Of a DNA stretch of 64,000 nucleotides, positions 1 to 64,000 are shown one piece after another. The notes under the pieces were generated by a model that searched no databases, had not been told where the DNA came from, and saw nothing but the letters and a program-made list of their open reading frames with translations. Source of the DNA: Roseibium sp. TrichSKD4 (lineage in GTDB: Bacteria; Pseudomonadota; Alphaproteobacteria; Rhizobiales; Stappiaceae). The position numbers were made by a program, and so were the translations under genes. Numbering within the stretch: the first letter of the stretch is position 1; each line of letters starts with the position of its first letter. Location: assembly GCF_000148725.1 (NCBI RefSeq), contig NZ_GL476311.1, forward strand, positions 379,501 to 443,500, written 5' to 3'.

Positions 1-1079
1 ATATGGAATGTTACGTTCTTGTTTGGGTTTTTGATGTCCGATAATTTAAAGGTGGAATATTCGCAGGATTTGCCAATCGGGGTGGCGGGTTCAAAGATTG
101 TCAGCCCTTCCTGAGTTTCGGTGATAAAGCTCTGTGCGGATTTTGGATTGTTCTTGAACTGACTCAAAAAACGTTTGCCTGCCCGTGCAACAGCTCCATC
201 AAAATGGGGAATGATTGCCATGCGGGAAAATATCTCCAGCAGATCTTCTGTGCCGGAGTTTAGCAGGCGATTGAGATAGGCGAGATTGCAGCATAGCTCA
301 CCTGTTTCTGCTTGCTCGATTGCCAGATAAATCAAAACGTTGGAAATAAACTGCCTGCCAACGCTGCGGAAGATTTTATTCTCGCCTGATGCTTCAAGCC
401 CTTCGGGAATAAGACACAAGGCGATTTCGCGCGCCTTGTCGAAAATATCTGCAGACTCTTTCTCAGCAAGATCAACCAGAATATCGCACGGGTTGAAGTC
501 ATCGCTTTGAATGCCGTGTGCTGCCATCAATCGATAAGGATCAATGCAAACCACATGGTGTTTCAGCTCTTGTGTCAAAAATCGATAGGTGGCAACGGCA
601 ATATCGACGCCTTTGGAGGTGATGATACGGTTATGGTGTTTGCCAAGTCCGACAGTCCAACCTTTGGAAAGGCTGGATGTCTTGCCTGCACCAGTGCCTG
701 CTGCAATCAATCCGTGACCGTCACCCTTGTAATAAATCAGTTCAGGGGCGGGTGAACCCATCAAATGACCCAGCATGAGGCCATTGCCGTCCTCGTTGTC
801 GGTGTGCAGGCCGAGTGAACGTGGATCATAGCCATTGAGCTGTTCTACTCGTCCATGAATGCCGCCGGGTTTGAGCAGGCGTTTCAAAGCAATGCCAACT
901 TGAACATCGCGAACCAATCGAAAGCTTGTCAAAAGCGCACAAAAAAGTGCGCCCCCACCAAAGAGATATAAGAGAACATCATGGGCCTCCATGGCCTTGA
1001 GCCCTTTATAGAGCCCAAAGCAGATGACAGCCGGTATGGCAGCAGCAAGCGCGCTGTCACTATTGGGGTTTTGTGACAT
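1..1079 (-). CDS. VirD4/TraG-type coupling protein, partial (C-terminus outside window)
   Basis: Reading from an ATG at 1079 towards position 1 gives an open frame of about 359 codons with no stop. The first 60 residues contain hydrophobic segments fitting a membrane anchor. A Walker A motif, GTGAGKT, lies near residue 127, followed by text typical of VirD4/TraG ATPases (a conserved KG-D region and ID-P). Coupling proteins bring the relaxase-DNA complex to the type IV secretion channel and sit at the inner membrane. The stop of the upstream gene is 3 bp away, so the two are co-transcribed. The Walker B region and C-terminal part are beyond the window, so length and integrity cannot be judged. 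Confidence 0.8.
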   Translation of the reverse strand, partial: MSQNPNSDSALAAAIPAVICFGLYKGLKAMEAHDVLLYLFGGGALFCALLTSFRLVRDVQVGIALKRLLKPGGIHGRVEQLNGYDPRSLGLHTDNEDGNGLMLGHLMGSPAPELIYYKGDGHGLIAAGTGAGKTSSLSKGWTVGLGKHHNRIITSKGVDIAVATYRFLTQELKHHVVCIDPYRLMAAHGIQSDDFNPCDILVDLAEKESADIFDKAREIALCLIPEGLEASGENKIFRSVGRQFISNVLIYLAIEQAETGELCCNLAYLNRLLNSGTEDLLEIFSRMAIIPHFDGAVARAGKRFLSQFKNNPKSAQSFITETQEGLTIFEPATPIGKSCEYSTFKLSDIKNPNKNVTFH

Positions 1080-1082
1080 GAT

Positions 1083-1574
1083 CTACCGCCCACCATGTTC
1101 CTGATCGTGAGATTGATCATGGGAAGGCACAATGCCCTGCTGATCCATTTTCACAACTTCCCGGATATTTTGATCAGTCTGTCTGGTAATCTGATCGCGG
1201 TAATATTGTTCGCGTTCACTTACCATTCGCTCAGCGGAGTTGCTGATTTCGTCATAGACAACTTGTTTAGCTTGAGGATCAGACGGGATCGGTTGCGGCG
1301 ATGAGAAGTAGTCCTGCATCAACCGGTCTTTTTCTTTCAGCACACGAAACTCGTGGCTGCGTTCCTGATTTCTGGTCTCAGTTTGGAGACGGCTTTCCTC
1401 AAGCTTTAGAAGATCGTTGACGGTTTTTTGAGCTTCGGGGGATGCTTTGGCGATGTCTGCGCCAAGCTTTGCATCCTGATTGAAGCGAGCCTCAATTTTG
1501 GCAGTTCCATCAAGCCCTTGGCGCTTGAAGTTGGCATCCTGTTTCTGGAATTTGGTATCATTCTTGTCAGACAT
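1083..1574 (-). CDS. hypothetical coiled-coil protein of the transfer module
   Basis: A 163-residue, very hydrophilic protein rich in Gln, Glu, Arg and Asp, with long heptad-like stretches (about residues 40-140) predicting coiled coil. It has no signal peptide and no membrane segment. The ATG is preceded by GGAG at about 7 bp. It sits directly upstream of the coupling-protein gene with a 3-bp gap, so it is probably an accessory relaxosome or coupling factor, which is inference from position only. I recognise no named family. Confidence 0.6.
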   Translation of the reverse strand: MSDKNDTKFQKQDANFKRQGLDGTAKIEARFNQDAKLGADIAKASPEAQKTVNDLLKLEESRLQTETRNQERSHEFRVLKEKDRLMQDYFSSPQPIPSDPQAKQVVYDEISNSAERMVSEREQYYRDQITRQTDQNIREVVKMDQQGIVPSHDQSHDQEHGGR

Positions 1575-1611
1575 GAAATGGCTCCATTCATTTGAAGAGA
1601 AAGGATTTGAG

Positions 1612-1899
1612 ATGCTTGATGAGAAAAACCAAACGGGTGCATCCCGTGATAACCCGAATGATCAATTGAAAGAGGAGGTCCTGGATCACCTTGCCAACTG
1701 GCGGCAGAATTGTGATCTGGAAGGACAGGATTTTGGGGGTGTGGTGTTATCTGCTGTATTGCAACACATTCATCAGACAGATGGTGTTGAGAGCCGTATT
1801 CAGTTCAGCCAATATCTGGCGGGAAACGCCCATGACACACTGCTGGATATTGTTGATGCTCTGAGACGGGATGCGAAATCCAATAAACGGCTGCATTAG
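1612..1899 (+). CDS. small hypothetical protein, divergent from transfer genes
   Basis: A 95-residue acidic protein. The frame stays open upstream to 1480, inside the opposite-strand gene, but the ATG at 1612 has a good ribosome site (GAGAAAGGA, 6 bp upstream), so the shorter form is chosen. It contains helical segments and no recognisable motif. Only 37 bp separate it from the divergent gene starting at 1574, so both promoters must overlap, which suggests a local regulator or partner of the transfer operon. The function is unknown. Confidence 0.5.
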   Translation: MLDEKNQTGASRDNPNDQLKEEVLDHLANWRQNCDLEGQDFGGVVLSAVLQHIHQTDGVESRIQFSQYLAGNAHDTLLDIVDALRRDAKSNKRLH

Positions 1900-1987
1900 T
1901 GCATGCGTGGCTGAAGTGGAGACCGCTTTGTCTTCCGAACACCCGATTTACGTCCCGCCCAACGAGCGGGACATAAAAATTCGCGGG

Positions 1988-2332
1988 TCAACCTTTAAGC
2001 TGCTCCAGTTCTTCCAGAACACTTGCGTGTTTGTGGAGAAGGTCGAAATAAAGATGTTTCCAGTACCCGGCGGTCTTTCGAGGTGCTGGCAAAATGACTT
2101 CAACGAGAGGGGTGTTCTTGCCAGTTTTCTTTACGTGGAGTGCAGCAGCTTCTCGCGCCAGTTCCCCCAAAGGGCACTTGGCGCAATGGCTTACGCCATT
2201 GCCTAAATCTATGATGTCTCCATGAGCGCCGTGGCATTCCCCGCCACAGATCAATCGTTTTTTTGCTGCTTTTCGGTTGGCGCTTTCCTCAAAGCCATGC
2301 GAGGAATTTGTGTGATGATCATTGTTCTTCAT
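1988..2332 (-). CDS. hypothetical zinc-ribbon-like protein
   Basis: A 114-residue basic protein. Residues about 29-54 hold a C-x3-C ... H-x-x-C-x2-C arrangement (CGGEC, then HCAKC) that could bind one zinc ion. The C-terminal third is helical. GGAG stands 8 bp before the ATG. It converges with the gene ending at 1899. It lies in the transfer region on the strand of the transfer genes and may be part of that module; no family is recognised. Confidence 0.5.
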   Translation of the reverse strand: MKNNDHHTNSSHGFEESANRKAAKKRLICGGECHGAHGDIIDLGNGVSHCAKCPLGELAREAAALHVKKTGKNTPLVEVILPAPRKTAGYWKHLYFDLLHKHASVLEELEQLKG

Positions 2333-2500
2333 GCGCTGTCTCCATCGAATGTGTGATGGGAAAACGCTCTCAAATCCAATCTGGGTAAATCGAGCCTCCG
2401 AAACCGGGTAGAAAACCCTAATATATGGGTAATTAATTGAATTAATTACGTAAAGTACAATATTTTTGCGCCCGGCGGAGTAAAATGATATATTAATGAG
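2333..2500. promoter_or_regulatory. AT-rich intergenic region with 19-bp perfect palindrome
   Basis: This divergent intergenic region separates the zinc-ribbon gene (left) from the repeat protein (right). Positions 2430-2448 read TAATTAATTGAATTAATTA, a perfect inverted repeat of 9 bp arms around one G. Such a site is typical of a dimeric regulator, but no cognate regulator is identified. AT content is clearly higher than in the flanking genes. Confidence 0.5.
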
Positions 2501-3022
2501 GTGAATTTAAATCGTAACGAGACTGAACTGGAAGCTCTTGAGCTTCGCGTAAAAATCGAAATTGACCCAAAATCAAATCAGGTTGTTTCAGAGCGTTACC
2601 TATTGGGCGAGCTCCTTCATCGACCCGGCGGATTGCCAGCCTTGATCAAATATGATCCGTTATCAGGCAAAACCATTCAAGAAGAGTATCGTGAATACGG
2701 CGAACTGCACCGAGTTGGTGGCCCAGCCCTCATTGAGATAAATTCACAATCTGATATTCGCTCCAGGGAAGTGTATTACATTCACGGTTCCATGCATCGT
2801 GATGGGGATCAAAATCCAGCATATATTGCGCGGCATCCAACAAAAGGGCATTCGATATCAAAATGGTATGTGTGGGATGGGCGATGGCATCGAGAAAATG
2901 GTCCCGCCAAAATATTCTATGACTATGAGACAGGCGTGGAAATCCAAAGTTCCTATTTCGTCAACGGCAAAGAGTTGCCCGAAAATAAAGTAAAACATAC
3001 TGTTCAAGACGTAACGCCGTAA
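2501..3022 (+). CDS. HRxxGPA-type (MORN-like) repeat protein
   Basis: A 173-residue protein starting at GTG; upstream ATGs in this frame are blocked by a stop. It consists almost wholly of about four units of 35-40 residues with the pattern Y-x-x-x-G-x-L/W-H-R-x-x-G-x-PA (for example GELHRVGGPA and GRWHRENGPA). Related beta-hairpin repeats occur in YwqK/MORN-like proteins and in many phage and symbiont proteins of unknown role. There is no signal peptide. It stands alone between the palindrome region and the caspase cluster, about 100 bp upstream of the latter. Its function is unknown; a peptide- or protein-binding scaffold or toxin neutraliser is possible. Confidence 0.65.
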   Translation: MNLNRNETELEALELRVKIEIDPKSNQVVSERYLLGELLHRPGGLPALIKYDPLSGKTIQEEYREYGELHRVGGPALIEINSQSDIRSREVYYIHGSMHRDGDQNPAYIARHPTKGHSISKWYVWDGRWHRENGPAKIFYDYETGVEIQSSYFVNGKELPENKVKHTVQDVTP

Positions 3023-3122
3023 CGTTTAGGTGCTTTCCAGCCCCAAGAAGTTGGCAACTTCGAGACGCTGATCTTTATGCACGCTACGTCATGGATTAAA
3101 ACGATAATCAAATGGAAGTGCC

Positions 3123-4292
3123 ATGCATTATGTGGATTTTTCCAGCGAAGTTGAGCCGTTCGTCATAGTTAAGAAGGATCAGTTCAGGAAAGAAATTTAC
3201 CAGCAAATCCTCCATTTGAACATCAAGCCGAAGCAATATGACGATTTCTTTCGCTTTGACGACTATAAAACAAACCTTGATTGGGGCAGTGCAGGGTTAA
3301 AGAGCCTGGTCGACAATTTTCGGAGCAATAAAGGCGACATCAATAAGGCAATAGCCTTTTATTTCATGTTTCATCATGTCGAGCCTTATTTTCCTGCAGC
3401 CCGCAATCTTGATTTTTACCTGTTTGGTGATGGAGCTCATATCGGTTCCAAATTCTTCGACAAGGGCTTTGGAAATTTACCCAGCCAAAGAGCCCTTATG
3501 CAGGGCTCTTCAATAACGTCCAATCAGGAAAACCCTTCCTTCGCTAAGGACAATCTTCACCAAAGCGATTTAAGCGAACACAAGGAGGCCTCTGCCGCTA
3601 CTGCCGAAGCGGGCAGGGGGAAGCGTTTTCGACTGCATAGGTTTTTCAAAGGCGTTTTTATTGCCTCGCCTTCATGGGTTTCAGCATTTATTGTTCTAAT
3701 TGCCATCATCGGATCTTTTGCGGCCTTCAAGTCCCTCTCAAGAGTTTCGCCAAACGAGCTGGGTGACAGCAACGGCTTGTCCGAGAGAGTACAGCTCAAG
3801 ATTGATGTGAAGGCCACAACTGTCCAGGTTGGCGATGACCTCAAATTTGCGATCTCATCAAACCGGAAGTGCGAAGTTCAGATATTCTATATTACATCTG
3901 AATTTGGTGTCCGATCATTTCCGCCCAAGCTGATTGGTGGGTCTTATTTAGAGCCCAATAAGGAAAGAAGCATACCGCGTTCCGGGTGGGGAACCGTTCA
4001 ATTCACGAAACCTGGCAATGAGGAAGTGCTGGTTGTGATTTGTCGAGTTGGCGGTTTGCGCGGGGCCAGACTATCCGTGGAACGAGCCAAACAACTCTTG
4101 AACGAGTATCAGGCCATAACTTCAGCGGGCATGTCCCAATATCTGGTTGAGGGCACATATTTGGATATTGACCCTTCTAAGGACATCCAATTTCTGGAGC
4201 TTGATGATGAGGTGCAATCAGACCTTCTTGGAAGCATTGCTATCGAGACTGTACGCTTTAAAGTTTTGCCATGGCAAAAAGGCAGGGAATGA
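3123..4292 (+). CDS. membrane protein with C-terminal DUF4384-like domain, caspase partner
   Basis: A 389-residue protein. Residues 1-120 form an unrecognised soluble domain, 121-180 a low-complexity linker ending in basic residues, and 184-204 a single transmembrane helix. By the positive-inside rule the N-terminus is cytoplasmic and the C-terminus periplasmic. Residues about 222-320 match the DUF4384 pattern (VQVGDDLKFAISSN, an F-PP step, then IPRSGW and PGNEEVLVV). DUF4384 is usually fused to C14 caspase domains. Here the caspase is the next gene, 6 bp downstream, so the two parts look split over two polypeptides. The ATG has GGAAG 5 bp upstream. Its role is inferred to be sensing or regulating the peptidase. 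Confidence 0.7.
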   Translation: MHYVDFSSEVEPFVIVKKDQFRKEIYQQILHLNIKPKQYDDFFRFDDYKTNLDWGSAGLKSLVDNFRSNKGDINKAIAFYFMFHHVEPYFPAARNLDFYLFGDGAHIGSKFFDKGFGNLPSQRALMQGSSITSNQENPSFAKDNLHQSDLSEHKEASAATAEAGRGKRFRLHRFFKGVFIASPSWVSAFIVLIAIIGSFAAFKSLSRVSPNELGDSNGLSERVQLKIDVKATTVQVGDDLKFAISSNRKCEVQIFYITSEFGVRSFPPKLIGGSYLEPNKERSIPRSGWGTVQFTKPGNEEVLVVICRVGGLRGARLSVERAKQLLNEYQAITSAGMSQYLVEGTYLDIDPSKDIQFLELDDEVQSDLLGSIAIETVRFKVLPWQKGRE

Positions 4293-4298
4293 TTACTC

Positions 4299-5627
4299 AT
4301 GCTAAGAGGCTGGATTGATTTAGAGGCCGTTCGCAAGGCCATTTTGATCTCAACTATGATCCTGACCTTCCAGTTTCTTGCTGATCTGGCACATGCAGAG
4401 CGCCATGCGCTCGTTATCGGTAATGACGCCTATCTGAATGTCACACCACTCACACGTGCGGTTAAAGATGCTGAGGAAGTCACCAAAGCTCTTGAATTTT
4501 GGGAATTTGAGGTACTTTTTGAGAAAAATCTGACCCGTATTCAATTTTATCAGACGTTACAGAAGTTCGTTGATCGGGTGGAAACGGGTGATGAAGTTGT
4601 CTTTTTCTTTTCAGGGCATGGCGTTGGGATTGACCAGAAGAATTACCTTCTGCCAATCGATGTTCCCGATCTTGGTCACAAATACAGTCTTGCCCTTGAA
4701 GATGAAGCGCGGACCGTCTCCAGTATTTTAAAGCGCATTCGCGATAAGGGCACCCGCATCAATATTTTCATCATCGATGCGTGTCGGAACAATCCGTTTT
4801 CTTCTGAAGGATCAAAGGGTGGCAACTTGCCTTTTGGTTTGATCGGCAATGACCCACCGCACGGATCAGTGATTATTCATTCTGCTGCACCGGGTAAACT
4901 GGCCTATGAGAAAATCACTGGCAAAGATGATAACGACAAGAACTCCTTATTTGTTCGCTCACTCGTTCCCCTTTTAAAAAATCCCCAACTGTCAATTCTG
5001 GACATTGGGGAGTATGTCAAAGGCTTTACCAACTCCCATGCCAACGAAATGGGTTTAAGTCAGGTTCCGGAGGTGCGGAATCGTCTTTTGGGGCATTATT
5101 TTTTTAATCCCGATTTGGACCAAGAATATAGAAGCATCATCGCAAAAGGAAAAATTCCGGAATTCAGAGGCCCGACCATCGAAGAGTTTTCTGCTGCCAG
5201 CCGCAATATTGCACGCGCCCAGCCAAAGGCTACTGAGGAAACTGTTACACCAAAAAAGAGAATCAAGACCCCGGAGCAGCCCCTTGATCATTCGCCAACG
5301 TCAGACGATGTCAGCAAACTTCAAGCAACATTGATGAGTTTGGTTTATCCAAGATTGGCTATTGACGGGAAATATGGGCCAAAATCAGAAAAAGCACTTC
5401 AGCGCTATCTGGATGCTAGAAAGCTGACCGCCCTGAAATGGGCTGACAATCACTCAGAAATCTTGACTGATCTGGAAGCCAATCAGGATATCGTGGCCAA
5501 ACTATTTCAAAAAGCACCACCAAAGACATCATCTCTGACTTCCGGCGCAAGCTCCAAATCCAGAAGGCCGACAAATAAATCATGTTCGTATTCAGGCTTC
5601 AGCTTGAACGGGAAACCAGTTTGCTGA
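4299..5627 (+). CDS. secreted caspase-like peptidase (C14) with C-terminal peptidoglycan-binding-like region
   Basis: A 442-residue protein. An N-terminal hydrophobic stretch (about 13-33, ending AHA) acts as signal peptide. The caspase fold follows: ALVIGNDAY (38-45), FFFSGHG with catalytic His107, and IFIIDACRNNPF with catalytic Cys162. Both catalytic residues are present, so activity is expected. Residues about 340-400 (RLAIDGKYGPKSEKALQRYL) resemble the putative peptidoglycan-binding domain 1, and the tail is Ser/Lys/Cys-rich. It probably acts in the periplasm. It is translationally coupled to the DUF4384-type gene upstream. Known relatives serve in stress responses, development or anti-phage cell death; which applies here is unknown. 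Confidence 0.85.
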   Translation: MLRGWIDLEAVRKAILISTMILTFQFLADLAHAERHALVIGNDAYLNVTPLTRAVKDAEEVTKALEFWEFEVLFEKNLTRIQFYQTLQKFVDRVETGDEVVFFFSGHGVGIDQKNYLLPIDVPDLGHKYSLALEDEARTVSSILKRIRDKGTRINIFIIDACRNNPFSSEGSKGGNLPFGLIGNDPPHGSVIIHSAAPGKLAYEKITGKDDNDKNSLFVRSLVPLLKNPQLSILDIGEYVKGFTNSHANEMGLSQVPEVRNRLLGHYFFNPDLDQEYRSIIAKGKIPEFRGPTIEEFSAASRNIARAQPKATEETVTPKKRIKTPEQPLDHSPTSDDVSKLQATLMSLVYPRLAIDGKYGPKSEKALQRYLDARKLTALKWADNHSEILTDLEANQDIVAKLFQKAPPKTSSLTSGASSKSRRPTNKSCSYSGFSLNGKPVC

Positions 5628-5686
5628 TCTGCTCAAATTCAAGGATTGTTGGTGCGATGGTAACAGGCTGGGCAAGAGGAGATTTC

Positions 5687-6118
5687 ATGTTTCGGAGACT
5701 TTCACCTTTCAGAACAGGCGTTCAAATCCTCGCGGCAATCGTATTGCTCGTCACAAGTACTGTTTCTGATGCGCAAGCCAGAACCTTCAAACAGACCGTT
5801 GCATCGGGAAAAACAACTTTGGTGAATTGGCATCACCGCATTCGTCAAGACTGCAAAATCCAGCCAATCTCGCTCGATATTGTCAAACAACCCCAAAACG
5901 GTGTCGTCACCGCCAAATTGTCAAGAAGGAAACTGGACAGGAAAACGGCAGGAAACTTGCGACACTGTTATGGTAAAACAGCTGTGTTCATCGAGGTTTA
6001 TTACAAGTCCAACAAGGGGTTTAAAGGCAAAGACAGCTTTAGTTACAAGAGGGTCAGCCCGCAAAGCAACGACAAGTGGAACCGCCATGTTGTGAAAATG
6101 AATATTACTGTCAAATGA
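5687..6118 (+). CDS. secreted beta-rich protein of the caspase cluster
   Basis: A 143-residue protein. The frame is open further upstream, but the ATG at 5687 has AAGAGGAG in the right place and begins a clean signal peptide (hydrophobic 11-24, then DAQA). The mature part ends in a pattern seen in small Ig-like periplasmic proteins: QPQNGVV ... YYKSNKGFKGKDSFSY, the P-NG-V plus GF-G-D-F-Y signature. Two cysteines could form a disulfide. It lies 59 bp after the caspase gene on the same strand and is probably a third periplasmic member or substrate of the set; this is inference. Confidence 0.6.
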   Translation: MFRRLSPFRTGVQILAAIVLLVTSTVSDAQARTFKQTVASGKTTLVNWHHRIRQDCKIQPISLDIVKQPQNGVVTAKLSRRKLDRKTAGNLRHCYGKTAVFIEVYYKSNKGFKGKDSFSYKRVSPQSNDKWNRHVVKMNITVK

Positions 6119-6248
6119 GGCTATGACATTCTACCAATGTGGCTCACCTCAAAAAGGGTGCATCAAAGGGCAGGTGACAACAACAAAAAGTTGTGACGGA
6201 AGAGTGCGCATATTTGAAGAATATTGAGATCGATGCCGATTTGAAGGT

Positions 6249-9032
6249 TCAATGTTCCAGTTCGCGCTCATAAAAGGGGCTGGGTTTATTGTCTGGCCCG
6301 TGCCCGGATCTGGGGCCGTCTGAATGAGCATAAATTCGCAGATCCTGTCTGTGCCTTGTCATGGCGACATAGGAAAGATGCTGATCCATCGTGCGGGATT
6401 TGAGTACAAAAGCATGATCAACGGTTGCACCTTGAGATTTATGGACAGTGGTTGCATAGCCGTGATCGAAAGATGAAAACCGCTTTGTATCAAAGGTGAC
6501 TGAGCGGGGTGATTTGGTGTTCTCTGCATTGTCCAACTGGACTGTGATTTTGTCACCATCAATTTCAGTGACCAGACCAAGCATACCGTTTTTGACATTG
6601 AGATCATAATCATTGCGTGTGATCAGGACCCGGTCGCCTTTGGCAAAGACGCGTTTGCCAAAATCCGTATCAAACACACGCTCATTTTCTAGCTCACCTG
6701 CCGAGTGCCGCGCGGAGCGAATGGCATTGTTGATCGCAAAAACATCCTGCCTACGATGGGCTAAAGCCATCCGGGATTTACCTTCGCCATGGAGTTCCCA
6801 GTCAATCATGTAATCTTCCACCAGAGCAGATATAGCATCATGCTCAGATTGGGCATGTTCTACCTTGCCCTGGTCTTCATAGGATTTGATGGCCTTTTCG
6901 GTCTCACCATGCGCCAGATCAAGCGTAGCGGCTTTTTGCCAAGCTGACTTTTGACGCCGGATTTCAGTGAGTTCTACAAAACCGGTTTTCCCTGCAATGT
7001 CCTTGAAGGGTGTTCCCGCTTGGATAGGTTGGAGTTGTTCAGGATCACCAACCAGAACAAGTTTAGCTTTTTGCGCCCGCACATGTTTGGCAATTCGTGC
7101 TAATTGCGCGGTCCCAACCATACCGGCTTCATCAATGACAAGAATGTCTCCGGCTTTAAGGTGGTTGTTGCCATTTTTCCAACCATGCTCCCAGGAATGC
7201 AAGGTTCGGCTGGCAATGCCAGAAGATGATTGTAAGCTATCTGCAGCCTTGCCCGCCAAAGCCCCACCGATAACGCGATAGCCTTGGCGTTCCCACGCAT
7301 CCCGCGCCGCGTTGAGCATCGTCGATTTACCCGCACCCGCCAGACCAACAACACAAGCGATTTGCCTGCGATTGAGCACATGCTCAATTGCGGCACATTG
7401 TTCATCACTGAGATTTACGCCAGCCATTTTTTGCAATTGCTTATTCTGTCTATTGACACCCGCCTGCATATGCTTGCGTTCCACTCCATAGGCTTTGTTC
7501 GATGAAAGGAATGAAGCCGTATCCATCAATTGCCTGTCTTGTTGCTGATAGCTCCGCGTTGTGAATCTGAGATCGGTTTCTGCTTTTCCGTTCACGAGGA
7601 TCAATTCTGACGAAGCCAGGGCGCTGTCAACAGCACAGCGAAGCTGTTCAGGACCGCAAATATATTCAGACAATTTGCGAAGGATATCATTGCGTGAGAA
7701 TTCAGCGTGGGTTTCACAGAGCAAGCGCAGCACATAATCAGGTGATCGCTCAATCTGGGACTTGTGAAATGCAAAATTAGGGTCAGCGAGGCGTTTGAAT
7801 TCGTCCTTTGCAACGGGTGAATAAACCAATGGCTGGATCGAATTGCGTTGGCGTTTTAATTCGGCGATCTGTGAGCGGAGCTTCCGCAGTTCCAAGCGCT
7901 GCTCTTCACTCTGGTATTGGCGTTCTGCCGTAAATTGATCTTCGAGCACCTGAAGTGCTTCTTGACGTGCTCGCAGCAGTTTCTTGCGATTGCCAACTGC
8001 CCATTGCCATAAACGACGAAGTGGAGATTGAGACCGCTTAAATGTCTCGATTTCCTCTTTCCGCTGTTTTTGCTGCTGCTCTCGTAAATCAACACGGGCT
8101 TTTCTGTGAGATTGGATCAGATCATTTTTGGCCGCTTCCAGATCAGTAATTTGCTGATCAAGATGAATGATGAGAGGATCAGGCTTTGCTGATACGTTTT
8201 TGAATTCCGAGAATGGCGAAACATCATTATTCCGAGGCGCATTTTCAGAGTTTAACCGCGACAGAGCCTCTTCTATCGAAGGCAAAAGCTCAGGATCGCC
8301 CAGACGCAGTTTCAAGAGTTTTGGCTTTACATTCAGCCAACGACTTAGGGAATAAATCTTGCCGTCCTTGTCGATGGCGACGAAGCCCCGGCGGTCCCCG
8401 CGGCAGAGCTGAAAGTCATACTCCTTCAATGCCGCTTCAAAGGAGGCTTTGTTATCAGATTTCGCCCAGCATTCCTTCAAGACGGCCTTGATTTCTTGCG
8501 GGCAGCGCTTGGCGCGCTTGGCAACCTGATATTCTTCCAGGGAATAATTGAGGGGATCGGAGAGTTTGCGGTCAACGTGGCCTTGAGGTAACTCCCAACC
8601 ATGTTGCAAAAACAACTCCCGTGACAAATCACAGAGCCGGTCCTTGAAGAAGGATAGATTAATCGCTGTCATTGAACCCGCATGAATGCGTGACACGACC
8701 AAATGAGCATGACGTCTTGCATGCTTTTCATGAAAAATCACGACGTGAGGCTGGTCTGCCAGCCCCAAACGCTTCATGGCCTGTGCAATAGCTACCTCAA
8801 AATCGGCATTGCTGACATTTGCTTCTTCTGGCGGTGATAAGGACAATGAGAACAAATATTGCTTACAATTGGTCGCCTGAGCAGCTGCCCTGATTTCCTG
8901 GAAAGCGCCAGCGACATCATTGGAAATAAATCCATTGATGGCATGCACTTCAATATGGTCATTGTCATCAGCGTTCGTGAGGTGAGCAGCCAACGCTGCA
9001 TCACCTCCACGCTGGGAAGCTTTCAAGATCAT
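6249..9032 (-). CDS. relaxase fused to RecD/TraI-like helicase
   Basis: A 927-residue protein. Residues 1-160 are a mobilization-nuclease domain of the VirD2/MobA type; the metal-binding motif is HEKHARRHAH (His101, His104, His108, His110). No tyrosine occurs before residue 59, although this class normally has its nucleophile near the N-terminus. Residues about 290-410 are strongly charged coiled coil. A superfamily-1 helicase follows: Walker A GLAGAGKST at about 562-571, DEAG box (VIDEAGM), then GDPEQLQP and a C-terminal VHKSQGATVD motif. It would nick oriT and unwind the transferred strand. It lies 24 bp after the MobC-like gene in the same direction. Confidence 0.85.
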   Translation of the reverse strand: MILKASQRGGDAALAAHLTNADDNDHIEVHAINGFISNDVAGAFQEIRAAAQATNCKQYLFSLSLSPPEEANVSNADFEVAIAQAMKRLGLADQPHVVIFHEKHARRHAHLVVSRIHAGSMTAINLSFFKDRLCDLSRELFLQHGWELPQGHVDRKLSDPLNYSLEEYQVAKRAKRCPQEIKAVLKECWAKSDNKASFEAALKEYDFQLCRGDRRGFVAIDKDGKIYSLSRWLNVKPKLLKLRLGDPELLPSIEEALSRLNSENAPRNNDVSPFSEFKNVSAKPDPLIIHLDQQITDLEAAKNDLIQSHRKARVDLREQQQKQRKEEIETFKRSQSPLRRLWQWAVGNRKKLLRARQEALQVLEDQFTAERQYQSEEQRLELRKLRSQIAELKRQRNSIQPLVYSPVAKDEFKRLADPNFAFHKSQIERSPDYVLRLLCETHAEFSRNDILRKLSEYICGPEQLRCAVDSALASSELILVNGKAETDLRFTTRSYQQQDRQLMDTASFLSSNKAYGVERKHMQAGVNRQNKQLQKMAGVNLSDEQCAAIEHVLNRRQIACVVGLAGAGKSTMLNAARDAWERQGYRVIGGALAGKAADSLQSSSGIASRTLHSWEHGWKNGNNHLKAGDILVIDEAGMVGTAQLARIAKHVRAQKAKLVLVGDPEQLQPIQAGTPFKDIAGKTGFVELTEIRRQKSAWQKAATLDLAHGETEKAIKSYEDQGKVEHAQSEHDAISALVEDYMIDWELHGEGKSRMALAHRRQDVFAINNAIRSARHSAGELENERVFDTDFGKRVFAKGDRVLITRNDYDLNVKNGMLGLVTEIDGDKITVQLDNAENTKSPRSVTFDTKRFSSFDHGYATTVHKSQGATVDHAFVLKSRTMDQHLSYVAMTRHRQDLRIYAHSDGPRSGHGPDNKPSPFYERELEH

Positions 9033-9056
9033 AGGCGTTTCATTGGGTGGTTGAGT

Positions 9057-9467
9057 TTAACGTCGGAGGCCCAGAGCCTTCAGAAGATCTGAACGCAATA
9101 AGCTGAGTTCAGCTTGAACTGCATTCAAAGAACCCATCAGTTCAGGGGAGGCGTCGATCAGACCTGATTGCAGCGCCGACAGAAGATCATTCAAAGTGCT
9201 GAATGCATCCCGCTGACCCAATTGAGTCAAAATCTGCACCAGCAATTTTTGACGGTTTAACGGCGATAGGCGATCATTGTGACATTGAGTGGCAGCGATC
9301 TCGGCTCTATTGACCGAAAACAATTGCCGTCTCACATATTCGCTAACTGAAAGACCACCAGCGGCACTTTTGAGTTCACAGAGTTCCTCTTCTGTGAATC
9401 TGATGCTGATAGGTTTTGTGAGCGCTGAGCGTTTTTGACCCCGCGCTGTCTCGATATTGATTTCCAT
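9057..9467 (-). CDS. MobC-like ribbon-helix-helix relaxosome protein
   Basis: A 136-residue protein. Residues 20-50 (ISIRFTEEELCELKSAAGG, then LSVSEYVRRQLF) match the ribbon-helix-helix and MobC signature of plasmid mobilization accessory proteins: a beta strand binding DNA, followed by two helices. The C-terminal half is helical and leucine-rich. Such proteins bind near oriT and help the relaxase melt the nick region. It is co-transcribed with the relaxase gene, and its start faces the 356-bp non-coding region, which is the usual place for oriT. Confidence 0.8.
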   Translation of the reverse strand: MEINIETARGQKRSALTKPISIRFTEEELCELKSAAGGLSVSEYVRRQLFSVNRAEIAATQCHNDRLSPLNRQKLLVQILTQLGQRDAFSTLNDLLSALQSGLIDASPELMGSLNAVQAELSLLRSDLLKALGLRR

Positions 9468-9823
9468 GATTTCCGTTACGAATTCGCGGCAAGTTCACAC
9501 GCGTCTGCAAACTGTTGCCAAGTTGAAGAAATATGGAAAAATCTGATAAGTCAGACGCACAAATCTCATCAAGGTGATGGTGGTTTTTGCCCCAAACTGG
9601 TGCCCTTTAACACCTTTTCCCAACGTGAAAGTTCATCAAAAACCTCTTCAAACCGGTTCGAACTTTCTCCGAAGGAGCGCACCATCATTTTTTCAGACAA
9701 AGAACAATAACCTATATATTTCGCGCACATACGGCGAGTTATGTAGGTTGTTGCATTCGGAACATTCCATAAACAAACATAGCTTTTTGACATTGCGTTA
9801 CGAACAAATTACGAATTCGTCGT
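9468..9823. other. non-coding region between mobC-like gene and integrase: candidate oriT / att region
   Basis: No convincing gene in 356 bp. It holds an 11-bp direct repeat, TTACGAATTCG, at 9476-9486 and 9809-9819, each just outside the start codon of a flanking gene. There is an interrupted palindrome TTCAAACCGGTTCGAA at 9647-9662 and a small hairpin CTCC-GAA-GGAG at 9667-9677. Divergent promoters for mobC and int must lie here. The position upstream of mobC fits an origin of transfer, but I could not match a known nic consensus. The repeats could also be integrase or MobC binding sites. Confidence 0.45.
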
Positions 9824-10792
9824 ATGGCAACATTCAAGAAATTAGCATCAGGAAAGTGGCAGGCGCAGGTTGCTCGTAAGGGGATTCGTAAATCCGCGAG
9901 CTTTGCGACAAAGCGCGAAGCGCAGGACTGGGCTGCACGGCAAGAATTTTTAGCAACAAATGTTGAAACGTCAAAGTCGAATTTGACGCTCGGCGACGTC
10001 TTTGATCGCTATGCGAAGGAGGAGTCGCCGAAACGGCGCGGGGAACGTTGGGAGGCAATCCGGCTTACAAGTCTCGGGCAGTATCCGATTGCATCAAAAT
10101 TGATTTCCGATCTGAAGCCGCAGGACTTGGCCGAGTGGCGAGACAGTCGTCTGAAGGAAGTATCAGCCGGAACGGTACGGCGGGAAATGGTGCTTATGTC
10201 TTCGGTGCTGACAACCGCTCGTAAGGAATGGGGTTTACTCTCTAGCAATCCCATGTCGGATATTCGTAAGCCAAGCTCTCCTCCTGCCAGAGACCGGCGT
10301 GTTTCCGATGGTGAAATTGAAAGACTAATGACTGCGGCCGGGACGGATCTGTTACAGGCGACTGCCAGGGCAGTACATGCTTTTCGATTTGCAATTGAGA
10401 CGGCGATGAGAGCGGGTGAGGTTGTCGGCCTGACAGAGGATAGTGTCGACCGAAAGTCGCGCGTAGCTTCTCTGCCAATTACCAAGAATGGTACAGCTCG
10501 ACAGGTTCCACTGTCCTCAAGGGCGCTGGCGCTCTTGGAAGAGTTGCCGGACAGTGATGTTGGGGTATTTGGTCTAAACAGTCGGCAGATTGATGTCCTG
10601 TTTAGGAAAGCAAGGGACAAGGCGGGTATTGAAGACCTGCGGTTTCATGACAGCCGTCACGAGGCGATAACTCGCCTGTCGAAGAAGCTGGATGTTCTAA
10701 GTCTGGCTCGCATGGTCGGTCACAAGGATATCCGAATGCTGCAGATTTACTACAATGAAACTGCTGAGGAACTCGCTCAGCGTTTGGATTGA
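9824..10792 (+). CDS. int: tyrosine-type site-specific integrase
   Basis: A 322-residue protein. Residues 1-45 look like an arm-type DNA-binding domain (KWQAQVARKG, then ASFATKREAQDWA), 50-145 the SAM-like core-binding domain, and 155-322 the catalytic domain. Catalytic residues can be placed: Arg196 in AMRAGE, Lys221, His276 and Arg279 in HDSRHE, His300 in VGH, and Tyr309 or Tyr310 as nucleophile. It should recombine attP with the chromosome and excise the prophage with its partner. It converges with the excisionase-like gene, overlapping it by 16 bp. The start lies 4 bp after a copy of the 11-bp direct repeat. Confidence 0.9.
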   Translation: MATFKKLASGKWQAQVARKGIRKSASFATKREAQDWAARQEFLATNVETSKSNLTLGDVFDRYAKEESPKRRGERWEAIRLTSLGQYPIASKLISDLKPQDLAEWRDSRLKEVSAGTVRREMVLMSSVLTTARKEWGLLSSNPMSDIRKPSSPPARDRRVSDGEIERLMTAAGTDLLQATARAVHAFRFAIETAMRAGEVVGLTEDSVDRKSRVASLPITKNGTARQVPLSSRALALLEELPDSDVGVFGLNSRQIDVLFRKARDKAGIEDLRFHDSRHEAITRLSKKLDVLSLARMVGHKDIRMLQIYYNETAEELAQRLD

Positions 10793-11052
10793 TCGAGGAC
10801 AGTTTCCCGGCTGAGCAGCAGTTTCTTTCCATCCCTACGCGTATCGAAATAACCGCGCTTTACCTTATGGCGGATTGTGGCCTCGCTCAGGCGCAGGAGC
10901 TTGGCAGTTTCCTTGACCGTAAACCACTCCGGCAATTCGGATTTCTTTTGAGCTTCAATTGCTCGGATAAGGGAATCGACTTTCTCTTCCATCCGCTCCA
11001 TGAATTGTTTGATTTCGCCAACGTCTTCGGCCGTCGCTATTTCAATAGCCAT
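10777..11052 (-). CDS. excisionase-like helix-turn-helix protein
   Basis: A 91-residue protein. The ATG at 11052 (MAIEIATAEDV) is preferred because GGAG lies 10 bp upstream; the frame is open to 11187 but runs into the neighbouring gene. Residues about 20-40 are coiled coil. Residues 43-90 (FTVKETAKLLRLSEATIRHKVKRG, then GKKLLLSRE) form a MerR/excisionase-type winged HTH (HTH_17). It is the last gene of the leftward operon and meets the integrase tail to tail, the expected position for a directionality factor. It could alternatively be a regulator of integrase. Confidence 0.7.
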   Translation of the reverse strand: MAIEIATAEDVGEIKQFMERMEEKVDSLIRAIEAQKKSELPEWFTVKETAKLLRLSEATIRHKVKRGYFDTRRDGKKLLLSRETVLDQSKR

Positions 11053-11059
11053 GACTAGA

Positions 11060-11728
11060 TTACTCCAATTCACCGGGTTCTGTCGCAAACTTCTCGAAGG
11101 CTTCGCGGTCGCCAGCGCAGCATCTGAACTCCAGTCTGACCGGACCAATGAGCATTTGCCCATGATTTCCATAATGCTCGTACACAATTGAAGCAGGTCC
11201 GATTTTCATGCCGGGAAATGAGAAGTGGACCATGGCTTGCTGTACGACAATTGGGCGCGATATCGGTACGTACACATGATGCCGGTGGGATCCGAAATCG
11301 AATTCAGTTCCGGGGAACCGATTGCGTAACCGATCCTTCATCATGTCCAGAAAGCCTTCGCCAAAAGCCTTTCTGGCGGCGTTGCCAGCCATGCTGTTTC
11401 TGCGGCAGTGGTGGCAACAGTAGATTCTCGACGGCTCAAAGCCGACAACTCCATCCGCGCTTAGTCCGGTCTCTTCGAGGTTATCTTCATCGACAGTCAT
11501 TCCGCATCCGTGGCATTCGAAGTGCCAGCCATCAGCTATGAGCAACCTCGCTGGCACGCCAGTCTGTTCGAATTTGTCGTATTGCTTGGCCCTGTTCACG
11601 TGCAACCCGGAGAAATCTCCGCCATTGAAGGCATTCGCACCAAACCTGCGCGCTTCGACGTTTGATTTCGCGTATATGATGCCACCCGTGTACTCTTGCG
11701 TTTCCTGAACTATGAATGCCTTATTCAT
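11060..11728 (-). CDS. hypothetical phage protein with cysteine-rich centre
   Basis: A 222-residue protein. Two CxxC pairs (CHGC near residue 72 and CCHHC near residue 105) separated by about 30 residues could form a zinc finger. The rest is mixed alpha/beta without a recognised motif. AAGG lies close to the ATG. It overlaps the upstream gene by 8 bp and ends 7 bp before the excisionase-like gene, so it belongs to the leftward early operon. Function unknown. Confidence 0.6.
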   Translation of the reverse strand: MNKAFIVQETQEYTGGIIYAKSNVEARRFGANAFNGGDFSGLHVNRAKQYDKFEQTGVPARLLIADGWHFECHGCGMTVDEDNLEETGLSADGVVGFEPSRIYCCHHCRRNSMAGNAARKAFGEGFLDMMKDRLRNRFPGTEFDFGSHRHHVYVPISRPIVVQQAMVHFSFPGMKIGPASIVYEHYGNHGQMLIGPVRLEFRCCAGDREAFEKFATEPGELE

Positions 11729-11939
11729 CGCCTTGGAATCTTTCTGACTGATTGCGCGGATCGCCGAAGATACGGCGCATCTCGCATTGGTAGTTGCCCT
11801 GGTATTCCCAAGGTGTAGCAGTTGCCTTCCCTTCGGAAATCAACTCATCGACCGCTGATATCTCGGCGCTGTCGGCCCACTCTTCTTGTATGAGTGTGCG
11901 CCCTTGGCTTAGGCCGATTTCCAACTCTTCTTTGGTCAT
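11721..11939 (-). CDS. small hypothetical phage protein
   Basis: A 72-residue acidic protein in the leftward early operon. Its end overlaps the next gene by 8 bp, typical of coupled phage genes. No motif, signal peptide or membrane segment is visible. A 125-bp gap without a gene precedes it. Confidence 0.5.
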   Translation of the reverse strand: MTKEELEIGLSQGRTLIQEEWADSAEISAVDELISEGKATATPWEYQGNYQCEMRRIFGDPRNQSERFQGDE

Positions 11940-12064
11940 GGGGGGGGCTCACTTGCCACCTGTTCTATCTCTGTGTTCTCTTTGTTCTCGTATTTTGGAG
12001 CGCATTTAATGCAAGTTGTAAGATGTTACTGAATATGAAGAATTTCGATTCACCTTCGTAGAAA

Positions 12065-12355
12065 TCATCTGTCGGGCCTTCCTGAATACGGATTGATACC
12101 GAGTGCGTTGCGGATTTCATCTTGCATTTCGCGCCTCGCGTTTTTCTCTCGCCAACGTACGAGCGGAGTAATCCAAAGCGGCAGCAGGTATACGTCAACC
12201 GATAGATCATCATGCACGTGTTGGATGGCCCACTGGCCATAGTCCATGTGCTTGCCGCCGCAGCTAAAGCCCCAATTCTTCGGCATGCCGTGCGACTCTA
12301 ACTTCATATCCTTGAAGTCGGGCAGCTCTGACAGTTCTTTCACTCTGGTTTCCAT
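12065..12355 (-). CDS. small hypothetical phage protein
   Basis: A 96-residue protein with several tryptophans and a basic C-terminal helix (about 66-85). The ATG at 12355 follows GAAAGAG. It is 17 bp downstream of the preceding operon gene. A different frame on the same strand (to 12240) is also open but lacks the downstream-coupled arrangement and was judged a shadow. Function unknown. Confidence 0.5.
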   Translation of the reverse strand: METRVKELSELPDFKDMKLESHGMPKNWGFSCGGKHMDYGQWAIQHVHDDLSVDVYLLPLWITPLVRWREKNARREMQDEIRNALGINPYSGRPDR

Positions 12356-12372
12356 CTACCGGCTCTTTCTTA

Positions 12373-12678
12373 TCACTGCTGAGGTCCAAGCGGATCGTAC
12401 TCGCTAGTCCAGTTGATATTCCACGCTTCCATGACGTGTGGCGGCTGGCCTTCAACCGTCAAAAGCTCATGCATAAGTTCGGCGCAAATGAAGGCCATCG
12501 CCGCGGCCTGATCCTTGAAGGAAATAAGGCTGGAGTTTTGGCCTTTACCTTCGCGCTCGTCGATTACATCCCATTGGCTGGGCCCGCCGCGAAGACGGAA
12601 CAACCGCCCGTGCTCGCGGGAGGAAACATCCCAATGCCCGAAGTTGCGACGGTAAACAGAAAATCCCTTAATCATCAT
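12373..12678 (-). CDS. small hypothetical phage protein
   Basis: A 101-residue protein. Its N-terminal half alternates aromatic and basic residues as in a small beta sheet (VYRRNFGHWDVSS, then RLFRLRGG), and its C-terminal half is helical. GAAGAAAGG stands before the ATG at 12678. It is part of the leftward early operon. No family recognised. Confidence 0.55.
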   Translation of the reverse strand: MMIKGFSVYRRNFGHWDVSSREHGRLFRLRGGPSQWDVIDEREGKGQNSSLISFKDQAAAMAFICAELMHELLTVEGQPPHVMEAWNINWTSEYDPLGPQQ

Positions 12679-12900
12679 GGCGGCCTTTCTTCTTCAATTT
12701 GTGTGCCGGGCTCCCACCGGCTGCGTCACCCCTCCGGGCTTCTCTGATGGTTCCACTAGTTCAACCCAACAAGACTGCTGCTGCGTCCGCCTGCCCGACC
12801 CGGATTGCGTCACCTGCAATGCAGGGCCGTGGTACCCCCCGGCGAGGATAGCTTGGGCCCAAACGGGCCATTCCGCGTCTTTCGTTGAGGTGGCGGGGCG
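12679..12900. other. gene-poor stretch inside the leftward operon
   Basis: About 220 bp rich in GC, with only very short open frames that have no ribosome site. Two related sequences, CACC near a CTGCGTC core and a TTGCGTCACC, recur about 90 bp apart, which may be chance. I see no convincing gene, terminator or promoter. Confidence 0.3.
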
Positions 12901-13026
12901 CTAGTGCGTCCCGTCCTTTCCTGAAAACAGGCCTTTGACGTAGTTGATCGGGTTGGCCTTACCCGCAGCACCGCGCAGGTACCAACCAAGCGCGATGCCA
13001 CTGATCAAAATGAGGAAAGAGAACAC
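12901..13026 (-). CDS. tiny predicted membrane protein
   Basis: A 41-codon frame starting with GTG, two bases after the stop of the TerB-like gene. Residues 1-18 are a hydrophobic helix (FSFLILISGIALGWYL) followed by a basic, polar tail ending GKDGTH. The tight spacing suggests translational coupling, but the ribosome site is weak. It could be a membrane-acting phage peptide such as an exclusion factor. Function unknown. Confidence 0.4.
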   Translation of the reverse strand: MFSFLILISGIALGWYLRGAAGKANPINYVKGLFSGKDGTH

Positions 13027-13028
13027 GA

Positions 13029-13457
13029 TCAGGCGTCGTAGTTCGCCGGGTTCAAGCCGAGCTTGGCGGCGATCTTCTCAAGGACCGCCTTTTCTTCAGG
13101 CTCGATCTGGCCGTCGCTTTCGGAGATGTCGAGCGCTGTCAGATAAACCGTTTCCGCCATATCAGCGTCATTGGCGATGTCATTGATTTCGCCATAAAGC
13201 CCCATACGGCCAGCACGGCCCTTGGTCCGTTCGAACATATTCTCCAGGGTTTGCTCGATCTGACGGGAGGGAAACGCCCCTGCCAAATTCGGATTGGAGG
13301 AAATGCCTTGGATTGTCGCCTTGATTTCCGCGTCCTCAATCTCGCCATCGGCGGCGGCGACAAGTGCGGCTGCTGCACATACCGCTTCCAGAAAGTCCGT
13401 CTTGCCCTTGAACCGGTTCATCGATCCTTCGAGCTTTTGTTTCAATTTCCCAAGCAT
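13029..13457 (-). CDS. TerB-like protein
   Basis: A 142-residue protein. The ATG at 13457 has AAGGAAG 6 bp upstream and is preferred to the ATG at 13490. An all-helical domain from about residue 20 to 135 carries the TerB signature of acidic, paired DG..D..E sites: VAAADGEIEDAEI and ISESDGQIEPEEKAVL. TerB-like domains bind metal and occur in tellurite-resistance and phage-defence-associated proteins. It is part of the leftward early operon. A second TerB-like region is at the C-terminus of the WYL protein at 18705-19478. Confidence 0.75.
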   Translation of the reverse strand: MLGKLKQKLEGSMNRFKGKTDFLEAVCAAAALVAAADGEIEDAEIKATIQGISSNPNLAGAFPSRQIEQTLENMFERTKGRAGRMGLYGEINDIANDADMAETVYLTALDISESDGQIEPEEKAVLEKIAAKLGLNPANYDA

Positions 13458-13540
13458 GTTAGCTTCCTTAGGTTGGTGATGGCCGATCATGGCCGTTGCC
13501 CCCTGTCCATGGTTTAGCGGTCGTGGGCAGGGGGATTTGA

Positions 13541-13855
13541 TTAGGAGGCGACGGGTTCTGAGTGATACTCAGAGACAGTCCGGATCCTGCGCTTTTCCCA
13601 GCATCTCAGAGCGTGCGCGCTCCGTTCGGAATGAGCATCGTGCATGGCCTTCTCTGACAGCCAGACGCAGTAGTTTTTGCGGGTGAGACACCGGTCTTTC
13701 GCGCAGACTCTTTCGAAGCGAATATAACCGCTTTCCGACCATCTGGCCGCTGTTTGCATGTCGTCGCTGTTCATGTGTTGCGTATCCAGCAACCCGCCAT
13801 GATCAACAAAGGCGCATTCGAAAAACAGCAATAGGGAACGTTCATCTCGGGTCAT
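13541..13855 (-). CDS. small hypothetical phage protein
   Basis: A 104-residue protein with five cysteines spread through the chain and a basic C-terminal helix. GGAG lies 6 bp before the ATG at 13855. It sits in the leftward operon between the 61-residue protein and the TerB-like protein. No named family. Confidence 0.5.
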   Translation of the reverse strand: MTRDERSLLLFFECAFVDHGGLLDTQHMNSDDMQTAARWSESGYIRFERVCAKDRCLTRKNYCVWLSEKAMHDAHSERSAHALRCWEKRRIRTVSEYHSEPVAS

Positions 13856-13878
13856 TTCATGCTCCGTTCAGTAGGTGC

Positions 13879-14064
13879 TTACGACCTAGCCACAATTCGG
13901 ATGCTTGCAGCGTTGTGGGTGGCGTTGGCGACGGCGCGAATATCTTTGGCGAGTTTCTGATCACCGCTATCCTCAGCTGAGAGGGCTTCCTGTTCCATGT
14001 CTCCTAGGAAGTCCCTGATGTACTTGGAAACGCGCTTTCGATTTGTGAGGTTAAGCTCAGTCAC
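13879..14064 (-). CDS. small helical phage protein
   Basis: A 61-residue, mostly helical protein starting with GTG. The GTGA at 14061-14064 overlaps the stop of the preceding 43-residue gene, so translation is coupled. No motif recognised. Operon member of the leftward early region. Confidence 0.5.
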   Translation of the reverse strand: MTELNLTNRKRVSKYIRDFLGDMEQEALSAEDSGDQKLAKDIRAVANATHNAASIRIVARS

Positions 14065-14192
14065 TGTGCTTCTCCGATTTCGAAATCAACCAGACCCTTG
14101 GTGCGGGCGAGGCGCATGGCTTCGCTTGTGTTTCGCACTTTCCACCATTCGCCGGTTTTGCAGCATGAGAGGATGAGGCGGGCGTCATGCAT
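14061..14192 (-). CDS. very small phage protein (43 aa)
   Basis: An ATG at 14192 with AAGGGAT upstream opens a 43-codon frame beginning MHDARLILSCCKTGEWW. Its TGA overlaps the GTG of the next gene (GTGA), which is strong evidence for real translation. It has a paired Cys-Cys and a basic middle. Function unknown. Confidence 0.5.
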   Translation of the reverse strand: MHDARLILSCCKTGEWWKVRNTSEAMRLARTKGLVDFEIGEAQ

Positions 14193-14275
14193 GGGTCCGA
14201 TCCCTTTGGCTCTTGCGTTTGGTTCTGAAACTCAGGCTTGAGAAAGGGACCGGTGCCCGGTGTTAAAACGGGAAA

Positions 14276-14458
14276 TCAGGCGGCTTCCAGCGCATCCTCA
14301 GACCACCAGCTTTCGATGCCGCGACCGTCCGCGGACTTGTAACGAACGTGGTATTGGTCTCTTGCGTCCAAATGTTCGGCGCGGCCGGTGACAATGCCTG
14401 TTTCACCGGAGATGGAAATCTTGACCTCATCGTTCAGTTCAAATTTGAAGTTGTTCAT
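14276..14458 (-). CDS. small beta-barrel-like phage protein
   Basis: A 60-residue protein of the form KFELNDEVKISISGETGIVTGRAEH ... YHVRYKSADGRG ... WW-ALEAA (positions approximate). This alternation of beta strands around a G-E-x-G-x-V-x-G-R turn resembles Tudor/SH3-type barrels, and short proteins of this pattern are frequent in proteobacterial phages. AAAGGA stands 8 bp before the ATG. Function unknown. Confidence 0.65.
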   Translation of the reverse strand: MNNFKFELNDEVKISISGETGIVTGRAEHLDARDQYHVRYKSADGRGIESWWSEDALEAA

Positions 14459-14547
14459 TTCAAAGTCCTTTCTTTACAGGGGCGATCAGCGCATCAATTT
14501 CATTTCTTGATTGATGTGCGTGATTTGGGGATCACAATTCCGGTTGG

Positions 14548-14685
14548 TCAGATGCCGCGTTCGATGATGAAAACCAGCGCCATCAGGCAAACCAAATAGG
14601 CCGTTGCCGGATTTCGGTATTGGCGTTGTGGGCTGCAGCCCAAATAGACAGGCCGGTTCAAAAGAGCGTCGAGAAACTCAGTCAT
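14548..14685 (-). CDS. small membrane protein (45 aa)
   Basis: The ATG at 14685 overlaps the stop of the PAPS-reductase-like gene (ATGA). The 45-residue product has a polar first half and a hydrophobic C-terminal helix (TAYLVCLMALVFIIE). Coupling to the upstream gene supports expression. It may be a membrane-inserted early protein; function unknown. Confidence 0.5.
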   Translation of the reverse strand: MTEFLDALLNRPVYLGCSPQRQYRNPATAYLVCLMALVFIIERGI

Positions 14686-15467
14686 GCGGCGATCCTTGTG
14701 ATTTGCTCCAAAGGTCGGCGCGTCATGGACAAGGTGTGTCCCACCTTGCGTTCCAGTCTGACAACTTCCCTGTAGAGGCTCGGATTGAGAGTAGCTGCTG
14801 TTTTCAGATCAGCTTCACTTGCCATGATGCAGAAGCAGCATGAGTAGCGGGTCATGCCTGCAAAGTACGGCCATGCCGGTGACTGGCCTGCATCTCTTAT
14901 GGTGGAGTAGACCTGAACCTCTGTCAGATCATGGATAGGTAGCCAATCGTACCATTCTCGGCCCGCCTTGGAGTTTCGGGCATTGAAGCGAAACTTCTCG
15001 GCTTTGGCGCGGTTATGGCTTTCCTGCGCCCGCATACCCATGCAGTTGACGACAAGCCCGCGATAGTGAGGGTTTGCCTTGAGGTGTCGACGGATTTCAC
15101 GCTCAATCGGCCCGCGCTTCAAATCACTGGTGCATTGGCGCTGCTGAGGCGAAGGCCACATGCCGCGCTCTTCCACCATCTGGAGCAATGTGCGGCGAGC
15201 CTTGGCAACGACCAGCGGCAATCCAAAGGATGTACGTTTGATGTGCTCTTGACTGCCAGCCCATTCGACCTTCCCGAGATCAGCATGGATGATCAGAAGC
15301 TGATCGTCGGGAACACCAAACTCGCGTAGCTTGATCAACATCGCCTGACTGTCTTTTCCGCCAGAATGATTGACCACGAATAAAGCGCCCTGGCTGATCA
15401 GCTGAATGATCTGAAGTGAAACCGGGAGCGCAGAACTTCCCTGCAACACGTCGCGTGGGCAAGTCAT
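14682..15467 (-). CDS. PAPS-reductase-family (PP-loop) phage protein
   Basis: A 261-residue protein. The ATG at 15467 forms an ATGA overlap with the preceding gene and is preferred to upstream starts. The PP-loop SGGKDS lies at about residues 34-39 (VVNHSGGKDSQAML). The C-terminal half has RYSCCFCIMAS, a cysteine cluster that could bind Fe-S or zinc. The family activates sulfate or carries out sulfur transfer with adenylated intermediates; relatives such as DndC modify DNA. Phage members are common and mostly uncharacterised. It lies in the leftward operon between two small membrane proteins. Confidence 0.75.
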   Translation of the reverse strand: MTCPRDVLQGSSALPVSLQIIQLISQGALFVVNHSGGKDSQAMLIKLREFGVPDDQLLIIHADLGKVEWAGSQEHIKRTSFGLPLVVAKARRTLLQMVEERGMWPSPQQRQCTSDLKRGPIEREIRRHLKANPHYRGLVVNCMGMRAQESHNRAKAEKFRFNARNSKAGREWYDWLPIHDLTEVQVYSTIRDAGQSPAWPYFAGMTRYSCCFCIMASEADLKTAATLNPSLYREVVRLERKVGHTLSMTRRPLEQITRIAA

Positions 15468-15754
15468 GATTTTGCCTCGCGCATTGCGGTGGAAAGTGCC
15501 GCCATGCCGGGAGGTGTGGCATGGCGGCAAGGGGCAGCTCGTGTGTCCTCATCAGCCCGGGAGGAAAGGAAGGCTGTTTCAGAAGTCGAGCTGCAAGGTT
15601 CTTCGGACCTGAGTGGCAGGCCGAAAGGATGCGTGCCAGCTGCCTGAGGTTTTTGCATCGCCAAAGCGATCAGCACGAACAGCAAAATCAATACAACCAA
15701 TGTGATCACGAAAGCTGCCGCACCAGCGGATAGCGGGTAGAATACGGTGTCCAT
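15464..15754 (-). CDS. predicted membrane protein, first gene of the leftward early operon
   Basis: A 96-residue protein. The ATG at 15754 has AAAAGGAG just upstream and is preferred to 15793. A strong transmembrane helix covers residues about 9-32 (AAAFVITLVVLILLFVLIALA); the rest is polar and Ser/Ala-rich. It is the first gene after the operator-bearing promoter region. Early phage membrane proteins often act in exclusion or host takeover, but no function can be assigned. Confidence 0.6.
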   Translation of the reverse strand: MDTVFYPLSAGAAAFVITLVVLILLFVLIALAMQKPQAAGTHPFGLPLRSEEPCSSTSETAFLSSRADEDTRAAPCRHATPPGMAALSTAMREAKS

Positions 15755-15902
15755 TTCGGCTCCTTTTCCGGTGCACGGCGTGGGCTTCGTCATCAGACGT
15801 AATCGTATAAAAACAATACGAAACGTATCATGTCAATACAAAATGTCCCAAATGTAGGCGCTGCAGTGGCGTCTCTGTTATTGAATTTGGAGGGTTGAAA
15901 TT
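15755..15902 (-). promoter_or_regulatory. leftward early promoter region with repressor operator (OL-like)
   Basis: On the minus strand a TTGACA box lies at 15836-15831. Directly after it, at 15828-15816, is the inverted repeat ATACG-N3-CGTAT (plus strand ATACGAAACGTAT). The same 13-bp element, with one difference in the centre, overlaps the cro promoter at 17895-17907. The -10 element is not certain; TATACG farther down is the best-looking candidate but with long spacing. Repressor bound here would block transcription of the leftward operon. Confidence 0.7.
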
Positions 15903-16634
15903 ATGATTAGTAGTATTTTTGAACCAAACGTGCTGCAGCTATCGCGAGCAATAACAACGCTCTCCGATAGGTTATTGGAGCTGGGGCTCGCGGATGTCGT
16001 TATATCAAACGAAGTAAATGACTTAGAGATTGCGGCCCGTGAGTCGGGAAAAGCCAACCAAGTGGGGCAACACTTCAATAAGTCACTTAATACACTCCCA
16101 CCCAACAGTGTGCTATGGGCTGGTGTTTATGATGTCGATGGTAATTGTGTTGGTACAGTTGCGGCAAAATACTTGGATGTACGAGGGAAGAGTCTGGAGA
16201 GGCATCTGGTTGAATACTTGGAGAGGGTGTTTAAATCGGAGAACGGTGAGCAAGTATCGTTAAATCGAGGTTCTATATCTTTCCTAGAATTGGTGGAAGG
16301 TCCGTTTGTTTATGTGGGCGAGGGGCATGTTAAGAAAGAATGGCGGGGCAAGAATATTCTCGGGCTTTTGCAAAGGCTGCTGATTCTAGCTGCTTACTCA
16401 CGCTGGCAGCCAAATTTACTCTATGGATTTATGCGCCCAGAAAAGATCAGAGGTAGTTACCACACAAAGTGGGGTTACACATTGGCGCGCCCTAGTGGAT
16501 TCAATTGGAGGAGCGGGCCAGCCGAGAAGGACTGGTTTGACCCATATTTCGTCGGGGTAGGGACTGAGGGGATTTGCCGTTTGGTTTGGGATCCGTTAGG
16601 CGAGGATGCGTTCCGACGTCGTGAGAATAACTAA
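15903..16634 (+). CDS. hypothetical protein, GNAT-like fold suspected
   Basis: A 243-residue protein. The segment at about 133-190 (YVGEGHVKKEWRGKNILGLL, later SYHTKWGYTL) resembles the acetyl-CoA-binding core of GNAT acetyltransferases (V-x-x-x-[RQ]-G-x-G-like loop, then Y-x-K-x-G), but the loop is not canonical. There is no signal peptide. It is divergent from the leftward operon and shares its operator region. Its last 134 bp overlap the opposite-strand gene at 16501-17082. It is probably a lysogeny-associated accessory gene. Confidence 0.55.
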   Translation: MISSIFEPNVLQLSRAITTLSDRLLELGLADVVISNEVNDLEIAARESGKANQVGQHFNKSLNTLPPNSVLWAGVYDVDGNCVGTVAAKYLDVRGKSLERHLVEYLERVFKSENGEQVSLNRGSISFLELVEGPFVYVGEGHVKKEWRGKNILGLLQRLLILAAYSRWQPNLLYGFMRPEKIRGSYHTKWGYTLARPSGFNWRSGPAEKDWFDPYFVGVGTEGICRLVWDPLGEDAFRRRENN

Positions 16635-17082
16635 GTAAAAACGGAGCACCAAGACTTGTCTGAAATGGCAAAATCAATCTCTGATAACGTAGTTTGAGGT
16701 CGGTGGTCTGGGAGTGTTGTAGGCTGGTCGAAACTAGTTCAAATGTTGGCCGGTTTGTCTGCAGGGTGCGTTTGTATCCTTGCTCAATAAGGTTGATATA
16801 CTGTTTGTTTAAAGTAGAAACCGCGCTTTCAGGCTGCTCCGCCCACTCGTTTCCCAGTAGTTGAGCCGCAAGTGATTGTTCACCACACAGCAACATTTCT
16901 GGTTTGCTGGCAGTCGTCATGCTTCCATCGAAAATCAGTAGTAATGGCGCTAAGGAAATTAACTCATCACAGAGAATGCCGTTGTTGGCATACCAAACCT
17001 CAAGAAGCCTTCTCGCTTCTTCATCAGCCCCACCGGACAAAACGTCGGTGATATTCAATTCTTGGACAAAGTTTTTTGTCAT
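16501..17082 (-). CDS. hypothetical protein downstream of repressor, PAS-like region
   Basis: A 193-residue protein. The ATG overlaps the preceding stop (ATGA), so it is coupled to the 85-residue gene. Residues about 130-155 (LRYQRLILPFQTSLGAPFLLSYSHD) resemble the end of the PAS_5-type domains common in Alphaproteobacteria; the C-terminus is polar. The last 134 bp are antisense to the 3' end of the gene at 15903-16634, so one of the two could be longer than its functional part. Being downstream of the repressor, it is probably expressed in the lysogen. Confidence 0.55.
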   Translation of the reverse strand: MTKNFVQELNITDVLSGGADEEARRLLEVWYANNGILCDELISLAPLLLIFDGSMTTASKPEMLLCGEQSLAAQLLGNEWAEQPESAVSTLNKQYINLIEQGYKRTLQTNRPTFELVSTSLQHSQTTDLKLRYQRLILPFQTSLGAPFLLSYSHDVGTHPRLTDPKPNGKSPQSLPRRNMGQTSPSRLARSSN

Positions 17083-17336
17083 TGTTTACGAGCGGCATTA
17101 TGGAGCGCAGCTGAAACAATGGGGTCAAGCCAATTGTAAAATCTATCTATTTGATGAACTTTGAGCTCTCTTGGATTGGAGTGCCCGTAGAATCTGATGC
17201 AAATGATAACTGCGAAAATGTAACATCCTGAAATCTCGGCGGCGTCGAGCAAGTCGTGCAGCTGCTCATGTCTATTAAGCGCACGCTCGCCCACATACAG
17301 GTGCTTGTATTTCAAGTAATGCGGGCAATTGTCCAT
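17079..17336 (-). CDS. small hypothetical protein downstream of repressor
   Basis: An 85-residue protein with a hydrophobic centre (about 37-50, CYIFAVIICIRFYG) that might be a short membrane segment or a buried core. It starts 78 bp after the repressor gene on the same strand and is translationally coupled to the following gene. Genes at this place are often lysogenic-conversion or superinfection-exclusion genes; no family recognised. Confidence 0.5.
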   Translation of the reverse strand: MDNCPHYLKYKHLYVGERALNRHEQLHDLLDAAEISGCYIFAVIICIRFYGHSNPRELKVHQIDRFYNWLDPIVSAALHNAARKQ

Positions 17337-17414
17337 AATCTACTATCCCAAACATACGATGCGTGAGGTATGCGAGCCAGATTACGCAGCGTGAGCGTGA
17401 AATTGTCGTGAAAT

Positions 17415-17813
17415 TTAACTGGAGCCTTTTTTATTGGCCAATTTTTCCGCGTAGATCATCCAATGCATTTTAGAAAATTTGATCCTTGGTCCAGGGCCGC
17501 CCAGATACTCTTCTTCTAGCTCCTTTGCCTCTCTATATGCTTCCATAAATAGTTCTTCGTCTTCGATCCCGCTCTCAAGTAATTGGGCGGTAAAGGTAGA
17601 GTCCTTCGTAGGGCGCGTTCCAAAAATAAGCCAAGTGACGTCAACCGAGAATCTTCTGGCATATTTTGCCGCTATTTCCTCGTTAAAATCCCGGTTGCCA
17701 TTCTCATGCGAGATGTAAGTCGACAGGTTCACGCCTAGGGATTCTGCCGCGGCTGTTGCCGAGGCGAAACCTGCATCTTTCCTCGCTTTTCTCAATCGAT
17801 CATTTTTGTCCAT
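17415..17813 (-). CDS. CI-like XRE-family repressor
   Basis: A 132-residue protein counted from the ATG at 17813 (MDKNDRLRKARKDAGF), which aligns with the usual start of XRE domains; an upstream ATG at 17864 lacks a ribosome site. The helix-turn-helix covers about 5-60 (ATAAAESLGVNLSTYISHENGNR). The C-terminal half is short and acidic, with no LexA/S24 peptidase motif, so induction is not by RecA-type self-cleavage in the usual way. It is divergent from the Cro-like gene, with the operator region between. Confidence 0.8.
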   Translation of the reverse strand: MDKNDRLRKARKDAGFASATAAAESLGVNLSTYISHENGNRDFNEEIAAKYARRFSVDVTWLIFGTRPTKDSTFTAQLLESGIEDEELFMEAYREAKELEEEYLGGPGPRIKFSKMHWMIYAEKLANKKGSS

Positions 17814-17864
17814 GAATACGCCGACAGTCGTTGGTGCTGAGTTACAGCGGAGAGCTAAGCGCAT

Positions 17865-17935
17865 TTTTTCATACCATTGGTGTTGACATAAATGATACGA
17901 TACGTATCAATCGTACGAACGATTGGGGGTGCTAG
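17865..17935 (+). promoter_or_regulatory. immunity operator/promoter region (OR-like) between repressor and cro
   Basis: A rightward promoter has TTGACA at 17883-17888 and TATCAA at 17905-17910 (spacing 16). The 13-bp inverted repeat ATACG-ATA-CGTAT lies at 17895-17907, covering the spacer and start of the -10 box. A second inverted repeat, AATCGT-N4-ACGATT, is at 17909-17924. The first repeat recurs at the leftward early promoter, which identifies it as the likely repressor or Cro operator. Confidence 0.75.
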
Positions 17936-18202
17936 GTGCCTTATACGAAACTTCGTTCGATAAGAACTGCTCTTGGACTGTCTCAGGAGGCTGTGGCTCA
18001 ACAGCTTGGTACCACTCAGGCTACAATCAGCCGCTTGGAATCCGGTGTACATTCGCCCCGCGGGATGGTGCAGCGCGCAATTGAGCAATGGATAGCTGCC
18101 AAGGCGCCACTCCTGCATTCAGGTGATGGTGTTTCATCCGAGAAACAATCTTCCAATCTGCCCAATGTGTCACCCCGTAATTCCGAAGGAGCTACGGGAT
18201 GA
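17936..18202 (+). CDS. Cro-like XRE-family regulator
   Basis: An 88-residue protein starting with GTG after GGGGGTG. Residues 1-55 are a classic helix-turn-helix (LRSIRTALGLSQEAVAQQLG, TTQATISRLESGV), followed by a short polar tail. It is divergent from the CI-like gene across the operator region and is the first gene of the rightward early operon. Its stop overlaps the start of the CII-like gene. Confidence 0.8.
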   Translation: MPYTKLRSIRTALGLSQEAVAQQLGTTQATISRLESGVHSPRGMVQRAIEQWIAAKAPLLHSGDGVSSEKQSSNLPNVSPRNSEGATG

Positions 18203-18696
18203 TGGTCCGGCCTACCACAGAGCATGATCGGCGCGCGCTGAAGACAAGTGTCCGGAGCACACTTCGCGCGGCGGGGAGCCAGACCGAGGCTGAACAGGCG
18301 ACGCGGGTTAGCCAGCAAACCCTTTCGACCTATGGCTCAACCAACCCGCGTCATGCCGATTGTCACATGCCGATTGATATCGTGATGGACCTTGTCATGG
18401 ACACGCATGACACATCGATCCTGAACACGATGTGCCGCCTTGCCCATGGTGTTTTTGTTCCGTTTCAGAACTGCACCAAACGCCCGACCGCCTGGACGCA
18501 AGGATTAAGCGAGGTGGTTCGCAAGGGGGCCGAGGTTTCCGAGCGGGTGCTGAAAGCGCTTGAGGATGACGGCGAGATTTCGCCCGAGGAAGTGCGCGAC
18601 TACAAAATGATCGATGCCATCGACGGCAATATTCAAGCGCTCTTGATGATCCGCGCCCGCCTTCTGGAAGTTTCCGAGAAGGGGGGCGGGCAATGA
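18199..18696 (+). CDS. CII-like (CP76-type) phage regulatory protein
   Basis: A 165-residue protein coupled to the Cro-like gene by an ATGA overlap. Residues about 18-75 form a helix-turn-helix-like region (AEQATRVSQQTLSTYGSTNP, then PIDIVMDLV), resembling the phage regulatory CII family also called CP76. The C-terminal half is helical. Such proteins help choose between lysis and lysogeny or regulate replication genes. Confidence 0.65.
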   Translation: MMVRPTTEHDRRALKTSVRSTLRAAGSQTEAEQATRVSQQTLSTYGSTNPRHADCHMPIDIVMDLVMDTHDTSILNTMCRLAHGVFVPFQNCTKRPTAWTQGLSEVVRKGAEVSERVLKALEDDGEISPEEVRDYKMIDAIDGNIQALLMIRARLLEVSEKGGGQ

Positions 18697-18704
18697 GTAT
18701 TGTT

Positions 18705-19478
18705 TTACGCGACGGGCATTCCAAGCAACTCCTCGGAGAGTTGGTTAATCAGCTCTACTTCTTCTTGGTGTCGAGCGCCATCTGCATCCATAACGGCAAC
18801 AGCTGCCGTAATGAGGCTGCTTATCTGATGGGGCGGGCAACTCCTGAGGTCGTCGCAGGTTCTCAAAAGCGATTTTTCAGTAGGTCTTACTCTTTTGAAA
18901 AACGCACGAATCTTTTTGGTGTCCGGCTTCAGTCCGTTTTCCTCGGCGATTGCGAGGCAATGTGCGGTGCCGACAGATATCTCGCACTCCTGCATGACGT
19001 GATCACTAAGACTAACGGCGGCCAAAATCTGAACGTGAGGACGGATTATGTCGCGGGCATCGTCCCAAGCCTCTTTGGGGGATTGCTTCAGTTCAAAAGA
19101 CGCGGGCATTCCGAAGGTGTCTTTGAGAAACTGTTCAACGTTTTCATGCACTTCACCGTCGTAATCGAAGCAGGTCAGGATACGGTCTGCCCTAAAACTC
19201 CGGTCTGCTTTGCGTTCATGGCATTTGCCGTAAAGGAGAACGTGGTTGGCGGTGTTCCGTTTAATCCCCCAAACAGTGATACGGCGTGTGGATATTCGTC
19301 CTTTGCTGTCTTTGTATTCAATCATGAAGGACTGCCCTTCGGCAGTGCCGACATCGTTTTGCTCGTATGGTTCTTCTTCAGGCAGGTCATCGCAGGGAAG
19401 AACGATATCTCTCGGTGGTGGTGGTGTGATATCTCCCCGAATATCAAGAAGCGTACGGGCCGCGTTGAGAAACGACAT
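18705..19478 (-). CDS. WYL-like domain plus TerB-like domain protein
   Basis: A 257-residue protein from the ATG at 19478, chosen because GGAGG lies 8 bp upstream; the frame is open to 19547. Residues about 50-110 (FMIEYKDSKGRISTRRITVWG, YGKCHERKADRSFRADRI) match the WYL fold, an Sm-like ligand sensor. Residues about 195-255 resemble TerB (AAVAVMDADGARHQEEVELI). It has no N-terminal DNA-binding domain of the usual WYL regulators. It is encoded against the early operon, so it has its own promoter. A long open frame on the other strand is a shadow. Confidence 0.75.
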   Translation of the reverse strand: MSFLNAARTLLDIRGDITPPPPRDIVLPCDDLPEEEPYEQNDVGTAEGQSFMIEYKDSKGRISTRRITVWGIKRNTANHVLLYGKCHERKADRSFRADRILTCFDYDGEVHENVEQFLKDTFGMPASFELKQSPKEAWDDARDIIRPHVQILAAVSLSDHVMQECEISVGTAHCLAIAEENGLKPDTKKIRAFFKRVRPTEKSLLRTCDDLRSCPPHQISSLITAAVAVMDADGARHQEEVELINQLSEELLGMPVA

Positions 19479-19564
19479 TTCAAAATCCTCCAAATCAAAC
19501 GAGGCGATAGCACCAAATACCGCCGTGAAAGTCGAGTCCGTTCTCATGTAGAGAGACTGGCAGC

Positions 19565-19711
19565 ATGATCGGCCTGTTTCTCACATTCTGTGACCGGTTT
19601 TTCGATCTGCTGTCTGTGGCGGCTGCTGAGCGCAATGCCGATGAGGTGCGCTGGCGTCGCCAGATCGGGCGTGACTTCGGACCTTTGCCGGAAAGTGGAG
19701 GGCGCTGGTGA
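19565..19711 (+). CDS. very small hypothetical phage protein (48 aa)
   Basis: ATG at 19565 to TGA at 19711 encodes a 48-residue peptide with an amphipathic first half (MIGLFLTFCDRFFDLLSVAA) and a basic, Arg/Trp-rich second half. It runs in the direction of the early operon between two opposite-strand genes. The ribosome site is weak. A membrane-associated peptide is possible. Confidence 0.35.
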   Translation: MIGLFLTFCDRFFDLLSVAAAERNADEVRWRRQIGRDFGPLPESGGRW

Positions 19712-19725
19712 TGGGGGCTGGCAAA

Positions 19726-20214
19726 TCAAACAAAGGTAATTGGGCCGCGCTTTGGTTTGAAGAAAAAATGCGGCTCGGTCTTGCACACAAAGCACTGTTT
19801 AAAATCCAAACCGCCCTGCAGAATGCTTATTCGACCGTCCGCATAGCAATATGGGCAGGCGTAGTGCAGGGGCTCTTCGTTGGTATGCGCCTCTTTGAGG
19901 CGATACACCGTGTAACCGCCTGGCGTTTCACAAAGCTCATAGCGACCAAGCTTGGACTGCGCGTTATCTGCGTTCAGTATCGCCTCTTTGAGCTCAATCA
20001 GCTGCTCCTTGAGCGCAAGATTGGCCAGCTTTGCGTCTGCGACCTCATTGGCGAGGGAGGTGACGAGGCTCTCAAGTTCCGGATCAGGCGTCGCCTTCGA
20101 CTTGCGCGCGAGTGTCTTCAGTTTTCCAACAATGTCGAGGGCGCTGTTGGTGTGCCGAAGTCCGGTGCCAATCGTGTGCGCATTTTGACTAACGAGATCA
20201 AGAATATCGACCAT
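19726..20214 (-). CDS. coiled-coil protein with C-terminal zinc ribbon
   Basis: A 162-residue protein from the ATG at 20214 (GGAG 5 bp upstream). Residues about 25-85 are coiled coil (ELESLVTSLANEVADAKLAN, ALKEQLIELKEAI). Residues about 119-150 hold CPYCYADG and CFVCKTE, two CxxC pairs of a zinc ribbon. It is encoded against the rightward early operon, like the WYL protein. No enzymatic motif; a nucleic-acid-binding role is likely. The long plus-strand frame over the same region is a shadow. Confidence 0.65.
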   Translation of the reverse strand: MVDILDLVSQNAHTIGTGLRHTNSALDIVGKLKTLARKSKATPDPELESLVTSLANEVADAKLANLALKEQLIELKEAILNADNAQSKLGRYELCETPGGYTVYRLKEAHTNEEPLHYACPYCYADGRISILQGGLDFKQCFVCKTEPHFFFKPKRGPITFV

Positions 20215-20375
20215 AGCCTGCTCCAAAGGCTGCAATTTGAAGGTGTGTTTTCTCTATATCACACAAGGATCGAATCCGTTCGGTTGGAGCGGAGACCGTC
20301 TATCGACCCTGTGGGTAAGGCTGCTGAGGCTAGGCCTACCAGCGGTTCGCTTTTGCCAGAGAATGAGGTGCGCTC

Positions 20376-20906
20376 ATGAGCTTGTCTGACACCCAAGACC
20401 TGAGCTGGGCGGCCTTGAGTGATGAGCAGAAGCGCGATGCCGTTTTTGATCAGCTGGTGCTCGGGCTGGATTTGGCCGGTGCAGCTGATGCCTTGGCCGT
20501 GATTTACGGCTCCGTTGGCCTGCAGCATGTGCGGTTGATCGTTCGCCGGTTTTCTCTTTCGACAAACCCGGCAGTTGTGGCGGCGCGCGCGGGCGCGGGC
20601 CGCGCTGCGAAAAGCAAAGCGCCTCGTGCACGGGCACGTGAGGCGGGTGCTGGCAAGGTGGTGAAGCTACGGCCTGTGCCACGCCTTACACCTTCTGTTG
20701 AGCCTGCAGCGCCGGTGAAACATCCGAACATTTTTCAAGTCAAGGCGCAGCAATGCCGGTTTCCGCTTTGGGGGTCGGGTGTTGTTGCCCCGACTGAAAA
20801 GCGGTTTTGCGGCAACCAAACGGAGCAGGGAGAGACCTATTGCTCGGCCTGTGCTGAGCGGGTTTTCCGCAATGACGAGCAGGGTGAGCCGGAGGGCGGG
20901 GCATGA
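20376..20906 (+). CDS. GcrA-like cell-cycle regulator, phage copy
   Basis: A 176-residue protein. The C-terminus (about 126-166) carries the GcrA family signature: CRFPLWG, then RFCGNQTEQGETYCSACAERVF with paired cysteines. The N-terminal 60 residues are helical and could replace the usual HTH, and the middle is Ala/Arg/Pro-rich linker. GcrA proteins recruit sigma70 RNA polymerase at promoters bearing CcrM-methylated GANTC in Alphaproteobacteria. The stop overlaps the start of a DNA methyltransferase gene, which supports a functional link between the two. Confidence 0.8.
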   Translation: MSLSDTQDLSWAALSDEQKRDAVFDQLVLGLDLAGAADALAVIYGSVGLQHVRLIVRRFSLSTNPAVVAARAGAGRAAKSKAPRARAREAGAGKVVKLRPVPRLTPSVEPAAPVKHPNIFQVKAQQCRFPLWGSGVVAPTEKRFCGNQTEQGETYCSACAERVFRNDEQGEPEGGA

Positions 20907-22024
20907 GTAACGTTTTGCAGTTTGTTGAGGGCAAGGTCGCTCTGCATGTGGGAGATGTGCTGGAAATGCTGGCAACGCTTCCCGACGAGAGTGTCGACTG
21001 TGTTGTTACCTCGCCACCATATTGGGGTTTGCGGGACTACGGCGTTGAAGGCCAGATCGGGTTGGAGCCGACGCTCGCCGAACATATTGCGCTCATGGTT
21101 GCGGTTTTCGAAGAAGTTCGGCGCGTCCTGAAACCAACGGGCACCCTCTGGCTGAACTACGGCGATTGCTACGCATCCAGTCCGAACGGGCGCAGTGCCG
21201 CTGACACAAAAGCGGAAGGCAACGACAACCGGACATTCCGGGATAAGCCGTTTTCTACTGTTCAGGGTGTATTAAAGCCAAAAGACCTCTGCATGATCCC
21301 GAACCGACTGGCGATAGCGCTGCAGGAAGCTGGTTGGTGGGTGCGCTCCGAGATCATTTGGGCCAAACCGAACCCGATGCCTGAAAGCATCCGCGATAGG
21401 CCGGCCACAGCGCATGAAAAGATTTTCCTGCTGTCAAAATCCGCGAAGTATTTCTACGACGCCAATGCCGTGCGCCAAGGGCAGCACAAGGTCTCGAAAC
21501 ACACTGTGGCAGGTTGGGCATCTGGGCCAGGTGCGCACGATACAATCAAACACAATCGTGGTAGCCGGAGCAAAGACACCAACAGCAGTGCCAGCCCGCC
21601 AAATTCTCGCCCTCACTCGCTTTCCGAATTTGAGGCTAGGCATAACGCAGACTATCCGGGTCGCAATCTTCGCAATTGGGAACCTGAGGCAGCACAGCCA
21701 GATGTCTGGAAAATAGCCACCTCTCCATTCCCCGGCGCGCATTTCGCTACCTTCCCTCTCGCATTGGCGCAACGTTGTGTCAAAGCAGGCTGTCCGAAGG
21801 GTGGAGTTGTTCTCGATCCTTTTGGAGGGGCCGGCACCACGGCAATCGCTGCGCTGGCGCATGGATGCCAGGCGCAACTGATCGAGATTAATCCGGAATA
21901 CGCACGGATCGCAGGGGAGCGCATAGAGCAGTGCTTTATGGGGCCCGATGAGCGTGCGCGCAGAAATGCCAAAACGGACCTTAGCGCTGGTCCGCTGTTT
22001 TCAGACCAAGTCATCGGAGCCTGA
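20903..22024 (+). CDS. orphan DNA methyltransferase (beta-class, SPPY)
   Basis: A 373-residue protein. The catalytic motif TSPPYWGLRDYG is at about 34-46 and the S-adenosylmethionine motif DPFGGAGTTAIAAL at about 308-322; this order (motif IV before motif I) defines the beta class of amino-methyltransferases. SPPY is compatible with N4-cytosine or N6-adenine methylation. The target site is unknown. No restriction gene is beside it. It is coupled to the GcrA-like gene (ATGA) and followed 2 bp later by a GapR-like gene. Confidence 0.9.
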   Translation: MSNVLQFVEGKVALHVGDVLEMLATLPDESVDCVVTSPPYWGLRDYGVEGQIGLEPTLAEHIALMVAVFEEVRRVLKPTGTLWLNYGDCYASSPNGRSAADTKAEGNDNRTFRDKPFSTVQGVLKPKDLCMIPNRLAIALQEAGWWVRSEIIWAKPNPMPESIRDRPATAHEKIFLLSKSAKYFYDANAVRQGQHKVSKHTVAGWASGPGAHDTIKHNRGSRSKDTNSSASPPNSRPHSLSEFEARHNADYPGRNLRNWEPEAAQPDVWKIATSPFPGAHFATFPLALAQRCVKAGCPKGGVVLDPFGGAGTTAIAALAHGCQAQLIEINPEYARIAGERIEQCFMGPDERARRNAKTDLSAGPLFSDQVIGA

Positions 22025-22026
22025 GT

Positions 22027-22278
22027 ATGAGTAGCAACGGAGTTGTGGGCGAACGCCTTCGCGCATTTGTAGAGCGCGTCCAACGGCTGGAAGAAGAGAT
22101 CAGGGTGATCAATGACGACAAGGCCGACATTTACAAGGAAGCCAAGGGCGAGGGCTTTGACACAAAAATTCTGAAAATGGTGATCCGCGATCTGCGCAAG
22201 CAACCGCATGAGCGTGAGGAACAGGCGGCGGTCTACGACCTCTACATGGATGCGCTGACGGGCGGGGGAGGTGTTTGA
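22027..22278 (+). CDS. GapR-like (DUF2312) DNA-binding protein
   Basis: An 83-residue protein matching the GapR/DUF2312 pattern: RLRAFVERVQRLEEEIRVIN, KADIYKEAKGEGFD, then LRKQPHEREEQ. GapR forms a clamp on overtwisted DNA, stimulates topoisomerases and acts in chromosome replication of Caulobacter and relatives. A phage copy may aid phage replication or compete with the host protein. Coupled on both sides to neighbouring genes. Confidence 0.85.
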   Translation: MSSNGVVGERLRAFVERVQRLEEEIRVINDDKADIYKEAKGEGFDTKILKMVIRDLRKQPHEREEQAAVYDLYMDALTGGGGV

Positions 22279-23021
22279 TGAACGTCCGCAATATCCGTTT
22301 CTCGGGGCCGATGGTCCGCGCCTTGCTTGACGGCAGGAAGACACAAACGCGGAGAGTTCTAACCATTCCGAGAGATTACAGCCACGCTGTCGTTTCAAGG
22401 CGCGGATCAGACGGCCCGCGTTATGTTCAGTTGACCCCTTCCAGCGACTACGTGTCAGCGCGCCAAGCACCACGGACATGCGCGACCGGCGACTTGCTTT
22501 GGGTTCGCGAGGCGTGGCGCACCCCTGAAAGCCTTGACCATCTGTCTCCGAAGCAGATCGAGGCGCGGTGCAAGGAACTTGGATACCACGGCCCTTGGTG
22601 CCCACGGGTAACCGAAGCTGACAACCACGCGCATCAATGGTTAGGGGGAGACGGATTTCGTGAAGGTGAACCCGTTGGCAGGTTTCGAGCTTCTATGCAC
22701 ATGCCCCGTTGGGCGTCACGCATCACCTTGAACGTGACCGATGTCAGGGTGCAGCGATTGCAGGAAATCAGTGAGGCTGATGCGAAGGCTGAGGGTATCC
22801 GTCCGCTACCAATGCAGTCAGAAACGGATTCTAGTGCGTGGTGGGAAAGTGACTATGGAGAAAACCAGGCGCGAACACCAGTAGCGTCGTTCCGCAAGCT
22901 CTGGAATAGCCTCAACGATAAGCGCGACAACGGATGGGATACTAATCCTTTGGTAATCGCAGTCTCCTTCGAAGTCATCAAGGCCAATGTCGATACCGTA
23001 TTGAGCGAGGTGGCCGCATGA
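22278..23021 (+). CDS. phage protein with ASCH/PUA-like N-terminal motif
   Basis: A 247-residue protein; the ATG at 22278 overlaps the GapR stop (TGATG). The N-terminus (IRFSGPMVRALLDGRKTQTRRV) is the hallmark of a widespread phage family, and the folded parts (GDLLWVREAW and later RWASRITLNVTDVRVQRLQEI) resemble ASCH/PUA-like domains that bind RNA or modified nucleic acids. The exact role is unknown. Member of the early operon. Confidence 0.7.
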   Translation: MNVRNIRFSGPMVRALLDGRKTQTRRVLTIPRDYSHAVVSRRGSDGPRYVQLTPSSDYVSARQAPRTCATGDLLWVREAWRTPESLDHLSPKQIEARCKELGYHGPWCPRVTEADNHAHQWLGGDGFREGEPVGRFRASMHMPRWASRITLNVTDVRVQRLQEISEADAKAEGIRPLPMQSETDSSAWWESDYGENQARTPVASFRKLWNSLNDKRDNGWDTNPLVIAVSFEVIKANVDTVLSEVAA

Positions 23022-23230
23022 CCAATCACGAAGCCGAGCGCCGGTTTAATGAAGAATGCGCGGTGCATATTCGTGCCTATTGGGCGCGGCGCGGACGGGC
23101 GGTGAAAATCGACATTGTGGATGCGGCTGCCAGCTCGCGTGAAGGCGGGCGGGTGCGTGTGATGGCCGTTCGTTCGGACCTGCGCTTTACCATGCCGACG
23201 CGCCTGCAGGGCGCGGGAGGTGGCGCATGA
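23018..23230 (+). CDS. small basic phage protein
   Basis: A 70-residue Arg-rich protein (HIRAYWARRGRAVKIDIVDA) coupled by ATGA overlaps to both neighbours. Similar short proteins follow the ASCH-like gene in many alphaproteobacterial phages. No defined function; possibly nucleic-acid binding. Confidence 0.6.
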   Translation: MTNHEAERRFNEECAVHIRAYWARRGRAVKIDIVDAAASSREGGRVRVMAVRSDLRFTMPTRLQGAGGGA

Positions 23231-23499
23231 GCGTTGAGGCTGTCATTTGGGCAGAGCGGCAGGGCTTGACGCCGGGAGGTTTGCGGGAGCGCGTGCTGCG
23301 GGCGGTCGCGGGCTGCCGAGGCGACAAGAAGGCCATAGCGCTGGAGCTGGAGCATCTGGCGAATGAACTCGAACTCCCGCTTATGCTAGTCACCTCGGCT
23401 CTGATCTGGCTTGTGTCCAATGGTTTTTTGCGCGCGCCGCATGGGCTGGGGCGCTACTGCACGGTGGTGCTGGCCATGGATGCGGAGGGCTGCTCATGA
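23227..23499 (+). CDS. small helical phage protein
   Basis: A 90-residue mostly helical protein (AIALELEHLANELELPLMLV) whose end may form a winged-helix-like unit (VTSALIWLVSNGFLRAPHG). Overlaps the gene before it and touches the next. Function unknown; a small DNA-binding protein is conceivable. Confidence 0.55.
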   Translation: MSVEAVIWAERQGLTPGGLRERVLRAVAGCRGDKKAIALELEHLANELELPLMLVTSALIWLVSNGFLRAPHGLGRYCTVVLAMDAEGCS

Positions 23500-23946
23500 G
23501 TGAGGGGTTGTGCTTGCTTGTTTCTGATGTCGCCTCCAAAATACGGTGTTTACATCAAAAATGTGGAGTCTCTCTTGGAAGACCAATTGCCGTTAAAGCA
23601 CCGATACTATTTCGACCTCATTACCGATCTGCAGGACCGCTTGATTTTTGCGTTGTTGCTAGACGATGCGAAAGCTGGTCACGCGGACGCGCCATGCTGT
23701 GGTGTGGCCGAGATCGATTTAGTAGAGGTCTCGGAAGCTATCGACATCCCTCCCGGAGAGACCTTAAGGCGAATGAAGGCGATAGCAAAACTCATCGATG
23801 GGGTGTGCGTAGAACACGACAACTTGGTGTTATTTGCTATGCCTGGTGCAGTACAAATGTTCTTTTCGCGCCTTTATGTCTCCCGCGGTTTCATTGGGGA
23901 GGCTCCGAATTTGCCTTCGGTACGCTTCCGGTACCTGCCGATTTAA
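23500..23946 (+). CDS. hypothetical phage protein, start uncertain
   Basis: The frame from GTG at 23500 encodes 148 residues with protein-like content (LKHRYYFDLITDLQDRLIFA, EVSEAIDIPPGETLRRMKAI), probably a helical DNA-binding-type fold. ATG at 23527 is an alternative start. A different frame beginning with the operon-coupled ATG at 23496 is also open to 23999 but looks non-coding (Cys/Arg/Trp-rich). Either the coupled start is unused, or a frameshift joins the first codons of one frame to the other. Confidence 0.5.
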   Translation: MRGCACLFLMSPPKYGVYIKNVESLLEDQLPLKHRYYFDLITDLQDRLIFALLLDDAKAGHADAPCCGVAEIDLVEVSEAIDIPPGETLRRMKAIAKLIDGVCVEHDNLVLFAMPGAVQMFFSRLYVSRGFIGEAPNLPSVRFRYLPI

Positions 23947-23995
23947 AAGCGTTTGCCTTTTCATTGTTGGAAGGGTGTTGGCAGGGGAGGTGTGC

Positions 23996-25270
23996 ATGAA
24001 CTCTCCCCGCCTTTCCATTATCCCTGCAAGAGCGGCGACGGACACAAGTTTAAAGCCGCGTGACTTGCAGGTTTTGTGTGTGTTGGGTCGCCATACAGAT
24101 GATTGTGGATGGTGTCGCCGTAGCCAAGTGAAGATGGCGAACGAGATGGGGTGCGCGCGCTCAACTGTGCAGGCTGCCATCGATCGTTTGATCAAGGCTG
24201 GCTATCTAGAGCGACACATACAGGAAACCGAAAACGGGCGGGATAGCGCGCATATGTTCCGCGTTATTCTGGATCCGGTCCACCCGGACATGGGGGCAAT
24301 TCCAGGGCCCGAAAACGACCTCGGAGCAGGTGAGGGAGATGCCTTTTCATCCGTAAAATTACCGTGCCGATCAGTCGGCACCCCTGCCGGTATATCGGCA
24401 CCCCCTGCCGACTCTGGGTCGGCACCTATGTTAACGACCCCACTTAACGACCCCATTGAACGGAAGAGAGAGCGCGAGGGCGAGCGGGCAAGTGCGGGCG
24501 CAAGCGGTGAGGCTGTGCCGGAAACGGCGACACGGAAAACGTGGAAAGCAAGGCTTCGTCGTGTCCATGCCGGCTGGCCAACCCATGCGGACGATAGCGA
24601 GGTGACTGCAGAGCGGGCTTGGTTTGATCTTTCGGAAGCAGATCGGGATGCGGCGGCCAAGGCGGTGCCAGCCTATCTGGCACACATGAAGGAGATCGGG
24701 CGAAAGCACTGCGTTGCGTTTTCGAAATACCTTTCCGAGAGGCGTTGGGAACGGCTTCCGGAACAAGCGGCAAGTGCCAGCGCAGCGCCAAGCACGGCAA
24801 AGCCCTTTGGCAAGGAATGGGGGGCGGTTCGCTTCGCCGATTTGATGCGGTCCCCTTATGGCCGGATCAGCGGGTTTACCCGGCTTCAAGCCGCGATGAT
24901 TGAGGCCGGGACGCTGGATCGGGAAACCGAATTGCGACGCAAGCAGGCCGCTGGTGGCTGGCCTAGCGTGAACACCATGCACGAGCGGGCCATTCGGCGG
25001 CGGCTCGGTGTTCCAGTGCAAGCGGCCTTGGCTGGTCTGGCCGAAGGGTTCACCCAAGTGAAGGTTGGCGGCGAGGTGTGGCAAGCGTGGAAGCGGCTGC
25101 ACGAAGAGCGCGGCTGGCCGTGGCTGGGTGCAGACCGCGAGCTGCCCGAATGGGTCTACATGCCCGCCTTGCCGGATGGGCACGCAGACGTGCGCGCGGC
25201 TGTTGCGGCGGCATTGGCGATTTTTGAAGCGAACTATCATCAACTGAACGCAGAAGAGGCCGCGCAATGA
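23996..25270 (+). CDS. replication-type winged-helix protein
   Basis: A 424-residue protein from the ATG at 23996 (GGGGAGG 5 bp upstream). Residues about 20-90 form a winged helix (LKPRDLQVLCVLGRHTDDCG, then SQVKMANEMGCARSTVQAAI and LIKAGYLE) of the type found in plasmid and phage replication initiators. A disordered Pro/Ala/Arg-rich linker follows (100-180), and the C-terminal half is helical, as in helicase-loading proteins. Its place near the end of the early operon fits a phage replication protein. The origin was not identified. Confidence 0.65.
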   Translation: MNSPRLSIIPARAATDTSLKPRDLQVLCVLGRHTDDCGWCRRSQVKMANEMGCARSTVQAAIDRLIKAGYLERHIQETENGRDSAHMFRVILDPVHPDMGAIPGPENDLGAGEGDAFSSVKLPCRSVGTPAGISAPPADSGSAPMLTTPLNDPIERKREREGERASAGASGEAVPETATRKTWKARLRRVHAGWPTHADDSEVTAERAWFDLSEADRDAAAKAVPAYLAHMKEIGRKHCVAFSKYLSERRWERLPEQAASASAAPSTAKPFGKEWGAVRFADLMRSPYGRISGFTRLQAAMIEAGTLDRETELRRKQAAGGWPSVNTMHERAIRRRLGVPVQAALAGLAEGFTQVKVGGEVWQAWKRLHEERGWPWLGADRELPEWVYMPALPDGHADVRAAVAAALAIFEANYHQLNAEEAAQ

Positions 25271-25869
25271 GCAAGATGGACGTAAGGGTGCAAAACCGGG
25301 CGCTTGCCAATGACTACGACTTCCTGCGTGCGCTCGTGCGCGTGAGCGCGGGGGGCTGGCTGGTTGCTTGTTGCCACCCAACAAAGGAGCAGCACGCGCT
25401 GCGTCAACTGACCGAGCGCGGGCTTTTGGCCTATCTGCCGATGAGGCCGGGGAGACGCAGACAGCCACGCTGCAAGAAGATGATTGACAATTCGCAGCCG
25501 CTTATTCGTGGATACTTGTTCGTCTGTACAGACTTTTCCACGGGAAGTGTTGTTGATGAAATCCTGTCTTGCGGATGTGTTTCCGGTCTTCTGTCATTCC
25601 GGGCTGACAAGTATCCGCACAGGGTGCCATCGGCGCGTGTGGTGGATATCATTGATCATTGTGAACAGCTTCAAACAGGCGGAAAACCGCAGAAAGCAAT
25701 CGGTTTTGATATTGGCTCCAAGGTGCGTTTGATCGCTGGCCCGATGGAAGGATTTTCTGCTGTGGTGACGGGATATGATCTTGCGAAAGCACGGGTGCAG
25801 GCCGAAGTGAAAGGCGAGTGTGTTTCCATGCCTGTGAATGTCCCGGTTGACATATGCCGGGAAGCCTGA
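25267..25869 (+). CDS. NusG/RfaH-like protein, candidate late antiterminator
   Basis: A 200-residue protein coupled to the replication-type gene (ATGA). Residues about 28-115 fit the NusG N-terminal domain (GGWLVACCHPTKEQHALRQL, then PLIRGYLFVCTDF); residues about 147-180 contain a KOW motif (IGSKVRLIAGPMEGFSAVVTG). NusG paralogues bind RNA polymerase and act as processive elongation or antitermination factors. It is the last early gene; immediately downstream is a leader with an intrinsic terminator in front of the head genes. That arrangement suggests a Q-like role, which is inference. Confidence 0.8.
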   Translation: MSKMDVRVQNRALANDYDFLRALVRVSAGGWLVACCHPTKEQHALRQLTERGLLAYLPMRPGRRRQPRCKKMIDNSQPLIRGYLFVCTDFSTGSVVDEILSCGCVSGLLSFRADKYPHRVPSARVVDIIDHCEQLQTGGKPQKAIGFDIGSKVRLIAGPMEGFSAVVTGYDLAKARVQAEVKGECVSMPVNVPVDICREA

Positions 25870-26081
25870 GAGTTTTTACGGCAGGACAACTCGTTGAATC
25901 CCCGTCACCTGGGCTTGACCCTCTGGTCGCTACACCAAACAGACGTGAGACGGGCGGCGAACCCAGCCAACAATAAACGCCGGAGCGGCGGAGTTGGTGC
26001 GGTGGGTTTTTATGGAAAATTTCAAGACATATCGCAACTGGCCCGCGTCATGCGGGCCTTTTTTGGTTCAGGTGATGGGCA
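25870..26081 (+). promoter_or_regulatory. late leader region (structured, non-coding)
   Basis: About 210 bp without a plausible gene between the NusG-like gene and HNH. The first 120 bp are rich in short complementary GC blocks and may fold in RNA. It ends in an intrinsic terminator (26040-26064). No strong sigma70 promoter is evident. It may act as the loading or response site for antitermination of the late operon. Confidence 0.45.
26040..26064 (+). terminator. intrinsic terminator in the late leader
   Basis: Stem GGCCCGC (26040-26046), loop GTCAT, stem GCGGGCC (26052-26058), then six T (26059-26064). A canonical rho-independent terminator placed upstream of the whole head-tail operon and after the NusG-like gene. 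Confidence 0.85.
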
Positions 26082-26456
26082 GTGCGTTACGATAGGCGCA
26101 GCGCGGAGGCTGAAGAATACCGCAAGCGTTATAAGACCGCGCGTTGGCGCAAGCGTCGGGCAGCTCATTTGCAACAGGAGCCGTTGTGCCGGATGTGTTC
26201 GGCGGCTGGATTGGTCAATGATGGCTCTCGTAAGATGGACGGAAGCTTGCAAGACAATCCGCGTCGGCGGTTTCTCGTTGCGGATCACATAAACCCGCAC
26301 AAAGGCGACGCCTACAAGTTTTACCTTGGCAAGCTGCAAACGCTCTGCCCGGATCATCACGACATCGTCAAGCAGGCGGAAGAGCGCAGAGGTTTTGTCT
26401 GCGATGCCGGTGAAGATGGATGGCCAACGGACCCAATGCACCCTGCCAACAGGTAG
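26082..26456 (+). CDS. HNH endonuclease
   Basis: A 124-residue protein starting with GTG 17 bp after the terminator. Features: CRMCSAAG (zinc knuckle start), then FLVADHINPHKGD and LQTLCPDHHDIVKQ, giving the HNH core with paired CxxC-type ligands. Small HNH nucleases next to terminase genes are needed for DNA packaging in HK97-type phages, where they work with the terminase at cos. Confidence 0.8.
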   Translation: MRYDRRSAEAEEYRKRYKTARWRKRRAAHLQQEPLCRMCSAAGLVNDGSRKMDGSLQDNPRRRFLVADHINPHKGDAYKFYLGKLQTLCPDHHDIVKQAEERRGFVCDAGEDGWPTDPMHPANR

Positions 26457-26573
26457 GGGGGCGGGTCGAAAGTTCACAACCCTCCCGCCAAGGACCGGTG
26501 GGTGAGGGTTTTTGTACAAAAAGTCGAAATTGGAGACAAAAAGCCACCTTTGTTGAAGGTGCGCTGAAGAGCC
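26457..26573 (+). other. inter-gene region with strong hairpin before terminase (candidate cos or terminator)
   Basis: Arms AACCCTC (26478-26484) and GAGGGTT (26504-26510) enclose a GC-rich partially paired centre and are followed by three further T. It is either a second late-leader terminator or part of the packaging site, which in HNH-terminase phages lies close to terS. The two readings cannot be separated from sequence alone. Confidence 0.45.
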
Positions 26574-27044
26574 ATGCGCGGACGTAAATCTGAAAATGAA
26601 AACGTCGTTCCTCTGACCGGTGCCGAAGCGCATCAAAATGTGCAGGAGCGCGGGAAGCAGCTTGCGGCTGATCTCAAGCCGGATTGGCTGACCCCAGCCG
26701 GTTCGAAGGTTTACGACCGGATTGCGCCGCATGTTGCCGCCCCAACAGTCGCGCGGCTTGCATGGCACAATCTGGAAGCCTTTGTGCTGATGTGCGAGGC
26801 GCTTGCGCGTCATGAGCAATTGCGGAAATACATCAACACCCCCGGTGTTGGTGAGACTTACGTCAGCGAAACGCGCAATGGCGAGCAAATAAAAAACCGG
26901 CCAGAAGTTGGGCAACTCAATGAAACGTTTCGGCAATTTCTGACCTTGGCGCGAGATTTCGGGTTAACGCCTGCAGCTGAACGCGGTCTGCGGTCTGTTG
27001 CTCCGCAGGGCGACCTTCCATTTGACGATGGCGATTTTGCGTGA
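26574..27044 (+). CDS. terS: terminase small subunit (P27 family)
   Basis: A 156-residue protein. The order, a basic N-terminus (MRGRKSENENVVPLTG), a helical region (LTPAGSKVYDRIAPH) and the C-terminal segment FGLTPAAERGLRS, is typical of P27-type small terminases. It recognises the packaging site and hands DNA to the large subunit, encoded next with a GTGA overlap. Confidence 0.85.
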   Translation: MRGRKSENENVVPLTGAEAHQNVQERGKQLAADLKPDWLTPAGSKVYDRIAPHVAAPTVARLAWHNLEAFVLMCEALARHEQLRKYINTPGVGETYVSETRNGEQIKNRPEVGQLNETFRQFLTLARDFGLTPAAERGLRSVAPQGDLPFDDGDFA

Positions 27045-28831
27045 CACGAACTGACCCAGAAAAGGATCCGGTGACCGCATGGGCCGAAGATGTTCATGCT
27101 GGACGGATTCTGGCCGGACCACATGTGCGAAATGCAGCTGAGCGGCATTTGAAGGATCTGGACACCGCCTGTGACCGAGGTTTTGTTTGGGACGTTGATG
27201 CTGCAAAGGACGTGATCGGTTTTTTTCATCGCCGGTTGCGCCTGAACGGCGGAGACTTTGAGGGCAAGCCTTTTCATTTACATCCATCGCAGCAATTTCG
27301 GGTCGGGTCGCTCTTTGGTTGGAAAAATGTTGAAACAGGCTTGCGACGGTTTCGCAGGTTCTATGACGAAGAGGGAAAGGGCAACGGCAAATCTCCGATG
27401 CTGGCCGGGATAGGCATCGTTGGTCTGGTGAAAGAGCGTGAGCCGCGCGCAGAAGTTTATGCGGCAGCGTCTAAAAAAGATCAGGCGCAGATCCTGTTTA
27501 AGGATGCCGTCGCCATGGTGGACCAGTCGCCAAGCTTGAAAAGCCGGATCAAGCAACTTGGGATCGATCCGGTTTACAGTCTTGTCTACCGTGCGGGCGA
27601 TGGTGGTAAGCGAGAGTTCAAACCCATTTCGAAAGACAGCGGGCAATCCGGTCCGCGCCCCAGCATGGCGCTTTGCGATGAGGTGCATGAGCACCGTGAT
27701 CGATCAACGATTGAAATGCTTGAGCGCGGCTTCAAATTCCGCAAACAGCCCCTCCTTTGCATGGCGACCAATTCCGGTACAGACCGCAACTCCATTTGCT
27801 ATGAGGAACATACACACGCGATCAATGTCGCAGCTGGCTTGGTTGAGGATGACACGACTTTTGCTTTCGTCTGCTCGCTTGATGAGGACGATGATTGGGA
27901 AAACGATCCAAGTTGTTGGGGTAAGCCGAATCCACTTCTTGGAAGCATTCTTACTGAGAAGTATTTGGCGCTTCAGGTAGATCAGGCAAAAAAAATGCCT
28001 GGCAAGCGAAATGGCATTGCGCGTCTGCATTTCTGCGAGTGGACGGATGCGGAAACAGCGGCGTTTTCACGGGCAACCTGGATGGGTTGCCTTGGTGAAG
28101 TTGAAATGGCTTCTCTGGTCGAGGCTGGTTATCGCTGTTTTGGTGGGTTGGATCTGTCACGTGTACGGGATTTCACGGCCTTCACCCTGACATGGGTGTT
28201 GGATGAAGCCCGTGACAGCCAAGTTTTTGCATCAAAGACATGGTTTTGGACGCCAAAGAATACGCTCCGCCAAAGGGCGGCAGAAGATCGTGTTCCATAT
28301 GACCGGTGGGTGGATGACGGGCATATCGAGGCGGTTAAGGGTGACAGGATTTCCTATCGCTGGGTGGCTGAGGCTCTGCAGGAAATTTGCGCTATCGCCC
28401 ATCCGGTTGAAATCGGCTGTGACCAATACGGTCTTGAAAATCTCCAGGACCATTTGAACGACATCGGTGCAGATTTGCCGATGACGATCCATCCTCAGGG
28501 GTTTCAAAAGCGGATCATCGAGAAAGATGATACCCAGCCGGAAGGTGCGCAGGAAGTCTATTTGTGGATGCCGGATTCCATCAACAAGTTTGAAAACGCG
28601 ATCTATGAAGGGCGCATTCGCATCCACCCCAATCCAATGATGAACCACTGCGCATCTTCGGTCACCTATGCGGAAAACCGGACTGGTCATCGCATGTTCG
28701 ACAAGTCCAAGGCTCTTGGACGTATTGATGGGATGGTGAGCCAGGCAATGTCCATCGGTGTTGCGACTTGCCGGGAAAAACGCGTGGTAGAGCCTTCCGT
28801 CTATAAGCGCCGTGGTTTGTTGAAGGTTTAA
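27041..28831 (+). CDS. terL: terminase large subunit (HK97-type)
   Basis: A 596-residue protein starting with GTG inside the terS stop. The ATPase part shows a Walker A-like EEGKGNGKSP at about 112-121 and Walker B SMALCDEVHEH at about 207-217. The nuclease part begins GGLDLSRVRDFTAF at about 366-379, with further acidic residues later (GCDQYG). It pumps DNA into the prohead and cuts it. Length and motif order are normal for the family. Confidence 0.92.
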   Translation: MTRTDPEKDPVTAWAEDVHAGRILAGPHVRNAAERHLKDLDTACDRGFVWDVDAAKDVIGFFHRRLRLNGGDFEGKPFHLHPSQQFRVGSLFGWKNVETGLRRFRRFYDEEGKGNGKSPMLAGIGIVGLVKEREPRAEVYAAASKKDQAQILFKDAVAMVDQSPSLKSRIKQLGIDPVYSLVYRAGDGGKREFKPISKDSGQSGPRPSMALCDEVHEHRDRSTIEMLERGFKFRKQPLLCMATNSGTDRNSICYEEHTHAINVAAGLVEDDTTFAFVCSLDEDDDWENDPSCWGKPNPLLGSILTEKYLALQVDQAKKMPGKRNGIARLHFCEWTDAETAAFSRATWMGCLGEVEMASLVEAGYRCFGGLDLSRVRDFTAFTLTWVLDEARDSQVFASKTWFWTPKNTLRQRAAEDRVPYDRWVDDGHIEAVKGDRISYRWVAEALQEICAIAHPVEIGCDQYGLENLQDHLNDIGADLPMTIHPQGFQKRIIEKDDTQPEGAQEVYLWMPDSINKFENAIYEGRIRIHPNPMMNHCASSVTYAENRTGHRMFDKSKALGRIDGMVSQAMSIGVATCREKRVVEPSVYKRRGLLKV

Positions 28832-28835
28832 CGCG

Positions 28836-30119
28836 ATGGGTTTGATGTCAGCTCTCAAACGGTTTGGCGCATCCAAGGATAGCTCCAAACCGCGAAATGC
28901 GATGCAGTCTGATGGCGGCGGGAAGCTCATTAGAACCATCCAGGAGCTGGAAGAGGTGATCTCAGGTGGCGCTGAAACCAAATCAGGTGCGCGCGTAACA
29001 CCTGAAACGGCTATGCGGGTTGCCGCCGTTTTTGCCTGCGTGCGGATTCGGTCCAGTGTTGTGGCAAACCTGCCGTTGCAAATAAAGCGACGTGTTGATG
29101 ATGACACCCGTAAGAACGCATTTGATCATCCATTGTGGACAATCTTTACAAAACGGCCAAACCGGTGGCAGACGCCATCCCAATTCAAAAGAATGCTCGA
29201 AGCACACTTGCTATTGCGCGGGAATGCCTTTGCGAAAATTATTCGTGGGGTCAGAGGTGACGTTCAGGAGCTTATTCCATTGCACCCGGATAGGGTGACA
29301 ACCAGGCAGTTGGATGATCTTTCGATTGTGTATGAGTATCAGCGGCGCGATGGTCGTACCATTCCTTTCGGGCAATCAGATGTTTTCCATCTTGTCGGAC
29401 TTTCTCTGGATGGCGTCACAGGTGTTTCGGTTATTAAATACGCGCGCGAAACCATTGGTCTTGCCATCGCCCAGGAAGAGCATGGTGCTTCTGTATTCAA
29501 GAATGGAGCACGGGTCAGCTTTGTTCTAAAGCACCCGCAATCACTTGGTGAGGAAGGCGTTGAGACGCTCCGCAAGAGCCTGAATGCCTTTCGCGCGGGT
29601 GGGGAAAATGAAGGTGAAGCGCTCATTCTCGAAGAGGGCATGTCAACCGAAGCGCTTGCAATGACGGCGGAAGATGCGCAGTGGCTGGAAAGCCGCAAAT
29701 TCTCGCGAACAGATATTGCGATGTTTTTCGGCGTACCGCCTCACATGATTGGCGACACAGAAAAATCGACCAGCTGGGGAACGGGTCTTGAGCAACAGAC
29801 CCAAGGGTTCAAGACTTTCAGTGCTGAAGACGATTTCACCACTTGGGAAGAAACAGTCAATCGAGATTTGATTTCAGATGATGAGCCTGACCTTTACGCG
29901 CGCTTCAATCGAAACGCCTTGGTTCAGGGCGATATGAAGGCTCGCAAAGAGTATTTCACATCCATGCTCCAGTGGGGTGTTTTCTCGCCAAATGAGGTTC
30001 GCAAACTGGAAGATATGAACCCGCGCGAGGATGGCAACATATACTACCCGCCGCCCAATACCGCTGGAACTCTTGCAAACAAAGAAGGAGAAGGCCGTGA
30101 GTCTGCGGACGCTACCTGA
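28836..30119 (+). CDS. portal protein (HK97 family)
   Basis: A 427-residue protein with the typical segments AMRVAAVFACVRIRSSVVANLPLQ near residue 50-75 (split here for length limits), LLLRGNAFAKI, and SRKFSRTDIAMFFGVPPHMIGD. It forms the dodecameric ring at the head vertex through which DNA passes. It is followed by the protease gene, which begins inside its last 23 bp. Normal length. Confidence 0.9.
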   Translation: MGLMSALKRFGASKDSSKPRNAMQSDGGGKLIRTIQELEEVISGGAETKSGARVTPETAMRVAAVFACVRIRSSVVANLPLQIKRRVDDDTRKNAFDHPLWTIFTKRPNRWQTPSQFKRMLEAHLLLRGNAFAKIIRGVRGDVQELIPLHPDRVTTRQLDDLSIVYEYQRRDGRTIPFGQSDVFHLVGLSLDGVTGVSVIKYARETIGLAIAQEEHGASVFKNGARVSFVLKHPQSLGEEGVETLRKSLNAFRAGGENEGEALILEEGMSTEALAMTAEDAQWLESRKFSRTDIAMFFGVPPHMIGDTEKSTSWGTGLEQQTQGFKTFSAEDDFTTWEETVNRDLISDDEPDLYARFNRNALVQGDMKARKEYFTSMLQWGVFSPNEVRKLEDMNPREDGNIYYPPPNTAGTLANKEGEGRESADAT

Positions 30120-30948
30120 ATTGAGCGGTTTCACCAAGCCAAACGCTTATCAATGGGACGCTCCGTCTGATGTTTTGGCAAGTTGGGCTGAAGCCCCCAT
30201 GGCATCCGGGAGCCTTGAGAACACAATCGCCATTTTCGACGTGATCGGAGAAGATCCCTGGACCGGCGAAGGTTTCACAGCCAAGCGGGCTCGCGCGGCC
30301 TTGCGCGCAATTGGTGACGAGGATGTCACAGTTCAAATCAACTCCCCTGGTGGTGATTTGTTTGAAGGGACGGCCATCTATAACCTGCTGCGTGAGCACC
30401 CGGCCAAGGTAACGGTTGAGGTTGTTGGCTGGGCGGCGTCGGCGGGATCAATCATCGCAATGGGAAGCGATGAAATCCGCATGGGTCCGGGTACTAAAAT
30501 GATGGTCCACAATGCCTGGGGGGCTGTTGTCGGGAACCGTCATGACTTCAAGGCCGGAATGGAGCTGTTTGAAAAGTTTGATGCTGGTATCGTCGATATA
30601 TATGAGGCCAGAACTGGCGCGGATCGGGCTGATATTGTTCGTTTGATGGACGAAGAGACTTTTTTATCACCGGAGGATGCCAAGAAGCTTGGGTTCGCGG
30701 ATGTTGTCGACAACGGTTTGTCAATCCCGGAAGCCAATGTGCATGACGGCAAGGCTTCTCTGATTGCCAAGAGGCGAACCGAAGCGGCTCTGGCGAAGGC
30801 CGGATACACCCGCCAACAACGAACAGAATTGATTTCAGCAATGGAATCGAGTGCGGCCCTGCGAGATGCAAGCCGTCACCCCGCCGCGCGAGATGCAGGC
30901 ATTAATGAAGCTTCCGTTCGGGAGCTTATCGAGATGATGAAAGCCTAA
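30097..30948 (+). CDS. ClpP-like head maturation protease (S14/S49-type)
   Basis: A 283-residue protein from GTG at 30097, where GAAGGAGAAGG is well placed; the frame is open to 30031. The ClpP-like fold is marked by INSPGGDLFEGTAIYNLL, the nucleophile region GWAASAGSIIAMG (Ser in SAGS) and the His region KMMVHNAWG. It cleaves the scaffold (delta) part of the capsid protein during maturation. The C-terminal 80 residues are charged and helical, perhaps with scaffolding function. Confidence 0.88.
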   Translation: MSLRTLPELSGFTKPNAYQWDAPSDVLASWAEAPMASGSLENTIAIFDVIGEDPWTGEGFTAKRARAALRAIGDEDVTVQINSPGGDLFEGTAIYNLLREHPAKVTVEVVGWAASAGSIIAMGSDEIRMGPGTKMMVHNAWGAVVGNRHDFKAGMELFEKFDAGIVDIYEARTGADRADIVRLMDEETFLSPEDAKKLGFADVVDNGLSIPEANVHDGKASLIAKRRTEAALAKAGYTRQQRTELISAMESSAALRDASRHPAARDAGINEASVRELIEMMKA

Positions 30949-30958
30949 CGAGGTTCCC

Positions 30959-32374
30959 ATGAAAACTGGAATTTTTGCCGAGGTGCTCAGCGCCCTGATG
31001 CTTCTTGTCGTGCCTGCTCTCAGTTTTGCTGGTGGCGATGGCATATTTGTCTTTGCGTCTTATGACCAACTTGGTGTTGCATTGGCAATGACTGTGATGC
31101 CTGGTCTGAACAATCGTGCACGGGGGCTTATTGGAGCGCCTTTGGCAGATGCTTCAAATTCCGTCGAAATCCTGAATGAGCTAAAGCGCACGTTTCAGGC
31201 ATTCAAGGAAGAGAACGATGCGGCGCTGAAGGGCCTTGATAATCGGTTTGCGGACGTTGTCCAAACTGAGAAGGTTGAGCGAATTAACGCTGAAATCACG
31301 TCGCTTCAAAATGCCCTTGATGAAACAAACCGGATGCTTGAGGCGCTGAATGTTGGTGGTTCGGGATCTGGTCCGGGTGATCCAGCCATCCGCGAACATG
31401 CAGACGCTTTCAATCGCTATTTCAGGCGGGGTGCAGAAAATGGCCTTCACGAGCTGGAGGTGTCTGCGCAGTTGACAACGCAGTCTGACCCAGACGGCGG
31501 TTATGTTGTTCCAACGGAAACAGAAGGGACAATTGACAGGGTTCTTGGTACGGTTTCCGCAGTTCGCAGTCTTGCGCGGGTCATGAATGTCTCGACCGGT
31601 GAATACAAGAAACTGGTTAATGTCGGCGGTGCGAAGTCTGGTTGGGTTGGTGAAGAACAGTCGCGTGATGAAACAGACACGCCCAAGCTGCGCGAATTGC
31701 TTTTCACGATCATGGAGATCTATGCCAATCCGTGGACAACGCAAACCATACTCGATGACGCGTCCATCGACATTGCGGCATGGTTGGCGGATGAAGTTGT
31801 GACCGAGTTCGCCGAACAGGAAGCACTGGCGTTTGTGAGCGGAGACGGGAACAAGAAACCGCGCGGGCTTCTTGGATACCAGACCGTCAAGAACGATAAC
31901 TACTCAGTTGCTGGCAGTTGGGGCAAGCTGGGTCATGTTGTGACGGGCAAGGCGGATGGATTTGCAGGAACAGCGCCTGCAGATGCTTTGATCGACTTGT
32001 ATTACGCGCTCAAGCAAGGATATCGCAGTGGCGCGACCTGGCTGATGAGTGATCGCGTGATGGGGACTGTCCGCAAGATGAAGGATGCGGACGGAAATTA
32101 CCTTTGGGCTCCGCCAACTGGAGCCGACATGCCAGCAACAATCCTTCAAAAACCTGTTGCCACTGATGACAACATGCCGGGGCTTAAAGCCAACTCTCTG
32201 CCGATTGCGTTTGGTGATTTCAAACGCGGCTATCTGATCCTTGATCGGATCGGTATTCGGGTCTTGCGTGATCCATTGACGCAAAAGGGTAAGATTGGCT
32301 TCTACACAACCAAGCGTGTCGGTGGCGGCGTTTCCAACTTTGAAGCCATCAAGCTTTTGAAGTGTTCGACCTGA
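30959..32374 (+). CDS. major capsid protein (HK97 fold) with unusual N-terminus
   Basis: A 471-residue protein. Residues about 150-471 match HK97-type major capsids (SDPDGGYVVPTETEGTI, KRGYLILDRIGIRVLRDP). Residues about 70-135 are a coiled coil (delta domain) that the protease would remove. The first 50 residues are odd: MKTGIFAEVLSALMLLVVPA followed by LSFAGG reads like a signal peptide. No better downstream start with a ribosome site is obvious; the ATG at 30959 follows AACGAGG. The extension may be removed with the delta domain, or the start may be wrong. Confidence 0.88.
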   Translation: MKTGIFAEVLSALMLLVVPALSFAGGDGIFVFASYDQLGVALAMTVMPGLNNRARGLIGAPLADASNSVEILNELKRTFQAFKEENDAALKGLDNRFADVVQTEKVERINAEITSLQNALDETNRMLEALNVGGSGSGPGDPAIREHADAFNRYFRRGAENGLHELEVSAQLTTQSDPDGGYVVPTETEGTIDRVLGTVSAVRSLARVMNVSTGEYKKLVNVGGAKSGWVGEEQSRDETDTPKLRELLFTIMEIYANPWTTQTILDDASIDIAAWLADEVVTEFAEQEALAFVSGDGNKKPRGLLGYQTVKNDNYSVAGSWGKLGHVVTGKADGFAGTAPADALIDLYYALKQGYRSGATWLMSDRVMGTVRKMKDADGNYLWAPPTGADMPATILQKPVATDDNMPGLKANSLPIAFGDFKRGYLILDRIGIRVLRDPLTQKGKIGFYTTKRVGGGVSNFEAIKLLKCST

Positions 32375-32392
32375 TCCGGGTCAGATAGCGCG

Positions 32393-32414
32393 ACCGGTCG
32401 GCCTTCTGACCGGT
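32393..32414 (+). terminator. hairpin after the capsid gene (partial terminator or processing site)
   Basis: ACCGGTC (32393-32399) and GACCGGT (32408-32414) form a perfect 7-bp stem with 8-nt loop, followed by a weak pyrimidine run (TGTTCTCTT). Such hairpins behind capsid genes often set the high capsid-to-downstream ratio. Confidence 0.5.
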
Positions 32415-32449
32415 TGTTCTCTTCCATACAAAATTGAAAGGTGTGACCG

Positions 32450-32890
32450 ATGAAAGACATTCATTCGGAATTGACGCGCAAAGTGGCTATTGGGGCCGCT
32501 GTTCACTCTGCGTCTTTGGTGGGCGCGATTGTGGATCTGCAGGATCACAATGCGGCAGAAATCCTGGTTGATATCGGCGTTGGCGGCATCGTCTTCAGCG
32601 ATGCAAACAAGATCGAACTCAAACTCGAGCATTCCCAAGACGGTTCAGAATTCAATGCTGTCACCGATACGGATGTGCTCGGTATTGAGAGTGTTGAGGA
32701 AGGCGGCGTTATTAAAGCATTCTCAGCTGAGCACGCTGCTGCTGGCGTGTATCGGTGCGGCTATAAAGGCGGCGAGCGATATTTGCGTTTGTCTGCAGAC
32801 TTTAGCGGTTCGCACGGAGCTGGAACGCCGTTCTCTGCCAGCATTTTGCTGGGGCATGGCTACAGCCAGCCAGAAGATAACCAGGCTTAA
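32450..32890 (+). CDS. head decoration-like or hypothetical head protein
   Basis: A 146-residue beta-rich protein (LVGAIVDLQDHNAAEILVDI, VFSDANKIELKLEHSQDG, RYLRLSADFSG) between the capsid and connector genes. The position and strand-rich composition fit a head-surface or head-completion protein; a similar small protein is found at this place in many alphaproteobacterial HK97-type prophages. No firm assignment. Confidence 0.55.
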   Translation: MKDIHSELTRKVAIGAAVHSASLVGAIVDLQDHNAAEILVDIGVGGIVFSDANKIELKLEHSQDGSEFNAVTDTDVLGIESVEEGGVIKAFSAEHAAAGVYRCGYKGGERYLRLSADFSGSHGAGTPFSASILLGHGYSQPEDNQA

Positions 32891-32907
32891 GGGTCGGGTT
32901 CACTATC

Positions 32908-33498
32908 ATGCTGCGCCCAAAGCTCATTACCGCACCTTCCGAAAAGCCGGTCAGCCTTGCTGAGGCCAAGGCACATTTGCGGGTGGACTTTCCTGATGAG
33001 GATATCCTGATCGAAGGTCTCATTGATGCTGCAACCGACAGGTTTGACGGCTGGAACGGTTTTCTCAGACGGTGTCTTGTCTCCCAAATTTGGGAGGTCA
33101 GGCTGGATGCTTTCCCGCATTGTGGGCGTATCGAGCTTCCTTTCCCGGATATCGACGAGGCCAGCGTTGCTGTTGCCTACGTCGATTTGAGCGGTTCAGA
33201 ACAGGTTTTGGGCGCAGCTTGCTATCATGTTGTCAATGAAGTCACGGGCGCTGCAGTTTTGAAATCCGCCTGGGCGAATTGGCCTGAAACGGATAAGCGT
33301 CCTGACGCGGTACGTGTCCAGTTTACTGCCGGTTTCGGCGGGGCAGAAAAAGTGCCGGCTTCTATTAAGGCGGCAATCCTCTTGACGGTTGGGCATCTTT
33401 ACGAACATCGCGAAGATGCTGTGCAGGGGGCAGAAGTTCGCCAAATTCCAAACGGTGCGGAATCTCTTGCCCGCCAGTATCGGCGCATTGCAGTGTAA
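32908..33498 (+). CDS. head-tail connector protein (gp6/gp8-like)
   Basis: A 196-residue protein whose start (PVSLAEAKAHLRVDFPDEDILIEGLIDAAT; shown in part) and end (KAAILLTVGHLYEHRED) are diagnostic for the phage connector family including HK97 gp6 and phiE125 gp8. It binds below the portal and extends the head channel. Normal length. Confidence 0.85.
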   Translation: MLRPKLITAPSEKPVSLAEAKAHLRVDFPDEDILIEGLIDAATDRFDGWNGFLRRCLVSQIWEVRLDAFPHCGRIELPFPDIDEASVAVAYVDLSGSEQVLGAACYHVVNEVTGAAVLKSAWANWPETDKRPDAVRVQFTAGFGGAEKVPASIKAAILLTVGHLYEHREDAVQGAEVRQIPNGAESLARQYRRIAV

Positions 33499-33502
33499 TT
33501 CT

Positions 33503-33688
33503 TTGCCCTGGATCAAATTCACCAAGGATTTTGACTGGCAACCATCCAGTCAGACCATCATCACTTATTTGGCAGGCCATACGCTCTTTGTCCCGCGCGC
33601 ATGCGCGGATCTGGCATTGAAGGCGGATGCTGCGGTCAAAACCCGGAGGCCGGAAGGTGTCAGCGGGAAATTTACGCGAAAAACTTGA
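33503..33688 (+). CDS. small conserved head-region protein (61 aa)
   Basis: A 61-residue protein most likely starting at TTG 33503, four bases after the connector stop: LPWIKFTKDFDWQPSSQTII. The motif PW-x-F-x-DFDW-P is shared by short proteins found between connector and head-closure genes of many phages, which supports the start. It overlaps the next gene by 32 bp. Function unknown. Confidence 0.7.
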   Translation: MPWIKFTKDFDWQPSSQTIITYLAGHTLFVPRACADLALKADAAVKTRRPEGVSGKFTRKT

Positions 33689-34004
33689 GTTTCAGCGCCG
33701 AAAGGCGAGCGATGACGGTTTCGGCAGTCAGGCCACAGGCGACTATGAAACCATTTTCACCACGGCTGCGGAAATGATCCCGCGCTTGGGCGGCGAGGCA
33801 TATGTGAATGCCCGGCTTCAAGGTGTGCAGCCGATGACGGTAAGGGTTCGTCGGCAAGCGCGTCTTGATCAGGTTGGAACGGACTGGCGGGTCAAGAATG
33901 CCCGAACGGGTGTGACCTACGACATTGTGTCCCCCCCGACCAATGTTATGCCGAGAGGGGCCTATGTCGAGTTTCTGGCAAAAACGGGCGGACCGGGTCA
34001 GTGA
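33657..34004 (+). CDS. head closure / head-tail adaptor (SPP1 gp16-like)
   Basis: A 115-residue protein from GTG at 33657, preceded by GGAGGCCGGAAG. Start NLREKLEFQRRK, centre AEMIPRLGGEAYVNARLQG and a C-terminal YDIVSPPTNV are typical of the Phage_H_T_join family. It plugs the connector and forms the tail interface. Its GTGA end overlaps the next gene. Confidence 0.8.
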   Translation: MSAGNLREKLEFQRRKASDDGFGSQATGDYETIFTTAAEMIPRLGGEAYVNARLQGVQPMTVRVRRQARLDQVGTDWRVKNARTGVTYDIVSPPTNVMPRGAYVEFLAKTGGPGQ

Positions 34005-34459
34005 CCATCAAGGGATTGGGGCGGCTCAAGCGCAAACTTGACCGCTTCCCCAAGCTTGCCGAGGCTCGCGTCAAGGCTGCGATGGAAAAGGGCGCGAATG
34101 AGGTTGTCGCGCTCATGAAGCACCTAGCGCCTTCCGATAGCGGAGACTTGCGGGAGTCCATCGGCTGGACGTGGGGAGAGGCTCCCAAAGGGGCGATGAC
34201 AATCGGCGAAATTGCGTCATCGGACGGGAAGCTTTCCCTGAAAATCTATGCCGGTGATGAGAAGACTTTCTATGCGCGGTTTGTGGAATTTGGCACGGCT
34301 GCGCACAAAGCGGGCGGCAAGTTTGAGGGGGCAACGATCCCGGCCATCCCCGCCCAGCCATTCTTCTTCGTTTCGTGGCGCGCCATGAAAAAGCGGACAG
34401 TCTCCAGAATATCGCGAGCGGTTCGCATGGCTGCGAAAGAAATTGCGGCAAAGGGCTGA
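34001..34459 (+). CDS. HK97 gp10-like tail/neck protein
   Basis: A 152-residue protein beginning with GTG in the previous stop. Segments VKAAMEKGANEVVALMKHLAP and YARFVEFGTAAH followed by IPAQPFFFVSWRAMK are the pattern of the HK97 gp10 family, which acts in neck or tail completion. Normal length and order. Confidence 0.85.
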   Translation: MTIKGLGRLKRKLDRFPKLAEARVKAAMEKGANEVVALMKHLAPSDSGDLRESIGWTWGEAPKGAMTIGEIASSDGKLSLKIYAGDEKTFYARFVEFGTAAHKAGGKFEGATIPAIPAQPFFFVSWRAMKKRTVSRISRAVRMAAKEIAAKG

Positions 34460-34462
34460 TCC

Positions 34463-34885
34463 ATGGATGCGACTTATGAGCTTGTTGCGGCCCTGATTGC
34501 GCACATGAAAGCGGATGCTGCTGTGTCTGGGATGGTTGCTGATCGGATCTACGAGCGACCGCCAGATACCCCGCCGACCTATCCCTACATCTCCTTCGGT
34601 CCAACGGATGCCGTGACTGTGGATGCCGAGTGCATCGATGCGCTGGAGATTGGGTTTCAGATCGATTGCTACAGCAACGGGTCGGGGGCGGCCTTTTCCC
34701 GACAGGAAGTCATGGAGCTGGCCGGGTCCGTGCGCAGGGCGCTGCATGAGGCGGAGATCGATCTGCCGACAAACGCCTTGGCGCTCTTGAGGCACAGGCT
34801 GCACAGGACGTTCCGGGAGCGGGACGGGGTGACAAACAGGGCGGTTCTCACCTTCGAGGCCGTGATTGAGACAGGAGACACATAA
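34463..34885 (+). CDS. tail completion protein (DUF3168)
   Basis: A 140-residue protein: VAALIAHMKADAAVSGMVADRIYERPP (shown in part), YPYISFGPTDAV, and a C-terminal NRAVLTFEAVIE strand match DUF3168 (gp17-like tail terminator). It caps the tail tube at its head end. Follows the gp10-like gene directly. Confidence 0.82.
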   Translation: MDATYELVAALIAHMKADAAVSGMVADRIYERPPDTPPTYPYISFGPTDAVTVDAECIDALEIGFQIDCYSNGSGAAFSRQEVMELAGSVRRALHEAEIDLPTNALALLRHRLHRTFRERDGVTNRAVLTFEAVIETGDT

Positions 34886-34886
34886 A

Positions 34887-35327
34887 ATGGCACAGTCTAC
34901 TACGCTAAGGTTTGGCAAATTCGATGTGATGCTTGGAGTAGAAAATGAGGGGGCTATTACCTACACGGCTCCCTGTGGTTTTCTTTCCAAGGCGCTCAAT
35001 TTAAGCAAATCGCTCTCCGAGGTGCTAATCCCCGATTGTGATGATCCGGATGCCCCAATTGCAGTTGGCCGGGATGTGGAATCCATTTCCTGGTCGGTGT
35101 CGGGTGAGGGCGTCCTTGCCGAGGAAAGCGTCGAGACCTGGCTGGATGCATTTGGTGGCGTTACTTCTGTGCCGGTAAAAGTGGTGCAGAAATTTCCCGG
35201 CAAAACCATCACTTTTACTGGCAATGCTCATCTTGAATCGCTTGAAACCGCGGTTGAGCGGGGCGGACGGGCGACAGCAAATGTCTCGATACAAGGGGAC
35301 GGGCCAATCACCTGGGCTATCGTCTGA
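34887..35327 (+). CDS. major tail tube protein
   Basis: A 146-residue protein from the ATG at 34887. Beta-rich content (VESISWSVSGEGVLAEESVE, GKTITFTGNAHLESLE, ATANVSIQGDGPITW) and position between terminator and chaperone genes fit a siphophage/GTA tail tube protein. It builds the tube through which DNA is delivered. The TGA overlaps the next ATG. Confidence 0.78.
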   Translation: MAQSTTLRFGKFDVMLGVENEGAITYTAPCGFLSKALNLSKSLSEVLIPDCDDPDAPIAVGRDVESISWSVSGEGVLAEESVETWLDAFGGVTSVPVKVVQKFPGKTITFTGNAHLESLETAVERGGRATANVSIQGDGPITWAIV

Positions 35328-35689
35328 TGAGCCGCGACGGGTCCCTTCAGCTGAAATGGGCGGATGGTGAATACAGCTTCCGCCTTGGCTGGGGGGAAAT
35401 CGAGCAGCTGCAGGAGACAATGGACTGCGGCCCGCAGGTTATGCTTTCGAGGCTTCTTGATGGCAGCTGGCGCATTGGCGACATTGCTCATGTGATCCGC
35501 CTTGGGCTTATGGGAGGCGGTATGCCTGCTTCCGAAGCGGCTTCCAAGGTGGACTACTACGTCAAGCAGAGGCCGATTGCAGAAAACGTTACGCATGCGG
35601 TTGCCATCTTGCAGGTAGCGCTCTTTGGCGTGCCGGATGAAGAAGTTGGTGGTGATACGCCGGGAAATCTGGACGCGCCGAGCGCGTAG
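35327..35689 (+). CDS. tail assembly chaperone, 0-frame product (GTA-family protein)
   Basis: A 120-residue protein of the gene-transfer-agent tail chaperone type (TAC_11-like): GEYSFRLGWGEIEQLQE, then RLLDGSWRIGDIAHVIRLGL. A canonical -1 slippery heptamer G-GGA-AAT is at 35662-35668, in the correct phase (codons GGA at 35663 and AAT at 35666), 18 bp before the stop. This would extend a fraction of chains into the -1 frame, as in lambda G/GT. Confidence 0.82.
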   Translation: MSRDGSLQLKWADGEYSFRLGWGEIEQLQETMDCGPQVMLSRLLDGSWRIGDIAHVIRLGLMGGGMPASEAASKVDYYVKQRPIAENVTHAVAILQVALFGVPDEEVGGDTPGNLDAPSA

Positions 35690-35907
35690 ATGATCTGCCG
35701 AATGGCAAAATTCGTTTTTCGGAAATCTACGGGTTTGGCGCGGTAATGGGATTTTCTCCCCAACAGGTGCGAGCCATGTCCATGTGGCAATTCATTGCGG
35801 CTGTTGAAGGCTGGGTTCGGTTTCATGCACCGCCATCCGATAAGGACGGGGCGCTCAGTGAAGCGGACAAGCAAATGCTCTTTGAACAAATCAAGTCAGG
35901 TGCGTGA
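35662..35907 (+). CDS. tail assembly chaperone, -1 frame extension (TAC_6-like)
   Basis: The -1 frame is open from the slippery site to TGA at 35905-35907. Translation gives KIRFSEIYGFGAVMGFSPQQ then VRAMSMWQFIAAVEGW, which resembles the second GTA tail chaperone (TAC_6/DUF2376). The conserved part starts before the only ATG in the frame (35746), so independent initiation would miss it; frameshifting gives a fusion of about 193 residues. Initiation at 35746 remains the alternative. Confidence 0.7.
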   Translation, partial: GKSGRAERVDDLPNGKIRFSEIYGFGAVMGFSPQQVRAMSMWQFIAAVEGWVRFHAPPSDKDGALSEADKQMLFEQIKSGA

Positions 35908-38306
35908 TGGCAACAGACCTTGAAAGGCTGGTTGTGCAGTTGTCGGCTGATGTCAAGAAATTCGAAAAGGCGATGAATAAGGCGCAAGGCATTACCAGCA
36001 AGAGCATGAAGGCCGTCGAGACACGGGTGAAGCGGACTGAAGGGAGACTTTCGAAGTTCGGTCGTGAGAGCTTTGTTGCCATTCGCGCTGGCACTGCAGC
36101 CTTTGCCGCTGTCGGTGTTGCAGCTGGCGGCGCTGCGGTTGCCTTCAAGCGGTTCTCCGATGCTGCCACGCGGATCGACAACACTCTAAAGGTTGCCGGA
36201 CTTGAAGGCGAGCAGCTGGAGACGGTCTATAAGTCGCTGAGAGATTCTGCGATCAAGTATCAGGCTCCGCTTGAAACGCTGGCAACGCTCTATGGTTCGT
36301 TGTCCCTTGCTCAAAAAGAACTTGGCGTATCCAGCACTGAAATCGTCTCCTTTACAGACAATGTTGCAGCGGCGCTGAAGGTGTCCGGGAAAACCGCTCA
36401 GGAGGCCAGCGGTGCCTTGCTGCAATTGGGGCAGGCTCTTGGCGGCGGTGTTGTTCGCGCTGAAGAGTTCAATTCGATATTGGAAGGTGCTCCGGCTATT
36501 GCGCAAGCAGCGGCGAGAGGCATTAAGGAAGCGGGCGGCTCTGTCTCCAAGCTTCGTGGGCTGGTCATAGATGGCAAAGTGTCGTCTGAAGCGTTTTTCC
36601 GGGGTTTTGAAGCCGGTGCAGTCACGCTGGATGAGCGTCTTTCGCAGACAACGGTGACCATTGACCAGGCGTTCTCAAATCTGGGAACTGCTTTGACGGA
36701 TAGTGTTCGTGAGTTCAACAAGGCGACAGGGGCTTCGGAGAACTTTGCCACTGGCATCGACAGTGTCGCCAAGGCCATTAACGACATTGATTTTGAAGCC
36801 TTCATTTCCAACATTCAGGAGGCATACAGAGCTGTTGAAAAAACACTCAATGCCATCTTGAATGAGGCGTTGGGAGTTACCGAGGGCGGTGTTGCGATCA
36901 ATTTGGAAAAAGAAGAGGCTGAAACGGACATTCGCCATCTAGAGCGTGAAGTTCGACTGCTTGAAGATTCTATTGAGCGCAACAAGACACTCGGATTTGA
37001 TAATACTTTGGCGTTGCAAAGGTTGGCAGATGTAAAGGAGGAACTGCAGGCAATTCGAGCGCTTGCTGCGACTATGCCAGACCTTGCAACTGGCTTTGGT
37101 TCAGATGGCAAGCTCTTGCCAAATGTGCCGGTGTACAAGTCGGGCCGTGGGGCGGCTGGCGAGGTTTCTGTACCTTTCCCGACTATTACGAAAGCGGACG
37201 GGGCCACAAATGGGCCTGTTCCGCGAACCAAGCCGAAGCAGGTCTCGTTGGATGACTTCGATCCTCCCGCAAAGCGTGGTTCGGGCCGTGGTCGCAAGCG
37301 CGAATCCGATTACGAGCAGGAAACCCGCTCCATCCGTGAACGCATTGCAGCTCTTCAGGCCGAACATGAAGCGCAGGCGGCGGTTAATCCGCTGCTGGAT
37401 GATTACGGTCACGCCAGTACGCGCGCGTCCGCAGCCCATGAGTTGCTGACATCTGCGCAAAGATCAGGTCTTGCTGCGGGCAAGGAATTACAGAACGTCC
37501 AACAGCTGCTGAGCGGGAATTTTGACGGGTTGTCGCCAAAGGCGCGCGAGCAGGCGGTTGCCATGCTGGAACTGGCAAACAGCTATGCGTCGGCATCGTC
37601 AAATGTTGAGCAATTGCGGGACAAACAGGAACAGGCGCGGCAAACCGCTGAAGGGCTGAAGTCTTCTGCCAAGAATATTTTGGGTGGTTTTGTTTCTGAT
37701 CTGCGTCAGGGAAAATCGGCGGCAGAAGCGCTTGCCAATGCACTCGACAAGGTTCTCGACAAACTACTCGACATGGCACTGAATGCCGTATTCGATGGCT
37801 TTGGAGCAAGTGCTAGCGGCGGTGGGTTTGGAAGCTTTCTCGGGTTTTCGCGCGGAGGTGTTGTCCCGCATGATGGCCGGGTTCTGCATGCGGCAACGGG
37901 CGGGCATGTCACTGGGCCCGGCAGCGGAACAAGCGACAGTATTCCAGCACGGTTGTCCAACGGTGAATATGTGGTCAACGCGGCAGCTACGGCCAAGCAC
38001 CGGCAGCTTCTTGATGCGATCAATTCAGGTGCCAGCATCCCCGGTTTTGCAAAGGGTGGGCCGGTTGGCGGAATTTATCTGCCCAAGCCGGGTTCCTCGG
38101 GTGGGGGTAAGTCCGTGCCTGTGCAGGTCAATGTCATCAATAACGCCAATGCCAGTGTTCGCAAGGAAGAGCGAAAGACTGCGGGCGGCAAAACCATTGA
38201 TGTGATTGTCGATGAATTAACCGGTCAAAATTCCAGCAGGCCGGGTACGGCGACATACCGTGCATTGCAATCCAGATCCAGCCATGCGGGGGTTGCCAGC
38301 CGATGA
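35907..38306 (+). CDS. tail tape measure protein
   Basis: A 799-residue protein. The N-terminus (LERLVVQLSADVKKFEKAMN) and the segment GQALGGGVVRAEEFNSILEG are the tape-measure N-terminal domain. Central residues are helical and Gln/Ala/Glu-rich (coiled coil), and the end has LSNGEYVVNAAATAKH, as in lambda-type tape measures. It sets tail length and takes part in DNA ejection. The start lies in the chaperone stop (TGATG). Confidence 0.88.
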   Translation: MATDLERLVVQLSADVKKFEKAMNKAQGITSKSMKAVETRVKRTEGRLSKFGRESFVAIRAGTAAFAAVGVAAGGAAVAFKRFSDAATRIDNTLKVAGLEGEQLETVYKSLRDSAIKYQAPLETLATLYGSLSLAQKELGVSSTEIVSFTDNVAAALKVSGKTAQEASGALLQLGQALGGGVVRAEEFNSILEGAPAIAQAAARGIKEAGGSVSKLRGLVIDGKVSSEAFFRGFEAGAVTLDERLSQTTVTIDQAFSNLGTALTDSVREFNKATGASENFATGIDSVAKAINDIDFEAFISNIQEAYRAVEKTLNAILNEALGVTEGGVAINLEKEEAETDIRHLEREVRLLEDSIERNKTLGFDNTLALQRLADVKEELQAIRALAATMPDLATGFGSDGKLLPNVPVYKSGRGAAGEVSVPFPTITKADGATNGPVPRTKPKQVSLDDFDPPAKRGSGRGRKRESDYEQETRSIRERIAALQAEHEAQAAVNPLLDDYGHASTRASAAHELLTSAQRSGLAAGKELQNVQQLLSGNFDGLSPKAREQAVAMLELANSYASASSNVEQLRDKQEQARQTAEGLKSSAKNILGGFVSDLRQGKSAAEALANALDKVLDKLLDMALNAVFDGFGASASGGGFGSFLGFSRGGVVPHDGRVLHAATGGHVTGPGSGTSDSIPARLSNGEYVVNAAATAKHRQLLDAINSGASIPGFAKGGPVGGIYLPKPGSSGGGKSVPVQVNVINNANASVRKEERKTAGGKTIDVIVDELTGQNSSRPGTATYRALQSRSSHAGVASR

Positions 38307-38653
38307 GCGCACCTCAGTGGCCACAAACCTTGCCGCAGTGTTTTACGGTTGATTCATATAGCTTTGAGGGGCCTGACAATGTCATTGCGTCAGAGACTTC
38401 GATTGGCCCGCACAAGGTAAGGCGGCGAAGCACGTCAGCGCCGTCCACTCTTTCCGGTGATCTGATCATGACAGGCGCGCAGTCGCTTGTGTTTTTGGAG
38501 TTTGTAAGAGGCGGACTTGCTGACCGGTCAAGGGCGTTTGTTTTTCCGGACCAGCGCGGGGGCACTGTGCTTGTGCGTATGACAAAGCCTTATGTGGAAG
38601 CCCGTACCGGGCCCCGGTGGGTTTATCGGATCGAGTTGGAGATTTTGCCCTAA
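38303..38653 (+). CDS. distal tail-related protein, unassigned
   Basis: A 116-residue protein coupled to tape measure and DUF1833 genes by overlaps. Content is beta-rich (HKVRRRSTSAPSTLSGDLIM, ARTGPRWVYRIELEIL). In gene order it takes the place of lambda gpM-like minor tail proteins. No closer assignment. Confidence 0.6.
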   Translation: MSAPQWPQTLPQCFTVDSYSFEGPDNVIASETSIGPHKVRRRSTSAPSTLSGDLIMTGAQSLVFLEFVRGGLADRSRAFVFPDQRGGTVLVRMTKPYVEARTGPRWVYRIELEILP

Positions 38654-39156
38654 TGTCCCGTGATGTTTCCAATGCAATGCGCTCGGCCATGTTCGCTCAG
38701 GAGGCCGATGAGGTTCCGATTTGCCTGTTGACCATCACACATGACGATCTGGTCGAACCGTTCTATTTCTCAAGCGATCCGACGCGGCGCATTTCCGTTG
38801 ATCCTTTGCTTTATGCGACAGCCAGTCGGGGGCGTGATTATCTCTTTCTGCCGTTTGATTTCATCTTGCCGCAAGATGAGGCCGATGCACCCCAGCGGGT
38901 AAAGCTGACCATGAGCAATGCGGACAGGGAGATGGTGTCCGTTGTCCGATCTGTCTCTACGCCTCCAAAGGCGTTGGTTGAAGTGATTTTGGCAGAAACG
39001 CCTGACCTTGTTGAGATTGCAATTCCTGATCTTTTGATGAGTGAAGCTGTCATGAGCGAAAGCGATATCGTGATCGAGCTGACGGCTGATCCCTTGATCA
39101 ATGAGCCCTATCCGGGCCGCTCCTTTACACCTGGTTCCTTTCCCGGACTGTTTTGA
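38653..39156 (+). CDS. DUF1833 minor tail protein
   Basis: A 167-residue protein from the ATG at 38653, which overlaps the preceding stop. The pattern AMFAQEADEVPICLLTITHD then YFSSDPTRRI and FDFILPQDEADAPQRVKLTM is that of DUF1833 phage proteins (lambda gpL-like position). It likely forms part of the tail tip complex. Confidence 0.75.
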   Translation: MSRDVSNAMRSAMFAQEADEVPICLLTITHDDLVEPFYFSSDPTRRISVDPLLYATASRGRDYLFLPFDFILPQDEADAPQRVKLTMSNADREMVSVVRSVSTPPKALVEVILAETPDLVEIAIPDLLMSEAVMSESDIVIELTADPLINEPYPGRSFTPGSFPGLF

Positions 39157-39554
39157 TGGATCGTCTGGTCGGTGTTCCCTATGTCGCTCATGGCCGTAGC
39201 TATGAGGCGGCTGATTGCTGGGGCCTTGTTTGGCTCTATTACCGGGATGTCCTGCAGGTCGCAATTCCAGACTACCTGGATGCGATGTCGGATGTCACCT
39301 TTGTGCGCTCCGAGATATCCAAGGTCGTTAAAGGCGGGCGCTTGGCAGATTGGGAAAGCGTGTCAGAGCCGAAAACTGGCGATGTGGTTCTGATGCGCGT
39401 TGGTCGCTCGGAAAGTCATGTTGGCATCTACCTCGATGCGGGACGGGTGCTCCACTCGGAAGCTCCGGGCGATATTTCCAAAATTGAGCGCCTTGACGGT
39501 GTGCGTTTGCGAAACCGGGTGTGCGGTTTTTTTCGGCTGAAATCACGAACATGA
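39156..39554 (+). CDS. NlpC/P60-family tail peptidase
   Basis: A 132-residue protein; the ATG at 39156 overlaps the previous stop. The catalytic Cys is in ADCWGLVWLYY and the His in SHVGIYLDAGRVLHS, both present. It resembles GTA and lambda gpK-type tail peptidases that cut peptidoglycan during DNA entry. Followed by the J-like gene with an ATGA overlap. Confidence 0.85.
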   Translation: MDRLVGVPYVAHGRSYEAADCWGLVWLYYRDVLQVAIPDYLDAMSDVTFVRSEISKVVKGGRLADWESVSEPKTGDVVLMRVGRSESHVGIYLDAGRVLHSEAPGDISKIERLDGVRLRNRVCGFFRLKSRT

Positions 39555-42500
39555 ACCAAATTACAAAAGGCACTGCGGCATCCGAGGTCTTGGGCCCGGA
39601 AGCGCGCATTGACGTGTTTTTCCGGCCCAGCCCCTTTCGGCAGGGGCGTTTGGCGGTTTGCGTGCCTGTGGGTGTTTCCGTTTTCGAGATTGTTGACGCA
39701 TGCCGCGCCGCGACAAAGACCGGTCATGACAGCCCACTATCGGTTAGAATTGGCGGTGAGCCAGTGCCCCGGCGCTTTTGGGGCAGGGTGCGGGTTCGTC
39801 CCGGCGTGTCTGTTGAAGTGGTAAGGGTTCCCGGCAAAGGAGCTGTCAGGAAAATCATTGGCGCTGTTGTTGCCATCGTTGCACTCATTGTTGCGCCTTA
39901 CATAGCAGCGCCTTTGATTGGTGCTCTCGGCTTGGCGGGCGTTGCCGCAACCGCTGTGACAGGGGCTATTGCTGCCGGTTTGACCCTTGTGGGATCGATG
40001 GCCGTCAATGCGCTGTTTCCGGTAACTGGACGGAAGGAACTCTCAAAAGCGTCGCAGTCAGCTGACCAGACAACGCCGCTTTATTCCATCGGGGGGGCTC
40101 AAAACACTGCCCGCCAGTTTGAAGCTATTCCGGTCATCTTCGGCACACATCGGATATCGCCGCCTTATGCCGCTGCCGCCTACACCGAAATTGTTGGCGA
40201 TGAGCAATATCTTCGCATGTTGTTTTGCGCAGGTTATGGCCCGCTTGCGATCTCGGACATTAGAATCGGGGAAACCCCGCTCAGCGCCTTTGAGGGTGTG
40301 AGCCATGAGGTGATTGAAGATCACACGCAATCATCGCCAACGCTGTACACACAGCCTGTTTATGAAGAACAGGGCTCCATGGAGCTGGATGGTCCAAGCG
40401 GCTGGGTCCAAAGAACCACTGCCGATGATGTCACGGAAATCAGTGTTGATGTGAGCTGGCCGTCTGGCGTCCTGCGATACCGCAAATCTGACGGAAACCG
40501 GGTCTCTTATTCCGTGACAGTTGCTGTCCAATATGCAGTGGCTGGATCACAGAACTGGATTGATGCGGGCGCGATTTCCGTATCTGCCAGCTCATCCCAA
40601 GCCTTGCGCCGGTCCCGTGCGTGGTCGGTGGCCAGTGGCAAATACGATGTGCGTCTGCGCAAAACATCAGCTGACTATTCCGGTGCTGACACCGTGCAGG
40701 AAACAACTTACTGGACGGCGCTGCGCGGGCGTCGGCCTGTGTCTGTTGTCAATTTCGAAAGGCCACTGACCCTGATTGCCCTGCGCATCAAGGCGTCTAA
40801 TGAGCTGAATGGTGTTGTAAACACCTTGAATTGCATTGCCTCAACCAAAATGAAAGCCTTCGACGGGGCAGTATGGCAAGACGGCCAAATCTCCCGAAAC
40901 CCTGCTGACCACTTCCGCCATGTATTGCAAGGCGTCGCAAATGAGCGCGGGGTAGGGGACGGGCAAATCGACATTGCCGGTCTTGAGCGTTGGTGGGCCT
41001 ATTGCAACACCAAGGGTTTCACATTCGATTATGTAGCTGGAAGCCGGTTATCTGTGCCAGCCATGCTGGAAACGATTGCTGCCAGTGGTCGGGCGTCCCT
41101 GTCGAGGCTTGACGGCAAGTGGGGTGTTGTTTGGGATGTTCCCGACAGTCCCATTGTCCAGCATTTTTCCCCGCGCAACAGTTCCGATTTTTCCTCAGCG
41201 CGGGTTTTTGCAGATTTGCCCCATGCGTTTCGCGTCGGGTTCATCAATCGCGATGGCGGCTACACCAATGACGAACGCATTGTCTATGACGACGGCTACT
41301 CCAAGACCAATGCGATCAAGTTTGAAGGGATTGAGTTTCAGGGGGTAACCTCGCCTGATCTTGTCTGGAAACATGCTCGCTATCATATCGCTCAAACGCG
41401 CCTGCGCAGGGAAGGTTATGAGCTTTCGACGGATTGGGAAAATCTGGTTTGCACACGCGGTGACCGGGTAAGGGTCAATCATGATGTGATCAAGGTTGGT
41501 GTCGGGTCCGCCCGGGTAAAGCTGGTTGAGGAAGAGCAGCAAGTCATCCACCTTGATAGTTCACCTGCCTTTGTCGACGGCAAAACCTACGCGATCCGGT
41601 TTCGGCTTGCTGATGGACAGTCCTTGTTGCGACAGGTGCAGGGCATCTCCGATGACGGGATGCGTCTGACCCTATCCGGCAGCGGGGGATTGCCACATAT
41701 CGGCGATCTCGCACTTGTCGGTGAGGCTGGCGTTGAAAGTCTTGTCTTGCGTGTCAAGTCGGTGCGGCCGGGAAAGGATCTGACTGCCCGGCTTGAGCTG
41801 GTGGACGATGCGCCGGAAATCGCCAATGCGGATCAGGGGGCTATCCCTGCCTTTGTCACGAACATTCCGGGCCCCATTGATCCTCGTGCGTTTCCACCAC
41901 GCAATGTATCTGTTTCGGAGCGCGTGGACAGTCTTGTCAATGCTACGTCTCAGTTTGATGTGACCTGGCAACCGCCTGCGGAAGGCGCAGTGACCGGATA
42001 CATCATTCGCTACCGGTTGCAGGGTGAATCTGATTGGCTCCATGTTTCATCACGTGATCCGCTTGTAACCATCCGGGATCTTGCAGCGGGCTCATATGAT
42101 ATTGGTGTGCGAGCAGTTTTTGATGGCTCTCAGATGTCTGCCTGGGAGACTATCTCAGCGTCTGCAAGCCTCTTTCAAACTCCTCCTGCGAGCGTTGAAA
42201 ACCTGCGCGGTGATGTAAACGGCGAGCGCATGACGCTGTCGTGGAGCCCGGTAAACAGTGAAGTTGTTCGTGGATATGAAATCAGGTTCTCGCCCGGTAC
42301 AGAGAATATCAGCTGGTCTTCGGCAGGCGTTGTCGCGGAAAACGTCAACTCGGAAGTGTTTCAAGTGGCAGCGCGCACCGGAACCTATCTTGTCAGGGCC
42401 GTTTCCTATTCAAATCTGTGGTCGAGAAACGACGCAGTTCTCGTCAATACGGTTTCCCAGATCAACGCTAATAACGTCGTCGAAGAAATTGTCGATGAGG

Positions 42501-43231
42501 GCGTGTTTTCGGGAGGCAAGCACAATGTCACTCAGGTTGGTGACGGTCTCAGGCTTGAGCTAACTGGCGACCTTTATTCACTCGAAGACGTTTATGCTGC
42601 TTCTGATATCTATGCGATTGGGGACTTTGAAGAAACCGGCTACTACATGCTTTCCGACATTGTAGATCTCGGTCAGGTTCTAACGAGCCGCGTAAGCGCT
42701 GAAGTTGTTGCACACGGTCTGCGTCCGTTAGCTGATTTTTATGCCATTGGAAATCTCTATGATGGCCGTGACATATATGATGCGGTCTCAGAAGCGCTTT
42801 GGCGGGCGTGGGCCGAAGTTTCGATAACATCAGGTGACCCTGCCGATCCAGCTTCATGGGGAGACTGGACACCCATTGCAGCAGCGGATTTGACCGCAAG
42901 AGCACTGCGTTTCCGCTGCCGCATGGAAACCCGGCAGGCGGATGTTACTCCCATTGTGACACGATTTTCCGCGTTGGTGGATATGCCGGACCGGCTTGAA
43001 ACGGGTAGCGACATTCATGTTCCAGTTGGCGGGACGGCAATTACCTTTGCCAAGCCGTTTCAAAAGCTGAAAGGCGTCGGCGTCCTCATGCAGGACATGG
43101 CTTCCGGTGACAGATACAAAGTGGCTCCCAAATCCGAGACGGGGTTCACGGTGCAGTTTTTCAATTCCGAAGATGAAAGCGTAGCAAGGTCATTTGACTT
43201 TGTTGCCAGTGGCTATGGCGAGGTGATTTGA
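39551..43231 (+). CDS. J-like tail tip / host specificity protein
   Basis: A 1226-residue protein. A conserved N-terminal half includes a hydrophobic segment (about 95-160) and GGAQNTARQFEAIPVIFG, the signature of lambda J-type tip proteins. The region about 780-960 contains two fibronectin-III-like units (FDVTWQPPAEGAVTGYIIRY; MTLSWSPVNSEVVRGYEIRF). The C-terminal 200 residues are more divergent and may bind the receptor. It determines host range. Normal size for the family. Confidence 0.85.
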   Translation: MNQITKGTAASEVLGPEARIDVFFRPSPFRQGRLAVCVPVGVSVFEIVDACRAATKTGHDSPLSVRIGGEPVPRRFWGRVRVRPGVSVEVVRVPGKGAVRKIIGAVVAIVALIVAPYIAAPLIGALGLAGVAATAVTGAIAAGLTLVGSMAVNALFPVTGRKELSKASQSADQTTPLYSIGGAQNTARQFEAIPVIFGTHRISPPYAAAAYTEIVGDEQYLRMLFCAGYGPLAISDIRIGETPLSAFEGVSHEVIEDHTQSSPTLYTQPVYEEQGSMELDGPSGWVQRTTADDVTEISVDVSWPSGVLRYRKSDGNRVSYSVTVAVQYAVAGSQNWIDAGAISVSASSSQALRRSRAWSVASGKYDVRLRKTSADYSGADTVQETTYWTALRGRRPVSVVNFERPLTLIALRIKASNELNGVVNTLNCIASTKMKAFDGAVWQDGQISRNPADHFRHVLQGVANERGVGDGQIDIAGLERWWAYCNTKGFTFDYVAGSRLSVPAMLETIAASGRASLSRLDGKWGVVWDVPDSPIVQHFSPRNSSDFSSARVFADLPHAFRVGFINRDGGYTNDERIVYDDGYSKTNAIKFEGIEFQGVTSPDLVWKHARYHIAQTRLRREGYELSTDWENLVCTRGDRVRVNHDVIKVGVGSARVKLVEEEQQVIHLDSSPAFVDGKTYAIRFRLADGQSLLRQVQGISDDGMRLTLSGSGGLPHIGDLALVGEAGVESLVLRVKSVRPGKDLTARLELVDDAPEIANADQGAIPAFVTNIPGPIDPRAFPPRNVSVSERVDSLVNATSQFDVTWQPPAEGAVTGYIIRYRLQGESDWLHVSSRDPLVTIRDLAAGSYDIGVRAVFDGSQMSAWETISASASLFQTPPASVENLRGDVNGERMTLSWSPVNSEVVRGYEIRFSPGTENISWSSAGVVAENVNSEVFQVAARTGTYLVRAVSYSNLWSRNDAVLVNTVSQINANNVVEEIVDEGVFSGGKHNVTQVGDGLRLELTGDLYSLEDVYAASDIYAIGDFEETGYYMLSDIVDLGQVLTSRVSAEVVAHGLRPLADFYAIGNLYDGRDIYDAVSEALWRAWAEVSITSGDPADPASWGDWTPIAAADLTARALRFRCRMETRQADVTPIVTRFSALVDMPDRLETGSDIHVPVGGTAITFAKPFQKLKGVGVLMQDMASGDRYKVAPKSETGFTVQFFNSEDESVARSFDFVASGYGEVI

Positions 43232-44856
43232 TGAGCCAACCAGATGAATGGGGTATGGCACTTGAAGGGCCTGCAACGGCTCGGCAGGTGGCTGAGCGGT
43301 TAAATCAGACGTTTGATGCTCTTTTGACGTGGAACTCCGGGGCGGTAAGGCCACCCTACATGAAAGAGGGGGGTGTTTGGCCGGATACATCGATTGCGGG
43401 CAAGGTAACCTACAAGTTTGCCGGGGCTGACCAAAGCGGTGCGGGTGACATTCCATTCGGCGTTCTGGATAAGGGGCGCGGACAATTCATTCCGAATCTG
43501 AGCCATGTTGGGCCTCAAGAGCAAATAGCCTCCGCCGCCACGATGGATATCGGGGCGAAGTCTGCCTATCGCCTGGTTGTCACGGGAAATGAGGGTATTC
43601 AGAGTCTGGGCGGAAAACAGAATGTCCGCAAACAGCTCAGATTCGAGGGCGAACTTACGCTCACACATGATGATGCGGTACTTGCGCTACCAGGCGAAAA
43701 GGATCTCACTGTTAAAGCGGGCGATGTGCTTGAGTTTTCGTCAGATGATGCGGGTAAGTTCCGTTGTGACGTTTCTCCTGCTGCGGGGGCGGATGGCGGT
43801 TCAACCTCCAGTTCCGGCGTTCCTGTCGGCTTTATCGCTCCTGACCCTTCTGGCACTGGTTTTGGTCCCGGCTGGCTGAAGCTTGGGAATGGTGCGACCT
43901 TTGATGTCACGATCTACAAAAAACTGGCGCTGAAATACCCGGATGGCGTGCTGCCTGATCCTGATGATCGGGTTTTGCGCGGGGCAGGTCCCTTGGCAGG
44001 TGCTGCCGGAACGGTGCTTGAAGATGCGTTCCAAGACCACCCGCACGAAGACGCTTACGCCTCCAATGTGTCTGATGGAACCGCGCGCACTTCTGTCCGC
44101 ACATTCGGTTCCGGTCGTACAGTCGCCGAAACTGGTGAAAGTCAAGAATTGCCTCAGGGTAATGCGGCAGAAGGTAATGAAACTCACCCTCTGACAGGAC
44201 CTGCATCAGCGGTCCCCGGCGTTCGTACAGCCTCAGAGACCCGCGTCAAATCCCTCACAGTCGATTGGTACATCAAGGCAGCAGATACAGTTAATGATCC
44301 GGAAGTCATCCAAGCGCTAGCCCATGTTGCATCGCTGAATGCTGTAGTGTCACAAACGGGCGAACTGGAGCGTGTTGCGAAAAACCGGGTGGTGAACCGG
44401 TTCAATACCCGCGCTCAGTACACGGCTCCCGTCTACACGGCGGTGGATGGGGTGGAAATCGCCATTTTCCAAACGACCATAGACAACATCAAATCCGGTA
44501 ACGCTGTGCGGATTGACCTTGGTGTATTTTTCGAGAGTGAGAACAACCTTGTATTCTGGTTACGCAGAGGGGATGTGGACCTAGATCGAGGAGGCTCGGC
44601 GGGCGGGGCCCAGCCTGGCACGCGCGGGATTTTTGCTCCAATCTACGACAACCACAACGGCGGTACGCCAAATTTTAAATCCCTTTCACTGACCGACGAG
44701 AACCCTCCTGCGGGGTCATCTACATACAAACTCATGGCCCAGAGTAGTTCCGCTGTCTCAAAAAGTTTCAGGATCAATGAACCAACCGATGGAGCGGTAG
44801 GTGAAAATCGTGAAAGAGGCGTGTCTTGGATGGAATTGCAGGAGCTACAGGCATGA
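43231..44856 (+). CDS. tail fibre-like protein
   Basis: A 541-residue protein encoded directly after J (TGATG overlap). Residues 1-200 are beta-rich repeats of the kind found in phage tail fibres and collars (GKVTYKFAGADQSGAGDIPF). A middle part (about 215-345) resembles tail-collar sequences (GFIAPDPSGTG, DHPHEDAYA). Expected to contribute to adsorption. Followed by a possible assembly protein. Confidence 0.7.
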   Translation: MSQPDEWGMALEGPATARQVAERLNQTFDALLTWNSGAVRPPYMKEGGVWPDTSIAGKVTYKFAGADQSGAGDIPFGVLDKGRGQFIPNLSHVGPQEQIASAATMDIGAKSAYRLVVTGNEGIQSLGGKQNVRKQLRFEGELTLTHDDAVLALPGEKDLTVKAGDVLEFSSDDAGKFRCDVSPAAGADGGSTSSSGVPVGFIAPDPSGTGFGPGWLKLGNGATFDVTIYKKLALKYPDGVLPDPDDRVLRGAGPLAGAAGTVLEDAFQDHPHEDAYASNVSDGTARTSVRTFGSGRTVAETGESQELPQGNAAEGNETHPLTGPASAVPGVRTASETRVKSLTVDWYIKAADTVNDPEVIQALAHVASLNAVVSQTGELERVAKNRVVNRFNTRAQYTAPVYTAVDGVEIAIFQTTIDNIKSGNAVRIDLGVFFESENNLVFWLRRGDVDLDRGGSAGGAQPGTRGIFAPIYDNHNGGTPNFKSLSLTDENPPAGSSTYKLMAQSSSAVSKSFRINEPTDGAVGENRERGVSWMELQELQA

Positions 44857-45455
44857 CAGGCTTTGTTAATGTAGACCAAGACGGAGTAGTGGTCGCTTGG
44901 TGTGAAGAACGGCGTGGTCTTGCGGATAAGGCAAGCGCTTATGCGGTGCCAGACGGCATATCTCTCGGGTGGATCTTGTTGCCAGACGGTAGTTTTGCGC
45001 CGCCGTCTATTCCTGAAAGATCGCTGGATGAGGTTAAATCCGAAGCTGTGAAGGCGGTAAAGCAGCGCCATGCGGAAACACTGAACGCTCTAACGGGCGG
45101 CGAAACCATCGAAGAGCGCGACACCTGGGATCTCAAGGCTTCAGCCGCGGAGTTGTATCTCGTTGTATTTCCGGAAGTCATCGAGCGAAACGAAGACGGG
45201 ACTGCAAAGGATGCGAGGTTTCTGATGATAGAAACTGAGGCGCTATTTCGTGGGGATGACCCGACCGTGTTCGCAAAAACGATCAAGAAAAAGGCGGATG
45301 AATACGCTCGTTTGATTGGTGTGGCTGGTGGCATCAAAAGCAAGGCACTGAGAGCTATCAAAGCGGCAGAAACAGCGGAAGAGGTGGTCGCTCTCCTCGA
45401 AGCCTCTGAGGCAGAAGCGGCGGCTGCGTTGCAGCAATGGCTTGCCGCAGCCTGA
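44853..45455 (+). CDS. DUF4376-like protein, possible tail fibre assembly factor
   Basis: A 200-residue protein coupled to the fibre gene (ATGA). The middle (DEVKSEAVKAVKQRHAETLN) resembles DUF4376 domains found in phage fibre-region proteins; the C-terminal 90 residues are helical and Ala/Glu-rich. Position suggests fibre assembly or trimerisation, by analogy only. Confidence 0.6.
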   Translation: MTGFVNVDQDGVVVAWCEERRGLADKASAYAVPDGISLGWILLPDGSFAPPSIPERSLDEVKSEAVKAVKQRHAETLNALTGGETIEERDTWDLKASAAELYLVVFPEVIERNEDGTAKDARFLMIETEALFRGDDPTVFAKTIKKKADEYARLIGVAGGIKSKALRAIKAAETAEEVVALLEASEAEAAAALQQWLAAA

Positions 45456-45458
45456 CAA

Positions 45459-45818
45459 ATGACTGGAATAGCCCGGTTTGATGGATTTGAGCGGGTTCCC
45501 GGCACCCGGAAACGCTACCGGCTAACCGCGCCGCTTCTATGGGATGTCAGCAAGAAGGGCTCTAACTGGACGCTTATTTTACCGCCCGGTACCGAGTTTG
45601 ATATTTCGGTACCAAAGTGTCTGGAATGGGTGCTTGATCCTCGCGACCGGGCTGTCCTTCCTGCTGCTGCCATTCATGATGAACTCTTGATACGCGGTCA
45701 TGATCCGTCTGTTTCATCGGCAGAGTTTAGACGAGCTGCTGTTGCTCGTGGATGTTCCAGGCGATGGGGCTGGGTGCTCTTCTTCTCAACCCTCCTTTGG
45801 ACGGCGTTCGGCAAATAG
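45459..45818 (+). CDS. DUF1353 protein
   Basis: A 119-residue protein with the DUF1353 pattern: LTAPLLWDVSKKGSNWTLILPPGTEFDIS (shown in part), then AAAIHDELLIRG with a conserved His-Asp pair. The C-terminus is a hydrophobic helix (WVLFFSTLLWTAFG). Members are frequent just before phage lysis genes; the activity is not known. Confidence 0.8.
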   Translation: MTGIARFDGFERVPGTRKRYRLTAPLLWDVSKKGSNWTLILPPGTEFDISVPKCLEWVLDPRDRAVLPAAAIHDELLIRGHDPSVSSAEFRRAAVARGCSRRWGWVLFFSTLLWTAFGK

Positions 45819-45858
45819 CGCCGGCTGATCCCCTTTTTCAAAAATCCAACTGTCATCA

Positions 45859-45880
45859 GGCTCACGCACGTGGGCCTTTT
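45859..45880 (+). terminator. intrinsic terminator between tail and lysis genes
   Basis: GGCTCAC (45859-45865), loop GCAC, GTGGGCC (45870-45876; one G-T pair), then TTTT. Placed after DUF1353 and before the amidase gene. Confidence 0.65.
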
Positions 45881-45910
45881 CGTGTTTTGCCCTGAACAAG
45901 GAAGCCAATC

Positions 45911-46687
45911 ATGCGCCCACTCACAGAAATCATTGTCCATTGTACGGCAACGCCTGAAGGGCGGGCTGTGTCGGTCAAGGAAATCGACACATGGCACCGC
46001 GCCCGTGGCTGGTCCGGTATTGGCTATCACCGCGTGATCGATCTGAATGGCGACAGTTGGCAGGGCAGGGATTTGGCAAGTGTGGGCGCGCATTGCGCGG
46101 GCCACAATCTCCGTACTATTGGCGTGGTCTATGTTGGCGGGCTTTCCAAGGATGGCAAGACTGCGAAGGACACCCGCACCCTTTCCCAGAAAGAGGGATT
46201 GATTGCCGAGCTGACCAATTTGCGTGACCGATTCAACATTCAAAAAGTGTCTGGCCATAATGAATATGCGGCTAAAGCCTGTCCGTGTTTCAACGCCTCC
46301 GCCGAGTATGATCATCTCTTCCCGGAAGGGCGCGGCATCGTGGTTTCCAAAAACCCGGACGGGCTGTTGAGGCGAGGGGATGCAGGTCCGGATGTCCATC
46401 GGTGGCGTGAGGATCTGGATTTTTACCGTGACAAGATCGGCCATCCGTATCCTGTTCCTTTAACAGGCCCGTTTGATCACACGCTAGAGCTGGTGACCAT
46501 GTGGTTCCAGAAGGAACGTGGCATTCAGGTGGATGGCATTGTCGGTCCGCAGGTCCTCGAGGAAATGAAACTGGCCCTGCAAGGCAAGCCACCATTCCTT
46601 GCCATGCCTGACAATGACGAAAAGCCTGATACGGCAACCGCGCTCTACCACGCAGAAATGATCGTCAAACTTCTCAAGACGGCTTGA
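45911..46687 (+). CDS. endolysin: N-acetylmuramoyl-L-alanine amidase with PG-binding domain
   Basis: A 258-residue protein. The amidase_2 domain covers 1-145: first zinc His in IIVHCTATPEG, then SGHNEYAAKACPCF with the second His and the Cys ligand. Residues about 155-225 form a putative peptidoglycan-binding domain (LLRRGDAGPDVHRWREDLDF; DGIVGPQVLEEMK). No signal peptide, so release needs a holin. First gene of the lysis cassette. Confidence 0.88.
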   Translation: MRPLTEIIVHCTATPEGRAVSVKEIDTWHRARGWSGIGYHRVIDLNGDSWQGRDLASVGAHCAGHNLRTIGVVYVGGLSKDGKTAKDTRTLSQKEGLIAELTNLRDRFNIQKVSGHNEYAAKACPCFNASAEYDHLFPEGRGIVVSKNPDGLLRRGDAGPDVHRWREDLDFYRDKIGHPYPVPLTGPFDHTLELVTMWFQKERGIQVDGIVGPQVLEEMKLALQGKPPFLAMPDNDEKPDTATALYHAEMIVKLLKTA

Positions 46688-46757
46688 ACCAATAGCCGCT
46701 TGATTCGCTGAACATTCAGCAAACCCTCACTACCTCAAAAAATCGGAGTATTTTGAA

Positions 46758-47252
46758 ATGATCCGCTTCGCATTCGCGGCGCTGATAGCGCTCGTTCTGT
46801 GTCCCGCCTCAGCCTTTGCCGGGACTAGCCTGGACCTTTCCCCCTTTGCGGTTCCTGTCTTTGAGACCGTGATGACGGTTCTGGCAGGTGTTGTTGTCTG
46901 GTTTGGCCGCAAGGCCGTGAACACCTTTGAGGCCAAGACCGGTATCCAGCTCAATGAGCAGATGCGAGCCGGGCTTGATGATGCGCTCTACAACGGTATC
47001 GCTTACGCGAGAGAGCGAATTGGGGAACGGCTCGGAAACCAAATGGGAGACCGTCTCTCGGGTTCCCTTGAGGTCGATGTCAAAAACGAAACCCTTGCCA
47101 TGGCAGCTGACTATGTTCTCAAGGCCATGCCAGAAACTCTGGACTATTTCGGGATAAACCGGCAGGGCGTGATTGACCGCCTTGAGGCGCGGCTTGGTAT
47201 GGACCTCAACCGGGATGGCCGGATCGGGTTTGTGACGAGCCATTCCTCATGA
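46758..47252 (+). CDS. holin-family membrane protein (LLH-like)
   Basis: A 164-residue protein with an N-terminal signal-like helix (2-21), a transmembrane segment (about 35-52, VMTVLAGVVVWFG) and a long helical tail (ALYNGIAYARERIGERLGNQ). This arrangement matches LLH/superfamily-6 holins. The ATG has GGAG 8 bp upstream. Followed at once by the spanin-like pair. Confidence 0.65.
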   Translation: MIRFAFAALIALVLCPASAFAGTSLDLSPFAVPVFETVMTVLAGVVVWFGRKAVNTFEAKTGIQLNEQMRAGLDDALYNGIAYARERIGERLGNQMGDRLSGSLEVDVKNETLAMAADYVLKAMPETLDYFGINRQGVIDRLEARLGMDLNRDGRIGFVTSHSS

Positions 47253-47467
47253 ACCTTCTCGTCTCATTTGTGACAAAGCTGCTCGCGGACCTTGTTCGCG
47301 GGCTTGTCTTAGACTGGAAACAGGACCGGCTTATCCGACAGAACACTGTTTTGAAGGCGCAGCTGAAGTCCCGAAAGGCTATTTCCCGTGCACGTCAAAC
47401 ATCTGATCGCCGCGCTCTTGATGATATCCGCAACCGGCTGCGTCAGCGCACCAATCGGCCCAGATAG
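47249..47467 (+). CDS. Rz-like inner-membrane spanin subunit (candidate)
   Basis: A 72-residue protein with an N-terminal hydrophobic helix (2-20, LLVSFVTKLLADLVRGLVL) and a basic coiled-coil body (QNTVLKAQLKSRKAISRARQ), the layout of small i-spanins. The last 80 bp contain, in another frame, the start of a lipoprotein gene, as in classical Rz/Rz1 pairs. Shorter than lambda Rz. Confidence 0.55.
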   Translation: MNLLVSFVTKLLADLVRGLVLDWKQDRLIRQNTVLKAQLKSRKAISRARQTSDRRALDDIRNRLRQRTNRPR

Positions 47468-47594
47468 CGGCATTTGTGCCGCCTTGTCCGAGATCAAGTG
47501 GGAAGCACACGACGCCGATGTTGTGTCAGAGCGACTGGCTCGCTCACTCGATACTGTTCTGGAGCTTGAGAAAGAGCAGGGGTGCCACCCATGA
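47388..47594 (+). CDS. Rz1-like outer-membrane lipoprotein spanin (candidate)
   Basis: A 68-residue product starting at GTG inside the Rz-like gene in the +1 frame. The lipobox is LLMISATGC (Cys about residue 18), so the mature protein would be a lipoprotein of about 50 residues. Its TGA overlaps the start of the next gene. The overlapped arrangement is typical of o-spanins, which link to the Rz coiled coil to fuse the membranes at lysis. Confidence 0.6.
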   Translation: MHVKHLIAALLMISATGCVSAPIGPDSGICAALSEIKWEAHDADVVSERLARSLDTVLELEKEQGCHP

Positions 47595-47911
47595 AACCTG
47601 TCCTCGACTGGCTCTGGCAACTCCCACTGACCAAGCTTGCTGTGGTCGCCATATTTGCAGCCATTGGGGCCGCCCTCCCCAAAGACCTGTCACCACGAGA
47701 CCGGCTAATGACTTTCTTTGTAGGATTTATGGCGGCTGTTGTCTTTGGAGAGCCACTTCGGGAAATCCTCTCCATGAGCGATACTTGGGCCTTTGGCATG
47801 GCGGGCATTCTTGCGATGACAGGCAGGAACATTGCCGTCTTTGTTATCAGGGCAAGCAGAGACCCGGCTGGCTTTGCGAAAACCTGTCTGGAAATCTGGA
47901 GGGGAAAGTAG
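47591..47911 (+). CDS. membrane protein of lysis cassette, second holin candidate
   Basis: A 106-residue protein with three hydrophobic helices (about 11-26, 40-56, 68-86), starting in the Rz1 stop (ATGA). Size and topology fit a class I holin or antiholin. It is the last unambiguous phage gene on this strand. Confidence 0.6.
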   Translation: MKPVLDWLWQLPLTKLAVVAIFAAIGAALPKDLSPRDRLMTFFVGFMAAVVFGEPLREILSMSDTWAFGMAGILAMTGRNIAVFVIRASRDPAGFAKTCLEIWRGK

Positions 47912-48043
47912 TGGACTTCGTCCCAATAACCGAACAGTTTCACTATTGACCCTATGCGGCCATTTTCCAAGTCATATTGTTGGGAAATATCCGATCAGAA
48001 AGAGCTTCCTTTCAGTCTCCAATTCAGAAAGTGCCCCCATAGC

Positions 48044-49423
48044 TTATATTCCACGACGCAGCATCATGATGGCTTCGGCCTTCGACTCTACCCGTTCGAT
48101 CTCTGCCAGTCTGGCGCGGGCCTCAGTCCAATCGGCCTCCGTTTCCGCCCGGTTCGCAATTCTCTCGCGCAAGAGAGACTTGGTCCGAGGAATATCTTCC
48201 TGTTCTATTGCGGCCATGACCATGTACTGATAGTAAATATCTTGTTGAGCATGACTGGCTCCCAAGTCTGGAAGTTCAAATCGCAGACGCGCAAACTTGT
48301 CGAGCGCATCGGAAAACCGCCCCAAATGAAAGTCAGCAATCGCTTCGGCCACTTTAGCGGCAAGCAACGATTGCCCGTTAGCGTTTGACCCGGCGCTCAT
48401 CCATTGGTCTAACGCATTGGCAATGTGAGTTTCTTCTCCCGAGCGAGCCAAGGCCATTGCTTGATGAGGAACAGTAAATAGCACTGTATGGTCGGACAGT
48501 GTTTCTCTGGATGCTTTAGCAATCCGATCCCATCGGTCGCCGACATTCACACCCTGGAACTCAAGCCGAGACAACATGGATGCGGCGTTCTGAATATCCA
48601 GGTAAAAATTGCTGGTTCCCGGGTATATCTCCTTGTCTACGAGCCCCAAGACTTCGTCTAGTTTACCCTGAGCCATCTTGAACAGGGCCAAATGCCACCA
48701 GATGTGGCCCCGAAACAGATTATAGTCGTTCAACTTATCTGCCACGCTCTCGATGTGTGCCTCGCCTTCCGTGCTGCGCCCCTGCATTTCAAACACATGC
48801 GCAAGGGCATGAAGCGACCAGAGATCTGTCGAATTTATCTCGAGGGCTTCTCGCGCATACCTTTCTGCCAGGCCAAAGCGACCCGCTTCTTCCAGAGCGA
48901 AGGCGAGAGGCCCTAGAAACAAGCCATATCCCGGTATTTCTGCTGACCAATAGGGCAGTGTCTGAACAGCAGCGGCTAGTTGTCTTTTCTTATCGCCATT
49001 CCAGAACAACGCGCCGGTCAACTGCCTGTAGGCAAGAAGGTCGGCCGGCCATTTTCCAATGATGTCCTCCCAGACAGCATTGCGGGCCTCGTGTTCACCA
49101 GAGATCCAATGGCCGAGCGCTGCAATGTGCAGTCGCTCGCGTGGCGTTGCACCAGAGGTCAGTTTTGTTGCATTTTCTAGATAACCTTGAGCTACAGTTT
49201 TGCCCGACACCGATCCATCAGTCATAGTGGAATATCCGCGAAGTACATTGCCTAGGACAAATTCTGGGGCTTCTTCCAAAAGCGATTTGAGTTCATCGGC
49301 GGTGCCAGGCACATAGTGATAAGTGTCGAGCAAGATTTGATCATATGTTTTGATTTGGGTGTCAGAGAGGCCGGTAACCGAAAGTCCTCTTGCATCCGTT
49401 ACAGAAAAGAGCTGCTTAGACAT
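48044..49423 (-). CDS. TTC38-like tetratricopeptide repeat protein
   Basis: A 459-residue protein from ATG 49423 (a longer frame starts at 49498). The opening VTDARGLSVTGLSDTQIKTY and GYLFL-type repeats (FGLAERYAREALEINSTDLW; LHALAHVFEMQGRSTEGEAH) match the bacterial homologues of TTC38, a helical TPR-type solenoid. There is no signal peptide. It is on the opposite strand to the phage late genes and is not a phage structural gene, so it is either cargo or host DNA. Function unknown. Confidence 0.75.
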   Translation of the reverse strand: MSKQLFSVTDARGLSVTGLSDTQIKTYDQILLDTYHYVPGTADELKSLLEEAPEFVLGNVLRGYSTMTDGSVSGKTVAQGYLENATKLTSGATPRERLHIAALGHWISGEHEARNAVWEDIIGKWPADLLAYRQLTGALFWNGDKKRQLAAAVQTLPYWSAEIPGYGLFLGPLAFALEEAGRFGLAERYAREALEINSTDLWSLHALAHVFEMQGRSTEGEAHIESVADKLNDYNLFRGHIWWHLALFKMAQGKLDEVLGLVDKEIYPGTSNFYLDIQNAASMLSRLEFQGVNVGDRWDRIAKASRETLSDHTVLFTVPHQAMALARSGEETHIANALDQWMSAGSNANGQSLLAAKVAEAIADFHLGRFSDALDKFARLRFELPDLGASHAQQDIYYQYMVMAAIEQEDIPRTKSLLRERIANRAETEADWTEARARLAEIERVESKAEAIMMLRRGI

Positions 49424-49498
49424 TAAACTGATGTTTTCCAAGTATTTTGATGTTGGGGTGAAGATGACGGATTTTACCGTTGTTTTCAAGCCCGTCAT

Positions 49499-49819
49499 TG
49501 GCCTTATCCGGCCATGTTGCGCGCCAATTGAGATCCATACTTGAGCCTAGCCTCGTTCATCCGTTCTTTTTATGTTCTCATGAACTGATTGCCGGAACGT
49601 GTCCAGAACGCGGCTTGTCGCATCCTCAAAATTCCTGAAATTTCCCGCCTTAATTGACGCGGGAGATCCGGAGCGCGCCAACGCTCCGGAAATCGGCAGT
49701 CCGACAAGACTTAACGCCGATCGATGTCACACAAGCATTCCATCGCCCCCGCGATCAGACCCGAAGGTCTGATTCTGCGCTGCTGCAGATTGCGGGTGTT
49801 TAGGATTGCGAAACCTATC
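49499..49819. other. non-coding leader between TPR gene and D12 methyltransferase, with two strong hairpins
   Basis: No gene. Hairpin 1: TCCGGAGCG-CGCCAA-CGCTCCGGA (49667-49690). Hairpin 2: ATCAGACC-CGAA-GGTCTGAT (49754-49773), an 8-bp stem with a tetraloop. Neither has a T run, so they are more likely mRNA leader structures or protein sites than terminators. The second would be inside the coding frame if the methyltransferase began at 49724. Confidence 0.45.
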
Positions 49820-50662
49820 ATGTCAACAAACCTGTTTGGCGAGCGCGAGAGCGCTGGCATAAGCCCTGTTGCACCCTGGATCGGAGGAAAGAGAAATCTT
49901 GCCAAGCGTCTCATCCGACTGATTTCTGCAGTCAAACATGACCTCTATGCCGAAGCCTTTGTCGGCATGGGTGGTGTCTTTCTCCGTCGCAAGTTTGCGC
50001 CAAGTGCGGAGGTCATCAACGACTATTCGGGCGAGGTGGCGAACCTGTTCCGGATTCTGCAGCGGCATTATCCGCAATTTCTGGACTGCCTGAAGTACCA
50101 GATCACCAGTCGGCGCGAGTTCGACCGGCTTCAGCGTGTTGATCCGTCGACGCTTACTGACCTGGAGCGGGCTGCGCGGTTTTTGTACCTGCAGCGCACG
50201 GCATTTGGTGGAAAGGTTGCAGGGCAGAACTTTGGCGTCTGCGCAGAAAGGGGAGGCCGGTTTAACCTCACCAGTCTAGTGCCAATGCTGGAAGATGTTC
50301 ACGAACGGCTCGCGGGTGTTGTGATCGAGAACCTGAGCTTTCAGGACTTCATTCCGCGTTACGATCGGCCAGAGGCGCTGATCTACTGCGACCCGCCATA
50401 CTTTGGCTGCGAGGATGACTACGGCAAGGAGATGTTTGAACGGTCTGACTTCGAAGTCCTTGCGGACCTGATGCGCGGTGCTGCAGGAAAAGTCATCGTC
50501 TCGATCAATGATACGCCGGAAATAAGAGAGACGTTTGAAGGCCAACCAATGTTGCCGGTTAACGTGACTTATTCGATTTCAGAAAGTGCGCCAAAGGAAT
50601 TTGGCGAGTTGATCATCACGAACTTCAATCATCCATTGATAATTGGAGATGCCACGCTGTGA
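49820..50662 (+). CDS. D12-class (Dam-like) N6-adenine DNA methyltransferase
   Basis: A 280-residue protein from ATG 49820 (MSTNLFGERESAG); a start at 49724 is possible but has no ribosome site. Motif I is APWIGGKRNLAKRL with YAEAFVGMGGVFL, and the catalytic DPPY is in YCDPPYFGCEDDYG at about 194. The alpha-class order is that of D12/Dam enzymes, many of which methylate GATC. No restriction partner is present. It lies next to the putative right attachment site and is likely mobile-element cargo or a phage moron. Confidence 0.85.
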   Translation: MSTNLFGERESAGISPVAPWIGGKRNLAKRLIRLISAVKHDLYAEAFVGMGGVFLRRKFAPSAEVINDYSGEVANLFRILQRHYPQFLDCLKYQITSRREFDRLQRVDPSTLTDLERAARFLYLQRTAFGGKVAGQNFGVCAERGGRFNLTSLVPMLEDVHERLAGVVIENLSFQDFIPRYDRPEALIYCDPPYFGCEDDYGKEMFERSDFEVLADLMRGAAGKVIVSINDTPEIRETFEGQPMLPVNVTYSISESAPKEFGELIITNFNHPLIIGDATL

Positions 50663-51040
50663 GCGTGGTGTGCGCCATTAGGCTGATTGAAACGTGAGTG
50701 TTTTTGGAGCTAAAACGAAAAAATTACGAAATGCCCTCCTAAATATCTGGAAATAATAGACTTAAGATTCCGGCGGGGGGCACCACTTTTTCCATCCACC
50801 ACAATTCAGCTTGTTCGGCTACCTGCTGCAAGGTTGCGTAGAGCCATTTGCAATTCCTGCGCCTGCTCTCTTAATGAGTTTGTGTAGTTATCGCTCCATG
50901 ATTTCGATCTTCTGAGGTTGCCAGGGGCGTGCTTTCGTGATGGCTAATGTGCTCAGTGAGGGGTGCGTTAAGCTCTCATTAAGTAACAATGCATGGTTGT
51001 TGATTTATTTCTCTGCATCTAATTATTGTTTATAGTTTTA
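50663..51040. other. intergenic region holding the putative right end of the island
   Basis: 378 bp without a gene. Contents: a 7-bp inverted repeat around the methyltransferase stop (50652-50668), the 10-mer AAATTACGAA (50721-50730), which also occurs in front of the integrase at 9806-9815, and the tRNA-3'-like sequence at 50766-50785. The remaining 250 bp before the GGDEF-EAL gene are AT-rich and should carry its promoter, which I could not define. Confidence 0.5.
50766..50785 (+). other. tRNA 3'-end-like fragment, candidate attR
   Basis: GATTCCGGCGGGGGGCACCA reads as the end of a T-loop (GATT), T-stem 3' strand (CCGGC), acceptor 3' strand (GGGGGGC), discriminator A and CCA, followed by CTTTTT. 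The bases upstream do not complete a T arm, so it is a fragment and not a gene. Tyrosine integrases commonly use tRNA 3' ends, leaving such a copy at the far end of the insert. No second copy is in the window. Confidence 0.45.
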
Positions 51041-53383
51041 ATGAGAACCTTACGTCAGTTTGGGTTGGTGGGTCGCATGTTAAGTATTCAGGGCAAGTTG
51101 ACGATTATTTCGGTGGCGCTAATGACGCCGCTTATTGCTGTGTCTTTGTTCAGTGAGCAATTGATCCGCCAACAACTTTCGCGAATTGAGTTTGCGCTCC
51201 AAGGTGGCGATGCAATTGTCGATATCTGGGATTACACGATAGAAACGACGCTGAGCCCAAAAGAACTTCCAAAGCCTGTCAATTTGTCACCGTCAGTGTT
51301 GAGCATGGATGGGCGGCTTTCCGGTCTTCAAGAGAAATTGCACGACCCAGAACTGGCGACACATAAGCGAATCCAAGCGGCCCATGATGCCATTTTGACT
51401 ATTTCGGGTAAGTCAGAACTTAGCAACATCCTGTCATCCAAGAGCCCGGAACTCGCAATGGTGCTGTTCGACCGAGGGGCGGAGCTTGTTTTCCGGTTGG
51501 AAAGGCTTGCCAGCATTGGCATAAGATTGAGCAAAAAGAATGAGCTTAATCAATATGATATAATGAATGTGATGGTTGCCGGTGGGCAGTTCAAGAATGT
51601 TGCTGACAATGTGGGCCGGGTGACACGAATAGAACCGTATGTTTTTCCTGAAACAGCAAGGGCCCTTATCAGTCACGTTGGTGCTGACTATCGGAAGTTA
51701 AACAGCAAGTTTCAGGGGCAAGCGGCCAAAATCGTGATGGGTGCTGACAAGCACCGGGACGGCCAAATGCTGGTGGTCGAGCCACTTGTTGAGGCTGAAG
51801 TCGCTTTTGAACACGGAATAAACGCCTATTGGCGGGCGGTCATGACAGCATCGGTTGATCTGATCCATCAGGACCGTGCTGAGCTAACACAGCTCTATTT
51901 TCTTGTAATTGGCGGGCTTGCGGTCTTTACGGTCATTTGTGCTGGGGCTGCAATCGTTCTGCGCCGGTCCATCATTTTGCAAACGCAGGAAATAGAGGCG
52001 GCCTATCGTGCGACGGATCAGCAAAATCAGGAGCTGGAAGCGCTAAGAAGGCAAGCTGAGCATGAATCCCACCATGATGCTCTAACCGGGCTAGCGAACC
52101 GGCGTTACCTAGAGCGTGAGTTGGACATTCGAGTGCGCAATGCTCGTCAGGCTGCTGGTGGTATCGCGGTTCTGCATATCGATCTGGACCGGTTCAAGAT
52201 GATCAATGATACCCTCGGCCACGCCGCAGGCGACTTTGTCCTTGAGCATGTAGCGGATGTTCTTCACCGCGAGACGCGATCAGATGATGTTGTCGCTCGT
52301 ATCGGTGGTGACGAGTTTCTGATCTTGAGCTACTCCAAAGGAGAGCACGAGCCGTTGAGCCGGATGGTCAATCGGATCATCGAGAGCCTGTCAAAGCCGG
52401 TCGAGTTCGACGGCAACCTTTGCCAGTTTGGTGCCAGCATTGGCGTCAACACTGCGACAGGCAAGGAACTGGAAGACTTCGATTCCGGCCGCTTTCTGTC
52501 AAATGCAGATATCGCCCTCTACAGTGCCAAGGAAGGAGGGCGTGGTCGTTATGTCTTCTTCAACAAGGCCCTACGCGCGGAGACAGAAGCCAGTAAGTCG
52601 TTGTCAGACGAGCTGATCCTTGGATTGGAGAACGGTGAGTTCTATCCTGTCTATCAGCCTCAGGTGGATGCGCAGACCGGCGAGTGGATCGGTGTTGAGG
52701 CCTTGGCCCGATGGGAGCACCCCGAAAAGGGCGGACTGAGCCCATCTGTATTCATTCCGATTGCCCGTCGGTTGGGGATGCTCGCCCGTTTGGATGAGGC
52801 GATTATGGAGCAAGGTCTTAAAGACCTAACTCATTGGGATGCGGTGGGAATTCATGTGCCAAAACTGTCACTCAACCTGTCCGAACATCGGCTTGCCGAT
52901 CCAGCGTTTCTGGATTGGCTTGAGACACATGATCTTCCGGTTGGGCGTTTGTCTTTTGAAGTCCTTGAAACAGTGTTCTCTGATGATTTCGACGATGTCC
53001 GCCGGTTTGCGGTCGATCGCCTTCAGGAATTGAATATTGCCTTGGAGATGGACGATTTTGGAACAGGGCATGCCTCGCTTGCCGGGTTGCTCTCCTTCTC
53101 GCCGCAACGGCTAAAGATCGCTCGCGAGTTGGCAGGGCCGGTGGATACATCCGAACGCCACGCTCGTCTGGTGTCCGGTACTGTCGACGTTGCTGCTGCG
53201 TTGGAAATCGAAGTTCTGGCGGAGGGCGTGGAGCGCAAGGAACAGGCGGATGTGTTGCGCGATCTGGGATGCCAGTCTTTGCAGGGGTTTTATTTTGCCC
53301 GGCCAATGCCAGCCAATGAATTGGTCAAATGGTGGCGTGGCAATATGGTTGCCAAGCCTTCTCGGAGCAGTCACGCAGTCTGA
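51041..53383 (+). CDS. GGDEF-EAL cyclic-di-GMP protein with periplasmic sensor region
   Basis: A 780-residue protein. Transmembrane helices at about 18-38 and 285-310 frame a periplasmic region of about 245 residues (no named domain seen). A short coiled coil precedes the GGDEF domain (GGDEF intact, about 420, RIGGDEFLIL), followed by an EAL domain (GVEALARWEHP at about 554; LEMDDFGTG later). It may make and/or degrade c-di-GMP; which activity dominates cannot be told. ATG 51041 is preferred to the TTG at 51026. First chromosomal gene after the island. Confidence 0.88.
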   Translation: MRTLRQFGLVGRMLSIQGKLTIISVALMTPLIAVSLFSEQLIRQQLSRIEFALQGGDAIVDIWDYTIETTLSPKELPKPVNLSPSVLSMDGRLSGLQEKLHDPELATHKRIQAAHDAILTISGKSELSNILSSKSPELAMVLFDRGAELVFRLERLASIGIRLSKKNELNQYDIMNVMVAGGQFKNVADNVGRVTRIEPYVFPETARALISHVGADYRKLNSKFQGQAAKIVMGADKHRDGQMLVVEPLVEAEVAFEHGINAYWRAVMTASVDLIHQDRAELTQLYFLVIGGLAVFTVICAGAAIVLRRSIILQTQEIEAAYRATDQQNQELEALRRQAEHESHHDALTGLANRRYLERELDIRVRNARQAAGGIAVLHIDLDRFKMINDTLGHAAGDFVLEHVADVLHRETRSDDVVARIGGDEFLILSYSKGEHEPLSRMVNRIIESLSKPVEFDGNLCQFGASIGVNTATGKELEDFDSGRFLSNADIALYSAKEGGRGRYVFFNKALRAETEASKSLSDELILGLENGEFYPVYQPQVDAQTGEWIGVEALARWEHPEKGGLSPSVFIPIARRLGMLARLDEAIMEQGLKDLTHWDAVGIHVPKLSLNLSEHRLADPAFLDWLETHDLPVGRLSFEVLETVFSDDFDDVRRFAVDRLQELNIALEMDDFGTGHASLAGLLSFSPQRLKIARELAGPVDTSERHARLVSGTVDVAAALEIEVLAEGVERKEQADVLRDLGCQSLQGFYFARPMPANELVKWWRGNMVAKPSRSSHAV

Positions 53384-53486
53384 TCGCGCTGACCATATCG
53401 GGGCTCACTGACAAGTTGGCGCATTCTCGTATCATTCAACCCGATTTCAGGTGACAATTGCCCGTCTGCCGGGTATTGACGCGGGC

Positions 53487-54065
53487 ATGTTAAGACGCCT
53501 TTACGACTGGACCTTGTCCCTTGCCACTGGACCGCGTGCGCCTGCCGCGCTCGGAAGCGTATCCTTCGTTGAAAGTTCCTTCTTTCCGATCCCGCCAGAT
53601 ATCCTGCTTATTCCCATGGTGATCGCCAAACGGGAAAAAGCCTGGTGGTATGCAGCGCTTTGTACTGTCACCTCGGTTCTGGGCGGTGTTCTTGGGTATC
53701 TCATCGGAATGTTCCTGCTTCAGCAAGTGGCTGAGCCGATCCTGACATTTTATGGCAAGATGGATTATTTCCATGAATTCAGCGGGATATTCAATGAGTG
53801 GGGCTGGTGGTTCGTCTTTATCGCTGGCGTGACCCCGTTCCCATATAAGGTCATCACCATTGCTTCGGGCGCTGCCGGGCTTAGCTTGCCGATTTTCATT
53901 ATGGCAAGCCTTGTGTCGCGTGGGCTTCGGTTCTTTATCGTCGCGGCGCTGCTTTATTTCTTCGGCCCGCCGATCAAAGACTTCATCGAAAAACGGCTTG
54001 GTCTTATGTTCACCATATTCGTCGTCTTGTTGGTCGGTGGATTTGCCGTTTTGAAGTTTATCTAG
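53487..54065 (+). CDS. YqaA-family (DedA/SNARE-associated) membrane protein
   Basis: A 192-residue protein from ATG 53487, which fits the usual N-terminus (MLRRLYDWTLSLA); an upstream GTG at 53451 would add 12 residues. It has four to five membrane helices and the conserved FVESSFFPIPPDILLIPMV and GVTPFPYKVITIASGAAG segments typical of VTT/DedA-like YqaA proteins. Proteins of this class are thought to move lipids across the membrane. Followed by dsbB 16 bp later. Confidence 0.8.
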   Translation: MLRRLYDWTLSLATGPRAPAALGSVSFVESSFFPIPPDILLIPMVIAKREKAWWYAALCTVTSVLGGVLGYLIGMFLLQQVAEPILTFYGKMDYFHEFSGIFNEWGWWFVFIAGVTPFPYKVITIASGAAGLSLPIFIMASLVSRGLRFFIVAALLYFFGPPIKDFIEKRLGLMFTIFVVLLVGGFAVLKFI

Positions 54066-54081
54066 CGTTCTGGAACCGATC

Positions 54082-54612
54082 ATGCACAAACCAGAGACCT
54101 TGGCGTTCAACGCAGCAGCGTTGCTCCTTGTGACAGGGGCAATCGTGATTGCCACGGCTTGGGGATTCCAGCTAATCGGTGGCTATGTTCCGTGCAAACT
54201 GTGCCTTGAACAACGCGTTCCGTATTATGTCGGGCTGCCCTTGGCACTTGTTGCGCTGGTCCTGTTCAAGGTTCAAAAGCCACGACTTGCGGGTTTTCTC
54301 CTATTGGCGACGGGATTGGTGTTTGCCTATGGCGCGGGATTGGGGATCTATCAGGCCGGGGCAGAGTGGGCCTTCTGGGACGGACCCAATGATTGCGGAG
54401 GTGGAACAGCAACACCGACATCTGCCGCTGACATGTTGTCAGCGCTTCAAAGCGTCAAAGTGGTCAGCTGCACAGAGGCCAGTTGGCGCATGCTCGGCCT
54501 GTCCTTTGCCGGGTGGAATGCGGTCGCTTCTGCCGGTCTTACCTTACTCGGGTTTCTTGGTGCAGGCTTGACGCTGCTTTCAAATGCGAAACGGGATGCG
54601 CTACAGGCATGA
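54082..54612 (+). CDS. dsbB: disulfide bond formation protein B
   Basis: A 176-residue four-helix membrane protein with the active CKLC motif (Cys38, Cys41) after the first helix and a second periplasmic pair at Cys105 and Cys130. It reoxidises DsbA with ubiquinone. It forms a small operon with the membrane proteins on both sides; its TGA overlaps the next ATG. Confidence 0.85.
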   Translation: MHKPETLAFNAAALLLVTGAIVIATAWGFQLIGGYVPCKLCLEQRVPYYVGLPLALVALVLFKVQKPRLAGFLLLATGLVFAYGAGLGIYQAGAEWAFWDGPNDCGGGTATPTSAADMLSALQSVKVVSCTEASWRMLGLSFAGWNAVASAGLTLLGFLGAGLTLLSNAKRDALQA

Positions 54613-54863
54613 ACGAAAGTGCAGAAAAACGGGAAGAAAAACGTCAGGACGCCCTGAGAGCCCTCGACCGTGTGCAGGCGGAAAGCGAGACGATTGGTAC
54701 ATCCAGCTTTGCCCGGATGGCAGACCGTGCTCAAAAACACCTGTCAGCAGCTGACAAGGATGAAGAAGACCCGATAGAAGTCTGGGGGACCCGCATTGGC
54801 CGGGCTGCCGGGGTCATTTTTGCAATCGGACTCGTAATTTACCTGTTTGTCACCTACTTCTGA
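54609..54863 (+). CDS. small single-span membrane protein
   Basis: An 84-residue protein starting in the dsbB stop (ATGA). It is highly charged from 1 to 60 (EKREEKRQDALRALDRVQAE), with one C-terminal transmembrane helix (about 64-82, AAGVIFAIGLVIYLFVTYF). The layout is that of a tail-anchored inner-membrane protein. No known function. Confidence 0.65.
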   Translation: MNESAEKREEKRQDALRALDRVQAESETIGTSSFARMADRAQKHLSAADKDEEDPIEVWGTRIGRAAGVIFAIGLVIYLFVTYF

Positions 54864-54876
54864 GCATCTTGGCCGC

Positions 54877-55374
54877 GTGAATGTGCGGCTTGTCCGCAGT
54901 CAAAGCCAAATCGCGTACGGAGAGTTTTCATTGGCTTCGCAGCATCCCTATCGCAGAACGCCATGGACCAATGCCAAAGCGCCTGACCTTGCAACGTTTG
55001 AGGCGTTGGCGAGCGAAACGTTTGCGCAGCTTCCAAATGAAGTGTTGATGCAATGCGGCCACGTGCAGATCAGTCTTGCGGAATATGCTGATGATGATGT
55101 TCTGAATGCGCTCGGAATTGAAGACCCGTCGGAATTGCTTGGACTGTTTGAAGGCAGTGGTCTGGCGCAGGACGGAGGGTCTAACTTTACCGGCAAGCTC
55201 CCAAATCGCATTTGGCTGTTCCGTCGGCCCATTCTGGATTACTGGGCATCGGGCGAAGAAACGCTTGGCGATATTGTCGCTCATGTGCTGATCCACGAAA
55301 TCGGGCACCATTTTGGTCTTTCCGATGAAGACATGGAACGCATCGAAGAAGCTGCTGACGTTCAAATGTTATAA
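54877..55374 (+). CDS. zincin-like metallopeptidase family protein
   Basis: A 165-residue protein. The zinc site HEIGH (His140, Glu141, His144) lies in AHVLIHEIGHHFGLSDEDME, typical of the possible-metallopeptidase family found beside alphaproteobacterial core genes. The start is uncertain: GTG 54877, TTG 54847 or a later TTG. Its frame overlaps the end of the preceding gene if 54847 is used. Confidence 0.72.
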   Translation: MNVRLVRSQSQIAYGEFSLASQHPYRRTPWTNAKAPDLATFEALASETFAQLPNEVLMQCGHVQISLAEYADDDVLNALGIEDPSELLGLFEGSGLAQDGGSNFTGKLPNRIWLFRRPILDYWASGEETLGDIVAHVLIHEIGHHFGLSDEDMERIEEAADVQML

Positions 55375-55377
55375 AAA

Positions 55378-55400
55378 ACGCGGCCTCATGGAAGCCGCGT
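55378..55400 (-). terminator. intrinsic terminator of ppa
   Basis: ACGCGGC and GCCGCGT form a 7-bp stem with a 9-nt loop; on the minus strand it is followed by TTTTTT. It lies between the convergent metallopeptidase gene and ppa and serves ppa. Confidence 0.75.
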
Positions 55401-55432
55401 CAATTGCTGTTCGATGATGTCAGGTCCGAAGT

Positions 55433-55972
55433 TTATTCGGCAGCTTCCTGATTGGCGCGCTGAATAGATTCAGTGATCATCCGCTTGGCTGTTTCAACAC
55501 CTTCAACACCGGTAACCTTGACCCATTTGCCGGGCTCCAGATCCTTGTAGTGTTCAAAGAAGTGCTTGACCTGCGCAACGGTGATTTCCGGAAGGTCGGA
55601 AATGTCGTTGATGTTGTCATAGCGTTTGGAAAGCTTGTGGGTCGGAACAGCGATGATCTTCTCGTCGATACCGGACTCGTCTTCCATGATCAGAACGCCG
55701 ATTGGACGGCAATTCATGATGGCGCCTGGAACAATCGGGCGCTGGTTGACGACCACGACGTCAATCGGGTCGCCGTCGCCGCACAGGGTATGCGGTACGA
55801 AACCGTAGTTGCCCGGGTAACGCATCGGTGTGTAGAGAAAGCGGTCGACATACATCGCGCCAGCTTCTTTATCCATCTCGTATTTGATCGGTTCGCCGCC
55901 GACAGACACTTCAATGATCACATTGATATCTTCTGGCGGATTGTTTCCGATCGGCACCGCGTCAATACGCAT
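55433..55972 (-). CDS. ppa: inorganic pyrophosphatase
   Basis: A 179-residue protein with the family I signature DGDPIDVVV (about 66-74) and flanking conserved sites ([26 protein letters not shown]). It hydrolyses pyrophosphate in the cytoplasm, pulling biosynthetic reactions forward. AGGAG precedes the ATG. Normal length. Confidence 0.95.
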
Positions 55973-56104
55973 AGGGAGGCTCCTGTTGAGTTGTTGCGCC
56001 GTCTATCGCAATCCCGAGCGACAAGTTCAAGCCCCTTCATGCTGCATTGCGTCTAATTGATGAAGCTGGTTGACGGGATCTTGGTCGAATGGTGGAGGTG
56101 GCAG

Positions 56105-56686
56105 ATGGTTCGGACTTTCATTCGTATTTTCAGAATTGGCCTTGGGGCAGTGTTTTGCAGCCTTGGGATGGTTGGGATCGCCAATGCACAATCCATTACC
56201 AGCGCCTATACAAAGATTGACCTCGCACAGTGCCCTATGCTGCAAGGCGCATCCGATGAGAGCACGCTTGGTGGATCATGGTTGTGTCGTGGGTATGAGG
56301 GACTTCCCGTTTATGTTGCTGAGGTAGACCTTCGGATGTTTGTTTCCTTCGGCCCGAATGCCCGAAGCGAGCCAGCCGCTCGCCAAACACTGCCCAACTT
56401 CAACACTATCAATGAGACGCTGGAGTGGCGCCTGCGCAACGGAAAACCATTTGCCACTATTCTGCGCTGGTTTCCCAGCCTTGATGTTGGGCAGAAAACC
56501 GGAAGCGTTCTCATTGTCAGCCAATATTTGCCGGGCGGCAGGACGTGTCAGATTGCCCGAATTGATGCGCGTGCAAACAAGAATGCGAATGTTTTGGCGC
56601 GCCAAGCTGCAGATACTCTGGCTGGACGCTTTGACTGCAATACTCCGCCCCAAGTGATCGGTAACCCGGGAATGCTGCGCTGGTAG
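56105..56686 (+). CDS. secreted hypothetical protein
   Basis: A 193-residue protein from ATG 56105 (GGTGGAGGTGG upstream). A signal peptide ends at about residue 28 (GIANAQS). The mature part has five cysteines, of which four could pair (ending near RTCQIARI and FDCNTPP). Similar proteins occur in related genomes without known function. It is divergent from ppa. Confidence 0.65.
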   Translation: MVRTFIRIFRIGLGAVFCSLGMVGIANAQSITSAYTKIDLAQCPMLQGASDESTLGGSWLCRGYEGLPVYVAEVDLRMFVSFGPNARSEPAARQTLPNFNTINETLEWRLRNGKPFATILRWFPSLDVGQKTGSVLIVSQYLPGGRTCQIARIDARANKNANVLARQAADTLAGRFDCNTPPQVIGNPGMLRW

Positions 56687-56696
56687 GCTTTGAGTT

Positions 56697-57209
56697 CTAT
56701 TCCGACGACCAGGTGAAGACAGAAAGCGAAAGTGTTTTGCCAGCGCTTTTATAGGAGGCGTGTGCTGTCAGTTTTCCGCCAACTGCCTCATAAAAGGAAC
56801 TGGCCAGTTCGTTGTCGCTCAAGACCTGTACGGCGAGGCCATTCAGTCCATAGGCTGACAATTCTGATCGCACGACTTCAAAAAGGTGCCGACCGAAGCC
56901 GAGCCCTTGATACTCCGGGCGTAGATAAAGCTCATAGATTTCGCCCTCGCAAGGAACGGTATCTAGACGGCATGTGCCGAACGTTGCGTAGCCTGCGGGT
57001 TGGTCGGAAATTTCCAGAAGCTTGATTTGTACGCCCCGTTCCAAGGCCTTGCGCCACCAGTCCGGCGTTCTGCGGGAGATCAGCCTTTGCAGTTCAATGC
57101 CATCGAGAAGGCCGCGATAGGCCGCAAGCCAAGCCTCGCTGTGGATGGCAGCGAGCGCCTCACAATCCCTTGGAGCCGCTGCTCGCAAATCAATCATGTG
57201 CGTTGACAT
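56697..57209 (-). CDS. GNAT-family N-acetyltransferase
   Basis: A 170-residue protein from ATG 57209 (alternatives 57278 and 57197). GNAT motifs: AAAPRDCEALAAIHSEAW at the start, IYELYLRPEYQGLGFGRHLF (acetyl-CoA loop Q-x-x-G-x-G/A type), and SFYEAVGGKL near the end. The substrate cannot be predicted. It converges with the secreted hypothetical protein, separated by 10 bp. Confidence 0.82.
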   Translation of the reverse strand: MSTHMIDLRAAAPRDCEALAAIHSEAWLAAYRGLLDGIELQRLISRRTPDWWRKALERGVQIKLLEISDQPAGYATFGTCRLDTVPCEGEIYELYLRPEYQGLGFGRHLFEVVRSELSAYGLNGLAVQVLSDNELASSFYEAVGGKLTAHASYKSAGKTLSLSVFTWSSE

Positions 57210-57291
57210 GAGAGAAGTGTACAGCAGCGAAAGGGATTTGGAAGCGGGAAACAGTTGGTACCCAAAGCGAATGGCCACTAGACCAAATGAA

Positions 57292-57315
57292 AAGGGCCGG
57301 TAAGAACCGGCCCTT
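57292..57315 (-). terminator. intrinsic terminator (minus strand)
   Basis: AAGGGCCGGT-AAGA-ACCGGCCCTT, a 10-bp perfect stem; on the minus strand the 3' arm runs into TTTT. It lies just after the 59-codon minus-strand frame at 57337-57516 and upstream of the GNAT gene, so it ends a transcript from the right. Confidence 0.7.
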
Positions 57316-57336
57316 CAGTTGCCCTGATGTTTGATA

Positions 57337-57516
57337 CTAAACGCCAGCATGTCCGTTCCGATCTGTGGGGGGCTGGGGGGCTAATGCGATCCACAGCTCG
57401 TTCCGGTCATGCCCATCAGGGTATGCTCTTAATATGGGCACTCTTTTCGGCTTACCAAGGGCTGGAATGAGGCAAAAAGGTGATTTTTTGAGTTCAAAAT
57501 TGCGCCATTTCAACAT
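57337..57516 (-). CDS. small hypothetical protein (59 aa)
   Basis: ATG 57516 to TAG 57337 gives a 59-residue protein with balanced composition (MLKWRNFELKKSPFCLIPAL, then ILRAYPDGHDRNELWIALAP). It is followed 22 bp later by a strong terminator on the same strand, which supports a transcription unit. A plus-strand frame over the same DNA looks random. Weak ribosome site. Confidence 0.5.
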   Translation of the reverse strand: MLKWRNFELKKSPFCLIPALGKPKRVPILRAYPDGHDRNELWIALAPQPPTDRNGHAGV

Positions 57517-57658
57517 CCGATATCCCAGCGGGTTTCATGCCCAAAACATGTAGCCGGGTCAGCAATTTGCACTGCTCCTCTTGCCAAATGGAAACTGGTC
57601 AGCGCATGATGACGTAACGGGCCATTTTGGTTCGCCCAACGTTGTTGAAGGAGGCGGG

Positions 57659-58066
57659 ATGAGCGACACCGAAGACAGCGCGGCACAGCCCTCCGCCGGG
57701 AGCGCGCTCGGAAGCAGTTCGAGCAAAGCTCACGGCAATTCGAATGCTCAACGCCCTTCAGTTGTTTCTTTTCACCGTCGAGAACTCGATACGATTCTGC
57801 GGCTATATGGACGCAAGGTGGCGGAAGGTGAATGGCGTGATTACGCCATTGATATCATGAAGGATCGGGCGGTCTTTTCTGTTTTCCGGCGGAGCTCTGA
57901 AATGCCGCTTTACCGGATTGAAAAGAACCCGAAGCTGGCGCGCAAGCAAGGGGCTTATTCGGTTGTTGCGACTGGGGGGACAATCCTGAAACGCGGCCAT
58001 GACTTGGCACAGGTGATCAAGGTTCTGGATAAGCAAAAGCGTCACCTCAGACTGGTGGATGCCTGA
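57659..58066 (+). CDS. DUF2794 protein
   Basis: A 135-residue protein from ATG 57659, with GAAGGAGGCGGG upstream. After a disordered Ser/Ala-rich start (1-45) the conserved region reads SFHRRELDTILRLYGRKVAE, GEWRDYAIDIMKDRAVFSVF and RIEKNPKLARKQGAYSVV, diagnostic of DUF2794, an alphaproteobacterial family of unknown function. Confidence 0.85.
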   Translation: MSDTEDSAAQPSAGSALGSSSSKAHGNSNAQRPSVVSFHRRELDTILRLYGRKVAEGEWRDYAIDIMKDRAVFSVFRRSSEMPLYRIEKNPKLARKQGAYSVVATGGTILKRGHDLAQVIKVLDKQKRHLRLVDA

Positions 58067-58101
58067 CACCAAATCGGTTTATCGCCGCTCTTCGCATAAA
58101 A

Positions 58102-58125
58102 AAACCCGGCGCAATGGCCGGGTTT
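58102..58125. terminator. bidirectional intrinsic terminator
   Basis: AAACCCGGC-GCAATG-GCCGGGTTT, a 9-bp stem with A-rich left and T-rich right flanks, between the convergent DUF2794 and BI-1/YccA genes. It works for both strands. Confidence 0.85.
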
Positions 58126-58150
58126 CTTCGTTCTGTGGAGTCCCGCGCGC

Positions 58151-58936
58151 TTATTCGCGGTTGCCGAACAGCTGCAGCAGCATCAGGAACAGGTTGATGA
58201 AGTCGAGGTAGAGGCGCAGGGCACCCATCACGGACTTCTTGGTCGCAACCTCGTGGCCGTCACCTTCGTAGTACATCTCCTTGATCTGCTGTGTGTCGTA
58301 AGCCGTCAGGCCTGCGAACACGAGAACACCGATAACGGAGATCGCGAACTGCAATGCCGAAGATTCTAGGAAGAGCATGTTCACTAAGGACGCGATGAAG
58401 ATGCCGATCAGACCCATGACCAGGAACGAGCCCAAGCCGGACAGGTCCTTTTTCGTCGTGTAACCAAAGAGGCTCAAACCGCCGAAGGCTGCTGCTGTGA
58501 TGAAGAAAACGCGTGCAATCGAGCCACCTGTATAAACGAGGAAGATCGAGGACAGCGAAACGCCCATAACAGCGGCGTAAACGAGGAACATGGTGCGGGC
58601 ACCAGATGCGCTCATGGATTGGATGCGGAATGAAAGCCACAGAACCATGCCAAGCGGTGCGAGCATGACGACCCACTTCAGCGGGCTGCCGTAAAGCGTC
58701 GCGCCCAATTGCGTTAGAAGCTGACCGTTGCCCAGCTGTGCAACGGCTGCGCTCGGGTCGCTGGTTGTTGCCAGCATTGCTGTACCCAGCGCGAAAAAGC
58801 CTGTGAGAGCCAGACCAAAGGTCATGTAGTTGTAGACGCCCAGCATGTAGGCGCGCAGGCCCTCATCAATGCCGGCCTCGGCGTGGCTGCCGGCAACCTG
58901 ATACGGAGCCTGAGTGTTCCGGTCGAAGGTCGACAT
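58151..58936 (-). CDS. Bax inhibitor-1/YccA family membrane protein
   Basis: A 261-residue protein with seven hydrophobic helices. The start (DEGLRAYMLGVYNYMTFGLA) and the end (LRLYLDFINLFLMLLQLFGN) are typical of alphaproteobacterial BI-1/YccA proteins. Members modulate FtsH or behave as pH-dependent calcium channels; the role here is not known. A good promoter lies upstream. Confidence 0.88.
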   Translation of the reverse strand: MSTFDRNTQAPYQVAGSHAEAGIDEGLRAYMLGVYNYMTFGLALTGFFALGTAMLATTSDPSAAVAQLGNGQLLTQLGATLYGSPLKWVVMLAPLGMVLWLSFRIQSMSASGARTMFLVYAAVMGVSLSSIFLVYTGGSIARVFFITAAAFGGLSLFGYTTKKDLSGLGSFLVMGLIGIFIASLVNMLFLESSALQFAISVIGVLVFAGLTAYDTQQIKEMYYEGDGHEVATKKSVMGALRLYLDFINLFLMLLQLFGNRE

Positions 58937-58997
58937 AATGTATTGCTTCCCCTTTGTTTTGAGACAAAAGCCACAGGGCTCTTGATGGTTTTCTCGT

Positions 58998-59025
58998 ATA
59001 ATATGGTATGTGTCAGTTCGTACAA
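58998..59025 (-). promoter_or_regulatory. sigma70-type promoter of the BI-1/YccA gene
   Basis: On the minus strand: TTGTAC (59025-59020), 16-bp spacer, TATTAT (59003-58998), about 60 bp before the ATG at 58936. Confidence 0.6.
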
Positions 59026-59109
59026 CAAGCGGAAAAGTACGAAAAAATCATTACAGAATTTTCATGTTATGCGCGATTATAGCGCATATTACACGTCAGT
59101 TCTGCAGAA

Positions 59110-61677
59110 TTATAGATTTCTCAGAACCGGAGCCGGTTTTTCGCCAAGCACTTTCCATGTTCCGATAAGGCCGAAACCAACAGTCAGTATAAGTGCTGCA
59201 ATTGCTGCGCTAATCGCTGTCATTGGCATGATGGCAAAAGTTCCGCCCATGATCTGGACAATGACAAACCAGGCTGCAAGGCCACCGGCCACAAGCGCAA
59301 ACAGTGCGGTGGACAGACCGAGCATGGCGTATTCCAGTCCGTAAGCCATGATAAGCCGCGGCCGCGTCGCGCCAATGGTCTTCAGGATCACTGCATCATA
59401 AATGCGGCTGCGGTGGCCGGCGGCAAGTGCCCCGGCCAACACAAGAACACTGGCTATCAGCGTAACCGACGATGCACCGCGAATGGCCCATGCGAGTTGT
59501 TCAATCAGTGAATTGACCTGCGAAATTGCATCTTTCACACGCACGGTTGTCACGGTTGGAAAGGCGTTTGAGACAGAGCGCAAAACGTCCATTTCTGTTT
59601 CAAAGCTCGGCTCATTTTCCCATCCAAGGGTCATGAGGTGGGCATGCGGGGCACCGGCAAAGGTGTTGGGCGAGAACACCAGCACGAAGTTGATGGACAT
59701 GGTTTGCCATTCAATCTCGCGGGTGTTGGCAATTTCCGCCGTAATTTCCCGGCCCAAAACATTGACGGTCAATTCATCGCCGAGGCTGAGTCCCAATTCT
59801 CGGAACGCTTCGTCTTCGATGGAAACAAGTGGTTTTCCGGAATAGTTTTCATCCCACCATTCACCTTCAACGATTTTGGCGTTTTCAGGGGCTGTGGCCT
59901 GATAGGTGATGCCTCGGTCTCCGCGCAGGATCCATCCGGAGCCACCGGACGTGTCGTAGTCCTCAGACGGAATACCTCTCAAGCGGGTTACCCGTCCGCG
60001 CAGCATGGGAACGCTCTCAATTGTTCCACCAGCGGCTTCGGTATTCAGATGAGCTTGAAATGCATCTTTCTCGTGGTTTTGAATATCAATGAAAAAGAAG
60101 CTTGGGGCTTCTCCGGCGACGTTTGAACTCAGTTCCTTGCGCAAATTGCCGTCGATCAGGGCCAGCGCGACAAGAAGGGACAGACCAAGCCCGAGTGAGA
60201 GAACCACAGAGGGAGTCAGAGCACCGGGGCGGTAAATGTTTGCGATTGCCAACCGCAGCTCGGTTGAACGAACTTTCGGCGCGCGGCGGGCCAGTAACAT
60301 GATGGCGCGGGCAACAATGGCCAGCAAAACGAAGGCAGCGGCTGAAGCAGATACATAAACAAGTGCCAGATTGCGCTCATGCGACATGAAGATCGCAAGC
60401 CCGCCGAGCACCAAGACCATCAATGTGGTGCCAATGAGATACCGCTTGCGCGGCCAACGGCGTTGGCCGGATACCTGATCGCGAAAAAGCGCGGTTGGCG
60501 GGACATCATGTGCACGGCCCAAAGGCCAAAGTGCAAAAGTGAGTGCGGTCAGGAAACCGTACAGGAGCCCGAGACCCAGCTCCAATGGGTAAATGCCAAC
60601 AGCTAGTTCGACAGGCAAAACGCTGCCCAAAACAAGCCCGGCAGCAAATGGAATAATGGCTCCAAAGATCAGGCCGATGCCGATGCCAATGCCAGCAAGC
60701 AACATCATTTGCACTAGATAGACTTGGAAAACGAACCCGCCTGTCGCGCCCAGACATTTGAAGCTGGCGATGACTTCACGCTTTGTTTCCAGGAAGGCGC
60801 GAATAGCGTTTGCCACCCCAACCCCGCCGACGACCAGTGCGGTCAGTCCAACCAGTGTCAGGAACTGCGCAAACCGGCCAATGCTGCGCTGGAGGCCGGG
60901 TGATGCATTGGCGCGCGAGCGCACGCGCCATCCAGATTCAGATTCCGTTTTTTCTGCCGCCTCGGCGATGGATGCAAACTCGGCCTCGCTGGTGCCTGCC
61001 GGAAGCCGGAGGCGGTAATGCCAACGGACCAGACTTCCCGGTTGGACGAGACCGGTATTTTCCAGGGCTGCATCCGACACCATCAGCCTTGGCCCGAATT
61101 CGAGACCGCTTGCCAGTTTATCTGGTTCGTTCTCAATCAGGTCGGTGATGACAACACGCGCCTTGCCAAGATTGAGTGTGTCGCCGACCGACACATTCAG
61201 GCGAGCCAACAAAGAGGCATCTGCGACAACGCCCCAGGCACCACTCTCTTGTTTGCTCAACGCGCTGTTTGAAGCTGTCCCGTTTTGCAGCAAAAGATCG
61301 CCGTAGAGCGGGTAGGCCGTATCGATGGCTTTCAGCTCCACTAGCGCTTGATCAACGCCGTTTTCTAGCCGTGCCATGGCTCGCAGGGTGGCGACGCGGG
61401 AAATATCTCCAAGGCCGTTCAGATACTTCAGTTCATCATCGCTGGCCTGACGGTGTACGATTGAAACAGAGAGGTCGCCACCCAGAATGGATTGACCTTC
61501 GGCGGAAATGCCTTCGGTCAGGGATCGCGATAGAGAACTGACGCCTGAAATGGCAGCCACACCCAGCGCAATGCAGGCAATGAAGATGTAAAAGCCCTTC
61601 AAGCCACCGCGTAATTCGCGCAAGGCAAAACGAACAGCAAGCCGGAGGCTGGCCGGATTGGAAGTGCTGGTGGTCAT
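59110..61677 (-). CDS. FtsX-like ABC transporter permease (YbbP type)
   Basis: An 855-residue membrane protein from ATG 61677, inside the stop of the ATPase gene (ATGA). It has the layout of large FtsX/MacB-type permeases of the YbbP group: an N-terminal helix, a periplasmic domain, then three helices near 260-400, further helices near 420-520, a second periplasmic domain and a C-terminal group of helices. With the ATPase it forms an exporter, and the arylesterase gene is divergent, as in the ybbAP-tesA set of other Proteobacteria. Confidence 0.88.
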   Translation of the reverse strand: MTTSTSNPASLRLAVRFALRELRGGLKGFYIFIACIALGVAAISGVSSLSRSLTEGISAEGQSILGGDLSVSIVHRQASDDELKYLNGLGDISRVATLRAMARLENGVDQALVELKAIDTAYPLYGDLLLQNGTASNSALSKQESGAWGVVADASLLARLNVSVGDTLNLGKARVVITDLIENEPDKLASGLEFGPRLMVSDAALENTGLVQPGSLVRWHYRLRLPAGTSEAEFASIAEAAEKTESESGWRVRSRANASPGLQRSIGRFAQFLTLVGLTALVVGGVGVANAIRAFLETKREVIASFKCLGATGGFVFQVYLVQMMLLAGIGIGIGLIFGAIIPFAAGLVLGSVLPVELAVGIYPLELGLGLLYGFLTALTFALWPLGRAHDVPPTALFRDQVSGQRRWPRKRYLIGTTLMVLVLGGLAIFMSHERNLALVYVSASAAAFVLLAIVARAIMLLARRAPKVRSTELRLAIANIYRPGALTPSVVLSLGLGLSLLVALALIDGNLRKELSSNVAGEAPSFFFIDIQNHEKDAFQAHLNTEAAGGTIESVPMLRGRVTRLRGIPSEDYDTSGGSGWILRGDRGITYQATAPENAKIVEGEWWDENYSGKPLVSIEDEAFRELGLSLGDELTVNVLGREITAEIANTREIEWQTMSINFVLVFSPNTFAGAPHAHLMTLGWENEPSFETEMDVLRSVSNAFPTVTTVRVKDAISQVNSLIEQLAWAIRGASSVTLIASVLVLAGALAAGHRSRIYDAVILKTIGATRPRLIMAYGLEYAMLGLSTALFALVAGGLAAWFVIVQIMGGTFAIMPMTAISAAIAALILTVGFGLIGTWKVLGEKPAPVLRNL

Positions 61678-62390
61678 GCCCGGATGCTTTCCTTTGCAGG
61701 ATGTACATCTGAGGCGGCTTCTTCGATTTCTCCGGATCGCACACGGATGGTTCGGTCGCATTGGTCTGCAAGCGCCGGGTCATGGGTGACGAGCACAAGC
61801 GTTGTCTTCCGCTCTCTTTGGACAGAAAACATCAAATCAACGATTTGCGCGCCGGTTGTCTCATCAAGGTTTCCGGTTGGCTCATCCGCGATCAGGATCT
61901 TGGGTTCCACAACGAGCGCGCGGGCAACGGCCACCCGTTGCTGTTCGCCCCCAGACATTTGGGCCGGGTAGTGGTGAAGGCGATGGCCGAGACCGACGGC
62001 CTCAAGTTCTGCTTCGGCTTTTTCGAACGCATCAGATCGTCCGGCCAGTTCCAAGGGAACTGCAACGTTTTCAAGTGCGGTCATGTTTGGAACGAGATGG
62101 AAGGACTGAAAGATAATTCCGACATTTTGACCACGGAATTGGGCAAGGGCATCTTCGGATAAGGGGCCAAGTTCAGAACCTGCCACATGAACGCTGCCTT
62201 CATCCGCTCGTTCCAGTCCGGCCATGACCATCAACAGGGTCGACTTTCCGGACCCGGAGGGGCCGACAAGACCAACAGATTGTCCTGCTTCAATGTCGAG
62301 CGTCACGCCCTTTAAGATGTGGACCCGCCCCGCGCCGTCTCCGAGTGTCAAATGCACATCCTTGAGCGCGATTGCCGGTTCGTTCGCCAT
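61674..62390 (-). CDS. ABC transporter ATP-binding protein (YbbA type)
   Basis: A 238-residue protein from ATG 62390. Walker A GPSGSGKST, Q-loop (IIFQSFHLVPNMTALENV), signature MSGGEQQRVAVARAL and Walker B ILIADEPTGNLDE are all intact; the EPTGNLD wording is that of the LolD/MacB/YbbA group. It energises the permease encoded next (ATGA overlap). Confidence 0.92.
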   Translation of the reverse strand: MANEPAIALKDVHLTLGDGAGRVHILKGVTLDIEAGQSVGLVGPSGSGKSTLLMVMAGLERADEGSVHVAGSELGPLSEDALAQFRGQNVGIIFQSFHLVPNMTALENVAVPLELAGRSDAFEKAEAELEAVGLGHRLHHYPAQMSGGEQQRVAVARALVVEPKILIADEPTGNLDETTGAQIVDLMFSVQRERKTTLVLVTHDPALADQCDRTIRVRSGEIEEAASDVHPAKESIRA

Positions 62391-62500
62391 ATTCCAACCT
62401 GTAAAATTTCCAAACGTGAACTTTGATGGTTGCTTATGCCACCAACTGCCACGATATGGTGCCATAATCAGGGCTTTCCAGACCGATTGAGAACAATAAA

Positions 62501-63130
62501 ATGTATCGATTTGTAATCGCTTTCATCGCAGCCATTTTGCTTCCTGTCGCAGCGGTAGCAAAAGATGAGCCTCTTCAAGTGGTTGTGCTTGGAGACAGCC
62601 TGTCTGCCGGCTATCAATTGCCTCCCGAAGAGGCGTTTCCCGCCCAACTTCAAAAAGCGCTGAGAGATCGTGGGCATGCAGTGACTGTGGTCAATGCGGG
62701 CGTGTCGGGAGATACGAGCTCGGGCGGACTGTCGCGATTGGACTGGTCAGTAGGGGCCAAGGCTAGTGCTGTGATCCTGGAATTGGGCGCAAATGATGCC
62801 TTGCGGGGTATTTCGCCAGAGGTAACGCGAAAGAATATTGATGCCATGGTCAACCGCTTATCGGAGCGCGGTGTGGACGTTCTAGTGGCTGGAATGTTGG
62901 CCCCACGCAATCTTGGCGACGAGTATGCGGCGGCATTTGATCCAATTTTTGCCGATGTTGCCGAGGCGCATGGGGCGCTTCATTATCCTTTTTTTCTGGA
63001 AGGGGTTGCTCTTGATCCGAAGCTGAACCTTGCTGATGGAATGCATCCGAATGGAGAGGGTGTTTCCGTGATTGTTTCAAATATGCTACCGGTTGTCGAA
63101 GAGTTACTGGCCCGCGCTGCTGCGCGATAA
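62501..63130 (+). CDS. tesA: arylesterase / lysophospholipase L1 (TesA-like SGNH hydrolase)
   Basis: A 209-residue protein with signal peptide (1-20, ending VAAVAK). SGNH blocks: GDSLSAGYQ (nucleophile Ser), the Gly block NAGVSGDTSSGG, the Asn block ELGANDALRG, and the catalytic Asp-His pair DGMHPNG. A periplasmic esterase or thioesterase. It is divergent from the ABC genes across a 110-bp promoter region. Confidence 0.9.
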   Translation: MYRFVIAFIAAILLPVAAVAKDEPLQVVVLGDSLSAGYQLPPEEAFPAQLQKALRDRGHAVTVVNAGVSGDTSSGGLSRLDWSVGAKASAVILELGANDALRGISPEVTRKNIDAMVNRLSERGVDVLVAGMLAPRNLGDEYAAAFDPIFADVAEAHGALHYPFFLEGVALDPKLNLADGMHPNGEGVSVIVSNMLPVVEELLARAAAR

Positions 63131-63176
63131 TGCGCTTTCCTGCCAATCCGTTTCAAACTTCCAAAAGGACTGCCTG

Positions 63177-64000
63177 ATGGACTATCGCCGTCTCGGACGA
63201 ACCGACCTTGATGTGAGCAGCATCTGTCTGGGGACAATGACCTATGGCGAGCAGAATACCGAAAAGGAAGGCCATGCCCAGATGGACGTTTCCGTCGGTC
63301 ATGGTGTGAATTTTTTTGATACGGCCGAGCTTTATCCGATCATGCCAAACCGGGAAACGCAAGGGCGGACCGAGCGAATCATTGGCAGCTGGTTCAAGGC
63401 TCGCGGCAATCGCGACAAGATTGTTCTGGCGACCAAGGTGGTTGGGCGCACGGAAATGGACTGGTTTCGCGAAGATGGCTCATTGGGGCGTCTGACCCGC
63501 AATCAAATTGAAGAAGCCGTAAATCGCAGTCTGAAGAACCTGCAGACTGACTATATCGACCTCTACCAGCTTCATTGGCCGGACCGAAATGTTTCAGGGT
63601 TTGGCTCCAACCTGACCCGCTGGGCCGATGTCGATCCGGCAGAGGATGAAAACTCTATCGAGAGCACCTTGGAAGTGCTGCAGGATTTAGTGAAGGCTGG
63701 GAAAATTCGCCATGTCGGTCTTTCCAACGAAAGCGCTTGGGGCACAATGCGCTATGTCGCAGCTGCCGAGCGCTATGGATTGCCTCGTGTGGTGTCCATT
63801 CAAAATGCCTACTCGCTGCTGAACCGTACCTTTGAAGTTAATCTGGCGGAAATCGCTTTGCGTGAAAATGTTGGCCTTTTGGCTTATTCAGCACTTGCTC
63901 AGGGGTATTTGACCGGAAAATACAAGGACGGTGCGCGCCCAGCGGGTGCGCGTAAGACTTTGTTTGACCGACTGCAACGCTATGAAAAGCCGGGTGCGGC
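63177..64000 (+). CDS. aldo/keto reductase (Tas-like), partial (C-terminus outside window)
   Basis: ATG 63177 follows AAAAGGA; the frame stays open to the window end (about 274 codons). The start YRRLGRTDLDVSSICLGTMT and the catalytic tetrad elements FFDTAELYP (Asp, Tyr), ATKVVGR (Lys) and YQLHWPDR (His) identify an NADPH-dependent aldo/keto reductase of the Tas group, whose members carry an extra loop after the Tyr. Substrate unknown. Confidence 0.88.
   Translation, partial: MDYRRLGRTDLDVSSICLGTMTYGEQNTEKEGHAQMDVSVGHGVNFFDTAELYPIMPNRETQGRTERIIGSWFKARGNRDKIVLATKVVGRTEMDWFREDGSLGRLTRNQIEEAVNRSLKNLQTDYIDLYQLHWPDRNVSGFGSNLTRWADVDPAEDENSIESTLEVLQDLVKAGKIRHVGLSNESAWGTMRYVAAAERYGLPRVVSIQNAYSLLNRTFEVNLAEIALRENVGLLAYSALAQGYLTGKYKDGARPAGARKTLFDRLQRYEKPGA

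Follow-up and report, generated by a model that had tools for sequence, protein, structure and literature searches.

The DNA analysed (the window) is a stretch of 64,000 nt from Roseibium sp. TrichSKD4 (contig NZ_GL476311.1, positions 379,501 to 443,500), and the locus described here lies on its plus strand. A gene at 23834..25270 encodes an HTH_36 protein of the phage replication-initiation type (Pfam PF13730, E 9.3e-9; phrog_270, E 3.2e-36). It is the last gene upstream of a NusG-like gene (25267..25869), the start of which overlaps its end. The NusG-like gene is followed by a structured RNA element (25881..26015), an intrinsic terminator found by terminator scan (26040..26064), and an HNH endonuclease gene, the first late gene (26082..26456; phrog_2323, E 2.3e-24). 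The genes for the small and large terminase subunits (26574..28831; PF05119, and PF03354 with PF20441) then begin the head-tail operon. The order of terminator and head-tail operon is thus as the initial annotation had it. Farther upstream, at 17415-18202, divergent ORFs with a TTGACA at approximately 17884 between them look like an immunity switch and early promoter.

The product of the NusG-like gene (200 aa) carries an NGN domain (PF02357 above the cut-off), with which the fold model agrees, and a KOW domain, as had been proposed from the open reading frame. The model contains an extra N-terminal helix, and structure comparison placed the modelled N-terminal domain nearest to RfaH. The protein matched NusG/KOW families alone in Pfam and PHROGs, its relatives of solved structure are NusG, Spt5, RfaH, and other KOW proteins, and the PHROGs label of its family is antiterminator. 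Assignment to a Q protein family was considered and rejected, because only NusG/KOW families were matched. Used as a single query, the protein matched just one viral contig, in which its sequence is identical, and had no match in the genome contigs. A protein profile run on 87 genomes separated paralogue matches (E <= 4.5e-20) from the next-best matches (4e-16 and weaker). The paralogue is also distinct from housekeeping NusG in a tree of 62 proteins (L148 and L201 omitted), in which the proteins of R-type loci (18), those of S-type loci (38), and host NusG (6) each formed one group.

Related loci were collected with the terminase as guide, the best 80 of 109 terminase relatives being kept; 22 of these carry a NusG paralogue upstream of TerL, and behind the NusG stop in many of the 22 lie related GC-rich leaders, then a hairpin with a T run. 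More loci were added by means of protein profiles, a DNA pattern, and genome regions, and the leaders were split into an R type, to which the window belongs, and an S type. Eighteen of the 23 R leaders considered were kept, after removal of four near-duplicates and one without a recognised end; the set also excludes further near copies (such as L109, L110, L271, and L277) and L254, which is truncated. The S leaders were reduced from 60 to 40 at 90% similarity. Eight NusG-bearing loci with a different or incomplete leader (L005, L006, L057, L069, L076, L080, and the S-like L035 and L087) were set aside, and the element-less paralogues of genomes G025 and G074 also lie outside the leader counts. 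All leader fractions given below are among loci with a recognised element; the loci are related to one another, their counts are not independent, and the R and S leaders were found with different queries and are not a blind sample. A relative of the HTH_36 gene lies upstream in 15 of the 18 R-type and 35 of the 40 S-type loci, and some of the others have little upstream sequence.

Structure and covariation of the leader RNA

The leader between the NusG-like gene and the terminator had been described as GC-rich and foldable. The predicted folding energy of 25883-26015 was no better than that of shuffled sequences (z 0.25; z -0.94 with the terminator included), and a claim of significance from single-sequence energy was accordingly rejected. 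A comparative test of the leader was therefore required. The predicted optimum for the window leader contained P2 without P1, and with the terminator removed neither helix was formed.

The R-type alignment (A4) comprised 17 of the 18 distinct R leaders, L270 being omitted. Its consensus contains 20 pairs in three helices. The closing helix P1 (25891-25896 / 25955-25960) is stacked on P2 (25901-25906 / 25949-25954), the two spanning 25891..25960, and P3 (25962-25963 / 26004-26005 and 25966-25971 / 25993-25998) occupies 25962..26005. Across the alignment 97.6% of the cells were paired (shuffle mean 81.0), and 13 pairs had changes on both sides, with 63 such cells against a shuffled mean of 19.7. 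On each of the five measures used, all 500 shuffles scored lower, and when one partner was slid by 1-3 columns pairing dropped to 28-46%. Both sides had changed in 11 of the 12 pairs of P1 and P2, and in 2 of the 8 pairs of P3, where changes were mostly one-sided. The S-type alignment (A5) was limited to the long-middle form (19 of the 40 distinct S leaders), as short and divergent forms would misalign. It gave 26 pairs, 95.3% paired cells, and 12 pairs with changes on both sides (46 cells; shuffled mean 12.5); none of 500 shuffles reached it on four measures, and 18 of 500 did so on the fifth (further pair types). The leaders of relatives, which the initial annotation had suggested comparing for conserved RNA structure, thus hold strong compensatory changes in both types, and its GC-rich leader is a covarying RNA element and not a passive stretch, although its folding energy is unremarkable.

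The element comprises 131 positions (approximately 130 nt). In both types a covarying closing helix is followed by P3 and then by a conserved end with CTATG or TATGG, and this shared layout, as judged by eye, suggests that R and S leaders are homologous. Nine of the 40 S leaders (e.g. L016, L122, L131, L175) have a 6-bp hairpin, with loop UACA in five and UACG in four, that precedes the 3' strand of P1 and would compete with it; this hairpin is possibly a switch between two folds, or a LoaP-like site of the UNCG type.

Covariance models were used for searching. The R-type model (R1) matched the window element with 114.3 bits (E 1.8e-30), the window sequence itself being one of its 17 training sequences, and this was the sole strong match in the window. 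The best other R1 match there (12.5 bits, E 0.06, minus strand, 11622-11736) was taken as chance. The S-type model (R2) did not match the window, and R1 strongly matched just the three R loci among the 80 terminase loci (best 80 of 109). At the gathering score Rfam had no match in the window or in nine related loci; the best sub-threshold match at the leader reached 21.1 bits, where the gathering score is 41.

Signals flanking the element

The initial annotation saw no obvious promoter for the late operon. A TTGACA hexamer, the -35 of a proposed late promoter, is present inside the 3' end of the NusG-like coding sequence (25847..25852), and its conservation at a fixed spacing to the RNA speaks against that view. 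A weak -10 position, GAGTTT (25870..25875; 17-nt spacer), is suggested by column conservation and is a poor match in the window copy. Counted from the start of the element, 16 of the 18 R leaders and 38 of the 40 S leaders have a TTG at -38 to -31; spacing was analysed in these rows alone, where the TTG is in frame. The hexamer of the 16 R rows is TTGACA in 11 and TTGACG in 5, and its distance to the GGA of the element varied with a standard deviation of 0.60 nt, against 2.60 for the distance to the stop codon. In the S rows the -35 and the stop codon each keep a fixed distance (sd 0.89 and 0.48, respectively), and it is the R type that carries the argument from spacing.

Codon choice at the -35 is likewise biased: a T-ending Val, Leu, or Ile codon is found there in 53 of 58 rows, compared with 517 of 2170 (23.8%) elsewhere in the same genes (binomial figure 1e-27, with kinship of the loci ignored). 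Among the R rows, A at -13 and T at -8 are each present in 12 of 16, and the -10-proximal spacer columns (-18 to -14) show almost no conservation (IC <= 0.12); in the S rows, positions -11 to -9 are rich in A and T. A TTGACA also stands at the same distance in the orphan element L289, which lies outside any NusG gene. Since the -35 is conserved at a fixed distance from the RNA, late transcription most likely starts with the element, and a putative promoter belonging to the late operon itself probably lies across the 3' end of the NusG-like gene. A strong promoter behind the terminator, which would have spoken against antitermination, was not found by a scan from 26064 to 30000; one weak site was recorded at 29101.

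Terminators were scored within 85 nt after the element. A relaxed rule recognised one behind 11 of the 18 R elements and 34 of the 40 S elements (45/58), compared with 11/1909 and 29/4860 control stretches of the same loci (40/6769); this rule was devised after short T runs had been seen in hairpins missed by the strict rule, and was applied equally to the controls. With the strict rule the numbers were 10 of the 18 R leaders and 11 of the 40 S leaders, compared with 10/958 and 17/2441 controls (27/3399). Even under the relaxed rule, seven R leaders (of 18) and six S leaders (of 40) lacked a recognised terminator behind the element. In L246 a tRNA-like sequence, recognised by eye, follows the element in place of the terminator.

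Linkage of element and paralogue

Among the 87 genomes, all of one family, the element lies immediately behind 23 of the 27 paralogue matches (E <= 4.5e-20). The four without it comprise three in G025, a single genome with seven NusG paralogue matches (L251, L272-L277, L293), and one in G074. The reverse search, with R1, gave 28 matches in these genomes, 13 of which are training rows and several more near copies of training rows; 23 lie right behind a paralogue, one is beside a degraded copy, two are strong orphans, and two are weak and by eye look decayed. A scan of viral contigs with a leader pattern that was blind to the protein gave at least 120 matches. Of those listed, 42 lie within 260 nt behind a NusG paralogue, and the rest were judged by eye to be three leaders cut by contig ends and 75 that look like chance. 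Within the best 80 of 109 terminase loci, strong R1 or R2 matches (E <= 2e-7) were found in 15, every one of which carries a NusG paralogue. Of the 22 loci with the paralogue, seven matched neither model. No element was found in the 58 terminase loci without the paralogue, 16 of which hold less than 1.2 kb upstream of TerL. Protein type and RNA type coincide on the tree, the 18 R rows and the 38 S rows each falling on one side of a branch.

Loci L090, L092, L104, and L111 have the same paralogue, leader, and terminator, with no relative of the window HNH, TerS, or TerL genes in the 1.3-4.9 kb downstream, so the paralogue-leader-terminator module seems to be mobile as a cassette. The first of the strong orphans (L295:18952-19082, minus strand, same as L289) has its own TTGACA promoter sequence; an HTH_36 gene of the replication type and an integrase gene (PF00589) come after it within approximately 5 kb, a satellite-like arrangement. 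Its genome, G036, has a NusG-plus-element locus on another contig. The second (L297:5376-5507, plus strand, same as L290) lies on a plasmid-like 14-kb contig with genes for RepA_C, MobA/MobL, a ParA-like protein, an integrase, and Abi_2. In several terminase relatives without NusG (L004:5948-6793, L017:6212-6904, and the like) a protein of 230-285 aa occupies the same slot before HNH and is possibly another late regulator. A Q-type protein was considered for this slot and rejected, as none of 10 ORFs from 8 of the 23 listed loci matched in Pfam; in PHROGs two of them belong to phrog_9306 (unknown function) and eight had no match.

Proposed mechanism and known systems

We consider it quite likely that the locus encodes a late-gene antitermination switch in which a phage NusG paralogue is paired with an RNA of its own. 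The NusG-like protein would be the product of the last early gene, and from the promoter over the 3' end of its gene a short RNA would be made, with the element formed by the first ~130 nt of that RNA. While the protein is lacking, polymerase would halt at the terminator at 26040-26064. Once accumulated, the protein would be recruited to the polymerase via the newly transcribed element, perhaps during a pause close to the conserved TATG end, and would remain there, as NusG relatives do. Polymerase modified in this manner would pass 26040-26064 and later terminators into the head-tail genes. The model thus predicts that the protein binds the RNA, that read-through occurs and depends on the protein, and that the effect lasts along the operon. 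The reading is guided by LoaP, a precedent for an RNA-guided NusG paralogue acting at an intrinsic terminator. The earlier proposal that a NusG-like protein does the job of lambda Q is strengthened by the joint recurrence of paralogue, structured RNA, and terminator in distant phage loci, but its operon lacking a promoter gives way to one that probably has its own.

It is unlikely that the element acts on RNA polymerase alone in the manner of HK022 put, the NusG-like protein being a general anti-pausing helper. The element is at the proposed transcript start, just as putL is located just downstream of PL (PMC9378689), and the two strong orphans have no NusG paralogue upstream; one orphan genome (G031) has a host-NusG-class match only, although the other (G036) carries the paralogue elsewhere. 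The close linkage to NusG and the clade-for-clade match of protein and RNA instead suggest a partner pair; an RNA acting alone in cis needs no partner, and would presumably need another control of timing. Recruitment of the protein by DNA, either as RfaH is by ops or as Q is between -35 and -10, with the RNA serving for example RNA stability, is improbable. The resemblance of the modelled N-terminal domain to RfaH and a promoter-proximal layout that is the same as in lambda Q would fit it, but ops-like sites within two mismatches of the motif were found in 0 of 18 R and 4 of 40 S leaders, the spacer proximal to the -10 is scarcely conserved in the R rows, and the helices of the leader covary. 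An attenuator is very improbable; in that case the late leader would be under repression, by the NusG-like protein or by some other signal, or else the terminator would simply keep early and late genes apart. Terminators do also act as insulators, and autoregulated operons place the protein gene directly upstream. In B. subtilis, moreover, intrinsic termination can be enhanced by the housekeeping NusG (PMC8060035). But the head and tail genes behind the terminator must be made, and the characterised paralogues LoaP and RfaH are antiterminators (PMC7819879, PMC12691694).

More broadly, a tentative and rather doubtful extension of the antitermination switch would be a new class of antitermination RNA, with two subtypes co-evolving with two clades of phage NusG and governing late control across alphaproteobacterial temperate phages, in which orphan copies in integrase/replication elements and plasmid-like contigs let satellites use the paralogue of a helper phage. 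The occurrence of NusG paralogues on prophages is already known (rfaH-like genes are noted there in PMC7593976), as is the PHROGs antiterminator label of the family. The RNA element, its promoter, and its pairing with the protein did not turn up in searches of an open-access library that lacks preprints and most subscription journals; nor did a phage late switch combining NusG and RNA. If the proposed switch is correct, phage late control can operate through a captured NusG paralogue with a dedicated RNA, beside the DNA-loaded proteins of the Q type. It would also offer a compact, testable system for target choice by specialised NusG proteins, for which LoaP is the RNA-guided example found, and suggests that some prophage 'NusG' annotations would mark late operons. 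The proposed switch recurs as an arrangement in many related phage loci and is easy to test, and the many covarying leaders with matched proteins permit direct tests of protein-RNA recognition.

Several known systems share parts of this arrangement. RfaH is a NusG paralogue, and its NGN domain is the closest to the modelled domain of the window protein; it is recruited by ops DNA (PMC12691694) and is described as rather inefficient against intrinsic terminators (PMC7819879), whereas the 18 R leaders hold no ops-like site. A boxA-like site was likewise found in none of the 58 leaders (18 R and 40 S). GafZ, of the Caulobacter gene transfer agent, resembles the proposed switch in the antitermination of a head-tail cluster in an alphaproteobacterium; it is not a NusG paralogue, and is proposed to bind promoter DNA from -10 to -35 together with host NusA, NusG, and NusE (PMC11150451). 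The put RNA of HK022 is, like the element, a promoter-proximal antitermination RNA of a phage, but it is approximately 70 nt long, consists of two stem-loops, and acts on early genes as RNA alone (PMC9378689), whereas the element here has 131 positions, with P1/P2 and P3, and precedes late genes.

The layout in lambda is similar in that a late promoter, a short leader, and a terminator adjoin the regulator gene, a likeness that here is one of sequence only. Q is the last early gene. In lambda and phage 21 the late promoter PR' is followed by a short leader, the terminator tR', and the late genes, and Q, which has an HTH motif, binds DNA between -35 and -10 (PMC6606751). A NusG fold and an RNA element stand here in place of the HTH protein and its DNA site. 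LoaP of Bacillus velezensis binds an RNA hairpin in the dfn and mln leaders, and read-through requires that hairpin (PMC12691694). As judged from sequence, the two systems share a NusG paralogue, a structured leader RNA, and an intrinsic terminator before a long operon. A UNCG-type hairpin is present in none of the 18 R leaders, the type of the window, and a TNCG hairpin of at least 4 pairs is present in 6 of the 40 S leaders, four of the six having the same hairpin (loop UACG). LoaP serves antibiotic operons of Firmicutes through a small UNCG hairpin; the arrangement described here precedes a phage late operon, with a three-helix element of approximately 130 nt.
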